Shown piece after piece: positions 1 to 50,649 of a DNA stretch of 50,649 bases. Each line of letters opens with the position of its first letter. The first letter of the stretch is position 1. The notes beneath the pieces are model-generated. The model saw only the letters and a program-made list of their open reading frames with translations. It had not been told where the DNA came from and made no database searches. The stretch is taken from positions 1 through 50,649 of the forward strand of contig JAQXUH010000050.1 in assembly GCA_029219885.1 (NCBI GenBank). The letters run 5' to 3'. The translations under genes and the position numbers were made by a program. This DNA comes from Eubacteriales bacterium (GTDB taxonomy: Bacteria; Bacillota; Clostridia; Oscillospirales; Acutalibacteraceae).

Positions 1-1
1 C

Positions 2-106
2 GAAGAAGATATGATGAAAGTCAGAAACCTTGGCAGAAAGTCACTTGATGAGGTCGTAGCAAAGCTCGGCTCTCTCGGTTTCGGACTTAGCAAGGAAGAA
101 GACTAA
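2..106 (+). CDS. rpoA: RNA polymerase alpha subunit, C-terminal fragment (5' end outside window)
   Basis: Only the last 34 residues and the stop codon are in the window. They contain the closing helix-hairpin-helix of the alpha C-terminal domain ([19 protein letters not shown] followed by GLGF-type residues), which in the family contacts UP-element DNA and activators. The bL17 gene starts 14 bp downstream, the standard rpoA-rplQ order at the end of the Firmicute ribosomal-protein/RNA polymerase operon. The identification rests on this motif and on the neighbour. Confidence 0.93.
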
Positions 107-120
107 AGGAGGGAATTTCA

Positions 121-462
121 ATGCCAGGAAGCAGAAAGTTAGGCCGTCCTACTGACCATAGAAAAGCTATGCTCAGAGGTATGGTAACTTATCTTTTAGA
201 AAACGGCAAGATTGAAACTACCGTTACAAGAGCAAAGGAAGTTCGTGCTATGACAGAGAAGATGATTACTCTCGGCAAGAACGACACACTTCATTCAAGA
301 AGACAGGCTCTTTCTTATGTAACTAAGGAAGACGTTGTTAAGAAGCTTTTTGACGAAGTTGCTCCTAAGTATGCTGACAGAAACGGCGGTTATTGCCGTA
401 TTATCAAAACAGGTCCTCGTCGTGGTGACGCAGCAGAGATGTGTATCATCGAGCTTGTTTAA
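121..462 (+). CDS. rplQ: 50S ribosomal protein L17 (bL17)
   Basis: A 113-residue protein of normal bL17 length. It opens with the family signature [19 protein letters not shown], and the C-terminal part carries [19 protein letters not shown], which is also typical. It is a structural protein of the large ribosomal subunit near the exit tunnel. A strong AAAGGAGGG ribosome binding site lies 6-7 bases before the ATG. It follows rpoA in the same transcript, and a clear intrinsic terminator at 487-516 ends the operon. Confidence 0.98.
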
Positions 463-486
463 GATAATACAATTATAAATGTAGAA

Positions 487-516
487 GGACAGTCATTCAA
501 ATGACTGTCCTTTTTT
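487..516 (+). terminator. Intrinsic terminator of the rpoA-rplQ operon
   Basis: GGACAGTCAT pairs with ATGACTGTCC around a short loop (487-510) and is followed by six T residues. It lies 25 bp after the rplQ stop. Confidence 0.93.
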
Positions 517-550
517 GTCGGTCTGAATTGATAAACTCTTTTATATAATC

Positions 551-580
551 AAAAAAGGCAGTCTGTGTGACTGCCTTTTG
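551..580 (-). terminator. Intrinsic terminator of the GtrA-like gene
   Basis: On the minus strand GGCAGTC and GACTGCC form a hairpin followed by TTTTTT. An A tract on the other side gives it partial bidirectional character. It sits 12 bp past the stop of the gene at 592-1050. Confidence 0.88.
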
Positions 581-591
581 CTTGCGTCGAT

Positions 592-1050
592 TTAATCATC
601 AGACTTTTTAGCAAAGATAATGAATTTACTGAAAATGTAATTGAGAATTACTACAATCACCTGAAGTATCAGCTTTACTATCATATTTCCGCCGATTGTC
701 AAAGAAAAAATGCTGATACTGAGCCTATCCAGAGAAAGCAGGTCAATCATTGTCCAAAGTCCTGCTTCCTCAACACCTAAGCTGAAAAGCCTTGCACCTA
801 AAAAGCCTGCAATCTCCTTTAAAAGAACATTAGGCTTCATACTTTTGGACTCAAAAACCCACAGCTTATTGGTGATATATGCGAAAATTACCGCCAGCAC
901 CCAACTGATTATGTTAGTCAGCAGGTACATTTTACTGCCGAGAACAGAGTCAAAAATCTTGAAGCTGACAAGATTAACTACTGTAGTGAGTACGCCGAAA
1001 AAGACATAGCTGATTATTTCTTTATATTTCAAAAAAAGCCTTTTAATCAT
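592..1050 (-). CDS. GtrA-like family membrane protein
   Basis: A 152-residue protein with four predicted membrane helices in two hairpins, at about residues 10-33, 40-63, 80-105 and 122-145. The pattern YVFFGVLTTVVNLVSF near the N terminus and NKLWVFES after helix 2 is characteristic of the GtrA/DPMS-like family. Members move or present polyprenyl-linked sugars during cell-envelope glycan modification. The substrate here is unknown. The start has a GGAG site 7 bases upstream. A promoter with TTGTAT and TATAAT boxes spaced 17 bp lies in the gap to ribU, so it is probably transcribed on its own. Confidence 0.85.
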   Translation of the reverse strand: MIKRLFLKYKEIISYVFFGVLTTVVNLVSFKIFDSVLGSKMYLLTNIISWVLAVIFAYITNKLWVFESKSMKPNVLLKEIAGFLGARLFSLGVEEAGLWTMIDLLSLDRLSISIFSLTIGGNMIVKLILQVIVVILNYIFSKFIIFAKKSDD

Positions 1051-1086
1051 ACGCTCACTCCGTCGGCAAGAATTTGTTGTACCTAT

Positions 1087-1115
1087 ATTATATATCCTCT
1101 GCCGCCGAAATACAA
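1087..1115 (-). promoter_or_regulatory. Sigma-A-type promoter of the GtrA-like gene
   Basis: On the minus strand, TTGTAT (1110-1115) and TATAAT (1087-1092) are separated by 17 bp. The -10 box lies 37 bp upstream of the start codon at 1050. Confidence 0.6.
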
Positions 1116-1124
1116 CACCTCAAA

Positions 1125-1730
1125 TTATTTGCCTTTAAGCAGCGGTGAAATAGGTTTGTAAATCACAAGAGAAACGGCAACGCTGACAAGTGCTTTAACC
1201 AACGTAAAAGGTACGTTAAATACAAGAAGTGCCTGTGCAATATTTTTTACACTTGGAAGGAGCACCTGATACATATCGAGTATTGCTTCCTCAGGAAAGC
1301 CGAGAATTGAATAATACATAGGATAGATAACGAAATAGTTACAGGGCAGGCTGACAACCGCCATAGCAACTGCACCGCAGACGCCTGCTATAATTGCGTT
1401 GCCTTTAGTCTTTTTGTGCCTGTAAATAAGTCCTGCAACAAGGGCAAAAACTGCACCTAAAATGAAATTAGACAGCTCGCCTACAAAACCGCTTTGGCTG
1501 ACTGCCATATGAATGAGGTTTTTGAACAGAGCAATCAGCACGCCTGCCAACGGACCATATGCGAATGCACCGATTAGTTCAGGTAAATCGGAAAAATCCA
1601 GCTTGATAAAGCTTGGCATTATGGGCACGGAAATTTCAATGTACTGCAAAACTACAGCCACCGCCGTCAGCATTGCCGTTCCTGTAATCAGACGTACCTT
1701 GTTGTTTTTACTTTTGTTTGTGTTTGACAT
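1125..1730 (-). CDS. ribU: Riboflavin ECF transporter, substrate-binding subunit RibU
   Basis: A 201-residue integral membrane protein with about six helices. It matches the S component of energy-coupling-factor riboflavin transporters: MLTAVAVVLQYIEISVP in helix 1, then KLDFSDLPELIGAFAYGP, a signature of RibU-type S components. It would work with a shared EcfA/EcfA'/EcfT module, which is not encoded here. The ATG at 1730 was chosen because AAGGAG lies 6 bases before it; an upstream in-frame TTG at 1751 lacks a site of its own. An FMN riboswitch and a putative terminator hairpin precede it, which fits flavin-repressed riboflavin uptake. Confidence 0.95.
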   Translation of the reverse strand: MSNTNKSKNNKVRLITGTAMLTAVAVVLQYIEISVPIMPSFIKLDFSDLPELIGAFAYGPLAGVLIALFKNLIHMAVSQSGFVGELSNFILGAVFALVAGLIYRHKKTKGNAIIAGVCGAVAMAVVSLPCNYFVIYPMYYSILGFPEEAILDMYQVLLPSVKNIAQALLVFNVPFTLVKALVSVAVSLVIYKPISPLLKGK

Positions 1731-1748
1731 TTCTTTCTCCTTTTTGGG

Positions 1749-1783
1749 CAAAAGAGAAGCCCTGATACAAATCGTACCAGGGC
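1749..1783 (-). terminator. Putative riboswitch-controlled terminator upstream of ribU
   Basis: On the minus strand GCCCTGGTAC and GTATCAGGGC form a 10-bp hairpin (1759-1783) followed by TTCTCTTTTG. It lies between the FMN aptamer and the ribU ribosome binding site, where an expression-platform terminator belongs. The T tract is interrupted by C residues, so its strength is uncertain. A second small hairpin (GGGATAAA.. at 1801-1820) lies between it and the aptamer. Confidence 0.65.
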
Positions 1784-1824
1784 ATAAATGCTTTGACCGA
1801 GGGATAAATATTTTTATCCCAAAA

Positions 1825-1944
1825 CATTTTCTCTCATCCGGACTTTAACCGTCGGTTACGGAATTGCACCGTATCAGCCGCAGAACTTACTGCGGGTCGT
1901 GGACTTTACCACCGGTGAGGAATTTCACCTCGCCCTGAAAATAT
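1825..1944 (-). ncRNA. FMN riboswitch (RFN element)
   Basis: Read on the minus strand, the segment has the conserved RFN blocks in order: AGGGCGAGGTGAAATTCC, then CACCGGTGGTAAAGTCCACGA, then CTGATACGGTGCAATTCCG, then ACGGTTAAAGTCCGGATGAG. These are the conserved core of the six-helix FMN aptamer. It lies about 95 nt upstream of the ribU start and just downstream of a promoter at 1971-1998. By family knowledge, FMN binding should reduce ribU expression. Confidence 0.96.
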
Positions 1945-1970
1945 TTTTACAGATTTAATCTGCAATATCT

Positions 1971-1998
1971 ATTATATGCTTTATCTCTGTTTTGTCAA
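1971..1998 (-). promoter_or_regulatory. Promoter of the FMN riboswitch-ribU transcript
   Basis: On the minus strand, TTGACA (1993-1998) and TATAAT (1971-1976) are spaced 16 bp apart. Transcription would start about 20-30 bp before the riboswitch. The promoter begins within 20 bp of the upstream kinase stop codon. Confidence 0.82.
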
Positions 1999-2016
1999 TA
2001 GTATTTATAAAACTTA

Positions 2017-3630
2017 TTAACCATTAAGGATAGCAAAGTTTTCCTTATTGCACTTATAAAGATTTTGGTAAACCTTAAAGTTCTTGTCGTAAACTTCCTT
2101 AACCTCTCTGTTTGGATGATAAACCTTTTCAACAGGAATAAGCTTTTTAACGTCTTTCATTGTAGGAATAATTCCCATACCAACTGCAATACAAGCCGCA
2201 GCACCTACCGCACCGATATTCTGCGGAGACTCAACAACAAGTACATCTCTCTGAAGAATATCTGCAAGTATCTGGCAGGTAGTAGCACCGAGAGCACCGC
2301 CGCCGCAGAAACGAACTACCTTAGAAGTCTTAACCTTTTTCTCCTGTCTTTCAAGCATCCATCTCATATGGAAACAGATACCCTCAACAACGGCACGGAT
2401 AAGCTCTGTTTTGCCTGTTTCAAGCTTGATGTTAAAGAACATACCGGCAGCATTAGGGTCTTCAAAAGGACAGCGGTTGCCGTGAAGCCAAGGAGTAAAG
2501 ATAACGCCGTTTGAACCCGCAGGAGCAGTATCAATAACCTCTTCAAGATAATCGTAAAGGTTAAATTCAATCTGCTCAAGGCTGTCAGTAGCGTTGCCGT
2601 ATTTCTTAAGGAATACGCCGATTTCGTCAAGTGCAAGGTGGTCTTTTACCCAACCTACACATTTGTTAGATGTTTCAAGCTCGCCGAAATAGTTGTATGA
2701 TTCAGGGTCAGCACCGACGATAGCTGCCATCATTGCGTTTGCGTCAACAGTTTGCTCTGCACAAACAGTTCCTACCCAACCTGAAGTTCCTGAATAAATA
2801 TGAGTGTCACCGTTTTCAACAGCACCTGCACCTACGCCGATAAGAGAAGCGTCACCGCCGCCGCCGTAAACAGCTGTTCCCGGTGCAAGTCCAAGCTCCT
2901 TAGCAGCAGATTCGGTTACTTCGCCGACTTTTTCAGTACACTTTTTGATAACAGGAAGATGCTCAATATTTACACCTACCATATCACAGATAGGCTTGCA
3001 CCAACCCTCGTGACCTTTTCTTGTATCGTAAAGGAGAGTAGCAAATGCTGAGTCTGTTGTCATAACAAATTCACCGCTGGCACGGCAGATAAGATATTCC
3101 TTAATGTCAAGCCACTTGTAAATCTTTTTGAAATTCTCAGGCTCGTGAGCCTCAACCCACTTGTACTTCCAAATAGGGTCCTTAACAGATGAAGATACAG
3201 CACCTGTATATCTTAAGTATTTGAGAAGCTTTGTAACCTCGGCACCTGCAATCTGGAAACCGTGAGCAATACCCTTTTTAATTTCTTCTCTGGCTCTTTG
3301 GTCCATATATGTCATAGGTCTGCGGATACAGTTTCCTTCCTTGTCAACAAGGACAAGTCCCTGCATAGCTGAACAGAAGCTGATACCCTCAATCTGCTCT
3401 TTCTTAACAGTGGGTACCTTTTCAAAAACTGTTCTTGTGGTTGAGCACATTGCAGCCCACCATTCGTCAGCGTCCTGCTCTGCACCACCCTTGACACCTG
3501 TTTCATCGTCTACGTAAAGACCGTAGCCTGCCGTTGCCGAGCCGAGAATTTTCATAGACTCATCAATTTCAATGAGGCAGGTTTTGATTCCCGTAGTTCC
3601 GATGTCATAAGTGATTACGTATTTTTTCAT
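2017..3630 (-). CDS. FGGY-family carbohydrate kinase
   Basis: A 537-residue sugar kinase of the xylulokinase/fuculokinase/gluconokinase fold. Phosphate-1 motif: YDIGTTGIKT at residues 7-16. Adenosine/phosphate-2 regions: GGGGDASLIGVGAG, SGTSGWVG and a late CGGGALG. SFCSAMQGLVLVD and YMDQRA in the N-terminal domain also fit. It phosphorylates a sugar or polyol with ATP in the cytoplasm; the substrate cannot be read from sequence. The ATG at 3630 was chosen for a GGAGG site 7 bases upstream; the open frame runs further but without a site. It lies 94 bp after the TetR gene on the same strand, with a hairpin (AAGCTTGCA..) at 3658-3678 between them. It is probably one catabolic unit with the divergent aminotransferase and aldolase. 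Confidence 0.88.
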   Translation of the reverse strand: MKKYVITYDIGTTGIKTCLIEIDESMKILGSATAGYGLYVDDETGVKGGAEQDADEWWAAMCSTTRTVFEKVPTVKKEQIEGISFCSAMQGLVLVDKEGNCIRRPMTYMDQRAREEIKKGIAHGFQIAGAEVTKLLKYLRYTGAVSSSVKDPIWKYKWVEAHEPENFKKIYKWLDIKEYLICRASGEFVMTTDSAFATLLYDTRKGHEGWCKPICDMVGVNIEHLPVIKKCTEKVGEVTESAAKELGLAPGTAVYGGGGDASLIGVGAGAVENGDTHIYSGTSGWVGTVCAEQTVDANAMMAAIVGADPESYNYFGELETSNKCVGWVKDHLALDEIGVFLKKYGNATDSLEQIEFNLYDYLEEVIDTAPAGSNGVIFTPWLHGNRCPFEDPNAAGMFFNIKLETGKTELIRAVVEGICFHMRWMLERQEKKVKTSKVVRFCGGGALGATTCQILADILQRDVLVVESPQNIGAVGAAACIAVGMGIIPTMKDVKKLIPVEKVYHPNREVKEVYDKNFKVYQNLYKCNKENFAILNG

Positions 3631-3724
3631 AATCAGTCCTCCATAACCGATGCCAAGAAGCTTGCAGGTGCAAAGCTTTAAAACATCTTTGTAATATTTA
3701 AAATAAAATTGATTTTGAAAATTA

Positions 3725-4390
3725 TTATTCCTTTTCAAATGTAAACGCAGATTCAATAAACTTAAGAAGCTGAGTTACAATTTCTTCGTCATCTGCCTCG
3801 TTTACATCAATTCCTGTGTAAATCTTAAATCTTTCTTTATAGTAGTCACAGGTGTAAGAGAAAAGGAGAGATGTCAGCAGATTGTCAAGGAAAAAAGAGT
3901 AAAGTCCGGGGTCAAGGTCGCCTCTGACGTCGTTTTTGTCCAGAGCCTGTTTAATTGAGGTGTTGTAAATGTAGCTTCGCTTGCTTTCAATTTCCTCAAC
4001 AATTTCCTTTGCTCGCTTGGAGTCTCTTTCCGCTGTAATTTCATTATACATTTTGATGTAGTTGGAATTCTGCTTTGAGTGTCTGACCATAGTCCTGATT
4101 AGCTTTTCAGCCTTGATAAGAAGCTTGTCGTCGCTGTCCATAATGTCATAGAGTGCGTCCTCAAGAACTTTCATTCCTCTTTGCAGACAGGTGATAAATA
4201 AATCTTCCTTGGTGGAAAAGTATTTATACATAAGTCCTATGGATATTCCTGCTTTTTTTGCTATTATATTTACGTTAGCATTTTCGTAGCCTTTTGACGC
4301 AAATTCGTCTATGCCCACCTCGAGAATAATGTTTTTTCTGTCCTCGTCGGCACGCTCAAAAGCTTCTTTGTAGTAATGCTTTTCTGCCAT
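3725..4390 (-). CDS. TetR/AcrR-family transcriptional regulator
   Basis: A 221-residue protein with a TetR-type N-terminal DNA-binding domain: KNIILEVGIDEFASKGYENANV, then IIAKKAGISIGLMYKYFSTKEDLF as the helix-turn-helix region at about residues 40-63. The C-terminal about 150 residues are helical and probably bind a ligand. The start is uncertain. ATG 4390 is used; a TTG at 4417 is in frame, and neither has a clear ribosome binding site, so a leaderless transcript is possible. The gene lies between the FGGY kinase (same strand) and the divergent aminotransferase. Two tandem palindromes at 4607-4647 are likely operators, and an 8-bp inverted repeat overlaps its own 5' end (4410-4441). Confidence 0.88.
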   Translation of the reverse strand: MAEKHYYKEAFERADEDRKNIILEVGIDEFASKGYENANVNIIAKKAGISIGLMYKYFSTKEDLFITCLQRGMKVLEDALYDIMDSDDKLLIKAEKLIRTMVRHSKQNSNYIKMYNEITAERDSKRAKEIVEEIESKRSYIYNTSIKQALDKNDVRGDLDPGLYSFFLDNLLTSLLFSYTCDYYKERFKIYTGIDVNEADDEEIVTQLLKFIESAFTFEKE

Positions 4391-4409
4391 ATTTTTTAAT
4401 TTTGTAGCG

Positions 4410-4441
4410 TTGCACAAAACATACTAAATCGATTTGTGCAA
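4410..4441. repeat. Inverted repeat at the 5' end of the TetR gene
   Basis: TTGCACAA (4410-4417) and TTGTGCAA (4434-4441) are perfect 8-bp arms separated by 16 bp. The repeat lies just upstream of ATG 4390 and overlaps the alternative TTG start. It could be an autoregulatory operator or an RNA hairpin. It differs in sequence from the GTGAG palindromes further upstream. Confidence 0.6.
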
Positions 4442-4563
4442 AACTCACAAATCTCCCTCTCTTTTTCTTATCCTTTCAAAAATAATCAAGTCTTTTTTTA
4501 GATATATTAACATTATTCTAACATTTTTGCAACAAGTACAACAATATTTTCAAATATTTTCAT

Positions 4564-4591
4564 TTGACAAATCGTAAAAAAGTGGTATACT
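4564..4591 (+). promoter_or_regulatory. Promoter of the aminotransferase-aldolase operon
   Basis: TTGACA (4564-4569) and TATACT (4586-4591) are spaced 16 bp apart. The expected start site, near 4598, lies about 10 bp before the first of two palindromic operators. Confidence 0.85.
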
Positions 4592-4606
4592 TAAAGTGTA
4601 AATTAT

Positions 4607-4647
4607 GTGAGTAACGGCTCACACCTTTAAAGTGAGCGGCCACTCAC
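4607..4647 (+). promoter_or_regulatory. Two tandem palindromic operators (probable TetR sites)
   Basis: GTGAGTAACGGCTCAC (4607-4622) and GTGAGCGGCCACTCAC (4632-4647) share the form GTGAG-N6-CTCAC, and their starts are 25 bp apart. TetR/AcrR family operators often have a GTGAGTG..CACTCAC-like form. They lie directly downstream of the promoter at 4564-4591, a position suited to repression by roadblock or by blocking promoter clearance. The adjacent TetR gene is the natural partner; binding is inferred. Confidence 0.78.
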
Positions 4648-4676
4648 GCCAAATATTACCTAAGGGGGATTTTAAA

Positions 4677-6161
4677 ATGGATACAAGATTTGCTATTACT
4701 GAGTATCCTGATGCAGCAGCGCTTACAGCTCAGCTTGACGCTCTCATCAAAAAGCCAATCTATTCAATCAATCGTGCAGCTCTTAAAGAATACGAAGAAG
4801 AGTATTTTGAAAAGAAGTGTGCAAAATCAAAGGAAATGATTACCGAGGCTAAGCAGGTTATTCCTGGCGGTGTTCAGCATAACCTTGCATTTAACTATCC
4901 TTTCCCAATCGTTATGACAAAGGCTAAGGGCAATAAGCTTTATGATATCGACGGAAATGAGTATTTCGATTTCCTTCAGGCAGGCGGTCCTACAATTATC
5001 GGCTCAAACGACGATGTTGTTAAGGAAAAGGTTAAGGAGCTTCTTGATGACTGCGGTCCTTCAACAGGTCTTTTCCATCCTTATGAGTATAAGCTTGCTA
5101 AGAAAATCAGCGAGTGTGTTCCTTCAGTAGAAATGTTCCGTATGCTCGGTTCAGGTACTGAGGCTTGTATGTGTGCTGTTCGTGTTGCTCGTCTTGCAAC
5201 AGGCCATAAGAACATCATTAAGATGGGCGGTGCTTACCACGGTTGGTCAGACCAGCTTGCTTGGGGTATGCGTGTTCCTGGTACACTTAATATGCAGTCA
5301 CACGGCGTTCCTATGTTCGTATTTAAGCATACACAGGAATTCTTCCCTAACGACCTTAAGAGCCTTGAGAAGAAGCTTATCATCAACAAGTTCCGTGGCG
5401 GTACAGCTGCTGTATTCATTGAGCCATGCGGACCTGAGTCAGCTACTCGTCCTGTTGATAAGGACTTCCCTAAGGGCGTTCAGGCTCTCTGCCGTAAGTA
5501 CGGTGCTCTCCTTGTTTGTGATGAGGTTGTTACCGGCTTCCGTATCGGTCTTTCAGGTGCTCAGGGCTACTATGGTATTGACCCTGATATCACAATCTTC
5601 GGTAAGATTATCGCTGGCGGTTATCCTGGTGCAGGCGGAATCGGCGGCCACAAGGAAGTTATGAAGTATCTTGGTGCAGGTCTTGATAAGGCTGAGGGCA
5701 AGAAGATTCACAAGGCTATGTGCGGCGGTACAATGGCTGCTACACCTATCTCTTGCTGTGCAGGTTATACAGTAATCTGCGAGATTGAAAAGAGAAACGC
5801 TTGTCAGGTTGCAGGTCAGATGGCAGACAGACTTGTTAAGGGTATTAACGAGTCAATCAAGAAGTATGACCTTCCATTCGTTTGCTACAATATCGGTTCA
5901 ATCTGTCAGTTACATACAGTTGCTACAATGCACTTCAAGGTTGATTGGAAGAGACCTTGGACTATTCCTAACACTCTTAAGCAGACCAGCATCCGTCAGA
6001 CAGAGATGCAGTATATGGGTGCTGCTTATATGGCAGAAGGTCTTGTTACTCTTGCAGGCTCACGTCTTTATACTTCAAGTGCTTATACTGAAGAGGATAT
6101 CGACGAATGCATTAAGCGTTTTGACAAAGTACTTTCAAAGTGCGAGAAGATTGATTACTAA
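4677..6161 (+). CDS. Class III PLP-dependent aminotransferase, glutamate-1-semialdehyde aminomutase-like
   Basis: A 494-residue enzyme of the class III (fold type I) PLP family. Visible landmarks are GSGTEACMCAVRVAR (phosphate-binding loop, about 158-172), YHGW at 187-190, LLVCDEVVTGFRIG with the pyridine-contacting Asp282, and TIFGKIIAGGYP with probable Schiff-base Lys310. The sequence around these residues is closest to glutamate-1-semialdehyde 2,1-aminomutases, but the protein is about 60 residues longer, with a 55-residue N-terminal extension, and no heme-biosynthesis genes are nearby. A GGGGGA site precedes ATG 4677; an upstream in-frame start at 4632 lies inside the operators and is rejected. 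With the downstream aldolase and divergent kinase it suggests breakdown of an amino-containing sugar or polyol. The reaction is unknown. Confidence 0.85.
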   Translation: MDTRFAITEYPDAAALTAQLDALIKKPIYSINRAALKEYEEEYFEKKCAKSKEMITEAKQVIPGGVQHNLAFNYPFPIVMTKAKGNKLYDIDGNEYFDFLQAGGPTIIGSNDDVVKEKVKELLDDCGPSTGLFHPYEYKLAKKISECVPSVEMFRMLGSGTEACMCAVRVARLATGHKNIIKMGGAYHGWSDQLAWGMRVPGTLNMQSHGVPMFVFKHTQEFFPNDLKSLEKKLIINKFRGGTAAVFIEPCGPESATRPVDKDFPKGVQALCRKYGALLVCDEVVTGFRIGLSGAQGYYGIDPDITIFGKIIAGGYPGAGGIGGHKEVMKYLGAGLDKAEGKKIHKAMCGGTMAATPISCCAGYTVICEIEKRNACQVAGQMADRLVKGINESIKKYDLPFVCYNIGSICQLHTVATMHFKVDWKRPWTIPNTLKQTSIRQTEMQYMGAAYMAEGLVTLAGSRLYTSSAYTEEDIDECIKRFDKVLSKCEKIDY

Positions 6162-6176
6162 TTTTCAAATTCTTCA

Positions 6177-6199
6177 GGGAGCGATTTTTGTCGCTCCCT
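6177..6199 (+). terminator. Intercistronic hairpin between aminotransferase and aldolase
   Basis: GGGAGCGA and TCGCTCCC form an 8-bp hairpin (6177-6198) followed only by TTTAGA. The poor T tract suggests partial termination or an RNA-stability element rather than an operon end. Confidence 0.6.
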
Positions 6200-6234
6200 T
6201 TAGACCTATTTAATATATTTTAAGGAGAAAGTTT

Positions 6235-7452
6235 ATGGCTTACGAAGTTGAGGAAGCTAAAAGATTAGTTGTTGAAGCAGGCAAAAAGCTTCTTGAAACC
6301 GGTCTTATTGCACGTACTTGGGGTAATGTTTCTGCAAGAATCAGCGAAACACAGTTTGTAATTACTCCGTCAGGTCGTGCTTATGATACACTTACACCTG
6401 ATGAGGTCGTTGTTGTAAATATTGATGACTGCTCCCACGAGGGTGACATTAAGCCTTCATCCGAAAAGGGTATCCACGCAGACGCATACAAGCATCATCC
6501 GCTTGTTAATTTTGTTATCCACACTCACCAGAAGGCTGCTACTATCGTCAGCATTACAGGTATGGAAATCAGAAATGTATATAACGAATTCAAGCCTGTT
6601 CTCGGTGATTACGTTCCTGTTGCAGATTATGCTATGTCAACTACAACTCCTCTTCGTAAAAACGTTGAGAGATGTATGATGATGAATCCAAGCTGCCGTG
6701 CATTTATGCTTAAGCATCACGGTACTCTTTGCTTGGGTGACAGCTTTGAAGGTGCTTTTGAGGTTGCTGACGCTCTTGAAAAGTGCTGTGAAAAGGTTAT
6801 TAAGGACAACTATCTTCGCCATTCTTGGGCTAAGGAATATTCTGCTGAGGGCAGAAGAAATTACTTCCTTAAGCAAGAGGACGCAGGTGAAATGCCTGAA
6901 ACTATCTGCGATTTAGGCAGCTCTGTAAGAAACGGAAACGTGTTCACTCTTACATATGATGGCGGCAAGAAGATTGATGTTGATATGGCATCAGGCCTTG
7001 GTGTAAACGGTATTGCTCCTAAATGTGCAAAAATTCATAAGGCTATTTATGAGTCTGAAAGCTGCACAATGATTAAGCATCTTACAGCTCCTGACGTTGT
7101 AGCTGTTTCCTGCTTAGGCGAGAAAATGCTTCCTATGATTGATGACTTTGCACAGATTGTTGGCGTTGATGTTAAGTGCTGTCCTTGGATTGACGGAGAT
7201 ACTGATGAGTGTGCTGCTGAAATCGGCAAGGCAATCGGCGACAGAAACGCTGTTCTTATTCAGGGCAACGGTGCTCTCGTTACAGGCAACAATGACGGCG
7301 ATATGCAGGCTCTTGAGCTTATTATGGATAAGGGCTGTGAGGCTCAGGTTGATGTTACAATCTTTAACCGTCCTCACTATGTTCCAAAGGCAGAATGCTT
7401 CCTTATGAGAACAGTTTATCTTGCTAAGTATTCAAAGCAAATCAGCAAATAA
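6235..7452 (+). CDS. Two-domain class II aldolase/adducin-family protein
   Basis: A 405-residue protein, about twice the length of a standard L-fuculose-phosphate-type aldolase. The N-terminal domain (1-210) has the complete family set: GNVSAR at 30-35, ITPSGRAYDTL, Glu77 in KPSSEKG, and the zinc histidines His96 and His98 in IHTHQKA with KHHGT at 160-164. Such enzymes cleave or epimerise phosphorylated ketoses with a metal-bound enediolate. The C-terminal half (225-405) repeats the layout in degenerate form: IHKAIYE, IKHLTAPDVVAVS, DDFAQIVG and GNGALVTG. It lacks the paired histidines, so it looks like an inactive second copy. An AAGGAG site lies 8 bases before the ATG. It lies 73 bp behind the aminotransferase in the same putative TetR-controlled unit. 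Confidence 0.87.
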   Translation: MAYEVEEAKRLVVEAGKKLLETGLIARTWGNVSARISETQFVITPSGRAYDTLTPDEVVVVNIDDCSHEGDIKPSSEKGIHADAYKHHPLVNFVIHTHQKAATIVSITGMEIRNVYNEFKPVLGDYVPVADYAMSTTTPLRKNVERCMMMNPSCRAFMLKHHGTLCLGDSFEGAFEVADALEKCCEKVIKDNYLRHSWAKEYSAEGRRNYFLKQEDAGEMPETICDLGSSVRNGNVFTLTYDGGKKIDVDMASGLGVNGIAPKCAKIHKAIYESESCTMIKHLTAPDVVAVSCLGEKMLPMIDDFAQIVGVDVKCCPWIDGDTDECAAEIGKAIGDRNAVLIQGNGALVTGNNDGDMQALELIMDKGCEAQVDVTIFNRPHYVPKAECFLMRTVYLAKYSKQISK

Positions 7453-7466
7453 TTTTATAATTTTCA

Positions 7467-7501
7467 GAACTGCGGGGTTTATGCCTTGCAGTTCTTTTTT
7501 T
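7467..7501 (+). terminator. Intrinsic terminator after the aldolase gene
   Basis: GAACTGC pairs with GCAGTTC around a GGGG..CC-containing loop (7467-7494), followed by seven T residues. It ends the aminotransferase-aldolase unit. Confidence 0.88.
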
Positions 7502-7525
7502 GCGTGAATTTCAAAAAAGCAAAAC

Positions 7526-7567
7526 ACCTCATTTTCGCATACAATAAAGTATATAATGAAATGAGGT
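7526..7567 (+). promoter_or_regulatory. Inverted repeat that could hide the DUF3343 gene's ribosome binding site
   Basis: ACCTCATTT (7526-7534) is perfectly complementary to AAATGAGGT (7559-7567), which contains the GAGG ribosome binding site (7563-7566) of the gene starting at 7574. If transcription starts upstream, the site would be paired. A TATAAT at 7552-7557 lies in the loop and could instead be a -10 box, giving a nearly leaderless mRNA; no good -35 box was found for it. Confidence 0.5.
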
Positions 7568-7573
7568 ATGCTG

Positions 7574-7792
7574 ATGAACAGTTTATATATAAAGGTGGGC
7601 TCTGTAACAAATGCTCAGAGAGCACAGCGTCTATTACGCTCAAAAGGTTACAGGGCACAGATTAAAAGAATAGAAAATCCATCTCCCTCCGACGGCTGCG
7701 GTTATGCGGTTTTGGTGAAAGCTAATGATGATGCTCCGCTTGAAATTCTCTCATCAGGCGGCATTGAGATAAAAGGAGTGGAGAAAAGATGA
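7574..7792 (+). CDS. DUF3343-like small protein (putative Se/S carrier family)
   Basis: A 72-residue protein of compact alpha/beta type: MNSLYIKVGSVTNAQRAQRLLRSKG, then YRAQIKRIENP, then a DGCGYAVLVK segment with one cysteine (about residue 42). This pattern, with a single Cys in a GCGY-type loop, matches the small DUF3343 proteins often found next to cysteine-desulfurase-like enzymes. A role as sulfur or selenium acceptor is proposed for the family and is not proven. GAGG lies 7 bases before ATG 7574; the ATG at 7568 is too close to it. Its stop overlaps the next start by 4 bp (ATGA), which implies translational coupling. Confidence 0.78.
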   Translation: MNSLYIKVGSVTNAQRAQRLLRSKGYRAQIKRIENPSPSDGCGYAVLVKANDDAPLEILSSGGIEIKGVEKR

Positions 7793-8919
7793 TTTACCTT
7801 GACAACAGTGCAACTACAAATCCAAAGCCTAAAATTGTAATAAGCAAAGCAAATACCGCTATGATAAAGAATAGCTTTAACAGCGGCAGAGGCGGATATA
7901 AGGCGTCTATTGATACGGCGGGACAAATTTATAACGTGCGTGAAAAGGCGGGTAAGCTTTTAGGCTTTGATGCTAATCGTATATGCTTTACCCAAAACTG
8001 CACCTACGCTTTGAATATGGCGATTAAAGGAAGTATTAAAAGCGGTGACCACGTTATAATTTCAAATCTTGAGCATAATGCCGTGGCAAGACCGATTTAC
8101 AAGCTCGCTCTTGACAAAACAATCGAATACAATACTGCCAAGTTCAGCTACGATAAAGATGAGTGTGTCAATAATTTTAAAAGGCTTATCAGACCTGAAA
8201 CGTCGCTGATTGTGTGTATGCACGCATCAAATGTGTTCGGCTGTCTTTTCCCAATAAAAGAAATAGGACAGCTTGCAAAGGATAACGATATACGGTTTAT
8301 CGTCGACGGAGCTCAAACGGCAGGAGTTTTAGATATTGACAGAACGAGAGATAATATAGATATTCTCTGTGCTCCGGGACACAAGGGACTTTACGGACCG
8401 ATGGGAACAGGAATTTTAGCCGTAGGCGAGGATATTAACCTTGATACTGTTGTTGAGGGCGGAACAGGCTCTCTTTCAACTCAGCTTTCTCAGCCTGATT
8501 TTTTACCTGACAGGTTAGAAAGCGGTACCCTTAACAACAGCGGTATAATCGCATTAGGTGCCGGCATTGATTTTGTACAGCATTACGGCACGGAAAAAAT
8601 ATACAGTCACGAAAGTGCACTGATTAATTATATTCACGGCGAGCTTGAAAAAAACAGTAACGTCAAGCTTTATACACCGAAGATAAAAGATTATAACTGC
8701 GTGCCGATTTTGTCCTTTAATTACGGCGACTATTCGTCGGAAAAAACTGCGTCTTTATTGGCACAAAAGGGAATTGCCGTCAGAGCAGGATATCATTGTG
8801 CTCCTCTTGCCCATAATGCTTTTTCCACAAGCGACAGAGGAACAGTCCGTGTAAGTCCGTCTGTTTTTACTACTCAAAGGGAATGTGAAATTTTTATAAA
8901 CTATTTAAAAAAACTGTGA
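7789..8919 (+). CDS. Cysteine desulfurase-family PLP enzyme
   Basis: A 376-residue class V aminotransferase-fold protein. It begins with MIYLDNSATTNPKP, the classical start of NifS/IscS/SufS-like enzymes. The PLP lysine is Lys199 in APGHKGLYGP, Asp173 (VDGAQ) contacts the cofactor, and Cys337 in RAGYHCAPLAH lies where SufS-type enzymes carry the persulfide cysteine. The probable reaction is sulfur transfer from cysteine to an acceptor. The small DUF3343-like partner, translationally coupled upstream, may be that acceptor. No iscU or suf genes are adjacent, so this is not the housekeeping Fe-S operon. Confidence 0.88.
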   Translation: MIYLDNSATTNPKPKIVISKANTAMIKNSFNSGRGGYKASIDTAGQIYNVREKAGKLLGFDANRICFTQNCTYALNMAIKGSIKSGDHVIISNLEHNAVARPIYKLALDKTIEYNTAKFSYDKDECVNNFKRLIRPETSLIVCMHASNVFGCLFPIKEIGQLAKDNDIRFIVDGAQTAGVLDIDRTRDNIDILCAPGHKGLYGPMGTGILAVGEDINLDTVVEGGTGSLSTQLSQPDFLPDRLESGTLNNSGIIALGAGIDFVQHYGTEKIYSHESALINYIHGELEKNSNVKLYTPKIKDYNCVPILSFNYGDYSSEKTASLLAQKGIAVRAGYHCAPLAHNAFSTSDRGTVRVSPSVFTTQRECEIFINYLKKL

Positions 8920-9002
8920 TATCTACTTTATTTATTCTTTTTAATGTGATAAAATGATAAACAGAAATGGCTAAAAGCTTTTATTAAAGGACAGTATAAA
9001 TT

Positions 9003-9872
9003 ATGCTTGAACAGATAAGAGATACTTTCAATAGAATATTGAGCGTTTTTTCTACCTTTGGCTTTACAGATTTTCTTGATATTGTGGTAGTTGCAGTTAT
9101 TATTTATATCTGCGTGCGTATTATCAGAGAAACGAGAGCAATGCAGCTTGCCAAGGGTATTATTGCAATTCTTGTGGTTTACGGAATTGTAAATATTTTG
9201 GGAATGGAAGCGTCAGGTTATATCTTTAAGGCGTTATTCTCAAATATCCTGATTGTGCTTGTGGTGATTTTTGCACCGGAACTCAGGAGTATTCTTGAGC
9301 AGGTAGGTCACGGTGCCACCAGCAAAAGCCTAAAGTCTATTATTCATCCCGGCGTGGCAGTTGATATTGCAGAGCTTACCGAGGGTATTGAGGCTGTCTG
9401 CAAGGCCTGTGCCAATATGAGCGACAATAAAGTAGGTGCACTTATCTGCTTTGAAAATAACACTCTTTTGGGAAATATTACTCCTTCGGGTACGGAAATC
9501 AATGCTAAAATTTCAAGTCCGCTGGTGGAAAATATATTTTATCCGAAGTCACCGCTCCACGACGGAGCAATGGTTATCCGTGACGGAAAAATTTTAGCAG
9601 CAGGCTGTATTCTTCCTCTTACGAAAAAGACCGTTTCTTCCTCTCTCGGCACAAGGCACAGAGCCGCAATCGGACTTTCTGAGGAAAGCGACGCGGTAGT
9701 TGTTATTGTCAGCGAGGAAACAGGCGGCATTTCAGTTGCCAAGGGCGGAGTATTACAGCGTAACATTTCCTACGGCGACTTGAGAGATATTCTCACCACC
9801 GAATTTTTACCAACAGGCACCTCTGCCGATGACAAGATTATTACTAAGCTTGTAAGGAGGATAAAGAAGTAA
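9003..9872 (+). CDS. cdaA: Diadenylate cyclase CdaA
   Basis: A 289-residue membrane enzyme that makes c-di-AMP from two ATP. Three membrane helices span about residues 25-95 and are followed by the DAC domain with its two catalytic motifs, DGA at 187-189 (SPLHDGAMVIRDG) and RHR at 218-220 (LGTRHRAAIG). Length and layout match CdaA of Firmicutes rather than DisA or CdaS. AAAGG precedes the ATG. The stop overlaps the cdaR start region directly, so the two are co-expressed. c-di-AMP controls potassium uptake and osmotic balance; a ktrAB pair lies further along in this window. Confidence 0.96.
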   Translation: MLEQIRDTFNRILSVFSTFGFTDFLDIVVVAVIIYICVRIIRETRAMQLAKGIIAILVVYGIVNILGMEASGYIFKALFSNILIVLVVIFAPELRSILEQVGHGATSKSLKSIIHPGVAVDIAELTEGIEAVCKACANMSDNKVGALICFENNTLLGNITPSGTEINAKISSPLVENIFYPKSPLHDGAMVIRDGKILAAGCILPLTKKTVSSSLGTRHRAAIGLSEESDAVVVIVSEETGGISVAKGGVLQRNISYGDLRDILTTEFLPTGTSADDKIITKLVRRIKK

Positions 9873-11185
9873 TGCCTGAAAAAAATAATGAAAAACAAAA
9901 TGAAAAGCAAAACGAAAAGAAAAATAAATTTTCCATCCGCAAGCTTATTTATAATGACAAATATCTTATAATCTTCTCAATTTTTGCGGCGATTGTTGTT
10001 TGGGTTGCAGCGTCAATGAACCTTTCACCGCAGACAACTAAAACGGTTACTGTTCCTGTTAATGTTGATTTCAGCAATTCTGCTGCGGAGCATCTTGGAC
10101 TTAAATGCTATGGCGACGAAACTATCGACGTTGATGTTACAGTAAGCTGTAAAAAATATCTTGCTAAGGATATTACCGCTGAAGATTTTAACGTAACTCT
10201 CCAGACAAATACAGTTACAACAAAGGGCAATTTAGAGGTTCCGATTAAGGTTGAGGCTGTTTCCGAAAATGCAGATTTCAATATCACAGGTTACTATCCT
10301 ACTATTTATAAGGGATATTTTGATGTTGAGGCCGAGAAAAATATGGATATTGAGGTCAACTACGAAAGTCACGATTTCGTTGCCGACGGATATATTATGG
10401 GTGAGCCTCTTTTAAGCGAAACTACTGCGGTGGTTTCGGGACCTAAAGCATATGTTTCTCAGGTTAAAAAGCTTGTTGCTTCTGTCAGCTTTGATGAAAA
10501 GATTAATACTACTCAGTCAATAGATTTGGCAGTTTCAGCAGTTGACAGTAACGGCTCAAGCGTTGATTATGTTTCTGTATCAACAGGAAGTGATAATCTT
10601 ACTCTCACAATTCCTGTGCTTAAGGAAAAGGAGCTTACAGTTACAACCTCATTTACAAATAAGCCTGAAACGGTTGACGTTTCAAACTTCAGAATTTCTT
10701 ACAGCAATGAAAAAGTAAATGCCGGCGTTCTTGAGGATGCTGATATCAAAGAGGCAAATATCGGAAACATTGATTTTTCACAGCTTAAACCCGGAACTAA
10801 CACTTTCACCTTTGACGTGTCGAATCTTGAAAGTATGGTTATTCTTGATAATATCAGCGAAATAACTGTTACTGTCCGTGTTCCGTTAACCTATGAGCAA
10901 AAGAAAATCAGCGTGGATAAGTCGGTTGTTGCAGTTACTAATATTCCTGAGGGCTACGAGGCAACTGTCAATACCATTAACAGCAGTAATGCCACTCTTG
11001 TAGGTACTGAAAAGAACCTTGACGCAGAGGGTATAGGTGTTGGCTTTGTAGTTGACCTTTCGGCATATGAAAACAATATTACCGAGGGCTCGTCAGATTA
11101 CATTATGACAGCTACTGTTGAAAACTCAAAAAGCTGTTGGGTTTACGGCGAATATACCGCAAATGTAACTATCACTAAAAAGTAA
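9872..11185 (+). CDS. cdaR: CdaA regulator CdaR (YbbR-domain protein)
   Basis: A 437-residue protein with a Lys/Asn/Glu-rich cytoplasmic N terminus (1-25), one membrane helix (about 33-50, IIFSIFAAIVVWVAASMN) and an extracytoplasmic part built of repeated YbbR domains. A repeat such as VTVPVNVDF... and later VSGPKAYVSQVKKLVASVSF is visible. CdaR binds and modulates CdaA. The gene overlaps the last base of cdaA. In most Firmicutes glmM follows; here a terminator follows instead, so glmM must be elsewhere. Confidence 0.92.
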   Translation: MPEKNNEKQNEKQNEKKNKFSIRKLIYNDKYLIIFSIFAAIVVWVAASMNLSPQTTKTVTVPVNVDFSNSAAEHLGLKCYGDETIDVDVTVSCKKYLAKDITAEDFNVTLQTNTVTTKGNLEVPIKVEAVSENADFNITGYYPTIYKGYFDVEAEKNMDIEVNYESHDFVADGYIMGEPLLSETTAVVSGPKAYVSQVKKLVASVSFDEKINTTQSIDLAVSAVDSNGSSVDYVSVSTGSDNLTLTIPVLKEKELTVTTSFTNKPETVDVSNFRISYSNEKVNAGVLEDADIKEANIGNIDFSQLKPGTNTFTFDVSNLESMVILDNISEITVTVRVPLTYEQKKISVDKSVVAVTNIPEGYEATVNTINSSNATLVGTEKNLDAEGIGVGFVVDLSAYENNITEGSSDYIMTATVENSKSCWVYGEYTANVTITKK

Positions 11186-11200
11186 AATCAAACATAACAA

Positions 11201-11236
11201 AAGGGACTGACTCGTTTGAATCAGTCCCTTAAATTT
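11201..11236. terminator. Bidirectional terminator between cdaR and the hisC-side operon
   Basis: AAGGGACTGA and TCAGTCCCTT form a 10-bp hairpin (11201-11230), followed by AAATTTTT on the plus strand. The minus-strand gene at 11243 ends 13 bp away and may use the same hairpin. Confidence 0.82.
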
Positions 11237-11242
11237 TTCGCT

Positions 11243-11683
11243 TTATTCCTCTGCATCTTCTTTGACTGTTACGATACAGCCTGCATTTATAATGCAGAAA
11301 AGGAAATATACAATACTGCAAACGGCAACGGCAATTTTATCCGCCGTAATATCTGCCTTGACCGCATTAACTATTCCTAAAACAGTAATTACTGCCGGAA
11401 TGATTAAGAAAGTCGCCGGACAGCTTTTTACGATTTCAACAGGTGAATAGGGAATATCGGTTGTAAGATATGTTGCCACAACGCTTATCAGCATAATAAT
11501 TGCCGCAACACTCATAAAGTTGACCATTAGAATTTCGTTGCCTGTAAGCTCTGCTTTGATAGGAATTATTGAATTGATATCTCCGCTGGTGAACATTTTT
11601 ATTTGAACGATAATTCCTGCGGCAAGATTCATTATGCTTACAGCAGTAAGAAAAATTACTGATAGCTTTTTATTTATTTCCAT
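11243..11683 (-). CDS. Small four-helix membrane protein of unknown function
   Basis: A 146-residue protein not recognised as a named family. It has four hydrophobic segments (about 8-28, 50-72, 88-108 and 118-138) with a short acidic tail (VKEDAEE). The start overlaps the 3' end of hisC by 14 bp. ATG 11683 was chosen because GGAG lies 10 bases upstream, while ATG 11692 is only 1 base from that site. Co-transcription and translational coupling with hisC are likely, though nothing links the protein to histidine synthesis. Confidence 0.7.
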   Translation of the reverse strand: MEINKKLSVIFLTAVSIMNLAAGIIVQIKMFTSGDINSIIPIKAELTGNEILMVNFMSVAAIIMLISVVATYLTTDIPYSPVEIVKSCPATFLIIPAVITVLGIVNAVKADITADKIAVAVCSIVYFLFCIINAGCIVTVKEDAEE

Positions 11684-12740
11684 TGGCAACATACTCCTTA
11701 ATCTCTTTTAACAGAATGTCAATTTCCTCATCTGTGCCGATTGAAATTCTCACATAATTTTCAATTCTCGGCAGAGAGAAATACCTGATGAAAACCTTTT
11801 TCGTCTTAAGATACTCAAACATATCCTTCATCGAAAGGCTGTCGTGAGTGGTGAAAATGAAATTAGCCGACGAGTCAAGAACGCTGAAGCCTAAAGCCCT
11901 GAGCTCTTTTGTTGCTCTCTCTCTTGTTTCAATAATTTTATTGCAGGTGGCTTTGAAATATTCGTCATCCCTTACGCTGGCAGCTCCTGCGGCAATTGAA
12001 ACGGAGTCAACAGTATATGAATTGTAGGAATTTTTAACTGCCTCCATAACAGAAATAAGCTCTTCACTTCCGATTGCAAAGCCTATTCTAAGTCCTGCAA
12101 GAGAACGTGATTTTGAAAACGTACCTGTAACAAGAAGATTTGCGTACTTTTCAATAAGGGGTACAGAGGATACTCCGCCGAAATCTACATATGCCTCATC
12201 AATAATAACAATGCTGTCCTTGTTGTATTCCATCAGCTTTTCAACAAATTCTCTGCCTTCGCCGATAGATGTGGGAGCGTTAGGGTTTGGAATTACAACG
12301 CCGCCGTTTTCCTCTTTGTAGTCCTCAGGGTTAATCCTGAAATTTTCGTCAACAGGATATGTTTTATATTTTATACCGAAAAGGTCGCACCAAACAGGAT
12401 AAAAGCTGTATGTCAAATCAGGATAGGCAATAGGCTTTTCGCTGTTGAAAAATGACTGAAATGCAATTGCTAAAACATCATCAGAGCCGTTTCCTACAAA
12501 TACATTTTTAATATCTACATTATAGTATTCAGCCAATGCCTCTTTAAGCTCTGTGGAGTTAGCGTTAGGATAAAATCTCAGCCTGTCAGCGTCAAAGCTT
12601 TTTATCGCCTCAATTGCCTTTGGTGACGGCGGATAGGGGTTTTCGTTAGCGTTGAGCTTAACTATATTTTTATCCTTGCTCTGTTCACCGGGAACGTAAG
12701 GCGTTATCTTTCTTAAATTGTTTTTCCATAAATTTTCCAT
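11670..12740 (-). CDS. hisC: Histidinol-phosphate aminotransferase
   Basis: A 356-residue class I/II PLP aminotransferase. Features: KLNANENPYPPSPKAIEAI at the N terminus (typical of HisC), FVGNGSDDVLAIAFQSF, VIPNPNAPTS, IIDEAYVDFGG, and the PLP-lysine segment GTFSKSRSLAGLRIGFAIG. It transfers the amino group of glutamate to imidazole-acetol phosphate in histidine biosynthesis. Related HisC-like proteins can act on aromatic keto acids, so the substrate is likely but not certain, especially as no other his gene is adjacent. ATG 12740 has an AGAGG site 7-8 bases upstream. Confidence 0.87.
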   Translation of the reverse strand: MENLWKNNLRKITPYVPGEQSKDKNIVKLNANENPYPPSPKAIEAIKSFDADRLRFYPNANSTELKEALAEYYNVDIKNVFVGNGSDDVLAIAFQSFFNSEKPIAYPDLTYSFYPVWCDLFGIKYKTYPVDENFRINPEDYKEENGGVVIPNPNAPTSIGEGREFVEKLMEYNKDSIVIIDEAYVDFGGVSSVPLIEKYANLLVTGTFSKSRSLAGLRIGFAIGSEELISVMEAVKNSYNSYTVDSVSIAAGAASVRDDEYFKATCNKIIETRERATKELRALGFSVLDSSANFIFTTHDSLSMKDMFEYLKTKKVFIRYFSLPRIENYVRISIGTDEEIDILLKEIKEYVANGNK

Positions 12741-12760
12741 AATCTGTACCTCTTTTGGAT

Positions 12761-12789
12761 ATTTTAGCACAATAAAGCGTCAATAGCAA
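12761..12789 (-). promoter_or_regulatory. Promoter of hisC
   Basis: On the minus strand, TTGCTA (12784-12789) and TAAAAT (12761-12766) are spaced 17 bp apart and lie about 20 bp from the hisC start codon. Confidence 0.55.
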
Positions 12790-12832
12790 CTGTTAAAATT
12801 ATCGTATTAAAATAATGGTTAATAATACTTAA

Positions 12833-12860
12833 TTGACATTTCGTTTTTGTGTGGTATAAT
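12833..12860 (+). promoter_or_regulatory. Promoter of the zinc-uptake-type operon
   Basis: TTGACA (12833-12838) and TATAAT (12855-12860) are spaced 16 bp apart. TCGTTT (12841-12846) and AAACGA (12870-12875) flank the -10 box as an imperfectly placed inverted repeat. The spacing is too wide for a classical Zur box, so an operator role is uncertain. Confidence 0.82.
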
Positions 12861-12890
12861 GACCTTAATAAACGAAAGGATGTGAGAAAA

Positions 12891-13187
12891 ATGAGCAAAA
12901 AAAGACGACTTATTACTGCCGTTATTACTGCTATGTATATTTTTATACTTCTTTTCTCCGTGTCCTTTATCGCAACAGAGGCAAATCATAACTGCCATGT
13001 TAAAGACAGCTGTCCTATTTGTTATCAAATCAACGTTTGTAACAATGTAGTAAAAAATCTTACTACCATTTCGGCTGCTGCCTTTATTATGCTGTTGGCT
13101 GCCTTTTCCGTTTTGCTCATTCTTGGTGCAGTTAAGCAGTTTAATCATTCTACGCTTGTTGCACTTAAGGTTAAGCTTTCAAGTTAA
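12891..13187 (+). CDS. Small Cys/His membrane protein, first gene of the zinc-uptake-type operon
   Basis: A 98-residue protein with two hydrophobic segments (about 8-28 and 58-82). Between them, probably outside the membrane, lies a cysteine/histidine-rich segment: NHNCHVKDSCPICYQINVC, with CxxC at 42-45. It is not recognised as a named family. The motif suggests metal or redox binding. AGGATG-type spacing and the GAAAGGA site upstream support ATG 12891. It directly follows the operon promoter and precedes the metal-binding lipoprotein, so a role in metal sensing, storage or delivery is plausible but unproven. Confidence 0.72.
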   Translation: MSKKRRLITAVITAMYIFILLFSVSFIATEANHNCHVKDSCPICYQINVCNNVVKNLTTISAAAFIMLLAAFSVLLILGAVKQFNHSTLVALKVKLSS

Positions 13188-13212
13188 ATAAAATAATAAG
13201 GCATGCATTTTC

Positions 13213-13320
13213 TGCACAGAATTTCTGTGCATTATTTGCGTACGTAAAACAAGGGGATATTCTGCCTGTTTCTTGGCAGATACAAATTCACCTTGTATTT
13301 TTATACCCTTATTCAGGGTA
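13213..13320 (+). ncRNA. Structured leader between the small membrane protein and znuA
   Basis: Four self-complementary elements lie in about 110 nt. TGCACAGA (13213-13220) pairs with TCTGTGCA (13224-13231). ACAAGG (13249-13254) pairs with CCTTGT (13291-13296) and encloses TCTGCC (13261-13266) / GGCAGA (13275-13280). ACCCT and AGGGT form a last hairpin (about 13304-13319). The nested stems resemble a folded regulatory RNA. I do not recognise a known riboswitch class, and there is no strong terminator after the last hairpin. Confidence 0.5.
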
Positions 13321-13353
13321 ATTTCAGATGTTTTTAACTTGGAGGTTTATAAA

Positions 13354-14355
13354 ATGAAAAAGATTATGGCAATTATTTTGTCCGTATGTCTTGCTGTTTT
13401 AGGCTTGGCTGCGTGCAGTTCAAATAAAAATGATACATCAGGTGCAGATAATACTGCATCTCAGAATGAAAAAATCAGCGTTGTTGCAACAATTTTCCCG
13501 GCTTACGATTGGGTAAAGCAGATTGTGGGCGACAGCGACAAAATCGACCTTACACTTCTTTTTGACAGCGGTACAGATTTGCACAATTTCCAGCCTACTG
13601 CCGATGACATTATTACAATTTCAAACTGCGATATGTTCATTTATGTTGGCGGTATTTCCGACGAGTGGGTAAATGACGCTCTCGACCAGGCAGTTAATAA
13701 GAATATGGTGGTTGTTGACCTTATGGATGTTCTCGGTGACAGCGTAAAGACCGAGGAGCATAAAGAGGGTATGGAAGAAGAGGACCACGAAGAACACGAG
13801 GACGGCGAAGAAGAAATAGAATATGACGAGCATATCTGGCTTTCTCTCAAAAACGCTCAGGTGCTTTGCAATTATATCGGCGAAAAGCTTTCATCAATCG
13901 ACAGCGAAAATGCAGATAAGTATACCGTAAATACTCAAAGCTACGTTTCTTCTCTTTCATCACTTGATGCAAAATATCAGCAGGCAGTTGACAGCTCAAC
14001 AAACAAGACACTCCTTTTCGGCGACAGATTTCCGTTCAGATATATGGTAGATGATTACAGACTTGACTATTATGCCGCCTTTGCAGGCTGTTCCGCTGAA
14101 AGCGAGGCAAGCTTTGAAACAGTCAGCTTCCTTGCCGACAAGGTGGATGAGTTAGGCTTAAAATATGTTATAACTATCGAGGGCACTACTCACAATATCG
14201 CACAGACAATTATTGACAATACTGCTGACAAAAATCAGCAGGTTCTCACCCTTGATTCTATGCAGTCAAAAACTCTTGAAAGTGCTCAAAACGGCGAAAC
14301 CTACCTTTCAATTATGGAAAGCAACTTATCAGTTTTGCAGCAGGCTTTAGCGTGA
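13354..14355 (+). CDS. znuA: Metal ABC transporter substrate-binding lipoprotein, ZnuA/AdcA type
   Basis: A 333-residue lipoprotein of the cluster 9 (A-1) metal-binding family. The signal peptide ends with LGLAAC, giving lipid-modified Cys21. VVATIFPAYDWVKQI, His77 in LHNFQPTADD, and DEHIWLSLKNA with His160 match the ZnuA metal-ligand pattern. Between them (134-157) is a long Glu/His-rich loop (EEHKEGMEEEDHEEHEDGEEE), a hallmark of zinc rather than manganese binders. It captures zinc outside the membrane for the downstream ATPase and permease. The ATG at 13354 has GGAGG 7 bases upstream; an upstream extension of the frame has no site. Symbol by family similarity. Confidence 0.9.
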   Translation: MKKIMAIILSVCLAVLGLAACSSNKNDTSGADNTASQNEKISVVATIFPAYDWVKQIVGDSDKIDLTLLFDSGTDLHNFQPTADDIITISNCDMFIYVGGISDEWVNDALDQAVNKNMVVVDLMDVLGDSVKTEEHKEGMEEEDHEEHEDGEEEIEYDEHIWLSLKNAQVLCNYIGEKLSSIDSENADKYTVNTQSYVSSLSSLDAKYQQAVDSSTNKTLLFGDRFPFRYMVDDYRLDYYAAFAGCSAESEASFETVSFLADKVDELGLKYVITIEGTTHNIAQTIIDNTADKNQQVLTLDSMQSKTLESAQNGETYLSIMESNLSVLQQALA

Positions 14356-14365
14356 GGTGACAACT

Positions 14366-15082
14366 ATGGCAATTTTATCCTGTAAAGATTTAACCTTAGG
14401 CTACGATTCCAAGGTTGTGCAGAAGGATGTCAGCTTTTCAATTGATGAGGGCGACTACCTTTGCATAGTTGGTGAAAATGGTGCCGGCAAGTCAACACTT
14501 GTTAAGACTCTTTTGGGACTTCAGCCAAAACTCGGCGGAGAGATTATATTTGAAAACGGTCTTAAACAGACAGAAATCGGCTATCTTCCTCAGCAGACAG
14601 AGGTGCAGAGAGATTTTCCTGCGTCTGTTTGGGAAATTGTTCTTTCAGGCTGTCAGTCAAGCTGCGGTTTAAGACCTTTTTATAACAAAGAGGAAAAGGC
14701 GAGAGCACAGAGTAACATCGAAAAAATGGGCATTGACCATCTTAAGAAACGCTGCTATCGTGAGCTTTCAGGGGGACAGCAGCAGAGAGTTCTTCTTGCA
14801 AGAGCACTTTGCTCTGCAAAAAAACTTTTACTTCTTGACGAGCCTGTGGCAGGACTTGACCCAAAGGTTACTGCCGATATGTATAATCTCATTAACGATT
14901 TGAATAAAAAAGACGGAATTGCGGTTATTATGATATCCCACGATATTCAGTCTGCACTTAAATATTCCGACCATATTCTTCATATAGGCAGTAAAAACTT
15001 CTTCGGTACTGTTGATGAATATTTAAACAGTAATGTCAGCAGTGTTCTTATAGGCAGGGAAGGAGATGGTCAGGATGCTTGA
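14366..15082 (+). CDS. znuC: Metal ABC transporter ATP-binding protein, ZnuC/AdcC type
   Basis: A 238-residue ABC ATPase. Walker A is GENGAGKST (36-44), Q-loop YLPQQ at about 73-77, signature LSGGQQQR at 134-141, Walker B LLLLDEP at 154-160, and the switch histidine in MISHDI. It powers zinc import with the neighbouring lipoprotein and permease. ATG 14366 is preferred over GTG 14357 because GAGG (14354-14357) lies 8 bases before it. It starts 10 bp after znuA, and its 3' end overlaps the permease start. Confidence 0.9.
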   Translation: MAILSCKDLTLGYDSKVVQKDVSFSIDEGDYLCIVGENGAGKSTLVKTLLGLQPKLGGEIIFENGLKQTEIGYLPQQTEVQRDFPASVWEIVLSGCQSSCGLRPFYNKEEKARAQSNIEKMGIDHLKKRCYRELSGGQQQRVLLARALCSAKKLLLLDEPVAGLDPKVTADMYNLINDLNKKDGIAVIMISHDIQSALKYSDHILHIGSKNFFGTVDEYLNSNVSSVLIGREGDGQDA

Positions 15083-15917
15083 TAAATTAGTTATGTATCT
15101 TCAGTACCCATTTGTAAGGTACGCACTTATCGTTGGTGTTATGATTGCACTTTCCTCATCGCTTTTAGGCGTTACATTGGTGCTTAAAAGATTTTCATTT
15201 ATCGGTGACGGACTTTCCCACGTTGCATTCGGTGCAATGACAGTTGCTACAGTTTTGGGGCTGACAAACAATATGCTCCTTATTATGCCTGTAACAATTA
15301 TCTGTGCCGTTCTTCTTCTGCGTTCAGGGGGAAAATCAAAAATTAAAGGCGACGCCGCCGTTGCAATGATTTCCGTAGGCTCGCTGGCAATGGGCTACTT
15401 GATAATGAATCTTTTCTCAAGCTCAAGCAACCTTTCGGGTGATGTGTGCAGTACGCTGTTTGGCTCAACTTCAATTCTCACCCTTACAACGGCTGATGTT
15501 TGGATTTGTACAGTTATGTCATTGGTTGTTGTTATGGTGTTTATCTTCCTCTACAATAAGATTTTCGCCGTAACCTTTGATGAGAATTATGCAACAGCAA
15601 CAGGAACGAGAGCAAATGTATATAATCTCATTATCGCAGTTGTTATAGCAGTAATTATCGTTCTTGCAATGAATCTTGTAGGCTCGCTTCTTATTTCAGC
15701 TCTTGTGATTTTCCCTGCACTTTCCGCAATGAGAGTGTTTAAAAGCTTTAAGGCTGTAACAATCTGCTCTGCAATTTTCTCTGTTGTATGCTCACTTTCG
15801 GGAATACTTATTTCTGTTCTTGCAGGAACTCCTGTTGGCTCAACAATCGTTGCAGTTGATATTTTAGGCTTTGTTGTATTCCTTATTGCAGGAAAAATAG
15901 TTGGCGGTAAAAAATAA
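15075..15917 (+). CDS. znuB: Metal ABC transporter permease, ZnuB/AdcB type
   Basis: A 280-residue membrane protein with about 8 helices of the ABC-3 permease family. LVLKRFSFIGDGLSHVAFGAM near residues 35-55 is the family's coupling region, and NLVGSLLISALVIFPALSA is the conserved late helix. It forms the membrane channel for zinc. ATG 15075 lies 9 bases after AGGAG, while ATG 15066 abuts that site, so the later start is used. The gene overlaps znuC by 8 bp and the next lipoprotein by 1 bp. Confidence 0.9.
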   Translation: MLDKLVMYLQYPFVRYALIVGVMIALSSSLLGVTLVLKRFSFIGDGLSHVAFGAMTVATVLGLTNNMLLIMPVTIICAVLLLRSGGKSKIKGDAAVAMISVGSLAMGYLIMNLFSSSSNLSGDVCSTLFGSTSILTLTTADVWICTVMSLVVVMVFIFLYNKIFAVTFDENYATATGTRANVYNLIIAVVIAVIIVLAMNLVGSLLISALVIFPALSAMRVFKSFKAVTICSAIFSVVCSLSGILISVLAGTPVGSTIVAVDILGFVVFLIAGKIVGGKK

Positions 15918-16402
15918 TGAAATATAAAAGAATTTTTGCGATTTTAATGTGTGTTGCGGTACTTGTTTCGGTATTTGCAGGATGCAGCGGTAAAGATGAC
16001 AGCGACAGCAAAAGCGAAAGTCAGAAAACTGAATCCGTAGCTGATGCACAGAATGTAGATGTTGACCTTTCAAAGCTCAGTACAACTATGTTTTATTCGG
16101 AGCTTGCAAATATGATGAACAATCCCGCATCATATGTGGGAAAAACAGTAAAAATAAGAGGTCAGTTTACATTAACACAAAATTCGGAAACTAACCAAAA
16201 ATACTATAATGTCACAGTAACAGATGCAACTGCCTGCTGTCAGCAAGGTCTTGAGTTTATTTGGACAGGACATAATTACCCTGAAGATTATCCTCAGGTG
16301 AACAGCACAATCGAGGTTACGGGAGTATTCCAAACCTATGATGAAAACGGCTTAACCTACTGTCATTTAATTTCCGATGACGTTAAGACTGTTGCTGATT
16401 AA
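15917..16402 (+). CDS. OB-fold-like lipoprotein in the zinc-uptake-type operon
   Basis: A 161-residue lipoprotein with a signal peptide ending VFAGC (Cys23) and a short Ser/Lys/Asp-rich linker. The mature domain contains TTMFYSELANMMNNPASYVGKTVKIRGQF, a pattern seen in OB-fold extracytoplasmic domains such as the C-terminal part of YcgQ-type (DUF1980/TIGR03943-like) proteins, which also occur in zinc regulons. A CC pair lies in DATACCQQGLEFIW. The ATG overlaps the znuB stop by 1 bp, so it belongs to the operon. The exact role is unknown; metal binding or handover at the surface is an inference. Confidence 0.72.
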   Translation: MKYKRIFAILMCVAVLVSVFAGCSGKDDSDSKSESQKTESVADAQNVDVDLSKLSTTMFYSELANMMNNPASYVGKTVKIRGQFTLTQNSETNQKYYNVTVTDATACCQQGLEFIWTGHNYPEDYPQVNSTIEVTGVFQTYDENGLTYCHLISDDVKTVAD

Positions 16403-16533
16403 GAGTGAAAAAAATTAAATACTGACAAAATCAAAACCGTGTTGTATATTTTTGTAGAAAAATAATGATTGTTGAAAATCTACAAAGAAATGTATACAAT
16501 GCGGTTTATTTTGTACAAATTATATCGAACTCG

Positions 16534-16562
16534 TTGACAAAGAAAATGGTGTACTGTATAAT
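16534..16562 (+). promoter_or_regulatory. Promoter of the tandem BspA-like genes
   Basis: TTGACA (16534-16539) and TATAAT (16557-16562) are spaced 17 bp apart. The roughly 85-nt leader that follows contains GCCAAG/CTTGGC (16577-16605) and CTGAAT/ATTCAG (16611-16624) hairpins before a GGAGG ribosome binding site. Confidence 0.85.
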
Positions 16563-16654
16563 CAAATTGGATAACTGCCAAGTGATTTCTCGTTTTTTGC
16601 TTGGCTGTGTCTGAATAAATTCAGTCTTTTAAGACGACGAAGGAGGAATTGCAA

Positions 16655-18418
16655 ATGAATTTTGCAAAGAAAACTGCTTCGATAGTTTTGGCCGGCGTTA
16701 TGGCAGTTTCAAGTTTGTTCGTGGGAATGACAGCTTCTGCCGCTGCTCCTGCATTCACTCCTACTGCCGCATCAGGTCAGGCTTTCGCAGCAATCAATCC
16801 TGTAATTGAAAAGGGTGAATACGGATACGAAGTTAAAAATGATACTTCCTATTTCTCATTTACTCCGTCTGTTACAGGAAATTATGCACTTTGTGTTGAT
16901 ACGTCACCTCTTTACAGAACATATGACAGCACTTCAGGCAAGTATGTTTTCAGTACCGTATCAGGTGAAAAACGTGTGGACGGTGCATACGTCAGCATTT
17001 ATGACAGTCAGTATCTTGACGGCGAGGATTGGGTTACCGCCACTTATCCGACTGTTGAGGAAACAAAATATGTTTATGATGAAAAAGTCGGCGATGTAGT
17101 TGAGGATATCGCTTCTCTCAGGTATATATCAGGCTTTTCAACTGCAACTCTTACAGCAGGTCACACCTACTATATTGAGGCTATTGCCGATGTTTTCTAC
17201 AATACCTCATACAATTATATTTATGACGAGGCAAATGATAAATATATTGAAAAGGCAGAATTTTCGGATATTACATCATCTCAGTGCTGCTTCAGCATTG
17301 TACCTTTCGATTACGAGTGTGGCTTCAGCTTTGTTTATGATTCCTTTGACGTTGCTGTTCCTGCCGATTATGACGGATATTATGAATACTCTGTTGACGG
17401 AAACGGAAACAAATATGTATCTATATCTGCTTTAAGCGATTATAACGTACATATTAAATACGCAGGCTCTGCAAAGGATGTAGTTGTTCCTGAAACTATC
17501 AACGGAGCAAAGGTTAAAGAAATTTACGGAACATCAAATGCCTCAATTACATCTGTTACAGTTCCGGGTACTGTTAAAACAGTAGAAGGCTTTTCTGATT
17601 TAAAGAGCCTTAAAGCAGTAAATCTCAATTCAGGTACAAAGGTTATCGGCTCTTTTGAAAACGATTCAGCCCTTACATCAATTACAATTCCCGAAACTGT
17701 TAAGGAAATTCCATATGACGCTTTCAAAAACTGCACATCACTCAGCAGCGTTACGCTTAAAGAGGGTACGCAGTCTATAGGAAGCTACGCTTTCTACAAT
17801 ACAGCTGTTAAGGGAATAGTAGTTCCTGCCTCGGTTGTGAAAATCGGCGTATACGCTTTAGGCTATTATCAGGGCCTTAATCTTAATACAGTTGACCCGT
17901 ATGATACAACAGCAGTTGCAGTTAGTAACTTCGCAATCGGCGGACGCTCAAGCGAGGAGGCAGCAAGGTATGCCGCACAAAACGGAATGGGCTACTATGA
18001 TATGACAACAGGCTGTCCTCATCCTTACAACACCAAAACAGTAAATTCTACACTTTTCGCATATGGTAAAAAGACCTCTGTATGTCCTCTCTGCGGTAAC
18101 GTTTCAACAAAGTCTATTTCTAAAAAGACTTTCAAGATTTCTTCTGTTAAGTCATCAAAGAAAAAGACTATAGTTGTAAAGGCTCCTAAGCAGTCAGGCA
18201 TTACAGGATATCAAATCCAGTATTCAACCTCAAGCAAGTTTACAAAAAAGACTACGAAGACTGTTACTGTTAAAACTACAAAGGCTCTCAGCAAAACAAT
18301 CAGCGGCTTGAGAAGTGGTAAAAAGTATTATGTAAGAGTTCGTGCAACCGGCAAGACATCTTCGGGTAAAACAGCTTACAGCAAATATACTCCGACAAAG
18401 AGTGTTAAGGTTAAATAA
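16655..18418 (+). CDS. Secreted BspA-like leucine-rich repeat protein with C-terminal fibronectin type III-like module
   Basis: A 587-residue exported protein. The signal peptide covers about 1-32 (ends MTASAAA). Residues 35-250 are an Asp/Tyr-rich beta domain of unknown type. About 255-420 hold LRR_5/BspA-type repeats, for example SITSVTVPGTVKTVEGF, LTSITIPETVKEIPYDAF and LSSVTLKEGTQSIGSYAF. A CPHPYN..CPLCG knuckle follows, then a Lys/Thr-rich fibronectin III-like module (about 490-587) ending in YYVRVRATGKTSSGKTAYSKY. No LPXTG motif or membrane anchor is seen. GGAGG lies about 8 bases before ATG 16655. Such proteins usually bind host or cell-surface ligands. The next gene is a paralogue 14 bp away. 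Confidence 0.82.
   Translation: MNFAKKTASIVLAGVMAVSSLFVGMTASAAAPAFTPTAASGQAFAAINPVIEKGEYGYEVKNDTSYFSFTPSVTGNYALCVDTSPLYRTYDSTSGKYVFSTVSGEKRVDGAYVSIYDSQYLDGEDWVTATYPTVEETKYVYDEKVGDVVEDIASLRYISGFSTATLTAGHTYYIEAIADVFYNTSYNYIYDEANDKYIEKAEFSDITSSQCCFSIVPFDYECGFSFVYDSFDVAVPADYDGYYEYSVDGNGNKYVSISALSDYNVHIKYAGSAKDVVVPETINGAKVKEIYGTSNASITSVTVPGTVKTVEGFSDLKSLKAVNLNSGTKVIGSFENDSALTSITIPETVKEIPYDAFKNCTSLSSVTLKEGTQSIGSYAFYNTAVKGIVVPASVVKIGVYALGYYQGLNLNTVDPYDTTAVAVSNFAIGGRSSEEAARYAAQNGMGYYDMTTGCPHPYNTKTVNSTLFAYGKKTSVCPLCGNVSTKSISKKTFKISSVKSSKKKTIVVKAPKQSGITGYQIQYSTSSKFTKKTTKTVTVKTTKALSKTISGLRSGKKYYVRVRATGKTSSGKTAYSKYTPTKSVKVK
18121..18416 (+). repeat. Direct repeat, copy 1 (fibronectin III-like module DNA)
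   Basis: This about 295-bp stretch encoding the C-terminal module is closely matched at DNA level by 19712-20007. Long blocks are shared, for example the run beginning GGCTCCTAAGCAGTCAGGCA. Confidence 0.85.
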
Positions 18419-18432
18419 GGAGGGACAGAGCA

Positions 18433-20010
18433 ATGAAAACATTTACTAAAAAATCATTATCACTTGTTCTCGCAATGCTTATGGCACTCTCCGCTTTAAC
18501 AACCGGTACGGTGTCGGTATTTGCAGAGGAAAAGCCTGCACAATATTATGACAATATTTGCGTCAGCGGTACGGCAAGCAACGGCGTATCAAAGGAAATT
18601 TCATTTACTGCTCCAAAAACAGGCTATTACAGCGTTATCCTTACAAAGGCACCTCAAAAGGAAAACGGCAGTACTCCGTCGGTGGAATTTGAGGTTAATG
18701 AGAAAATAGTTGACGAGGACGAAGGCAGCTCGACAGAAAATTACGGCAGCGATTACAGCTACGGTATAACTCGTTTTTATTCAGTTGTAAATAATGTTCT
18801 CACCTATACAAATGGATATTTGCCGGCACAGGATATGGTAAATCTTGTTAAGGGCAGAACATACACAATAGAAGTTGTTGCAGGAGCTAATACTAACGCT
18901 TATCTCACAATTGTGCAGTCAGACTTTCTCTATTATTTAGATACGTACTATGACAGACTCACATATAACAGCAAGTTGGAAACAACTGTTAATCCTGCCA
19001 CAGGTAAGGAAGAACAGACAGAAATGATTTGCCCATATACAGAGTCCTCATATTACAGCGTTGGAATTTGTGCAAGAATAATCGGATATGACGGAACAAG
19101 CACAAATGTTGCAATTCCGGCGTCTATTACAGGATATCCTGTTAAAAGTGTTTCTCTTTCAAACACAATTACACCGCTTAAAAACAGAATTACAACCGTA
19201 TCAATTCCCGACGGCGTAGAAGACATTTACGGTATGAGCAGATTTTATTCTCTCAGCTACATCAATTTCCCGTCATCACTTAAGTCAATAGGCGATAACG
19301 CTTTTGCATATTGTCACTCTATTACAGGCAGAATTACAATTCCGTCAGGTGTTGAATATGTGGGCGATTATGCTTTCTATGACACCGGTGCTTCATCTGT
19401 TGAGATTACCAACCTCAACACTGAAATGGGCGTTCAGTCAGTAGGCTATACAGAGATTCTCAATACTGCAACTGCTGACCCGTCTGATACAACTTCACAG
19501 AACGTAAACGGCTTTCTTATCGTTGCTCCTGCCGGCTCACTTGCATCAAAGTATGCTGCTGAAAACGGCTTTACATCATATGACAGAGCAAGCTGTATTG
19601 CAGGAAATCATCCATATTCCGTAAAGAAAAAGTCAGCTACTCTTTTCGCAACAGGCTACAGCAAGGGCACTTGTCCTGTCTGTGGTGCCTCATACAGCAA
19701 AACCGCAGCTAAAAAGACATTTAAGATTTCGTCTGTTAAGTCCTCAAAGCGTGGTACAATCGTTGTAAAGGCTCCTAAGCAGTCAGGCATTACAGGATAT
19801 CAGATTCAGTATTCAACCTCAAGCAAGTTTACAAAGAGCACAACAAAGACTGTTACTGTTAAGACTACTAAGGCTCTCAGCAAGACAATCAGCGGTCTTA
19901 AAGCAGGTAAAAAGTATTATGTAAGAGTTCGTGCAACAGGTAAGACATCATCAGGTAAAACAGCTTACAGCAAATTTACTCCAACAAAGAGTATTAAGGT
20001 TAAAAAGTAA
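18433..20010 (+). CDS. Secreted BspA-like leucine-rich repeat protein, paralogue of the preceding gene
   Basis: A 525-residue exported protein with the same plan as its neighbour. It has a signal peptide (1-32, ending VSVFAEE), a beta-rich N-terminal domain, fewer LRR_5-type repeats (NRITTVSIPDGVEDIYGM, SLKSIGDNAFAYC, GVEYVGDYAFYDT), a CIAGNHP..CPVCG knuckle and the same fibronectin III-like tail. The last about 95 residues are nearly identical to those of the upstream protein, while the N-terminal halves have diverged strongly. AAGGAGG lies upstream of ATG 18433. A terminator at 20042-20073 closes the pair. Confidence 0.82.
   Translation: MKTFTKKSLSLVLAMLMALSALTTGTVSVFAEEKPAQYYDNICVSGTASNGVSKEISFTAPKTGYYSVILTKAPQKENGSTPSVEFEVNEKIVDEDEGSSTENYGSDYSYGITRFYSVVNNVLTYTNGYLPAQDMVNLVKGRTYTIEVVAGANTNAYLTIVQSDFLYYLDTYYDRLTYNSKLETTVNPATGKEEQTEMICPYTESSYYSVGICARIIGYDGTSTNVAIPASITGYPVKSVSLSNTITPLKNRITTVSIPDGVEDIYGMSRFYSLSYINFPSSLKSIGDNAFAYCHSITGRITIPSGVEYVGDYAFYDTGASSVEITNLNTEMGVQSVGYTEILNTATADPSDTTSQNVNGFLIVAPAGSLASKYAAENGFTSYDRASCIAGNHPYSVKKKSATLFATGYSKGTCPVCGASYSKTAAKKTFKISSVKSSKRGTIVVKAPKQSGITGYQIQYSTSSKFTKSTTKTVTVKTTKALSKTISGLKAGKKYYVRVRATGKTSSGKTAYSKFTPTKSIKVKK
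19712..20007 (+). repeat. Direct repeat, copy 2 (fibronectin III-like module DNA)
   Basis: Partner of 18121-18416. Most differences are single substitutions, many at third codon positions. This points to duplication of the module or ongoing gene conversion. Confidence 0.85.
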
Positions 20011-20041
20011 TTTCACCTAATATGATGTTTGCTATGAAGGT

Positions 20042-20073
20042 AAGGCTCTCTCCTTAGTGGGGAGAGCCTTTTT
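20042..20073 (+). terminator. Intrinsic terminator after the BspA-like pair
   Basis: AAGGCTCTC (20042-20050) pairs with GAGAGCCTT (20062-20070), and the T run continues to 20073. Confidence 0.92.
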
Positions 20074-20103
20074 GCGTGCTGTTTAAGATTTTTAAAATAA
20101 ATG

Positions 20104-20132
20104 TTGATTTTTGAATATTGGTTTGGTATAAT
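20104..20132 (+). promoter_or_regulatory. Promoter of the amino acid ABC transporter operon
   Basis: TTGATT (20104-20109) and TATAAT (20127-20132) are spaced 17 bp apart and lie about 65 bp before the binding-protein start. Confidence 0.78.
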
Positions 20133-20196
20133 GATTTTATCATATCAGCGTGGCAAAGTGCTAATATGAAAAAGAATTTGAATTTCGGAGGAAATT

Positions 20197-21021
20197 ATGA
20201 AAAAGTTTTTATCAGTAATTTTAGCAGTTGCTATGATGCTTACAATGGTTGTAGCATTTGCAGGATGCTCAGGCTCAGGCAAAACTGAGGACACAACCGG
20301 CGGCGACACTACCGCAGCAGCAAGCAGCGACGTTGCAGACATTAAGGCTAAAGGTAAGCTTGTTATCGGCGTAACAATTTACGAGCCAATGAACTACAAG
20401 GATGATGCAGGTCAGTGGACAGGTTTTGATACAGAGTACGCTCAGGCAGTATGCGACAAGCTCGGTGTTGACGCTGAATTTGTTGTAATCGATTGGGATA
20501 ACAAATTCCTTGAGCTTGAAGCTAAGACTATTGACTGTATCTGGAATGGTATGACAATCACAGACGAGGTTACTCTTAACTCAAGCGTTACAGACGCATA
20601 TGTTAAGAACGCACAGGTTGTTGTTACAACAGCTGATGTTAAGGCTTCATACACAACAGTTGCAGATATGACAGACCTTACATTTGCAGCAGAGGCAGGC
20701 TCAGCAGGTGCAGAGGCACTTGATGATGCCGGTATGACATACACAGCAGTTTCTGACCAGGCAAGTGCTCTTATGGAGGTTGCTTCAGGTTCAGCAGACG
20801 CCTGCGTAATCGACCTTACAATGGCTAATGCTATGACAGGCGAGGGTACAAGCTACGCTGACCTTGTTCAGGTTGAAGAACTTAACGAAGAAGAGTATGG
20901 TATCGCTTGCAGAAAGGATTCCGACCTTACTGCTGAAATCAACAAGATTACCGACGAGCTTATGGCTGACGGTACAATGGATAAGCTTGCTGAGAAGTAC
21001 GAGCTTACTCTTGTTAAATAA
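20197..21021 (+). CDS. Polar amino acid ABC transporter substrate-binding lipoprotein
   Basis: A 274-residue lipoprotein of the family 3 solute-binding proteins. The signal peptide ends with AFAGC (Cys24), followed by a Gly/Thr/Ser-rich linker. KGKLVIGVTIYEPMNYKD, TGFDTEYAQAVCDKLGV, ELEAKTIDCIWNGMTIT and FAAEAGSAGAEAL are the usual binding-lobe motifs. It delivers a polar amino acid to the downstream permease; the substrate (cystine, glutamine or another) is not determined. The AGGAGG site precedes the ATG. An 11-bp hairpin separates it from the permease gene, which probably keeps this cistron's mRNA more abundant. Confidence 0.9.
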   Translation: MKKFLSVILAVAMMLTMVVAFAGCSGSGKTEDTTGGDTTAAASSDVADIKAKGKLVIGVTIYEPMNYKDDAGQWTGFDTEYAQAVCDKLGVDAEFVVIDWDNKFLELEAKTIDCIWNGMTITDEVTLNSSVTDAYVKNAQVVVTTADVKASYTTVADMTDLTFAAEAGSAGAEALDDAGMTYTAVSDQASALMEVASGSADACVIDLTMANAMTGEGTSYADLVQVEELNEEEYGIACRKDSDLTAEINKITDELMADGTMDKLAEKYELTLVK

Positions 21022-21040
21022 TTTACTTTAATTTTTAAAA

Positions 21041-21079
21041 TCAGGAACCGTCGGATACTGGTGTCTGTACGGTTCCTGA
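21041..21079 (+). terminator. Intercistronic stem-loop after the binding-protein gene
   Basis: TCAGGAACCGT (21041-21051) and ACGGTTCCTGA (21069-21079) form an 11-bp stem with only a weak T run after it. It probably stabilises the upstream cistron or causes partial termination. Confidence 0.72.
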
Positions 21080-21105
21080 TAATTTGTTGTCTAAGGAGAA
21101 ACACA

Positions 21106-21801
21106 ATGTTCTGGCAGGTTACATTAGAATTGCTGAAAGGCTTTGGAACTACTCTTGAGCTTTTTGCCCTGACACTTGTTTTTGCTCTGCCGTTAGGTTT
21201 AATTTTGAGCTTCGGCTCAATGAGCAAATTCAAGCCGATTAAATATCTTGTCAAAATTTTCGTTTGGATTATAAGAGGAACACCATTGATGCTCCAGATG
21301 CTTGTAATCTATTTCGGTCCCGGTCTTGCCGCCGCTGACGCCGCAAAGGTTGAAAATCCCAACGCTTTGGTGGCTTGGGTTGCAACATGGAGCGTATTTG
21401 ACAGATTTGTAGCAGTTTTGATTGCTTTCGTAATCAACTACGCCTGCTACTTTTCCGAAATATACAGAGGCGGAATTGAGGGCATTTCAAAAGGTCAGTA
21501 CGAGGCGGGACAGGTTCTCGGTATGACCAAAAGTCAGATTTTCTTCAAGGTAGTTCTTCTTCAGGTTGTAAAGAGAATTATTCCTCCTATGAGTAACGAA
21601 ATTATTACTCTCGTTAAGGATACCTCACTTGCAAGAATTATTGCCGTTTACGAGGTTATTTGGGCAGGACAGATGTTTATCAAATCTCAGGGACTTATCT
21701 GGCCGTTGTTCTATACAGGTGCATTCTATCTGTTATTTAACGGTCTGCTCACAATTCTTTTCGGCAAAATTGAAAAGAAACTTGATTATTTCAGAGGTTA
21801 A
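21106..21801 (+). CDS. Polar amino acid ABC transporter permease
   Basis: A 231-residue membrane protein with about five helices of the HisM/GlnP type. LLKGFGTTLELFALTLVFALPLG begins the domain, and the coupling EAA loop is clear: EGISKGQYEAGQVLGMTKSQ, followed by VVKRIIPPMSNEIITLVKDTSL. It forms the transport channel with the neighbouring ATPase. ATG 21106 follows an AAGGAG site; the frame extends upstream only through the hairpin. The gene ends 3 bp before the ATPase gene. Confidence 0.92.
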   Translation: MFWQVTLELLKGFGTTLELFALTLVFALPLGLILSFGSMSKFKPIKYLVKIFVWIIRGTPLMLQMLVIYFGPGLAAADAAKVENPNALVAWVATWSVFDRFVAVLIAFVINYACYFSEIYRGGIEGISKGQYEAGQVLGMTKSQIFFKVVLLQVVKRIIPPMSNEIITLVKDTSLARIIAVYEVIWAGQMFIKSQGLIWPLFYTGAFYLLFNGLLTILFGKIEKKLDYFRG

Positions 21802-21804
21802 GCT

Positions 21805-22620
21805 ATGGCTGTATTAGAAGTTAAAAATATACATAAAAGCTTTGGCAATACAGAGGTTTTAAAGGGAATTGATTTTACTCTCGACAAGGGCGATGTTCTC
21901 GTTATTATCGGCTCATCGGGAAGCGGTAAAACAACACTTCTGCGTTGTCTTAATTTCCTTGAAACTCCTGATGAGGGAACTATTACAGTTTCAGGGGAAA
22001 CTCTCCTTGACAGCTCCGACAAGGACTCTTTATCCGATAAAAAGATAAGAAAGAACAGACTGCATTTCGGTCTTGTATTTCAGCAGTTTAATCTTTTTCC
22101 ACAGTATACTGTTAAGAGAAATCTCACTCTTGCACCTGAGCTGGCACTTAAGGACGAGCTTAAAACTGCAAAAAAGGAAGGCAAAAAGCTTTCTGCAAAG
22201 GAATATAAGGCTCAAAGAATTGCAGAGATTGACGAAAGTGCCGACAAGCTTCTTGAACGTGTAGGACTTTCCGACAAGGCAGAGAATTACCCTCATCAGC
22301 TTTCAGGCGGACAGCAGCAGAGAGTTGCCATTGCGAGAGCTCTTGCTATGAGTCCTGATATTCTTTGCTTTGACGAGCCGACTTCAGCCCTTGACCCTGA
22401 GCTGACAGGCGAGGTGCTTAATGTTATAAGAAGTCTTAAAACAGGCAACAGCACAATGATTGTTGTAACTCACGAAATGGAATTTGCCAAAAATGTTGCC
22501 GATAAGGTTATATTTATGGCAGACGGCGTTATCGAGGAGGAGGGAACTCCTGAGGAGGTTTTCGACAATCCTAAAAGCGAAAAGCTCAAGAGCTTTTTGC
22601 ACAAAGCACTTGATACCTAA
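21805..22620 (+). CDS. Polar amino acid ABC transporter ATPase with a lysine-rich insertion
   Basis: A 271-residue ABC ATPase of the GlnQ/HisP type. Walker A is GSSGSGKTT (36-44), Q-loop FQQFNLFPQ (92-100), signature LSGGQQQR (166-173), Walker [14 protein letters not shown], and switch VTHEMEFA. The usual family length is about 240. The extra length comes from a charged insertion at about 113-141 ([22 protein letters not shown]) after the Q-loop, in the helical subdomain. A signal for a partner or regulator is possible. The gene is tightly spaced behind the permease. Confidence 0.9.
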
Positions 22621-22674
22621 AGTATATTGTGATATTATATTTAGTATAAAAATAATTTTTTAAGGAGGAGACTT

Positions 22675-23913
22675 ATGAATCTTGATAAGATTATAAGCAA
22701 GAAGGACGATTATGCCCAGTATATGCTGGACGAAATCACACATATCTGTAAGGATATGGAAAAACGTGACCCGGGTTCTAAGGGCGAACAGCAGGCCTGC
22801 GAGTATATGGCAGACGTACTTAAGAAAGACTGCGGCTGTGAAAGAGCGGATGTAGAATCATTCAAGGAGCATCCTGGAGCATTTTACGGCTGGATTTATT
22901 TCACCATTACAATGGTTCTCGCTGCAATTGTGTGCTTCTTCTTTGCACCTATTCTTTCCGTTATTTTGATTGTTGTAGGTCTTGGCATTGTTCTTGCTGA
23001 GTTCGGTGTTTACAAAGAGTGCGTTGACAAGTGTTTCCCTGAAAAGACAGGTCATAATGTTACCGCTATTAAGAATTGTACAGGCGAGGTTAAGCGTCGT
23101 ATAATCTTCAACGGTCATCCTGACGCTGCTTGGGAATGGCCTGTAAACTACGCTTTGGGCGGTGTTGGCTTTGAGGGCCACGCTATTCTCTGCGGCGTAG
23201 GTGCAGTTTATTACATTGTTATTTCTATCATTTCTATTGTTCAGAATGGTGCATTCGGTCTTATTCCTACCGATTCAACACTCTTCAAGGTTGCTCTCGG
23301 CGGTCTTGTGTTCGTTCCGTTCCTTGTAGGTCTTTACTGGATGGTAAATAAGAACAGAGTTGTTGATGGTGCAAACGACAACCTTTCAGGCTGTTATATG
23401 GGTATCGCTGTTCTTAAGGCTCTCAAGGATGAGGGTATCGAGCTTGAGAATACAGAAATCGGTGTTGTTCTTACAGGTTCAGAGGAAGCAGGTCTCAGAG
23501 GCTCAAAGGCTTGGTGCGAGGCTCACAAGGGTGAGTTTGATGATGTTCCTACCTTTATCTTCTCCTACGATACAATTCACGACCCTAAATATCTTATGAC
23601 AAACTATCGTGACCTTAACGGTACTGTTAAGGCAGATAAGGACGTTTCTGACCTCTTTATGGAGGCTGCTAAGGAGCTTAACATTCCTTGTAAGAAAGGT
23701 TGGGTTCCACCTCTCGGCGGTGCAACTGACTCAGCAGCATTCGCTCAGGCAGGTTTCCGTGCAACAGGTGTAACAGGCCTTAACCATAAGCTTGAGGACT
23801 ATTATCATACAAGACGTGATACATATGATAATATGAATCTTCAGGGTCTCGGCGACTGTTTCGCTATCAGTGCAAAGGTTCTTGAAATGTTTGACGCAGG
23901 TGCAAAGCAGTAA
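22675..23913 (+). CDS. M28-family metallopeptidase with membrane segments
   Basis: A 412-residue protein with a split layout. Residues 1-60 are soluble, and two hydrophobic blocks (about 70-105 and 165-220) look like paired membrane helices. The M28 aminopeptidase pattern runs around them: GHPDAAWEW (His and Asp ligands, about 147-153), GANDNLSGC (bridging Asp, about 231), GSEEAGLRGS (catalytic Glu pair, about 265), SYDTIHD and YYHTRRDTYDN (last His). The zinc ligands appear complete. It probably cleaves amino acids from peptides at the membrane. The AGGAGG start site is strong. The gene follows the amino acid transporter, which suggests peptide or amino-acid salvage, although a 54-bp gap separates them. 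Confidence 0.8.
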   Translation: MNLDKIISKKDDYAQYMLDEITHICKDMEKRDPGSKGEQQACEYMADVLKKDCGCERADVESFKEHPGAFYGWIYFTITMVLAAIVCFFFAPILSVILIVVGLGIVLAEFGVYKECVDKCFPEKTGHNVTAIKNCTGEVKRRIIFNGHPDAAWEWPVNYALGGVGFEGHAILCGVGAVYYIVISIISIVQNGAFGLIPTDSTLFKVALGGLVFVPFLVGLYWMVNKNRVVDGANDNLSGCYMGIAVLKALKDEGIELENTEIGVVLTGSEEAGLRGSKAWCEAHKGEFDDVPTFIFSYDTIHDPKYLMTNYRDLNGTVKADKDVSDLFMEAAKELNIPCKKGWVPPLGGATDSAAFAQAGFRATGVTGLNHKLEDYYHTRRDTYDNMNLQGLGDCFAISAKVLEMFDAGAKQ

Positions 23914-23928
23914 ACTAATAATGCAGAT

Positions 23929-23959
23929 AACTCTCGGAATTTCCGGGAGTTATTTTTTT
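23929..23959 (+). terminator. Intrinsic terminator after the M28 peptidase gene
   Basis: AACTCTCGGAA and TTCCGGGAGTT form an 11-position stem with one mismatch (23929-23951), followed by ATTTTTTT. Confidence 0.9.
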
Positions 23960-23982
23960 GCCTTGATTTTTTTGATTTTGTA

Positions 23983-24011
23983 TTGTAACGGCGTATGATT
24001 ACTGCTATAAT
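23983..24011 (+). promoter_or_regulatory. Promoter of the MATE exporter gene
   Basis: TTGTAA (23983-23988) and TATAAT (24006-24011) are spaced 17 bp apart and lie about 30 bp before the start codon. Confidence 0.75.
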
Positions 24012-24041
24012 ATCCGCAGAATTTATCAAGGCGGTGAGAAA

Positions 24042-25382
24042 ATGGCAAAGGTAAGAGATTTAACGGCAGGTGACACTAAAAAGCTGTTGCTTATTTTCGC
24101 ATTTCCCACACTTCTAAGCAATCTTTTTCAGCAGTTTTACAATTTGGCGGATACTGCAATAGCAGGTCACTTGATAGGCAGTAATGCTCTTGTTGCCATT
24201 GGTGCAAGCTCGTCGATTTTCAGCCTTGTAATGACCTTTGCAGGCGGCCTTAACGCAGGCTTTGGCATAATTATTTCTCAAAGCTTCGGTGCAAAGGATA
24301 ATGATAGGCTTAAAAAAGCCACGGCCTATTCTCTTGTTATCAACCTGATTTTATCGGCGGTGATATGCGTTTTTAGCCTTGTTGCTATAAAACCGTTACT
24401 CAGGCTGATGAACACTCCTGATGAAAGAATGAGCGACGCCTATAGCTATATCATAATAATTCTCGCTTTTGTTATAGTGCCGATGATTTATAATCTTGAA
24501 ATTACCGTTCTTCGTTCTCTCGGTGACAGTAAAACGCCTTTGTACTTTCTCATTTTTGCGTCTGTACTTAACATCATTCTCGATTATGTGTTTATCAAAT
24601 TTTTCAAAATGGGCGTGGCAGGAACTGCCGCCGCAACTGTTCTTGCACAGCTTTGTGCGGTGATACTCTGCTTTGTTGTTATTTTAAAGAATTTTAAAAT
24701 AATCAGGCTTTCAAGAATTGATTTTAAACTGAATACGCAGTTTTTAAAAAATATGCTTTCAACAGGAATTGCAATGGGAATGATGAATTCAATATTCTCC
24801 ATAGGCTCCATAATTATGCAAGGCTCAATCAATTCTCTCGGCGAGGATATTATCGCAGCTCATCTCGGCTCAAGAAAAATTGCGGAAATGTTTATGCAGC
24901 CGCTTGTCACAATCGGTATGTCCTGCTCAACTTTTGTAGGACAGAATTTCGGTGCAGGAAAAGTCAACCGCATTAAAGAGGGAATTAAGTACAGCCTGAT
25001 TTATGGTTTCATCTGGTCTGTTGTTTCATTCTTCGTTCTTTTCTTCTTCGGCGGACAGCTTGCAGGACTTGTTACGGGAAGTGAAAGTCAGCTTGTATTT
25101 GAAAATACGCAGATGTATTTGAGAATTAACGCACCATTTTATTTTGTATTGAGTATCCTTTTTACCCTGCGATTTTCCATTCAGTCAATCGACAGAAAAG
25201 TACCGCCGCTTATCTCAAGCTCAATGGAACTCCTTTGCAAGATTTGTGCATCGCTTATCTTCATTCCTCTTTGGGGATATTTCGGAGCCTGTATTGCCGA
25301 ACCACTCAGTTGGTTTATGGGAGCTGTTTACCTCTCAATTGTATTTTCAAAAGCAATAAAAAATCTGCCTGTTAAGGCATAA
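24042..25382 (+). CDS. MATE-family efflux transporter
   Basis: A 446-residue membrane protein with about 12 helices in two homologous halves. The family opening is clear: LLLIFAFPTLLSNLFQQFYNLADTAIAGHLIG. The second half restarts with MLSTGIAMGMMNSIFSIGSIIMQGSINSLG and MSCSTFVGQNFGAGK. Such transporters use sodium or proton gradients to export drugs, dyes or metabolites. It has its own promoter and a terminator on both sides, so it is a single-gene unit. The substrate is unknown. Confidence 0.92.
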   Translation: MAKVRDLTAGDTKKLLLIFAFPTLLSNLFQQFYNLADTAIAGHLIGSNALVAIGASSSIFSLVMTFAGGLNAGFGIIISQSFGAKDNDRLKKATAYSLVINLILSAVICVFSLVAIKPLLRLMNTPDERMSDAYSYIIIILAFVIVPMIYNLEITVLRSLGDSKTPLYFLIFASVLNIILDYVFIKFFKMGVAGTAAATVLAQLCAVILCFVVILKNFKIIRLSRIDFKLNTQFLKNMLSTGIAMGMMNSIFSIGSIIMQGSINSLGEDIIAAHLGSRKIAEMFMQPLVTIGMSCSTFVGQNFGAGKVNRIKEGIKYSLIYGFIWSVVSFFVLFFFGGQLAGLVTGSESQLVFENTQMYLRINAPFYFVLSILFTLRFSIQSIDRKVPPLISSSMELLCKICASLIFIPLWGYFGACIAEPLSWFMGAVYLSIVFSKAIKNLPVKA

Positions 25383-25385
25383 AAT

Positions 25386-25417
25386 AAGACCACCGATTAG
25401 ATTGTCGGTGGTCTTTG
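25386..25417. terminator. Bidirectional terminator between the MATE and GPH transporter genes
   Basis: AAGACCACCGA (25386-25396) pairs with TCGGTGGTCTT (25405-25415). It lies between two converging genes. The T runs are short, so strength is moderate. Confidence 0.8.
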
Positions 25418-25427
25418 TGCGTTCGAT

Positions 25428-26942
25428 TTACTCGGCAGCTTCTGCCTTAACTTCCTGCTCGCTTTCACGCTGAGCTCGTCTTTCTTTGATTTCTTTCATC
25501 ATCTGTCTGTGGCCGTCGCCTGTGATGTTGTAGAAATGCATCGGGATAAGCATAAGCAGATAACCGATTGCCGGAAGAAGTGTTGTCAGGAAGAACAGCA
25601 TATTGTTTGTTCCTGCTGACTGAATAAGACTGCCTTCGGTGTGGCTCTGATAGCCTACAATACCGAGAATTGCAAGTCCGATTGAAGATGAAAATGTGTT
25701 CTCAATCTTACCTGTAAAGCTCATTATTGAAAGCATAATGCCCTCAACTCTTGTGCCTGTTTTCCACTCAATGTAGTCAACAGTTTCTGCCTCCATTTCC
25801 TTTTGGATAAGGTTTTTAAATTCAAGAGGAATGGTGGTCAGGCAGGTGAAAGCACAAACGATTATGCCTGTAAGAAGGCTGACGGAAGTGCCTGCTTCCT
25901 TTTGAAGAAGTCCCTTAAATGTGAGCACTGCAAAGAGAAGATGTAGCACGATAGCACTGATACAGCACACCTGATAAAATCTTCTTGAGTCCGCTTTTTT
26001 GCCGAGCTTTTCAACGATTTTCGGAACGATAAGTCCTGCAAGAAGAAATCCAGGGAACTTAACTACGTCAATAACTGCGTTATATTTCAAGTTGAACATC
26101 AAGTCTGCTACGAAGTAGAATGAAACCTGCTCTGCAACCTTGCAAAGCACAAAGAAAATGTTGCAAAGGAAAAGCATAAGCAGAGGTCTGTTCTTGAACA
26201 GAAGTGAGAAACACTCCTTAACAGACGGCGTGTCGGAATTATGCTGTGCACGTTCGGTGGTGTTCTTGTATGTAAGTCTTGTTAAGAAGAAAATTCCTAT
26301 AGCGGAAATGATAGCAGATGTGAGATACGCCTGCGGTGTGTGGTCTCTGAAATAAGGGAGCCACGCTGCACCAGCTACAAAAACCTGGGGAAGTGCACCG
26401 ACAATTGAACGGGTAATCGAGCTGACGCCGAAAAGCTTCGTTCGCTCAATTCCGTTAGGCGTAATTGAAAATGCCAAGGCACCCATAGGAATATCAAATG
26501 CTGTGTATGTTACATCAAGAAGCACAAAAAGTATTGTGGTGTATGCAATATTGAATGCAGGGGAGGCGTCTGCACTTCCTACAAAGAACATTACCATTAC
26601 GATTGAAACGAAAAGGGGAGCCCATTTAATATATGGTCTCATCTGTCCGTCTTTTGTTCTCGTTTTATCTACGATAACGCCCATAATCGGGTCGTTGATA
26701 GCATCAAAAATACCGCAGAAAAGCCTGATTGTTGAGGCTGTTCCCATAGGATTTTTCAGCTTTTTGAACAGTACGTTGGTAAGAAAGTAGTTGACATATT
26801 TTGAGCTTGTCATTGAAGTGTTCATACCCTGAGCACCTCTGCCCAAAGCGTATGAAAGCGTTTCTCGCCAGGTCAGGTAGGTTTCTTCACCTACGTCGGT
26901 CTTGACGATTTTGCTGTCTAAAAAAGATTTGACCTTACCCAT
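25428..26942 (-). CDS. GPH-family sugar:cation symporter (MFS superfamily)
   Basis: A 504-residue membrane protein with about 12 helices. The N-terminal pattern ETLSYALGRGAQGMNTSM, and FCGIFDAINDPIMGVIVDKTRTKDGQMRPYIKWAP (loop 2-3), are characteristic of the glycoside-pentoside-hexuronide:cation symporter family. The soluble C terminus is charged. A 13-bp palindrome (GCTTTA-G-TAAAGC, 26996-27008) lies about 55 bp upstream, near a possible TTTACT/TATTAT promoter, and could be an operator. The gene lies downstream of iolB and in the same orientation, but a terminator separates the two. Import of a sugar acid or inositol derivative is possible, unproven. Confidence 0.85.
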   Translation of the reverse strand: MGKVKSFLDSKIVKTDVGEETYLTWRETLSYALGRGAQGMNTSMTSSKYVNYFLTNVLFKKLKNPMGTASTIRLFCGIFDAINDPIMGVIVDKTRTKDGQMRPYIKWAPLFVSIVMVMFFVGSADASPAFNIAYTTILFVLLDVTYTAFDIPMGALAFSITPNGIERTKLFGVSSITRSIVGALPQVFVAGAAWLPYFRDHTPQAYLTSAIISAIGIFFLTRLTYKNTTERAQHNSDTPSVKECFSLLFKNRPLLMLFLCNIFFVLCKVAEQVSFYFVADLMFNLKYNAVIDVVKFPGFLLAGLIVPKIVEKLGKKADSRRFYQVCCISAIVLHLLFAVLTFKGLLQKEAGTSVSLLTGIIVCAFTCLTTIPLEFKNLIQKEMEAETVDYIEWKTGTRVEGIMLSIMSFTGKIENTFSSSIGLAILGIVGYQSHTEGSLIQSAGTNNMLFFLTTLLPAIGYLLMLIPMHFYNITGDGHRQMMKEIKERRAQRESEQEVKAEAAE

Positions 26943-26995
26943 AAATTTCCTCTTTTCATTTAATTTTCATAAGCTCTATAATAACATTTATCTCT

Positions 26996-27008
26996 GCTTT
27001 AGTAAAGC
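26996..27008. promoter_or_regulatory. Short palindrome upstream of the GPH symporter gene
   Basis: GCTTTA and TAAAGC flank a central G. On the minus strand it overlaps TTTACT, a weak -35 candidate 17 bp before TATTAT. It may be an operator. Confidence 0.35.
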
Positions 27009-27051
27009 GATTTTACGCAGATTTAACATATACTTGTCATACATTAAAAAA

Positions 27052-27082
27052 TCCTCCTGCAATTTTTTACAGGAGGAAATTT
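27052..27082 (-). terminator. Intrinsic terminator downstream of iolB
   Basis: On the minus strand TCCTCCTG and CAGGAGGA form an 8-bp stem (27052-27077), followed by a TTTTTT run at 27046-27051. It lies 10 bp after the iolB stop. Confidence 0.88.
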
Positions 27083-27086
27083 GTTT

Positions 27087-27860
27087 TTAGTCAGCATTTG
27101 CTAGCCATTCGTACTCAGGAACATAAATTCTTGTCTTATCCCACGGGTCGCCGTCAAGGTGACGGATAAGCCATACGTAGTACATTTCATATCCGGGAGC
27201 CGTTACCTGCTGATGAGCGTTACCGCCTCTTATGCAAAGGCAGGTGCCGTTTTCCGTCTTATAAGGAGTGTCGCCCTCAAAGCCTGCACCAAAGCCCTCA
27301 GGATGGTCAAATTCGTAATAGTAAAGCTCAGGCTGCGGATGATGATGAGGTGGATAGCTTGACCATTTTCCGGGCTGATTGAACACCTCGCCCATAACCA
27401 TATTTGAATACGGAGCGTTGTCAAGGTCGAACATTGTTGATACAATTCTGTGACCTGCACCATTCCACTGTCCCTTGCCGAATTCCTGATAAAGACAGTT
27501 GTCTGGATTATAAAACACAGGCTCCCATGTTTTATCATTGTCTGTAATCTGTACAATGATTTTGCTGTCCTCAACAGCGGTTACTGTTGCAGGTGTGCCC
27601 TTGCAGAAGTGAACTGCGTATGGTGTTTTCTGAAATGGATTTTCTCTCTGGCAGGTTTCATTTATATTGTCACCTACAACAAAATTCACCTTGCCTGAAA
27701 GCAGGAGAACGGCACACTCGTCATTTTCAAAATTTGCCGTGTAGCTGTCACCTTTTTTAAGCTTATAAACATAAACATCCATAAGCATTTCAGGGTTTAT
27801 GCCGTTTCTTTCGCAGAGAGTTTTTTTGCCGTTTTCGTCAAAATCAGGTCTGAAAATCAT
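27087..27860 (-). CDS. iolB: 5-deoxy-glucuronate isomerase family protein (IolB-like)
   Basis: A 257-residue double-cupin protein. The metal-binding cupin motif is visible: SSYPPHHHPQPELYYYEFDHPEGFG, in which the HHH..E set matches IolB. In the family the enzyme converts 5-deoxy-D-glucuronate to 2-deoxy-5-keto-gluconate in myo-inositol breakdown. No other iol gene is in the window, so it may act elsewhere or on a different uronate. ATG 27860 has AGGAG about 9 bases upstream. It starts 13 bp after ktrA and seems to be the last gene of a ktrB-ktrA-iolB transcript, an unexpected pairing. Confidence 0.88.
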   Translation of the reverse strand: MIFRPDFDENGKKTLCERNGINPEMLMDVYVYKLKKGDSYTANFENDECAVLLLSGKVNFVVGDNINETCQRENPFQKTPYAVHFCKGTPATVTAVEDSKIIVQITDNDKTWEPVFYNPDNCLYQEFGKGQWNGAGHRIVSTMFDLDNAPYSNMVMGEVFNQPGKWSSYPPHHHPQPELYYYEFDHPEGFGAGFEGDTPYKTENGTCLCIRGGNAHQQVTAPGYEMYYVWLIRHLDGDPWDKTRIYVPEYEWLANAD

Positions 27861-27873
27861 TTTTATTAACTCC

Positions 27874-28515
27874 TTATTTTGCAATTTTATATACATTCTT
27901 TCTGTCGCCCATAACTAATATATGCTCGTTTGATGAGAATACATAGTCAGGAGAGCTGATAGCTGTAATTCTGTCATTGCTTTTATAGGCAATAACTGTT
28001 ATTTCGTGATTTTTACGGACATTTACCTTGGACAAAGATTTACCAACCCAACTGTCGGGAGCTTCGATTTCGTAAATTCCCGTATCCTTGCTGAGCTTGA
28101 AAAAGTCAAAAATAGATGATTTTGAAAATTCAACTGCCATTCTGTAAGCGTCATCTCTTTCGGGATAAATAACCTTGTCAGCACCGCTTTTAAGCAGGAA
28201 CTTTTCGTGAATTAATGATGACGCCTTACCTATAATATATGGTGCACCTAATTCCTTAAGGTAGTCTGTTATTACAAGGCTGTCCTGAAAGTCGCCAACG
28301 CACACAAATACATAATCGTAATCATCAACGCCAAGTGCCTGAAGATTGCTTTTGATTGTGTAGTCTCCGATTTCCGCTGTTGTTACATCGTCGGAATACT
28401 CATTGATGAGCCTTTCCTCCTTGTCAACAAGCATAACGTCGTTTCCCATTTTGCACATATATTCAGCCAGGTGATGACCGAATTTACCTGCACCGATTAC
28501 AAGAACTGATTTCAT
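27874..28515 (-). CDS. ktrA: Potassium channel regulatory subunit KtrA/TrkA type
   Basis: A 213-residue cytoplasmic protein. It has an N-terminal Rossmann RCK_N domain (VLVIGAGKFGHHLAEYM; nucleotide-binding GAGKFG at 8-13, then LVDKEE) and a C-terminal RCK_C domain from about residue 140. It gates the KtrB potassium channel and binds ATP/ADP; in Firmicutes the RCK_C domain of KtrA often binds c-di-AMP. CdaA is encoded in this window, so control by c-di-AMP is plausible. The ATG has a GGAG site upstream, and the gene starts 25 bp after ktrB. Confidence 0.92.
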   Translation of the reverse strand: MKSVLVIGAGKFGHHLAEYMCKMGNDVMLVDKEERLINEYSDDVTTAEIGDYTIKSNLQALGVDDYDYVFVCVGDFQDSLVITDYLKELGAPYIIGKASSLIHEKFLLKSGADKVIYPERDDAYRMAVEFSKSSIFDFFKLSKDTGIYEIEAPDSWVGKSLSKVNVRKNHEITVIAYKSNDRITAISSPDYVFSSNEHILVMGDRKNVYKIAK

Positions 28516-28540
28516 ATTTTTATCTCCTTAAATGAGTTAT

Positions 28541-29908
28541 TTATCCTACAAGAAGGTTGCCTTTAGGCTTTTGTGTCGTTTTTGAATTGCTGTCAAACCT
28601 AAATGTAAATACGAATATAAGAGATGTGACTCTTCCTATAAACATAAGCATTGTAATAATTATCTTTGACAAAAGGCAAAGACTGCTTGTAATTCCGGTA
28701 CTCATACCTACTGTGCCCATTGCCGAAAAGCACTCAAACAGCACATCGAAGTAATCAAACTGAGGCTGAACAGCATACATAATAACAGATGCACTCAGTA
28801 CGAGAATAAGATTGATTGTAAATACAGAAATAGATTTCCTGATAAGGTCGTCGGTAATTCTTTTGCCTAAGCAGTTTACAGAATCTCTGTTACGTGTAAC
28901 GGCAAATGTAGAAAGAATTAAAATTGCCACAGTTGTGGTCTTAATACCGCCTGCGGTAGAGCCTGATGAACCGCCGATAAACATAAGTATATATGTCAGC
29001 ATCTTTGACGCACCGTTCATATCGCCTGTGGGAGTGCTGTTAAAGCCTGCCGTTCTTGCTGTAACGCTAGAGAAAAACGCATTTAGAATTTTATCTCCTG
29101 CACTCATACCGCTTAAGGTATTGTTTGACTCAAGGATAAGATAAAGTACAGTACCTGACACAAGGAGAATTAAGGTGGTAATCAATGTGAGCTTGGTGTG
29201 AAAGCTGTACTTCTTAAGATTAAATTTATGCTGTTTTATATCGTCCCAAACGATAAAGCCTATACCGCCGATGATTATAAGAGCTGAAATTGTAAGAATA
29301 ACCAAAGGGTTATCGTTTACGGTCATCAGCGAGGAGCCGGGAGCTATTCTGCCCATTACATCAAAGCCTGCATTGCAAAAGGCGGAAACCGACAGAAATA
29401 CAGACGTATAAAGTCCGTTTTTGAAATTCATTTTGGGAATGAAATATATTGAAAGCAGTATTGCTCCCAAAATTTCAAAAAATGCCGTGCCTGCAATAAC
29501 CGTCTTGCCTAAGCTCCTCAGGTCGCCTGTATAAATGGAGCCGATACTTTCTCTAAGCAGAATTTTCTGCTTAACGCTAACACGCTTTTTTACAAATCTT
29601 GTAAGGAGCATTATCAGTGTAATAAAGCCTAAACCGCCTACCTGTATCATTGCAAGAATTACAAGCTGACCAAAAAGAGTCCATTTTGTAAATGTATCAA
29701 ACTGAATAAGTCCCGTTACGCAGGTTGCTGAGGTTGCGGTGAAAAGTGCGTCGATAAAGCTTACACTGCCTTCCTTAACAGAAATAGGGAGCATAAGAAG
29801 TATCGTTCCTGCCGCAATAATAAGCAGAAAGCTTAGTGCAACTATTTTAGGATATGTGGAATAATAATTCCTTGTATTATGCTTGCTTTTGCCTTTTTTT
29901 ATATCCAA
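28541..29908 (-). CDS. ktrB: Potassium uptake channel subunit KtrB/TrkH type
   Basis: A 455-residue membrane protein with four M1-P-M2 repeats. The four filter loops are visible: ATCVTGLIQFD, NAGFDVMGRI, TARTAGFNSTPTG and GTVGMSTGIT, each with the conserved filter glycine. SGSTAGGIKTTTV is the typical segment after the third loop. It conducts K+ into the cell under control of the adjacent ktrA product. The start is a TTG (29908) with GGAG 10 bases upstream; no ATG fits better. The gene is followed by ktrA and iolB on the same strand. Confidence 0.93.
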   Translation of the reverse strand: MDIKKGKSKHNTRNYYSTYPKIVALSFLLIIAAGTILLMLPISVKEGSVSFIDALFTATSATCVTGLIQFDTFTKWTLFGQLVILAMIQVGGLGFITLIMLLTRFVKKRVSVKQKILLRESIGSIYTGDLRSLGKTVIAGTAFFEILGAILLSIYFIPKMNFKNGLYTSVFLSVSAFCNAGFDVMGRIAPGSSLMTVNDNPLVILTISALIIIGGIGFIVWDDIKQHKFNLKKYSFHTKLTLITTLILLVSGTVLYLILESNNTLSGMSAGDKILNAFFSSVTARTAGFNSTPTGDMNGASKMLTYILMFIGGSSGSTAGGIKTTTVAILILSTFAVTRNRDSVNCLGKRITDDLIRKSISVFTINLILVLSASVIMYAVQPQFDYFDVLFECFSAMGTVGMSTGITSSLCLLSKIIITMLMFIGRVTSLIFVFTFRFDSNSKTTQKPKGNLLVG

Positions 29909-29944
29909 AATAAATCTTCTCCGTTTGTGAAAATATGTATTCGT

Positions 29945-31837
29945 TTACTCGTTGTGAGCAGGATGGTAATTAGGAACTATCTGCTGAAGCTTTTGGCGGA
30001 CATTGTCATCGTTAATATCTTCAAGCTCCTTGAGCATATGTTCAAACTGCTGAGTGTCAATAACCATTGGCTGATTAACAAAAATTTTCTCGTTAGCAGT
30101 TCTCTTTCTTGTCTGCATTTCATCGTCCATTGAAAGCTCCTCGTAAAGCTTTTCTCCCGGACGAAGTCCTGTAATTTTAATTCCAATTTCGTCAACTGTA
30201 TAGCCGGAAAGCTTAATAAGGTTTTTCGCCAAATCCATAATTTTAACAGGCTCTCCCATATCGAGAACGAAAACCTCGCCGCCTTTGGCAAGACCGCCTG
30301 CCTGACATACAAGCTGTGCCGCCTCGGGAATTGTCATAAAGTATCGTGTGATATCAGGATGTGTTACGCATACGGGACCGCCTGCGGCAATTTGCTTTTT
30401 GAATATCGGAATTACCGAGCCGTGAGAGCCTAAAACATTACCGAATCTTACGGCTGCATACTGTGTATTTTCACTTTTTTCGTTCATATACTGAACTATG
30501 ATTTCGGTAATTCTCTTTGTGGCGCCCATAACATTTGTTGGGTTTACTGCCTTGTCAGTAGAGAGAATTACCATTTTCGGAACTTTGAATTTGTCTGCTG
30601 TTACGGCAACATTGTATGTGCCGAATACGTTATTCTTAACAGCCTCGCAAGGAGAATCTTCCATAAGCGGTACGTGCTTATGTGCTGCTGCGTGGAAAAC
30701 GACATCAGGATGAAATTCCTCAAATATTTCTTTCAGGCGTTCAATATCTCTTACAGAGCCGATTCTGACCTGAATGTCAATACTGTCGCCGTATTTTGAT
30801 TTAAGGTCGCCTGCAAGCTCAAATGCCGTATTTTCGTAAATATCAAAAATTACAATTGTCTTTGGCTTGTATCTTGCACATTGCATACAGATTTCCGAGC
30901 CGATTGAGCCGCCGCCTCCTGTAACAAGAATAGTCTTGTCAATAAGATAACGGCACACCTTAATATCGAGCTTTACCTCATCTCTTGAAAGCAGGTCGGT
31001 AATGTCAACATCTTTCATTCTCTTGTAGTCGGAGCTGCTGTTTTCGAGAATTTCCTCGATAGATGGTGAAATTTTGATTTTTTTGCCTGTTTCAAGGGCA
31101 ATCTGCATTATTTCGTTAAGTCTTGTTTTTGAAGCAGACGGAATACAAATCAAGATTTCGTCTACATCATATTTTTCAACAAGTCTTGGAATATCCTCAC
31201 AATTGCCTGCGATTTTTACGTGGTTGATTTTTTTGTTCTTTTTTGCAGGATTATCGTCAACGGCAACTACTGCCCTGTATTTGTCCGATTGATTAGCTTT
31301 TAAATTTTCAATAATTGCGTTGCCCATATATCCGGCACCCACAATCATAACTCGTTTAATATTCCTGTCTGTTTTTGAGCCAAGCTTAATTCTGCCAAGC
31401 TTTTTCCTGAGAACTCTGTAACCGATACGAGGCAGACAGTTAGAAAAAATCACGAACAGTAAAAGCAGAATGTAGGAGTAAAAGGGAAGTATCTCCGGAT
31501 AGCCTAAAATAATTTTGTAAATCAGCTTATCCACAACAAAGAGAGCTGCCGTATCAATAACGGACGCAACAGAACAGGAGATTATTTCATCAGGTCCTGC
31601 AAAGGTCCACACACTTCTGTAAAGTCCGCAAAGGGAATTGATAATAACTACGGCAACACTGAGTATAATTAAGTGAGCGTAATTAAAAAGTATGTCGGAA
31701 TAGGGAACGCCGAAAACTTTTCCGTCGTAGTTAAAAAAGCTGATTGCTGCATTTGATAACGCAAAAAAGCATATATCAAACATTCCGAGAAGTATTTTCT
31801 TCAGCCTGCCGTTGATTTTTTGATTGGTGTACTCCAT
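29945..31837 (-). CDS. Nucleotide-sugar 4,6-dehydratase of the CapD/PglF/WbpM family
   Basis: A 630-residue protein. The N-terminal third has four membrane helices (about 15-35, 50-72, 85-105 and 118-138). A first Rossmann-like domain starts with VMIVGAGYMGNAIIENLK, and the catalytic SDR domain begins near residue 300 with ILVTGGGGSIGSEICMQ. The STDKAVNPTNVMGATKR segment carries the PglF/WbpM-type catalytic Lys-containing motif. It removes water at C4/C6 of a UDP-N-acetylhexosamine at the membrane, the first step to bacillosamine- or QuiNAc-like sugars for capsule or glycoprotein. No other glycan-synthesis gene is adjacent. A GAGG site precedes ATG 31837. Confidence 0.9.
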   Translation of the reverse strand: MEYTNQKINGRLKKILLGMFDICFFALSNAAISFFNYDGKVFGVPYSDILFNYAHLIILSVAVVIINSLCGLYRSVWTFAGPDEIISCSVASVIDTAALFVVDKLIYKIILGYPEILPFYSYILLLLFVIFSNCLPRIGYRVLRKKLGRIKLGSKTDRNIKRVMIVGAGYMGNAIIENLKANQSDKYRAVVAVDDNPAKKNKKINHVKIAGNCEDIPRLVEKYDVDEILICIPSASKTRLNEIMQIALETGKKIKISPSIEEILENSSSDYKRMKDVDITDLLSRDEVKLDIKVCRYLIDKTILVTGGGGSIGSEICMQCARYKPKTIVIFDIYENTAFELAGDLKSKYGDSIDIQVRIGSVRDIERLKEIFEEFHPDVVFHAAAHKHVPLMEDSPCEAVKNNVFGTYNVAVTADKFKVPKMVILSTDKAVNPTNVMGATKRITEIIVQYMNEKSENTQYAAVRFGNVLGSHGSVIPIFKKQIAAGGPVCVTHPDITRYFMTIPEAAQLVCQAGGLAKGGEVFVLDMGEPVKIMDLAKNLIKLSGYTVDEIGIKITGLRPGEKLYEELSMDDEMQTRKRTANEKIFVNQPMVIDTQQFEHMLKELEDINDDNVRQKLQQIVPNYHPAHNE

Positions 31838-31863
31838 TGTAATTTCCTCTTTTATCGTGAAGA

Positions 31864-33204
31864 TTATTTGCTTTTACGTGACTTGATTTTCTTTGCTATG
31901 GCAACAAAAATACATACTATCGCCGTAGAGCCTACTATTGCAATAGGGATAGCATAAAGCTCCTTGTTCACTGAAAGGCGTGTTACGTTAACGCCCATTC
32001 TCGTAAGTACGCTCTGTGCGTTTTTCTCTGTGGTGACAACGCTGTTGTTAGTAGTACCTACAACCTTTCTGCTTGTGGCTTGCCCGATTGCCGTAACTTC
32101 TCCCACCGCCTCTGTAACGGTGAATGCACATTGGTTGTATAAATCGTTATTGGCACAAACAACTACCGTTGCCGTACCGGGACCGATGGCTTTAATCTCT
32201 CCGCCCTCACCGATTTCAATAATGCCTTCCTCGTCGCAGAAATAACCTACAACTGCTTTGACATCTGACGGCTCAACGCTGTAGTTAAGCGTAACGCTGT
32301 CGCCTACCTGAAGGTCATATCGTGATGCGTAAATGTCAAGAGAATCAAGTGTTGCTTCCACAGTAGTCGGCTCTGTTGTGGAAACGGCAGTCGTTGTAGT
32401 GGTAGTAGTTGTGGTAGTTGTAGGAGCCGTTGTTGCTTTAGTAGTAGTCGGCTTTGCTGTTGTAGTTTTCTTGGCGGTTGTTGTTTGATTTTTTGTTGTA
32501 GTTTGTTTCTTAGTAGTCTGTTTTTTGGTTGTAGTTTGTTTTTTAATTGTTGTCTGCTTTTTTGTGGTTGTCTTTTTCTTTGTAGTAGTCTGTTTTTTAG
32601 TAGTTGTCTGTGCTTGTCCGGAAGCTACGGAGCCGTAATCAGGAGAAGCATAGCCCATAATTGCACTGATATTGTTGTACGGCTTTGAGCCTTTTGAGGT
32701 GTATTCTCTTGCTTTAACCTTACCTGAGCAGTTACCCTCGATAGTGTATACTGTACTGCCTGATATGTAATTGACTATACCTACGTGCTGGCATGAGCCG
32801 TTACCGCTCCAGTCAAAAAATACAAGGTCGCCTGTTGACGGCGTATATCCTGAGGATGCAGTATGATAACCGCCTTTGCTCTTAAACCAGCTAATCATAC
32901 TGTTACAGTTACCGCCGCTTGGAATAATCTTTCCGTTAAGCTTAACATCGTATTTATTGCCTACCTGATTAAAGCACCAAAGCACAAAGGTTGTGCACCA
33001 TCCGCCTTGGTATCCGTACCATTCGCCGTACTTTGAGGTGGTGGATGTGCCTTGATATCCTACCTCTCCTTGTGCCACGGATACAACCGCACTTCTCAGC
33101 TCATCTTCAGCAGCTGCAAAAGCAGGCATCGGGATAATTGATGAAACTAATATCATAACCGACATAAGCAAGGATATCGGCTTTAAAATTTTTTTGTTAC
33201 TCAT
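31864..33204 (-). CDS. Exported CHAP-domain protein with Thr/Lys-rich linker, Ig-like domain and C-terminal membrane anchor
   Basis: A 446-residue surface protein. The signal peptide covers 1-31 (ends MPAFAAA). The CHAP amidase/endopeptidase domain (32-190) has Cys70 (GGWCTTFV), His140 (CQHVGIV) and the polar residue at about 156-158 (TIEGNC) as likely catalytic triad. Residues 199-281 are a low-complexity linker of TTTKKQ units ending in a poly-Thr run. A Big2-like Ig domain follows (285-365), and one membrane helix at 417-437 is followed by basic residues. It probably cleaves peptidoglycan near the membrane. ATG 33204 has GGTGAG 6 bases upstream. Its own promoter lies at 33258-33285. Confidence 0.87.
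   Translation of the reverse strand: MSNKKILKPISLLMSVMILVSSIIPMPAFAAAEDELRSAVVSVAQGEVGYQGTSTTSKYGEWYGYQGGWCTTFVLWCFNQVGNKYDVKLNGKIIPSGGNCNSMISWFKSKGGYHTASSGYTPSTGDLVFFDWSGNGSCQHVGIVNYISGSTVYTIEGNCSGKVKAREYTSKGSKPYNNISAIMGYASPDYGSVASGQAQTTTKKQTTTKKKTTTKKQTTIKKQTTTKKQTTKKQTTTKNQTTTAKKTTTAKPTTTKATTAPTTTTTTTTTTTAVSTTEPTTVEATLDSLDIYASRYDLQVGDSVTLNYSVEPSDVKAVVGYFCDEEGIIEIGEGGEIKAIGPGTATVVVCANNDLYNQCAFTVTEAVGEVTAIGQATSRKVVGTTNNSVVTTEKNAQSVLTRMGVNVTRLSVNKELYAIPIAIVGSTAIVCIFVAIAKKIKSRKSK
32362..32610 (-). repeat. Low-complexity Thr/Lys-encoding repeat inside the CHAP gene
   Basis: A tandem array of ACA/ACT and AAA/AAG codons gives TTTKKQ-like units and then 10-11 consecutive Thr codons. It is likely prone to length change by slipped-strand replication. 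Confidence 0.85.
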
Positions 33205-33257
33205 ATTCTCACCAAGATTTTTGTCAAAATTACTTGTCCGCATACTTATCTATTTTA

Positions 33258-33285
33258 ATTATATACATAATTGCTAAAATGTCAA
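33258..33285 (-). promoter_or_regulatory. Promoter of the CHAP gene
   Basis: On the minus strand, TTGACA (33280-33285) and TATAAT (33258-33263) are spaced 16 bp apart. It is back to back with the promoter of the divergent hydrolase. Confidence 0.85.
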
Positions 33286-33306
33286 TTTAATATTTAACTT
33301 ATTTTA

Positions 33307-33335
33307 TTGAAATTAAAATTAGACTGTTGTATAAT
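33307..33335 (+). promoter_or_regulatory. Promoter of the serine hydrolase gene
   Basis: TTGAAA (33307-33312) and TATAAT (33330-33335) are spaced 17 bp apart and lie 75 bp before the start codon. Confidence 0.75.
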
Positions 33336-33409
33336 TAGTGTTAAGGTGTAGATATAAATCACTACATAATTTACAATAAATCATCTTTATTCTCACAGGA
33401 GGATTAATT

Positions 33410-35008
33410 ATGAAAAAGCTTGAAAGCTGTGAATTTGAACACGTCACTCCCGAAGAGGTGGGAGTGGACAGTAAAGCAATAACAGCGTTTCTTAATGAGA
33501 TAAACGAAAAAGGTCTCGGTTTGCAGAGCTTTACGGTAGTTCGTCACGATAAAGTGTGTGCCCAGGGCTTTTATAAGCCGTATTCTGCTGATATGCCTCA
33601 CGTGCTTTATTCTATGAGCAAGTCCGTTACATCTACTGCTGTGGGCTTTGCTGTCAGCGAGGGACTTCTTAATCTTAATGACCGAGTTGTCGATTTCTTC
33701 CCTGAATATCCGCTGAGCAAAAGGCCTTTTAACAGGATGCTTACTATCCGTATGCTCCTTACTATGCATTCCGATAAGCTTATAACTGTCCTAGATGAAA
33801 AGGGACATAAGGACTGGATTGCTCACTTTTTAGGTGCAACATATCTTCTGCCTCCTAATACTAAATTCAACTACATTTCCGAAAATACATTTATGCTTTC
33901 TGCCATTGTTTCAAAGGTTACGGGTATGAGCGTTATTGATTATCTCTACCCGAGAATGTTTGAGCCTTTGGGAATTGAAAAGCCGTTTTGGGAAACTGAC
34001 GGCGAGGGCAACAATGCCGGCGGCTGGGGACTTTATATGAGAAGTGAAGATTTGGCAAAATTCTTCCTGCCCTATATCCACGGCGGTAAGTGGAAAGACG
34101 GCACTCAGCTCATTCCTGAAATGTGGGTTAAAGAGGCTACAAGAAAACAGGTTAATTCCGTTCACGACGGTTATATTGATAATATGGCAGGCTACGGCTA
34201 TCAGTTTTGGAGAAACCCTATTCCTAACAGCTATAGAGCCGACGGCCTTTTCGGTCAAAGATGCTTTATGTTCCCTGAGTACGACGCACTTGTTGTTCTC
34301 AATTGCGGTGAGGCAGAGGACTATAAGGTTATGAAAGTATTTTGGAAGTATTTCCCTGAATGCTTCAAGCACGGCACTTTACCTGAGAACAAGGACGCTG
34401 TGGCTGAAATGCAGAAAACTATTGACTCCTGCCACGTTGAAGATTTACCTGCAACAGAAAGAAATAAGGAGCTTGAGGAAAAGGTTTCAGGCAGACTTAT
34501 TAAATGCAAAACCTCTGTTTTCGTGTCTGTTGTAACTATTTCAATCACTCAGATGCTTTATAATAAGCCGGGTGAAATAAACGAAATGAAGCTGACCTTT
34601 GATGATGACTGCCTGCATTTTTATTGGAGAGAGAAAGAGTACGAAAACACTATTGACGTGGGTCTTGACGGCGAGTACAGAATGTCTGAAATTTCTTTAG
34701 GCGACCTGAATTATCATACATATTCAAAGGCTGCTTGGCAGGAGGATGGCTCTCTCAAGCTGTGGATAAGACCTATTGAAACTGCTCACGTAAGAAAGTT
34801 CACTTTCCGTTTCAGGGACGACGGAACGGTAAAGATTGAAAATGAAATGACACCGAGACTTCAGGATTTGGTCGTTTATTATATGACATTTACGGGATAT
34901 CCTATCAAGGGCGAGATTACCGAGGATATTGTCAAGGATGCCGTTGAAAAGCTGGGACTTCCTATCGTGGAGCCTGACTTTAAAGGAAAATTTGCAGACT
35001 GCGATTAG
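33410..35008 (+). CDS. Class C beta-lactamase-related serine hydrolase
   Basis: A 532-residue cytoplasmic-looking protein with no signal peptide. The N-terminal about 330 residues are of the beta-lactamase/DD-peptidase fold, with the SxxK pair Ser68-Lys71 in LYSMSKSV and a Y155-ISEN segment at the place of the YxN motif. GGWGLYMRSEDLAKF is the usual late helix. A C-terminal region (about 340-532) rich in beta strands is unassigned. Such proteins are esterases, amidases or peptidases; true antibiotic resistance is unlikely, since the protein is not exported. It has its own promoter and an AGGAGG start site. Confidence 0.82.
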   Translation: MKKLESCEFEHVTPEEVGVDSKAITAFLNEINEKGLGLQSFTVVRHDKVCAQGFYKPYSADMPHVLYSMSKSVTSTAVGFAVSEGLLNLNDRVVDFFPEYPLSKRPFNRMLTIRMLLTMHSDKLITVLDEKGHKDWIAHFLGATYLLPPNTKFNYISENTFMLSAIVSKVTGMSVIDYLYPRMFEPLGIEKPFWETDGEGNNAGGWGLYMRSEDLAKFFLPYIHGGKWKDGTQLIPEMWVKEATRKQVNSVHDGYIDNMAGYGYQFWRNPIPNSYRADGLFGQRCFMFPEYDALVVLNCGEAEDYKVMKVFWKYFPECFKHGTLPENKDAVAEMQKTIDSCHVEDLPATERNKELEEKVSGRLIKCKTSVFVSVVTISITQMLYNKPGEINEMKLTFDDDCLHFYWREKEYENTIDVGLDGEYRMSEISLGDLNYHTYSKAAWQEDGSLKLWIRPIETAHVRKFTFRFRDDGTVKIENEMTPRLQDLVVYYMTFTGYPIKGEITEDIVKDAVEKLGLPIVEPDFKGKFADCD

Positions 35009-35019
35009 TAAAATTAAGG

Positions 35020-35050
35020 CTGTTTAAGTGAAAGCTTAAGCAGTCTTTTT
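35020..35050 (+). terminator. Intrinsic terminator after the serine hydrolase gene
   Basis: CTGTTTAAG (35020-35028) and CTTAAGCAG (35035-35043) form a stem with one mismatch, followed by TCTTTTT. Confidence 0.75.
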
Positions 35051-35143
35051 CTTTGTTTCAGGCGGCTTTTTAGGCAATTTTCCATTAAATTCAGGAAGAA
35101 AATGTACAAATATATTTTGCTTGTTAAAAATATCTCTTTGCTA

Positions 35144-35172
35144 TTGACTAATGTTAAAAAATATTGTACAAT
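35144..35172 (+). promoter_or_regulatory. Promoter of the EF-G-like gene
   Basis: TTGACT (35144-35149) and TACAAT (35167-35172) are spaced 17 bp apart and lie about 37 bp before the ATG. Confidence 0.75.
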
Positions 35173-35208
35173 ATGCACAAACAAATAAATTTCTAAGGGG
35201 AAATATTT

Positions 35209-37260
35209 ATGAGCAATTATGCGGATAATATAAGAAATATTGTTATAGCCGGTCACGCCTCAAAGGGCAAGACCACTTTGTGCGAGGCTCTTCTCAATGC
35301 AGCCGGTGCAACAGAGAGAATCGGCAAGGTTGCCGACGGAAATACTGTTACCGACTTTGACGCAGAGGAGAAGAAGAGAAAAATCAGTATCAACAGTGCT
35401 GTGGCTTCCACCTCATATAAAGGAAAGGCTGTTAATATAATTGATACTCCGGGCCTTTTTGATTTCGCTATGGGCAGTGCTGAGGGTATCCGTGCGGCTG
35501 ATACGGCTGTTATCGTTGTTTCCGCTCGTTCAGGTCTTGCAGTAGGTGCTGAAAAAGCGTTTAAAAATGCAGGCTCAAAAGGTCTTGCCAGGATTTTTGT
35601 CACCACTAAAATGGATGACGAGAGAGCAGATTTCTACAAGAGCTTTAACGGTATTGTTGCTAAATTCGGCACACAGGTTTGTCCTGTTGTTGTTCCTGTT
35701 ATCGTAGGCGGTAAGGTTAAGGCTTACTATAATATGGTAACTGATAAGACATATGAATATGACGGAACTGCTAAGAAAGAGGTTTCCCACGCTCACGATG
35801 ACCAGGGAAGATTTGACGCTATTAAGGCAGTATTTGCCGAGGCTGTCGCATCTACCGACGAGGAGCTGATGGAAAAGTATTTTGAGGGCGAGGAGCTTAC
35901 AACAGAAGAAAAGATTAAGGGACTTAAGATTGGCGTTGCAGACGGCTCAATTATTCCTGTGTTTGCTCTTTCAGGACTTACAGGTGAGGCTTGTGATATG
36001 CTCCTTGACTTTATCGCCGATGTTTGTCCGTCTCCTGCGTCTGAATATGCTATTGACGCAAACGGCGAGCCTGTGGAGCTTACTCCTGACGAAAACGGAC
36101 CTCTTGCCGCAATTTGCTTTAAGACGGTTGCAGACCCATTTATCGGAAAGCTCAGCTATTTCAAGGTTATCAGCGGTAAGATTACTCCGTCTGTTCCTGC
36201 GTATAACGCATCTACCGGCAAGGACGAGAGAATGGGCAAGATTATAAAGGTATTCGGTGCAAAGCAGACTGACGTTTCCGAGCTTTGTGCAGGTGATATC
36301 GGTGCAGTTACCAAGCTTGCAGGCTTTGAAACAGGCGACACACTTTGTTCGGCAGATAATGTAGTTAAGCTTGACCCTGTTACTGTTCCTACTGCTACAT
36401 ACAAGATGGCAATTAAAGCCGCTAAGAAGGGAGAGGAAGAAAAGGTTGCATCAGGTCTTTCAAGACTTTGTGAGGAAGACCCGTCACTTGTTTTCTCCTC
36501 TAATAACGAAACACATCAGCAGCTTATTTCAGGTCTCGGCGAACAGCAGATTGACGTTGCCGTTTCAAGACTTAAGGATAAGTTCGGCGTTGAAGCTGTT
36601 CTTGAAGCTCCAAAGGTTGCTTACAGAGAAACTATTACCAAAAAGGTTTCCGCTCAGGGCAGACATAAAAAGCAGAGCGGCGGTCATGGTCAGTTCGGTG
36701 ACGTATTCATTGAATTTGAGCCGTATGATACAGAAAAGCTTGTATTTGCCGAGAGAGTTGTAGGCGGTGCAGTTCCAAAGAATTTCTTCCCGGCAGTTGA
36801 AAAGGGACTTAACGAATGTATGGAAAAGGGCGTTCTTGCAGGCTATCCGATGGTAGGCGTTAAGGCTACTCTTTATGACGGCTCATATCATCCTGTTGAC
36901 TCAAGTGAAATGAGCTTTAAAATGGCTGCGTCACTTGCATTTAAAGAGGGTATTTCAAACGCAATGCCTGTTCTTCTCGAGCCGATTGTTACTCTTAAGG
37001 CAGTAGTTAACGACGAGGCAATGGGCGATATTATCGGCGATATTAACAGACGTCGCGGAAGAGTTTTGGGTATGACACCTAATTCCGACGGAACTCAGGA
37101 AATTATTGCAGAGGTTCCTGATTCCGAAATGACTACATTCTCCACCTCAATGCGTCAGATTACACAGGGCAGAGGTTCATTTACAACAGAATTTGCAAGG
37201 TATGAGAGAGTGCCTGAGCATATTGCACAACGTGTAATTTCCGAAGCATCCGCAGAATAA
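35209..37260 (+). CDS. Elongation factor G-like translational GTPase (divergent paralogue)
   Basis: A 683-residue protein with the full EF-G domain order. GTPase motifs: G1 GHASKGKT at 15-22, G3 DTPG at 79-82, G4 TKMD at 133-136. Domain II follows, then III, then the domain IV segment QGRHKKQSGGHGQFGDVFIEFEP and domain V near the end (GDINRRRGRVLGMTP). The canonical EF-G G1 is AHIDAGKT and G4 is NKMD. The changes, and the absence of neighbouring rpsL/rpsG/tuf, show this is a second EF-G-like protein rather than the housekeeping one. It may act in ribosome recycling, stress or protection. It is a single-gene unit between a promoter and a terminator. Confidence 0.87.
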   Translation: MSNYADNIRNIVIAGHASKGKTTLCEALLNAAGATERIGKVADGNTVTDFDAEEKKRKISINSAVASTSYKGKAVNIIDTPGLFDFAMGSAEGIRAADTAVIVVSARSGLAVGAEKAFKNAGSKGLARIFVTTKMDDERADFYKSFNGIVAKFGTQVCPVVVPVIVGGKVKAYYNMVTDKTYEYDGTAKKEVSHAHDDQGRFDAIKAVFAEAVASTDEELMEKYFEGEELTTEEKIKGLKIGVADGSIIPVFALSGLTGEACDMLLDFIADVCPSPASEYAIDANGEPVELTPDENGPLAAICFKTVADPFIGKLSYFKVISGKITPSVPAYNASTGKDERMGKIIKVFGAKQTDVSELCAGDIGAVTKLAGFETGDTLCSADNVVKLDPVTVPTATYKMAIKAAKKGEEEKVASGLSRLCEEDPSLVFSSNNETHQQLISGLGEQQIDVAVSRLKDKFGVEAVLEAPKVAYRETITKKVSAQGRHKKQSGGHGQFGDVFIEFEPYDTEKLVFAERVVGGAVPKNFFPAVEKGLNECMEKGVLAGYPMVGVKATLYDGSYHPVDSSEMSFKMAASLAFKEGISNAMPVLLEPIVTLKAVVNDEAMGDIIGDINRRRGRVLGMTPNSDGTQEIIAEVPDSEMTTFSTSMRQITQGRGSFTTEFARYERVPEHIAQRVISEASAE

Positions 37261-37276
37261 ATTCAATACCAAATCG

Positions 37277-37314
37277 GCAGAGGTTGTCTATTTTTGACAA
37301 TCTCTGCTTTTTTT
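37277..37314 (+). terminator. Intrinsic terminator after the EF-G-like gene
   Basis: GCAGAGGTTGTC and GACAATCTCTGC form a 12-position stem with one G-T pair (37277-37307), followed by seven T residues. Confidence 0.93.
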
Positions 37315-37354
37315 GTAATATTTGATAAAAAATTAACAAAATTTAACATATTTG

Positions 37355-37383
37355 TTGATTTGTATAAATTTATTGTGTATAAT
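37355..37383 (+). promoter_or_regulatory. Promoter of the cooC-HgdB-HgdC-ACS-like operon
   Basis: TTGATT (37355-37360) and TATAAT (37378-37383) are spaced 17 bp apart. The predicted leader is only about 10 nt, ending in AAGGTG just before ATG 37401. Confidence 0.8.
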
Positions 37384-37400
37384 TAGTAAGGTGATGAATA

Positions 37401-38162
37401 ATGAGTAATTCAACAATTATAGCTACAGCAGGTAAAGGCGGAGTGGGAAAAACATCAATTTCCGCCACAATCGTTCGCTGCCTGGCAGAAAAATATCCTG
37501 ACAAAAAAATACTTGCTATTGACGCAGACCCTGCCGTCGGTCTTTCAACAGCCTTGGGAATAGACGTTAAAATTACTATTGACGATATCCGCAAGGAAAT
37601 TATTTCTTCCGTAGATGAGGGAGATACCAGAGGTGCTATTGAGCTTTTGAACGAGGCAAAATATCGTATCTTTGACGCTCTTGTTGAAACCAACGGCTTT
37701 TCCTTTATTGCAGTCGGCAGACCTGAAACCGCAGGCTGTTACTGCAAAATCAATTCTTATCTCAAAGAGGTAATTTCAATTCTGTCAAATGAGTTTGATT
37801 ACGTTGTTATCGACGGCGAGGCAGGAATTGAGCAGATAAACAGGCGTGTTATGGAAAAGGTTACGCACCTTCTTCTGATTACCGACCCGAGCAAAAAAGG
37901 CTGCCGGGTTATCAGCACAATAAAGAGTGTTGCCGACGAGCTTGTTATGTATGAAAAAATCGGCGTTATCGTCAACAGAATGAATGATGAGTCCTTGAAG
38001 GAATATATCAATATTGACGGTATGGAGGTTTTGAGCTATATTCCTGATGACAAAAATCTTTGTATGTTTGACATTCAAGGGGAAAATATTTTTAATCTTC
38101 CTTCTAATTCCAATGTTGTTATCGGCGTTAAGAATGCACTTGAAAAAATTGAGGTACTGTAA
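37401..38162 (+). CDS. CooC-like metal-cluster maturation ATPase (MinD/Mrp superfamily)
   Basis: A 253-residue P-loop ATPase. The deviant Walker A is GKGGVGKT at 11-18, with IDADPA at 40-45 as switch I. The CxC motif (Cys113 and Cys115, RPETAGCYCKIN) is the mark of CooC/AcsF-type ATPases, which dimerise through it and help insert nickel into CO dehydrogenase or acetyl-CoA synthase. No CO dehydrogenase is nearby; instead the next genes encode 2-hydroxyacyl-CoA dehydratase-like proteins and an acetyl-CoA synthase-like fragment. The client may be one of those. It is the first gene of a six-gene operon and overlaps the next gene by 1 bp. Confidence 0.85.
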   Translation: MSNSTIIATAGKGGVGKTSISATIVRCLAEKYPDKKILAIDADPAVGLSTALGIDVKITIDDIRKEIISSVDEGDTRGAIELLNEAKYRIFDALVETNGFSFIAVGRPETAGCYCKINSYLKEVISILSNEFDYVVIDGEAGIEQINRRVMEKVTHLLLITDPSKKGCRVISTIKSVADELVMYEKIGVIVNRMNDESLKEYINIDGMEVLSYIPDDKNLCMFDIQGENIFNLPSNSNVVIGVKNALEKIEVL

Positions 38163-39358
38163 TGAAAGATTTAAAGCATCTTATTTATTTTGAAAATTTG
38201 CTCCAGGAGGCAAATAATGAGCTTGTTAAGCAGGCGATAGGCGAGGGTAAAAAGGCAATTGCCTATACCTGTTATCATATTCCCGAAGTGCTGCTTAATT
38301 TGGATAACTGCTTTTCAGTCCGTCTCAGAGCACCGAGAACAGGCTCAATGGATATTGCTACATATTATTTGAGCTCCTATCTCTGCGGTTATTCCAAGGC
38401 GTTGCTTGAAAGAGGAATTGAGGGCGGATATAACTTTCTTTCTGCTCTTATCGGCTCTGAATCCTGCTCGGAAATGAACAGAACTTATGAGCATTTTACA
38501 CTTCTTAACTTAGTTGAGAATGATAAATTCTTTGTGTCTATCGCAGATATTCCTTTTAAAATTGAGCCTCACACAATCAAGCATTACTCAAAGCAAATGC
38601 AGATAAAGGTTCTTGACAAGCTGCACGAGGTTTACGGCGTGGATATCAGCGAGGCGTCTTTAAGAAAAGCTGTTGAGGAGCATAACGAAATCTGCCGTCT
38701 TATTACTGAAATCGGCGAGTACAGGAAAGAGGAAAACCCGAGAATTACAGGCTACGAATTTCACGTGCTGAATCTTGTAACCTACTGTTGCCCTAAATAT
38801 CTTATTCTCGATAAGCTCAGAGAAACTGCCGAGGAGCTTAAAACGAGAGTTCCTGACGAAAAGAAGAATTACAGAGCAAAGGTAGTAGTTGTAGGCTCGG
38901 AAATGGATGACCCTGATTTTACAAAGCTTATTGAGGAGTCAGGTGCTCTTGTAGTTGCAGACCGTTACTGCTTCGGCTCTCTTCCTGGCAGAGAAGAAAT
39001 TATCCTTAACGACACTGATGATGTTTTGGAGCAGATTGTTCTTCACTATATGAAAACCTGTCAATGCCCAAGATATATGAGTAAGGATAAGGTGCAGGGA
39101 CGTAAGGAATATGTCCGTCAGCTTGTTAATGATTACCACGCAGACGGCGTAATATACGAGCAGATTAAGTTCTGCGAATATTGGGGATATGAGAGAGCAC
39201 TTGCATCTCACATTATCACAAACGAGTATGGCATTCCGTCTGTTACTGTTGACAGACAGTATACAGCAAATGCTTCAGGTCAGCTCAGAACCAGAGTTCA
39301 GGCTTTTGTTGAAAGTCTTGAAATTAAAAATATTCAAAAGGCAAAGGGGGCGAAATAA
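38162..39358 (+). CDS. 2-hydroxyacyl-CoA dehydratase D-component (HgdB)-family iron-sulfur protein, first copy
   Basis: A 398-residue protein of the HgdB/FldB/double-cubane family. An N-terminal KKAIAYTCYHIPEVLL segment and Cys at 37, 75 and 102 match the first cluster-binding region. The later VADRYCFGSLPG (Cys270), KTCQCPRY (Cys300 and Cys302) and EQIKFCEYWGYE (Cys338) match the second. The family holds [4Fe-4S] or double-cubane [8Fe-9S] clusters activated by an HgdC ATPase, which is encoded downstream. It overlaps the CooC gene by 1 bp and abuts the next family member. The substrate is unknown; dehydration of a 2-hydroxyacyl-CoA is only one option. Confidence 0.85.
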   Translation: MKDLKHLIYFENLLQEANNELVKQAIGEGKKAIAYTCYHIPEVLLNLDNCFSVRLRAPRTGSMDIATYYLSSYLCGYSKALLERGIEGGYNFLSALIGSESCSEMNRTYEHFTLLNLVENDKFFVSIADIPFKIEPHTIKHYSKQMQIKVLDKLHEVYGVDISEASLRKAVEEHNEICRLITEIGEYRKEENPRITGYEFHVLNLVTYCCPKYLILDKLRETAEELKTRVPDEKKNYRAKVVVVGSEMDDPDFTKLIEESGALVVADRYCFGSLPGREEIILNDTDDVLEQIVLHYMKTCQCPRYMSKDKVQGRKEYVRQLVNDYHADGVIYEQIKFCEYWGYERALASHIITNEYGIPSVTVDRQYTANASGQLRTRVQAFVESLEIKNIQKAKGAK

Positions 39359-40900
39359 ATGGCAAATCAACCAAAAAACCTTGGTAATCTTCATCAGGAT
39401 AAAACAGGTATCTTAAAGCACAGAGAATGGCGTGGCTTTAAGGATACAATGTACGATTATTACCGCTGGCTTATTACGTGGAAGGATATGATTAAAATGG
39501 TGCTTAAGGCACCTGTATCTACCGTAAAAGGCTTGTGGAATTATCGCTGGATGGCAAGCTATCTTTCTGCTCCTGCGTGGATTGACAGGCACGTTGAGGG
39601 ACTTAGAGGTACTCACCTCAGAATTGCTCATCTTCATTTTGATGCCATTATTAAGCACACCTGCGATATGATTCATATGCTTTTCAAGCACGACAAGCAT
39701 TTTCATCATAACGACAAATTTTCTGACAAGGTTGTTTGTATGGACGAATTGTTTTCCTTTGAGCTTATGGCAGGCTTTCCAAATTTGTACGGCGTGCCGG
39801 TGCAGACAATTCCGATTTTCCTTTCATCAATGGTTGACCAACAGATTACGCCTCCATACCTTGATATAACAGAAAGCTATGGCGTTCCTGCCGATGTCTG
39901 CCCACTTCCGTCGTCGGAAGCAGGCATTGCAATTAACGATGATTATCCGATGTTCGGCAAGTGCTTCTTATCCTGCAATATGCCTTGCGACGGCTCAACA
40001 ATGAACTCTTCATATATTGACAGACGTTTCAATTTACCATCTCACGTTGTAAACGTACCTCTGCGATATACCGAAGAGGAGGTGCAGGAGTACGCTGTTG
40101 ATGAGGTTAAGTCCTGCATTAAATTTATTGAAGAGCAGACAGGAGAAAAGTTTGATTGGGACGCTTATTTCTCCGCAATGAAAACCTACAATAAACAGCT
40201 TGAATACGAACTTCAGAAGTGGGATATCAACAAAACTGATTATCCACAGATGACCGGTGCAACATTCTGGCTTTACAGACTTTTCTATTTCCACCTTTCA
40301 GGCGGATTTGACAAACGCTTTCTCAAGGCTGATAAAAAGGTCAATAAGCTTATGATGAAAGGCTTTGAGAAGAAAGAAAAGGTTTCAAAAGAAATGCGTC
40401 ACAGAGCAGTTGTTTGGTCCTGTCCTGCAAACTACTACACAAGCCTTGCAAACTGGCTTGAAAACTGTTGGGGAATTAATGTTGTAATGGATATGGAAAC
40501 GATGATTTCCTACATTATGTACGATACAGAGGATAAGGATAAGTCTCTTGCCGTTTATGCAAAAACTCTCCAGCGTACCACTATGAGAAAGCATACAAAG
40601 GGCGGTTATCAAAATGTTCTTGACGAGCTTTGGAGAGTGTGCGAGGAGTTCAATGCCGATACAGTAATTATGTATAATCAGATTTCCTGCAAGGGTATGG
40701 ACGGTCTCAGCGGTATATTTGACGACCAGGCCAGAGAAAGAAATATCAACTTCATTTGGGTTGACCAGGACCTTATGGACCCAAGAACAATTTCAAGACG
40801 GGATATGCGTGAGCAGATTAACAAGTATATGACAACTGTTTTGCAGGAAACTCCCGTTGACCCTACTCTCGTTGATTTCGACGATACAATGGCTTGGTAA
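39359..40900 (+). CDS. 2-hydroxyacyl-CoA dehydratase D-component (HgdB)-family protein, second, longer copy
   Basis: A 513-residue partner of the preceding protein, with about 110 extra residues at the N terminus. Conserved-looking pieces are VCPLPSSEAGIA, a cysteine-rich FGKCFLSCNMPCDGSTM (three Cys), VVWSCPANYYTSLANWLENCWG and DTVIMYNQISCKGMDG. They correspond to the cluster-binding segments of the family. HgdA/HgdB-type enzymes are heterodimers of two such related subunits, so genes 38162 and 39359 probably form one complex. The start codon follows the previous stop directly (AAATAA-ATGG, no gap), with GGGG upstream. I could not recognise a subfamily with known substrate. Confidence 0.82.
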   Translation: MANQPKNLGNLHQDKTGILKHREWRGFKDTMYDYYRWLITWKDMIKMVLKAPVSTVKGLWNYRWMASYLSAPAWIDRHVEGLRGTHLRIAHLHFDAIIKHTCDMIHMLFKHDKHFHHNDKFSDKVVCMDELFSFELMAGFPNLYGVPVQTIPIFLSSMVDQQITPPYLDITESYGVPADVCPLPSSEAGIAINDDYPMFGKCFLSCNMPCDGSTMNSSYIDRRFNLPSHVVNVPLRYTEEEVQEYAVDEVKSCIKFIEEQTGEKFDWDAYFSAMKTYNKQLEYELQKWDINKTDYPQMTGATFWLYRLFYFHLSGGFDKRFLKADKKVNKLMMKGFEKKEKVSKEMRHRAVVWSCPANYYTSLANWLENCWGINVVMDMETMISYIMYDTEDKDKSLAVYAKTLQRTTMRKHTKGGYQNVLDELWRVCEEFNADTVIMYNQISCKGMDGLSGIFDDQARERNINFIWVDQDLMDPRTISRRDMREQINKYMTTVLQETPVDPTLVDFDDTMAW

Positions 40901-40921
40901 CAGCAGAAAGGTATATTTAGT

Positions 40922-41713
40922 ATGAAATATTTTGGCGGATGTGATGTAGGCTCAACCTACGCAAAATGTGTTATTCTTGATGAAAACGGAAAGATTGTTT
41001 CCGACGCTACTGTAAGAAGTAAAATCAATCCGGTACAGAGTGCCGAGCTTGCTCTTAATGAGGCGATTGGAAAGGTTGATAATCTTAATTCTGCTCAGAA
41101 GCTCAGCTACCTTATCGGTACAGGCTACGGCAGAAATAAGGTGCCTTTTGCTGATGAAAACATATCAGAGATTAGCTGCCACGCAATGGGCGTTCACGTA
41201 ACAAATCCAAGCGTTAAGGCTATTATTGATATCGGCGGTCAGGACGTTAAGGGTATTGCAATTGATACTGACGGTACTGTTAAAAACTTTGCAATGAACG
41301 ATAAGTGTGCAGCAGGTACAGGAAGATTTTTCGAGGCTATGGCAAACGCCTTTGAAATGACACTTCCTGAATTCTGCAAGCTTTCTCTTCAGGCAAAAAA
41401 TACAATTCCTATTACTGCACAATGTACTGTTTTTGCCGAGTCAGAGGTTATTTCTCTTGTTGGTGAGGGTAAGCCTATGGACGAAATCGCAGCAGGTATT
41501 CAGCTTGCTGTAGCAAAGAGATGCTTTGTTATGGCTAAAAAAGCAGGTGCAACAGACAGTATTACTCTTACAGGCGGATGTGCTAAAAACGAGGGACTTA
41601 AAAAGGCAATCGAGCACGTGCTGAAAATTAAGGTTGTTGACCTTGATATCGACCCTCAGCTTATGGGTGCTCTCGGTGCTGCCGAATATGCAAGACAGAA
41701 AGGAATGGCATAA
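40922..41713 (+). CDS. 2-hydroxyacyl-CoA dehydratase activator ATPase (HgdC family)
   Basis: A 263-residue ASKHA-fold ATPase. GCDVGSTYAKCVILD (phosphate-1, 6-20), IDIGGQDVKGI (103-112), and the two cluster cysteines Cys129 (NDKCAAGTGRFFE) and Cys168 (TAQCTVFAESEV) match the family fully. The homodimer holds one [4Fe-4S] cluster between the subunits and uses ATP to inject a low-potential electron into its partner. Here the partner must be the HgdB-type pair encoded just upstream. It follows by 21 bp, with an AAAGG site 7-8 bases before ATG 40922. Confidence 0.92.
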   Translation: MKYFGGCDVGSTYAKCVILDENGKIVSDATVRSKINPVQSAELALNEAIGKVDNLNSAQKLSYLIGTGYGRNKVPFADENISEISCHAMGVHVTNPSVKAIIDIGGQDVKGIAIDTDGTVKNFAMNDKCAAGTGRFFEAMANAFEMTLPEFCKLSLQAKNTIPITAQCTVFAESEVISLVGEGKPMDEIAAGIQLAVAKRCFVMAKKAGATDSITLTGGCAKNEGLKKAIEHVLKIKVVDLDIDPQLMGALGAAEYARQKGMA

Positions 41714-41872
41714 ATGTTAAAGGCTTTATTAATTATTCTTATTGTCATTGCAGTTTTGTTTATTCTGACCTTTACGATTTATTGGTTTAATCTTGATATG
41801 AAGCTTGTAAGGAAGATTTACGACCTTTTGGGAAAGCACTATGATAATCTTGAAAAGGACAGAAAGCTTTAA
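41714..41872 (+). CDS. 52-residue single-helix membrane protein in the HgdB/ACS-like operon
   Basis: An open frame of 52 codons (41714-41872). Residues 4-25 are a hydrophobic helix (LLIILIVIAVLFILTFTIYW), and the C-terminal half is charged and helical (MKLVRKIYDLLGKHYDNLEK). It begins at the base after the activator's stop, with GAAAGGA about 9 bases upstream, and its TAA shares the A of the next gene's ATG. This stop/start coupling on both sides supports a real gene. It may anchor the complex to the membrane. No homologue was recognised. Confidence 0.72.
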   Translation: MLKALLIILIVIAVLFILTFTIYWFNLDMKLVRKIYDLLGKHYDNLEKDRKL

Positions 41873-42570
41873 TGATACTTTATGATAAGCTGATAAATGA
41901 AATTTTATCTCTTTTTCCAAGTGACGCAAAGGTATTTCCTTATGAAAAATCTTCTTTAGGACTTGCAGATAAAAATGCAATACTTTTTGCTAAAGACACG
42001 GCTTACGAGCTTGGCGGAAGTCAGAAGTCCTGCGTCAGCACAACTGTTGTGTCAAGCGATATGACCTTTGACAACAGCGTTTATCTTTACGGTAAGGATA
42101 TACCGCAGATTAAGGAAGATTGTCTCTTTTGCAAAATCGTACTTCTTGAGATTGAGGATATTGACGAGGAAACTGCATTTGATAAAATCAAGGAGCTTGA
42201 ATTTGTACGATACAGCACCTGTCCCGAGGGCTTTATGACAAGGGCGTCGGCACTTAGTATGCGTGAGCAGATAAGAGTCAGCAAAAAGGCTGTTAAGGAT
42301 AAAGTGTCTTTTAAAGATTACGGAAATCTGCTTATTGAAAAGTATCTCAGTTTTCCTATTGTCAAAAGTGTAAGGATAATTTTTGCTACGGAATTTGATG
42401 ATTTTGATAAGCTATATCTTCTTTGTGATAAGGTGAAGAGTACAACCTCTGCACTTAATCACATTTTGGATAATGTTCTTTTTGACTGCTCGTCCTGCAA
42501 TCTTAAGGAAATCTGCGACGAAGTAGAGGGAATGAAAGAGCTTCATATGAAAAAGGCAAAAGAAAGATAA
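41872..42570 (+). CDS. Protein resembling the middle domain of acetyl-CoA synthase, without the A-cluster domain
   Basis: A 232-residue cytoplasmic protein. The stretch EGFMTRASALSMREQIRVSKKAVKDKVSFKDYGNLLIEKYLSFPIVKSVRIIFATEF (about 119-174) looks like the AcsB/CdhC middle domain: a RVSK motif, then a K-x2-G-x2-L-x3 segment, then a VxIxF/Y-type strand. The pieces YLYGKDIPQIKE (71-82) and YELGGS (45-50) also fit. It has no C-terminal A-cluster (Ni-Ni-[4Fe-4S]) domain. Instead it ends with a Cys motif CSSCNLKEIC (Cys206, Cys209, Cys215) that could bind a metal or cluster, and four more Cys at 54, 84, 87 and 117. Its start overlaps the preceding stop by 1 bp. The resemblance was judged by eye. 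Confidence 0.6.
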   Translation: MILYDKLINEILSLFPSDAKVFPYEKSSLGLADKNAILFAKDTAYELGGSQKSCVSTTVVSSDMTFDNSVYLYGKDIPQIKEDCLFCKIVLLEIEDIDEETAFDKIKELEFVRYSTCPEGFMTRASALSMREQIRVSKKAVKDKVSFKDYGNLLIEKYLSFPIVKSVRIIFATEFDDFDKLYLLCDKVKSTTSALNHILDNVLFDCSSCNLKEICDEVEGMKELHMKKAKER

Positions 42571-42576
42571 TATATA

Positions 42577-42620
42577 AAAAACCGTCATTAGAGACAAATT
42601 CTAATGGCGGTTTTCCTTTT
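42577..42620. terminator. Bidirectional terminator after the ACS-like gene
   Basis: AAAACCGTCATTAG (42577-42590) pairs with CTAATGGCGGTTTT (42601-42614), with one G-T/mismatch position. It lies between converging operons, giving T runs on both strands. Confidence 0.88.
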
Positions 42621-42621
42621 G

Positions 42622-43518
42622 TCAGGACATTATGTTTTTATATTCAGGCTTGAGAATTTTGTCGATTACCTTTTCACTTATAACAAATTCGGGAGTACCC
42701 ATTGAGCCTGGAGCAACCTCGTATTTGTCAAAGACGATTACTAAATCGCCATTGTCATTCCAGTAGAAATTGTGGTCTTTTTTAACTGATGCAAATTCTT
42801 CACCGATTTCGCTGTCATTTATCCAGTAGACTGCGTTTTCATCGCTTTCCATTTGCTCTTTCATCTGCTTTTTAATTTCTTTCACAAGAACATCGGAGTA
42901 ATTATCGGCGGTGAATAAGTCCCCAAGCTCCACAATTTTGCCTTCGTTTTTATCAATATGATAAAACTTGAAGTAGGCATTACTGCTTGCCGCTGTTTCG
43001 CTGACATTCAGCTTGAGAGTAAACCAGCGGTCTGTGTTTGTAACGGTTTCGTAGTCCACCTTAATTGAGCCGTAGCCGTTATTTCCCGTGATTTCCAAGT
43101 CCTGGTAAAACTGATTAACGATAATCGTTGTAAGCTCGCTGACGTCCTTGTTAATGTAGTCGGCAGCCTCGCTGTTTTCGTAGTCGATTTCCGGCACATC
43201 AATATCCATTTCGTGATTTCCGTCGGAGTAAAAATAGTTGCGGATAGTTACAACCTTTACGATATTACCAATCACCGGAACCTTTTCCAAGGTTTCGGCA
43301 TAAACGCTGCTGACATTCGGCAGTACGAAAAGCGTTATGAAAACGAAACAGGCTGCCACCGCAGCAACACGAGGGAAAAGCTTTATTCTCTTTTCTTCTT
43401 TTTGCTCATCTTCCGGCAGGCTGTCAAGGACTTCGTCTATTCGGTTTTTAACAGACTGAGGAATATCTTCCTGTTCCTCTTTTGCTTTGTTTTTTAAATA
43501 TTTATCAAACTCGTTCAA
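42622..43518 (-). CDS. RsiV-like anti-sigma factor
   Basis: A 298-residue single-pass membrane protein. A cytoplasmic N terminus (1-45, LKNKAKEEQEDIPQSVKNRIDEVLDSLPED) is followed by a helix at about 50-70 (VAAVAACFVFITLFVLP) and a large outer domain of the DUF3298/RsiV type. It ends with DGDLVIVFDKYEVAPGSMGTPEFVI-like residues, a near-signature of RsiV. In Bacillus, RsiV binds lysozyme and is then cut to free SigV. The start is a TTG (43518) with GGAGG about 10 bases upstream. The gene overlaps the sigma factor gene by 4 bp. Confidence 0.85.
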   Translation of the reverse strand: MNEFDKYLKNKAKEEQEDIPQSVKNRIDEVLDSLPEDEQKEEKRIKLFPRVAAVAACFVFITLFVLPNVSSVYAETLEKVPVIGNIVKVVTIRNYFYSDGNHEMDIDVPEIDYENSEAADYINKDVSELTTIIVNQFYQDLEITGNNGYGSIKVDYETVTNTDRWFTLKLNVSETAASSNAYFKFYHIDKNEGKIVELGDLFTADNYSDVLVKEIKKQMKEQMESDENAVYWINDSEIGEEFASVKKDHNFYWNDNGDLVIVFDKYEVAPGSMGTPEFVISEKVIDKILKPEYKNIMS

Positions 43519-44009
43519 TTGTTAAAATCCTCCTTCAAAAGCTCCCGAAGCATTTTTCTGCCTCTTGAAAGTTGTTTTCTGACAGCAATGGGGCTTGTGC
43601 TTGTGATTTGTGCAATTTTTGATACTGAAAGATTTTCGTAATAAAATAGTACAATAACCGTTCTGTAGGGCTGATTTAAACTGTTAACTGCATCACGAAG
43701 TGCTAATTTTGTTGTTATGTCCTTTTCGCCGTTTTCGTAAATTTCCTCAGGCGGTTGGTCAGTAGGTATGATTTTTGAGTTTTGGCGTATCATTTCAACT
43801 GCCGTGTTGTGAACAATTCGCAGTATCCAAGGCTTAAAAGCACTTTCGCTTTTCAGCGAGTCACGGCTTTTATAGGCTCTGTAAATCGACTCGCTGATTA
43901 CTTCTTCAGCGTCTGTTTCGTTTTTCACAACGGAGAGAGCTACACGGTACATAGATTTTTCATAAAGCCGTATGTTCTCGCAAAACGACTCTTTATCTGT
44001 CAAAATCAT
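43515..44009 (-). CDS. ECF-type sigma factor (SigV-like)
   Basis: A 164-residue sigma-70 family protein of the ECF group. Region 2 spans about 12-75 (MYRVALSVVKNETDAEEVISESIYRAYK..., then FKPWILRIVHNTAVEMIRQ), and region 4 is ALRDAVNSLNQPYRTVIVLFYYENLSVSKIAQITSTSPIAVRKQLSRGRKMLRELL. The ATG (44009) overlaps the stop of the SGNH gene in an ATGA arrangement. That ATG sits only 1 base after AGGAGG, so a TTG at 44003 with 7-base spacing may be the true start. It is coupled to the RsiV-like anti-sigma and lies downstream of an O-acetyltransferase pair. Confidence 0.88.
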   Translation of the reverse strand: MILTDKESFCENIRLYEKSMYRVALSVVKNETDAEEVISESIYRAYKSRDSLKSESAFKPWILRIVHNTAVEMIRQNSKIIPTDQPPEEIYENGEKDITTKLALRDAVNSLNQPYRTVIVLFYYENLSVSKIAQITSTSPIAVRKQLSRGRKMLRELLKEDFNN

Positions 44010-44788
44010 CCCTCCTCTGAAGATGAGGCACTTTGTGAAATTATCCACTTACCCCACTTGTTATAGTATTTGGCATAAAGATGCGTGCCGTCTTCCGACT
44101 TGTCAGCAGATAAATTTCCGTTTGCGTCGTCGAATAATTTGTTTGCATCAATATAAAATGTAGTCTTGCCGTCAGCAAGCTTTGACAGCTCTGCGTTAAG
44201 TCTGTCAATTGCAGTATTGTTTACAACCTTGTCGCTGTGGGAACGGCTTTGAGTTACGTGCAGATTACCCTGAATAAAAATCAAAGCGTCAGGCTGGTTT
44301 TCTTTTACAAAATCAATAAGCTCGCTATACTTATCTACAATGCTTTGAAGCTCATATCCCACTTCATTTATGCCAAGCATTATATATATCTTACCATACT
44401 TTTTACCGCCAAGCAATTGTGCAAGCGTTACCTTTCCCACATTAGGCACGGAAACGGTTTTATCCTGAATATTATACACACTCATTCCAACGTTGCAGAA
44501 GAAATCGGCATTTTCAATTTCGGCATATTCCATAAGTCCTACAGTTCTTGAATCGCCGATAAACAGCATATCGTCGCTGACGGGAGCCTTTGCTGTTTCT
44601 TTCGTTTTAGCAGTCGTTTCGCTTTTTTCTGTGCTTTCATCGTATAACAAGACCGTACTGCTTTTTGCAGAATTTTCCGTCGCTGTAGTGCCTATATCAA
44701 CCTTTGACCTGCCGCAGGACATAAAAAGCACAACTGCCACAATGATTAAAATTAATGATAAAAGTGTAATTAAATTTGATTTTTTCAT
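44006..44788 (-). CDS. SGNH/GDSL hydrolase-fold protein, probable partner of the MBOAT acyltransferase
   Basis: A 260-residue exported or membrane-anchored protein. An N-terminal helix (5-23) ends with LFMSC (Cys25, atypical lipobox), followed by a Ser/Thr/Lys-rich linker (to about 70). Block I is LFIGDSRTVGL with Ser80, block III is LGINEVG, and block V is EDGTHL with Asp233 and His236. This is the layout of PatB/AlgJ-like proteins, which complete transfer of acetyl groups from an MBOAT channel to peptidoglycan or another glycan. Its end overlaps the sigma factor gene start. It begins 12 bp after the MBOAT gene. Confidence 0.83.
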   Translation of the reverse strand: MKKSNLITLLSLILIIVAVVLFMSCGRSKVDIGTTATENSAKSSTVLLYDESTEKSETTAKTKETAKAPVSDDMLFIGDSRTVGLMEYAEIENADFFCNVGMSVYNIQDKTVSVPNVGKVTLAQLLGGKKYGKIYIMLGINEVGYELQSIVDKYSELIDFVKENQPDALIFIQGNLHVTQSRSHSDKVVNNTAIDRLNAELSKLADGKTTFYIDANKLFDDANGNLSADKSEDGTHLYAKYYNKWGKWIISQSASSSEEG

Positions 44789-44800
44789 TTTATTTACCTC

Positions 44801-46192
44801 TCAAAATCTGAAATACAAAAACGGGTCATCAAAACCTCGGTACATACAGTAGACGCTGCCTGCAAAGATTACTGCAAGAATAATTCCTTTTATAGCGGGA
44901 CTTTTCAGCTTTTTTAAAATTCTGTAAGGAATTTTTGTGGAGAATAATACTCCTGCTATGAGAAAAGGGAAGTACAGCTTTAAATATTTTAAAAAGTCGT
45001 ACTTGAATACCGACCATACTCCTTCACCGAAAAAGGGAAACAGCCGAGAGAAAAATACTCCGAGGTTTCCTAAATCGTCAATGGCGAAAATTGCCCAAGT
45101 CAGCGGAATCAGGATAATCATATAAACGTGTCCTGCAATGGGATATCTGTTAAAAAATTTTCCTGTCAGGAATTTTTCCGTCACCAAGATGACGAAAAGC
45201 ACTAAGCCCCAAAGGACAAAATTATATCCTGCTCCGTGCCATATTCCTGTAAGCAGCCACACGACGAGTAGATTTCTTATAGTTGCAATACTGCCGTTTC
45301 TGTTTCCCCCAAGGGGAATGTAGACATATTCCTTAAACCAGCTGCCAAGGGTGATGTGCCACCGACGCCAAAATTCCGTCATTGTAAGGCTTGTGTACGG
45401 ATGGTCAAAATTCTTCGGCAGCTTAAAGCCCATCATTTTGCCAAGCCCAAAAGCCATCAGCGAGTAGCCGAAAAAGTCAAAATAAATTTGAAATGAGTAT
45501 GCAAAAATCGCCATCCACGCAAGTGGAGTTGATATGCTTTCAAAGCCGATAGCACAGGTCTGTGACCAAAGCTTTCCAAGAGGGTTGGCAAGCAGTACTT
45601 TAAGCCCCAAGCCGAAAACGAAAATTCCCAAACCCTTCAGAGCAGATTTTACTGTAATATTCCGCCAACGCAGTTCCTGCTTTACCTGACTGTATTTGAC
45701 AATAGGGCCTGCAATCAGCTGTTCGAACATTGAAATATAAACTGCATAGCGTACAAGAGATTTTTCCGCCTTGATACTGCCTTTGTAAACATCGGCAATA
45801 TAAGAGATTCCCTGAAAGGTGTAAAAGGAAATTCCCACAGGAAGTGCAATATTAAGCGTTAAATCAACGCACCCTATACTTCCAATTTCACCTGCTATAA
45901 AGTTCCAATATTTAAACAGACACAGGCACAGCAGATGAAAAATTATCCCAAGGGACAGAAAAAGCTTTTTGCGTTTTTCGTGCTTTTCAATCAGCAATCC
46001 CACCTCAAAATCAGCAAGCATACTTACTATCAGCAAAATTATATGCTCCGGGTGATTGATAGAGCCCACTATGTAAAAGCAAAGACTGCCTGCAAGCAAA
46101 ACTGCGTTTTTAAACCTGTAGGGCACAGCGTAGTAGCAGCCGAAAAATATTGGCATAAATATAAAAATAAATTGTAAACTGCTGAAAACCAT
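44801..46192 (-). CDS. MBOAT-family membrane-bound O-acyltransferase (PatA/AlgI type)
   Basis: A 463-residue membrane protein with about 10-12 helices. MVFSSLQFIFIFMPIFFGCYY is the typical AlgI/DltB/PatA start. ALPVGISFYTFQGISYIADVYKG and DFFGYSLMAFGLGKMMGFKLPKNFDHPY are strongly conserved family blocks. The catalytic histidine is in LLTGIWHGAGYNFVLWG. It moves an acetyl group across the membrane. The ATG 46192 is used because the alignment of family starts fits there; the frame is open further upstream. A terminator at 46285-46308 separates it from the GPH gene, so it starts its own operon with the SGNH, sigma and anti-sigma genes. The acceptor (peptidoglycan, capsule or teichoic acid) is not known. 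Confidence 0.9.
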   Translation of the reverse strand: MVFSSLQFIFIFMPIFFGCYYAVPYRFKNAVLLAGSLCFYIVGSINHPEHIILLIVSMLADFEVGLLIEKHEKRKKLFLSLGIIFHLLCLCLFKYWNFIAGEIGSIGCVDLTLNIALPVGISFYTFQGISYIADVYKGSIKAEKSLVRYAVYISMFEQLIAGPIVKYSQVKQELRWRNITVKSALKGLGIFVFGLGLKVLLANPLGKLWSQTCAIGFESISTPLAWMAIFAYSFQIYFDFFGYSLMAFGLGKMMGFKLPKNFDHPYTSLTMTEFWRRWHITLGSWFKEYVYIPLGGNRNGSIATIRNLLVVWLLTGIWHGAGYNFVLWGLVLFVILVTEKFLTGKFFNRYPIAGHVYMIILIPLTWAIFAIDDLGNLGVFFSRLFPFFGEGVWSVFKYDFLKYLKLYFPFLIAGVLFSTKIPYRILKKLKSPAIKGIILAVIFAGSVYCMYRGFDDPFLYFRF

Positions 46193-46280
46193 ACTCCACC
46201 GCCTTTTGCCGTTCTGACCTAAAGACGAAACAACAACCCAAAAGGTGACAAAAAAATTGAAATTTTTAAAATTCTGCAAC

Positions 46281-46308
46281 AAAAAAGAGCCGTTATATAA
46301 CGACTCTT
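46281..46308 (-). terminator. Intrinsic terminator downstream of the second GPH symporter gene
   Basis: On the minus strand AAGAGTCGTTAT and ATAACGGCTCTT form a stem with one G-T position (46285-46308), followed by TTTTTT. Confidence 0.9.
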
Positions 46309-46321
46309 AATTTATTTAAGT

Positions 46322-47761
46322 TTATTCTTCCTCTGCTTTTTCTTTCTCTGCATATTTTGCCCTTTGTGCCAGGACTGCCTGGTGCATTTCTTCCTTTTTT
46401 CTGCCTGTCAACTTGTAGAAGAAGTACGGAACGCCTGCAAGGAACATCATAATGCCGTGAACTATGGTGTAGAAAAACAGAAGCATTATTTTTGTGTGAA
46501 GGCTCTGCTCCTGAGCTACGCCGTCAACTGCCTGAACATATTCGATAATCGGCACCTTTGTACCATAGAGAATTTTAGGTGCAAGGGCACTTGCGATAGT
46601 ACCGGAAATCATTGTGCCTATACCAACGATAAATGGCAGAGAAGCGTCAAGTCTTTTGCCTGTTTTAAGCTCGATATCCTCAAGCACGTCAGCCTGGAAC
46701 ATTGTTGACAGAAGATTTGATGCACCAAACTGTAAGCCGATAAGAAACAGAGTAAGTACAAATATAATCTGCAAAACGCTGCTTGGATTTTTGAAATAAG
46801 TATATCCAACCGCAAAGGCAATACAGTTTGCAATAACAGAATAAATACCGCTGGCGATATAAAGCTGTTTTGAGTTGAACTTCTTAAGCAGGAAGTTGAT
46901 AACAAGCATACCTACCGCCGTTCCGATACCTGTGGGCAGACCGAAAAGCAGGAACTTTCCGGGACCTAAGAGTGCTTCTGCAAGGAAAATACCCATATAA
47001 GTTGAAACCCCACGGAAGCTCTTTAAAAATTCCGAAATAATAATTACCCAAGCATACTTGTTTTTGATAACGTCTGCAAAGCCCTCAAGAGGATTTTTCT
47101 TTTCGTTATTATATGTAATTCTCTCTCTTACGGTTTTCATACCGATAAGCATTGTGATGATACCAAATACACCGCAAAGTGACGCAACTGCAATATAGCG
47201 AAGTGCCTTGTCTTTAACAAAAATAGCGATAACAAGCTCAACAACAAGCGGTGCAGAGTTACCTACCGCTGATACTATGCCCCTGAAAGACATAACTGTG
47301 TCACGTTCTTTCATATTAGGCGTCATAACGATTGCAACCTTGTTTACGCAGTCGCCGAAATTAGTTGTAACAGACCAGGCTACTGCAACTGTAACAAGAT
47401 AAATCATCAAAACTGTGCTTGAAACGCCTTTAGGTGCAACGAATGAAAGCACGAGAACTACGCCGATTGGGATAGCGACAAGAAGTGCCAGCGGTCGGAA
47501 TTTACCGCCTTTTCCTGTCTTTCTTCCGTCAATGTACATTGCAATGAAGAAGTTAAGAATAAACGGAATAACCGATGTCAGCGTGTTAAATAAGCTTACG
47601 CTGCTGTCTGGTAATGCTAATACATTAACAAGATAGTCATTTCTGTATGAGCCTACTGTGCCGGTCATCATTGTGTAAAAGAATACAGCAATCATATACC
47701 AGACAAATTCGTTCATACTAACGTATTTTTTGTCCTGCTGTTTTAAAACAGATTCTCCCAT
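46322..47761 (-). CDS. GPH-type MFS transporter paired with a metallophosphoesterase
   Basis: A 479-residue membrane protein with about 12 helices of the GPH/MelB-like branch of the MFS superfamily. NEFVWYMIAVFFYTMMTGTVGSYRNDYLVNVLALPDS opens the protein, and FIAMYIDGRKTGKGGKFRPLALLVAIP in loop 2-3 takes the place of the family's D-P..DKTR loop. VLEDIELKTGKRLDASL is another family block. The C terminus is Lys/Glu-rich. It follows the phosphoesterase gene by 12 bp with the same AAGGGG-type site, so the two form an operon. It is a distant relative of the GPH protein at 25428-26942. The substrate is unknown. Confidence 0.78.
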   Translation of the reverse strand: MGESVLKQQDKKYVSMNEFVWYMIAVFFYTMMTGTVGSYRNDYLVNVLALPDSSVSLFNTLTSVIPFILNFFIAMYIDGRKTGKGGKFRPLALLVAIPIGVVLVLSFVAPKGVSSTVLMIYLVTVAVAWSVTTNFGDCVNKVAIVMTPNMKERDTVMSFRGIVSAVGNSAPLVVELVIAIFVKDKALRYIAVASLCGVFGIITMLIGMKTVRERITYNNEKKNPLEGFADVIKNKYAWVIIISEFLKSFRGVSTYMGIFLAEALLGPGKFLLFGLPTGIGTAVGMLVINFLLKKFNSKQLYIASGIYSVIANCIAFAVGYTYFKNPSSVLQIIFVLTLFLIGLQFGASNLLSTMFQADVLEDIELKTGKRLDASLPFIVGIGTMISGTIASALAPKILYGTKVPIIEYVQAVDGVAQEQSLHTKIMLLFFYTIVHGIMMFLAGVPYFFYKLTGRKKEEMHQAVLAQRAKYAEKEKAEEE

Positions 47762-47773
47762 AATATTTACCCC

Positions 47774-49153
47774 TTATATTTTATATCTTTTCCAGTTTAT
47801 ATTAAGTACTGCATTGTAATCTCTCTGCCTTTCGTCGCCTATCATTGAAAGGACAAAACTGTCAATATCCGAAAGGAGAGGATTTTTATCGCCAAGCTTA
47901 TTTTCAATTATATGAGTGACGGGATGAAGCCTTTTAAGTAGCTTTTCCACCGCATCATACATAGGAGTACCTTTGACATAAGGCTCATTACCTACAAAAA
48001 TATTCCTGACAAGCTCGACACCCACATCCTTTACAAGCCTGTTTTCAATGCTTTTGTCAACCTTAAAGCAAAGAATACGAGAAAGCTTTTTCAGCGTCAG
48101 CTTTTGAAGAAGCCTGCCGACGGCGGTAATGGGAATTTTAAGTTTTTTGTTTTTCTCGGGACCGCCGAAAAGCCTTGTAAAAAATGCAAAGTCATATGCC
48201 ATAGCGTCAATGATATCTGTTATCATTCTGTCAAAACGCCACTGAAAATACTCCTGAGCCGTTCTGCCGCCTTTGTCATAATCAAAATCGTTAATGGTGT
48301 ATGATTTAATATCTACTGTGCCGTCGTCATCAAAGGTGACTTTCCTGTATGCACAGGGACAGCCAACAAAACATCCTGTCTGCACGTCGGTAATTTTGCT
48401 GCCGCTTGGTGTTGTATATTCCGTCACAGCCTGAGCGTGCATATGACCTGTAAAAATCAGGTCAAGTCCTGCGTCAGCAAACTTATTTGCACATTCCTGC
48501 CAGTCTGTCAGCTTTGCGTCGCCAATCATATTCATTATGGGAGAGAATGGAAGAAGAGGGTAGTGTGTCATTGCAAATATGTACTGCCCCTCATCGTGAG
48601 CCTTTTTAATCTGCTCAAGTGCCCATTCCATTTGGTCCTCCCAAATGCCTTTAAAGCCTTTGCAGTCGCCGTCGCAGTTTAAGGCGAGAAGTCTTATTCC
48701 GTCGGCTATCTGTGCCACATATGACATACTTTTCCTATGCTCGCAGATTGAATCGCCAAAGCCGAAATCTTTGTAAAAATCTCTCAGGTCATCTCTGTCC
48801 ATACCCTTAACGGGAATTTCCTTATCGCCGTCAAATTCACATGGATTTTCCGCATAATCGTGGCGTGCTGTTATAAGATAGATTTTCTTTCCCTGCTCCT
48901 TAAGCTTATAAAGCCTTTCTCTGAAACCAACGTGGCTTTGATATTCACCTCTGTAAACAAGGTCTCCGGGAATTAAAATTATATCTGTTTCCTTATCGTC
49001 TGCAAGCTGTTTAAATCCTGCGTCTATAATCGCCGGTGTTTCAGCAACACATTTCTGGTCTGTTCTGCTCCTTCTCTCATAGGCTTCTCCCTGAGCCTTG
49101 AAAGAGGAGTCATAGTAGTGCGTGTCAGTCACAAGATAAAAGCTAACACTCAT
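47774..49153 (-). CDS. Calcineurin-like metallophosphoesterase
   Basis: A 459-residue protein without a signal peptide. Metal-binding motifs run in order: Asp10 and His12 (VTDTHYYD), Asp64 (PGDLVYRGE), His98-Asp99 (TARHDYAE, in place of the usual GNHD), MTHYPL, and FTGHMHAQ (GHxH). The Asn of the GNHD motif is replaced by Arg, so activity may be altered. A helical C-terminal part (about 285-459) carries no recognised domain. The ATG 49153 was chosen for the AGGGGT site 9 bases upstream; the frame continues further but without a site. Co-transcription with the GPH transporter suggests handling of a phosphorylated or phosphodiester nutrient. Confidence 0.85.
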   Translation of the reverse strand: MSVSFYLVTDTHYYDSSFKAQGEAYERRSRTDQKCVAETPAIIDAGFKQLADDKETDIILIPGDLVYRGEYQSHVGFRERLYKLKEQGKKIYLITARHDYAENPCEFDGDKEIPVKGMDRDDLRDFYKDFGFGDSICEHRKSMSYVAQIADGIRLLALNCDGDCKGFKGIWEDQMEWALEQIKKAHDEGQYIFAMTHYPLLPFSPIMNMIGDAKLTDWQECANKFADAGLDLIFTGHMHAQAVTEYTTPSGSKITDVQTGCFVGCPCAYRKVTFDDDGTVDIKSYTINDFDYDKGGRTAQEYFQWRFDRMITDIIDAMAYDFAFFTRLFGGPEKNKKLKIPITAVGRLLQKLTLKKLSRILCFKVDKSIENRLVKDVGVELVRNIFVGNEPYVKGTPMYDAVEKLLKRLHPVTHIIENKLGDKNPLLSDIDSFVLSMIGDERQRDYNAVLNINWKRYKI

Positions 49154-49270
49154 AAATATTACCCCTTTATTTATTGTGAAAGATAAAAGCTTCATCTTTG
49201 CACAGTTACCCTAATATATAAATTACCACATATTAATTATTATTGCAAGTTTAATATATTAAAACAAAAA

Positions 49271-49296
49271 ACTGCCTCGGCAAAAACCGAAGCAGT
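49271..49296 (-). terminator. Intrinsic terminator of nrdR
   Basis: On the minus strand ACTGCTTCGG and CCGAGGCAGT form a stem with one G-T/mismatch (49271-49296), followed by TTTTTTG. Confidence 0.88.
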
Positions 49297-49317
49297 ATAA
49301 ATCATTAAGTATTATAA

Positions 49318-49761
49318 TTACATTTTAGCAATTTCTTCTCTGAAAGCCTCAGCACTGTCAAACTCTTTATAAACAGACGCAAAGCGAACATAGGCAACCT
49401 CGTCGATATCCTTAAGCTTTTCCATAATAAGCTCGCCGATTCGTGCGGAAGTAACCTCTCTGTCAATAGCGGACTGAAGAGTAGTTTCAATTTCGCTGAT
49501 AGCAGTTTCAAGCTCGGAAACGGTGACAGACCTTTTCTCGCAGGCACGAAGCATACCCTTAAGAATTTTATTCCTGTCAAAAACCTCACGGCTTTTATCC
49601 TTTTTAATAACTATAATCGGAACGTCCTCAATGATTTCGTAGGTGGTGAAACGCTTACTGCATCTGAGACATTCACGGCGTCTTCTTATACGCTCGTTTT
49701 CGTCGGTAGGACGAGAGTCGATAACCTTGCTTTCCTCATAACCGCAAAACGGACATTTCAT
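49318..49761 (-). CDS. nrdR: Transcriptional repressor NrdR
   Basis: A 147-residue protein of usual NrdR length. The N-terminal zinc ribbon has Cys3, Cys6 (MKCPFCG), Cys31 and Cys34 (RECLRCSKRF), followed by an ATP-cone domain (about 48-140, VIKKDKSREVFDRNKILKGMLRACEKR). It senses ATP/dATP and represses ribonucleotide reductase genes through NrdR boxes. No nrd gene lies in the window. A GGAGG-type site precedes the ATG. Transcription probably starts in the AT-rich gap after the DMT gene. Confidence 0.96.
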   Translation of the reverse strand: MKCPFCGYEESKVIDSRPTDENERIRRRRECLRCSKRFTTYEIIEDVPIIVIKKDKSREVFDRNKILKGMLRACEKRSVTVSELETAISEIETTLQSAIDREVTSARIGELIMEKLKDIDEVAYVRFASVYKEFDSAEAFREEIAKM

Positions 49762-49868
49762 AACATCAACCTCCAGGAAGCTTGTGCCTAAAACTTTTGT
49801 TTACTAATTATATCACAATATATAGTAAAATGCAAGTGTTTTTACTTTACAGCAATATATTGATAAAA

Positions 49869-50649
49869 TCACACATTTTCAAGGCTATGTTCCTTTTTGT
49901 TGTATAAGAACATCCAAATTGCCATTGCACAAATAATTATATATCCCACAAACGACCACAAGTCAGGAACCTGACCGCCTAAGAAGAAATAACCGCTGAT
50001 TGCCGTAAAGATAACATTGGAATAATCGTAGACAGAAATCTCTCTGCTTGGAGCAAATGTATACGCTGCCGTAATACAAAACTGACCGCCTGCGGCACAT
50101 AAACCTACAAGGAGAAGATATATCCACTGCATTTTAGTCATAGGGTGGAAGTTAAAAATAAGATACGGACAGGTTACAAGACAACTGAAAAGGGAAAAGA
50201 AAAATACAGTAAATCTGCCGTTTTCGCCTTTATTGCCCATATGTCTTACGCAGGTATACGCCGCACCTGCACAAACTCCGCCGATAAATCCGCATATTGA
50301 CGGAAACAACTCGGAATTTGCCATAGTCGGCTTGATAACAAACATTGCACCTATAAAGGCGATTCCTATTGCGACTGCCTGTTTCGGCTTAACCTTTTCC
50401 TTTAGGAAAATTGCAGAAAATATCAGCGTAAAGAACGGACTCATTTTATTAAGTATGGCGGCGTCAGCGGTAGATGCCATTTTCGTTGTGGCGTAAAAAT
50501 TGCCGAACACGCCAAGAAGTCCTGCACTTGACCTGATAAGGTGATATTTCAAGCATCCCTTGTGTGGTTTAAAGCTCTCTTTATTTTTCAAAAGGGTAAA
50601 GGTTGCAATAAAAAATGCAACAAGATTTCTGAAAAAAACTTTTTGCAAA
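49869..50649 (-). CDS. DMT-superfamily (EamA) transporter, N terminus outside window
   Basis: At least 260 residues; the open frame reaches the window edge, so the first helix or two are missing. About 8 helices are seen in two EamA repeats. The second has WIYLLLVGLCAAGGQFCITAAYTFAPSREISVYDYSNVIFTAISGYFFLGG, a typical EamA block. The first has ASTADAAILNKMSPFFTLIFSAIFLKEKVKPKQAVAIGIAFIGAMFVIKP. It exports or imports a small metabolite of unknown nature. Confidence 0.88.
   Translation of the reverse strand, partial: LQKVFFRNLVAFFIATFTLLKNKESFKPHKGCLKYHLIRSSAGLLGVFGNFYATTKMASTADAAILNKMSPFFTLIFSAIFLKEKVKPKQAVAIGIAFIGAMFVIKPTMANSELFPSICGFIGGVCAGAAYTCVRHMGNKGENGRFTVFFFSLFSCLVTCPYLIFNFHPMTKMQWIYLLLVGLCAAGGQFCITAAYTFAPSREISVYDYSNVIFTAISGYFFLGGQVPDLWSFVGYIIICAMAIWMFLYNKKEHSLENV

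Follow-up and report, generated by a model that had tools for sequence, protein, structure and literature searches.

A conserved clostridial gene module that joins a CooC-type ATPase and an acetyl-CoA synthase-related protein to a putative double-cubane reductase

What enzyme is specified by a gene cluster in which a CooC-like ATPase and a relative of acetyl-CoA synthase (ACS) enclose two HGD-D family proteins and an activase? The question is posed by six plus-strand open reading frames, here denoted A to F, that span positions 37401-42570 of the window, that is, the whole 50,649-nt stretch of contig JAQXUH010000050.1 (assembly GCA_029219885.1, Eubacteriales bacterium) that was analysed. The initial annotation had described them as a six-gene operon, and its coordinates, overlaps and abutments all agree with the list of open reading frames and the sequence: A and B, as well as E and F, overlap by 1 bp, there is no gap between B and C or between D and E, and C and D are separated by 21 bp. 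The family matches bear out the gene identities as well, namely CooC-like A, HGD-D proteins B and C, activase D, membrane protein E and ACS-like F, and no CoA-transferase, dehydrogenase or transporter gene lies within the operon, as had been claimed.

On the upstream side, a terminator-like stem on the plus strand (37276-37308; 13-bp stem, T-tail) is located between the operon and its upstream neighbour, an EF-G-like gene, which it closes. Several promoter-like hexamer pairs fall between 37294 and 37383, and those upstream of A (37322-37383, plus strand) are consensus matches, none of which is singled out. Another terminator-like stem follows F (42578-42614, plus strand; 16-bp stem, T-rich tail). 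Chance alone often produces matches of this kind in the window, where 24 promoter-like sequences were found versus 12.6 in shuffles and 6 terminator-like ones versus 4.1, so we infer the probable co-transcription of A to F from the gene spacing and from an order that is conserved across the class instead.

Relatives of F are encoded in 192 GTDB stretches (tblastn, E up to 1e-3), of which the 80 best were analysed, with the loci labelled by HMMs built from the sequences of the genus. Of these 80 loci, 60 have 4.8 kb or more of upstream sequence, long enough to reveal the arrangement, and in 54 of the 60 the genes A, B, C, D and F follow one another in this order; the co-occurrence of the genes is thereby confirmed. 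Nineteen relatives in the genus possess F or C, and 16 of them possess both, the three exceptions being at contig ends; across the class, F-type and C-type proteins are found in the same 7 of 391 sampled genomes (P ~2e-13, kinship being ignored). Fourteen loci show no C; in all five of the genomes examined, C is encoded elsewhere, one of the five (L046) being merely a cut contig. A and F keep together even where the rest of the genes are apart or reordered (L034, L038, L039, L087 and L113) and are also paired in the distant locus L177. An A-like gene with no F detected is present at L211, and B, C, E and F with neither A nor D detected are present at L063. The F profile does not amount to a census of ACS, which a full ACS profile found in six more genomes. 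Judged by gene content and order, A to F constitute a conserved module that is widespread in Clostridia and common to many oxygen-avoiding gut and sediment bacteria; the hosts include the cultured Clostridium algidicarnis DSM 15099, of a species linked to meat spoilage, and Emergencia sp. 1XD21-10. In a literature search, most hits of which were judged at the level of the listing, no described version of the A-F operon was recognised.

The core of the module is formed by B, C and D. Gene B (38162-39358, plus strand; 398 aa) encodes an HGD-D protein (317.6 bits in Pfam) with BzdN as the best PDB match and carries all six predicted ligands of an [8Fe-9S] double cubane (C37, C75, C102, C270, C302 and C338), which align with Cys36, 73, 100, 263, 293 and 327 of BzdN. 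In a sequence test of the predicted cluster, the six-Cys set was present in 29 of 29 B sequences, in the same columns as in BzdN; across loci, C37 is kept in 58 of 59 and the other five in all 59. HadC lacks two of the six ligands, with Pro and Ala where B has C37 and C270, and MbdN lacks three. Gene C (39359-40900, plus strand; 513 aa) encodes another HGD-D protein (157.6 bits over residues 162-489), the N-terminal region of which has no match over cut-off in Pfam or NCBIfam. The predicted ligands of its catalytic [4Fe-4S] cluster, C181, C210 and C444, each kept in 59 of 59 loci, align with Cys95, 128 and 380 of BzdO with a weak pairwise score (E 0.2), and a second alignment of C and BzdO (E 3e-4) displaces the middle Cys by one residue. 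By alignment, the BzdO/BCR active-site residue His131 has no counterpart in C, where Ser213 or Gly212 is found; the CDGS sequence of C is invariant across the C alignment.

Gene D (40922-41713, plus strand; 263 aa) encodes an ATP-dependent activase of the HgdC/BadF type (TIGR00241, 212.9 bits versus a cut-off of 125.4) in which the Cys residues of NDKCAAGTG and AQCTVFAES, presumably cluster ligands by comparison with HgdC, are kept in 59 of 59 and 58 of 59 loci, respectively. None of the bzd/bcr models is matched over its cut-off, B reaching 103.5 versus 453.8 bits (bzdN) and D 166.9 versus 380.2 bits (bzdQ), and the test for the two activase genes of class I benzoyl-CoA reductase (BCR) fails, a single such gene being present in the operon. 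The ligand sets of B and C set them apart from an ordinary HgdA/HgdB dehydratase pair, and their closest architecture is that of class I BCR rather than the HgdB type that had been named for them; the interpretation of the product as a multi-cluster redox enzyme with an unassigned substrate is supported.

Gene A (37401-38162, plus strand; 253 aa) encodes a CbiA/ParA protein (58.8 bits with Pfam CbiA), the best PDB chain for which is CooC 3kje (E 6.8e-18). It possesses the features of CooC membership, a deviant Walker A motif (GKGGVGKT) and a CxC motif (C113/C115) aligned with Cys112/Cys114 of 3kje, and the two Cys are kept in 58 and 59 of 59 loci; the assignment to CooC-type ATPases thus stands, with the metal-binding CxC retained. 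In the phylogenetic tree, the HGD-linked A proteins group in a single clade that excludes the other CooC-like proteins (n=30, 11 of them from stretches in which no ACS was seen) with support of 99/93. The same clade was recovered in retests with every third operon A row (11 of 31) and with one very long row left out (97/92, 100/100 and 92/80), the support being lowest, 92/80, once the most distant CooC group was removed; the branches of L177 and L211 are long. No match to CO dehydrogenase (CODH; PF03063) was found in the source genome (86% complete) or among 37 genomes of the genus, several of them incomplete, and the only CdhC match in the source genome is F itself. A role of A in serving CODH or ACS was therefore rejected for this genus, and A is not read here as a CODH/ACS maturase, contrary to the link drawn in the initial annotation.

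Gene F (41872-42570, plus strand; 232 aa) matches CdhC (PF03598) with 33.8 bits versus a cut-off of 24; ACS accounts for 15 of the 17 matches in a PDB profile search (best E 8.7e-8), and hhalign gives a probability of 96.8% for F and ACS. Residues 34-183 correspond to the ACS middle domain (308-458 of the genome ACS at L128, 337-486 of 1oao_C), with which they share the motif RVSK...G..F...G. This region is followed by C206-x2-C209-x5-C215, the Cys being kept in 98, 99 and 99 of 99 F sequences, which are not independent, some of the 80 GTDB loci being the same contigs as genus loci (for example, L042 and L023, contigs of 61369 bases each). In a search of F for the A-cluster domain, neither a fourth Cys column nor CGC was found, and the protein ends 17 residues past the third Cys. 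The Cys of F could be aligned to the first three A-cluster Cys under forced settings, with ACS trimmed around the motif, an alignment of low confidence that is easily forced. Consisting of the middle domain and three Cys without the nickel-site (A-cluster) domain, F cannot be a working ACS, and its interpretation as a complete or working ACS was rejected; the ACS relation that had been proposed for it holds, whereas the nickel-site domain is missing. Across loci, F is the least conserved member (mean identity 42%) and D the most conserved one (84%).

Gene E (41714-41872, plus strand; 52 aa) encodes a putative single-pass membrane microprotein (KD 3.27 over the 19 aa of the predicted helix) that is over no family's cut-off. 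By a strict rule, 50 of 59 loci have a counterpart of E between D and F, and four of the nine rows that fail the rule still have NLD or NID plus (M/Q)K, in keeping with the conserved motif NxD(M/Q)K, most often NLDMK. Given this conservation between D and F, E as a chance open reading frame was rejected, and its one predicted helix suggests a membrane role of the complex.

Several other interpretations of the operon have to be weighed against these data. An ordinary 2-hydroxyacyl-CoA dehydratase (HAD) of amino-acid fermentation, with D as the radical starter, B and C as the water-eliminating subunits acting on a 2-hydroxyacyl-CoA, and A, E and F as incidental passengers, would agree with the shared superfamily, with the anaerobic clostridial hosts and with the matches of the HAD equivalogs to B (HadC, 90.9 bits) and C (HadB, 26.8 bits), but these scores are far under the respective cut-offs of 700 and 750 bits. 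Known HAD operons include genes for a CoA-transferase or a dehydrogenase, and this operon has neither; two of the six ligands of B are missing from HadC, and A, E and F are conserved together with B-D across the class, all of which makes this interpretation quite improbable. Also unlikely is a relative of the double-cubane cluster protein (DCCP) whose [8Fe-9S] cluster would itself be the site of small-molecule reduction, along the lines first suggested for the locus. All six DCCP ligands are present in B, DCCP is the best match of C in a single-sequence PDB search (E 4.9e-6), the operon has no substrate genes, and DCCP is described as reducing acetylene, azide and hydrazine (PMC11971306). However, DCCP is described in the same paper as a homodimer with a double cubane per subunit, whereas C has three proximal ligands only, as in BzdNO; this possession of three of the six DCCP ligands argues for a heterodimer. 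Furthermore, the double_cubane model NF040772 gives B 148 and C 53.9 bits, below the cut-off of 350 bits, and BzdN is nearer to B among the PDB relatives.

The least probable interpretation is that F is itself catalytic, a mini-ACS with a nickel-iron-sulfur site loaded by A, in a C1 enzyme of the carbonyl type or an acyl-transfer enzyme for which B, C and D would be no more than the electron supply. The homology of F to the ACS middle domain, the pairing of F with a CooC-type ATPase across loci and the low-confidence alignment of its three Cys would be compatible with such an enzyme, but this alignment is easily forced, F lacks the CGC nickel ligands as well as a fourth A-cluster Cys, no CODH was found among the 37 genus genomes, and a catalytic F would not be expected to be the least conserved member of a module in which D is the most conserved.

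We consider it somewhat more probable than its negation (roughly 0.55) that the operon specifies a double-cubane reductase of the BCR-I/HAD superfamily, ATP-driven, made up of two subunits and probably membrane-tethered, together with a dedicated A/F metal-maturation pair. From the gene content, conservation, co-occurrence, ligand sets and ACS and CooC homology observed in the sequences, we infer the cluster types, the electron path, the membrane location and the maturase function of A and F. Under this mechanism, D would hydrolyse ATP and pass very low-potential electrons to B, which would store them in the [8Fe-9S] double cubane and transfer them to the open [4Fe-4S] cluster of C, the putative place of substrate reduction; E, perhaps with the N-terminal region of C, would anchor the complex at the membrane. 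A and F would be a dedicated chaperone/adaptor that loads or remodels a metal site of the enzyme, with F docking A on the client much as ACS would meet its own CooC-type maturase. According to PMC11971306, E. coli carrying a bzdNO plasmid produced BzdNO with its double cubane, which implies that A/F-like helpers are not needed for the double cubane as such. This was counted against the mechanism, as were L211 with no F detected, L063 with neither A nor D detected, the missing counterpart of His131, the fast evolution of F, the dependence of the membrane role on one predicted helix in E, the long L177 and L211 branches and the drop of the clade support to 92/80.

With regard to the substrate, the GTDB loci (80 best of 192) display no constant acyl-CoA neighbourhood, such as would have counted against the initial annotation, and a constant neighbourhood that would name the pathway was rejected for them. 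In the same 80 loci, the commonest flanking clusters other than A-F are an MFS-type transporter (13 of 80; the family is found on both strands, and one copy was scanned) and an old-yellow-enzyme (OYE)-type reductase within 600 bp of the operon (10 of 80, those at L065, L068 and L070 having been scanned with Pfam and the other seven assigned by BLAST cluster); an OYE-type protein at L141, outside the 80, was also scanned with Pfam. Among more distant relatives, acyl-CoA dehydrogenase-like genes lie alongside at L177, and acyl-CoA ligase-, thiolase- and CoA-transferase-like genes at L211. Because of the acyl-CoA genes at L177 and L211 and the OYE-type reductase at 10 of the 80 loci, an acyl-CoA or unsaturated substrate appears more likely, although unproven, than a small inorganic molecule; a CoA thioester is the best guess, or else some other compound that is unsaturated and rather hydrophobic.

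A more tentative proposal, possible and no more, is that the enzyme is a heterometal member of the BCR/HAD superfamily, the metal most likely being nickel: a CooC clade that left CODH would, via an ACS-derived adaptor, place the metal on the three-Cys site of F or in the open cluster of C, and a microprotein would retain the resulting Ni-Fe-S reductase at the membrane. Should A and F insert a metal, the clients of CooC proteins would extend beyond CODH/ACS, and the superfamily would have acquired a novel type of active site. The module represents a lineage of its own, in which a membrane microprotein, an ACS-derived protein and a CooC-type ATPase accompany the reductase-type subunits, and the cultured hosts make it directly testable.

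Among the known systems, HadABC and HgdABC share with the operon the superfamily, the activase D and a three-Cys catalytic subunit, whereas HadC has no Cys equivalent to C37 and C270 of B, and the CoA-transferase and dehydrogenase genes of HAD operons are absent. DCCP/DCCP-R resembles the operon in the six [8Fe-9S] ligands, as found in B, and in the single HgdC-type activase, but it is a homodimer, whereas here two different HGD-D genes, one of them with three ligands only, are accompanied by three further genes. Class I BCR (BzdNOPQ), like the operon, has two unlike HGD-D subunits, with six double-cubane ligands in BzdN and B and three catalytic ones in BzdO and C, and an ATP-driven activase. 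It differs in having two activase genes instead of one and in His131, which is without counterpart in C; C exceeds the BzdO chain by ~65 residues, and by 86 in the part ahead of the first ligand, the bzd models score far under cut-off, and A, E and F come on top of the Bzd-type set.

For the accessory genes, the CooC of CODH/ACS operons has the same deviant Walker A and CxC (Zn/Ni-binding at the CooC dimer interface) as A, which, in contrast, groups with HGD-linked relatives and comes from a genome and a genus in which no CODH was found; in PMC4148979, the figure of the ACS genes names cooC, which does not appear there with bzd. ACS (AcsB/CdhC) has CODH-binding and A-cluster domains, both missing from F, and C-x2-C-x8-C-x9-C plus CGC in place of the C-x2-C-x5-C of F. 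In Acetobacterium wieringae, whose genome lacks structural genes for a NiFe hydrogenase, the operon of the putative isoprene reductase (isr) contains HypA/HypB genes for nickel chaperones (PMC10134865). The reductase is an FAD/FeS oxidoreductase, not described there as HGD-D, and the chaperones are HypA/B rather than CooC, but the isr operon provides a precedent for nickel chaperone genes in a reductase operon.

The six genes of the operon (37401-42570, + strand), denoted here A to F, are reproduced from ORFs and sequence at the positions, and with the overlaps, proposed in the initial annotation, and its family calls for A, B, C, D and F are backed by Pfam and NCBIfam: A is a ParA/CooC-like ATPase, B and C both belong to the HGD-D family, D exceeds the cut-off for acyl-CoA dehydratase activase, and F exceeds that for CdhC (acetyl-CoA synthase, ACS, beta). 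The product of the remaining gene, E, is a microprotein with a single predicted membrane pass and carries the motif NxD(M/Q)K, in most cases as NLDMK. Terminator-like stems lie between the upstream EF-G-like gene and the operon and 3′ of F. In the source genome (1.89 Mb, 86% complete), no HGD-D matches besides those of the operon, no CdhC match besides F and no Prismane/CODH match were found. Elsewhere in the window (44006-46282, - strand), a secreted-looking 260-aa protein adjoins a 493-aa multi-pass protein; by their motifs, the two may be an SGNH/MBOAT surface acylation pair.

The closest solved chain to B is BzdN (E 3.4e-28), a subunit of class I benzoyl-CoA reductase, despite which B forms its own deep branch. 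Cysteines occupy all six columns of the BzdN [8Fe-9S] cluster ligands (Cys36/73/100/263/293/327, as described in PMC11971306) in 29/29 diverse B sequences, unlike the related subunits HadC and MbdN, which lack two and three of the six, respectively. In C, the pairwise alignment with BzdO, weak at E 0.2, places cysteines at the three ligand positions of the catalytic [4Fe-4S] cluster (Cys95/128/380, according to the same source, PMC11971306), and these cysteines are present in 59/59 loci; in the profile comparison with BzdO (E 3e-4), the middle cysteine is displaced by one residue. Neither alignment places a histidine of C opposite BzdO His131, where Ser213 or Gly212 is found instead, so that benzoyl-CoA is not implied as the substrate. 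D retains two conserved activase cysteine motifs.

The six-gene set is real and widely conserved and, as far as literature searches reach, undescribed. Among 36 genus relatives, F is present in 18, C in 17 and both in 16; the three genomes with only one of the two all show contig ends at the locus, the contig beginning within D in G018, stopping within E in G016 and beginning 723 bases ahead of A in G026 (assembly 83% complete), where B-E may fall in an assembly gap. The order A-B-C-D-E-F is found at 11/18 fetched genus loci, three are truncated by a contig edge, two have B-C-D-E followed by A and F, and two (G026 and G028) have A and F alone, with B-C-D-E carried by a separate contig in G028.

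On the wider scale of GTDB contigs, 192 stretches were found to encode a relative of F. The best 80 of the 192, which were kept, are labelled mostly as gut and rumen Clostridia MAGs, with Vallitalea, Clostridium algidicarnis, Emergencia and Mogibacterium among the named hosts. A-B-C-D-F occur in order at 54 of the 60 loci from this best 80 that extend 4.8 kb or more upstream of F (exceptions: L063, L078, L083, L087, L089 and L113), and the median intergenic gaps are 2 bp (A/B), -4 bp (B/C) and 16 bp (C/D). C is not visible at 14 GTDB loci; five of these were traced into their genomes (L087, L113, L089, L078 and L046), and C lies on another contig in all five. F-type proteins occur in 7/391 sampled class genomes, and the same search also caught ACS-type frames in ten genomes, of which one, G240, is also among the seven. 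Exactly these seven encode C-type proteins at E below 1e-180, matches to the C profile in 14 more being no better than 2.5e-14; six of the seven encode A-type proteins at E below 1e-110, and the exception is G066, whose contig breaks off within C. In the phylum sample (398 genomes), F-type proteins were found only in the source genome and in G603, which lies outside the class. Mean identity over 59 loci is highest for D (84%), followed by A (68%), B (66%), C (57%) and F (42%), and E is found in 50/59 loci under a strict rule; of the nine failures, four still contain NLD or NID with (M/Q)K and two (L094 and L100) may contain the tail of a mis-started copy. A Clostridia-type copy of the operon also lies on a contig recorded as Bacteroidaceae (L075, JAKSIR010000094.1), possibly a binning error.

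The operon flanks vary among the best 80 of the 192 GTDB loci. The only suggestive recurrence is an old yellow enzyme-type protein (Oxidored_FMN + Pyr_redox_2) within 600 bp of the operon at 10 of these 80 loci, encoded upstream on the same strand (L067, L068, L097, L120), divergently (L070, L080, L086, L091) or downstream (L065, L112). A second B-C pair is present at L065, L070 and L091 (with C split over two frames in the last), L112 ends with an additional B, and further extra B-C pairs occur at L083, L106 and L115. At the latter three, two of which have Mogibacterium as recorded host, an HtpG (Hsp90-type) gene lies between the extra pair and A (L083 6299-8278, L106 2789-4705, L115 2367-4277; assigned by Pfam in L106 and by BLAST cluster in the others). 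In Lachnospiraceae-labelled loci, a DUF3829 protein (assigned by Pfam in the L076 copy) is encoded between D and E/F (L076 8580-9767, L088 8604-9806) or ahead of E/F with D not seen (L078 4420-5499). In the Clostridia genome G369, a 972-aa FeS/flavin oxidoreductase (Fer4_20, Pyr_redox_2; L140 9233-12151), a possible electron donor, follows F by 20 bp. Extra B-C pairs are located elsewhere in the operon-bearing genomes G369 and G279 (L178 7526-10272, L179 7000-9942), with no activase within the fetched 16 kb, and a single activase may serve several B/C pairs.

The best PDB chain for A is CooC, and C113/C115 of A align with CooC Cys112/114, described in PMC6006190 as the Zn/Ni site at the interface of the CooC dimer. 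Searches of 37 genus genomes, the source genome among them, gave no CODH match. Against the genus A profile, 30 CooC-like proteins from other fetched stretches (19 from ACS loci, 11 from loci where ACS was not seen) score 42-167 bits, the A-like proteins of two distant loci, L211 and L177, 184 and 232 bits, and the operon A proteins at least 339 bits. A 63-protein tree groups the 31 operon A proteins with those of L177 and L211 in a single clade (99/93), which excludes the remaining 30. When the tree was recomputed with 11 of these 31 operon rows, support for the clade was 97/92 on omission of L177, 100/100 on omission of L211 and 92/80 once the most distant CooC group was dropped.

For F, 15 of the 17 PDB matches of the profile (up to E 10) are ACS, the two others having E 0.037 and 2.5. 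The matched region is the middle domain of ACS (hhalign probability 96.8%, E 2.2e-10) and ends ahead of the A-cluster domain. That F is the remnant of a broken ACS gene is rejected because F-type frames are 234-245 aa, as against 397 aa or more for ACS-type frames in the class and phylum samples. After the ACS-like part, F carries C206-x2-C209-x5-C215, the cysteines being kept in 98, 99 and 99 of 99 sequences; a forced alignment matches them, with low confidence, to A-cluster cysteines one to three of four.

L177 (G603) comprises, in this order, two acyl-CoA dehydrogenase-like genes, the second resembling the family weakly, a 594-aa protein immediately before B (14187-15971, - strand; no Pfam/NCBIfam match at E 1e-5), B, C, two activases, F and A. 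L211, a second locus in G240 besides its six-gene operon, contains thiolase- and acyl-CoA ligase-like genes, two activases (one exceeding the BzdQ cut-off), B, C, an A-like gene and a CoA-transferase-like gene, with no detectable F. An IS1380-type transposase (11729-13074) lies between its activase genes and B, inside this benzoyl-CoA reductase-type locus, which the insertion may have disrupted. All six B cysteines are retained in L177 and L211. Judging from the gene content of the operon, L177 and L211, the A-type ATPase accompanies putative double-cubane B/C pairs in three architectures, and F in two of those, and the two more distant architectures point to acyl-CoA chemistry.

On the model published for BzdNO, D would spend ATP to feed electrons into the double cubane of B, and the open [4Fe-4S] site of C would receive them from there. 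The most plausible reading of A and F is that they act as a pair, since the two remain side by side where the other operon genes are separated from them, A has a nickel-chaperone metal site and the F domain comes from an enzyme, ACS, at whose loci CooC-type genes are found. Their simplest role would be that of a maturation ATPase with its adaptor, whose target would be a metal site of either B/C or F. E. coli is reported to make BzdNO from just the two genes that encode it (PMC11971306); A and F should therefore act beyond the standard clusters, and a heterometal site is for this reason a candidate. The putative isoprene reductase operon, as presented in PMC10134865, is an earlier case of nickel chaperones encoded next to a reductase. 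The predicted catalytic core belongs to a known kind, of which it forms a new lineage, and its company of A, E and F is new.
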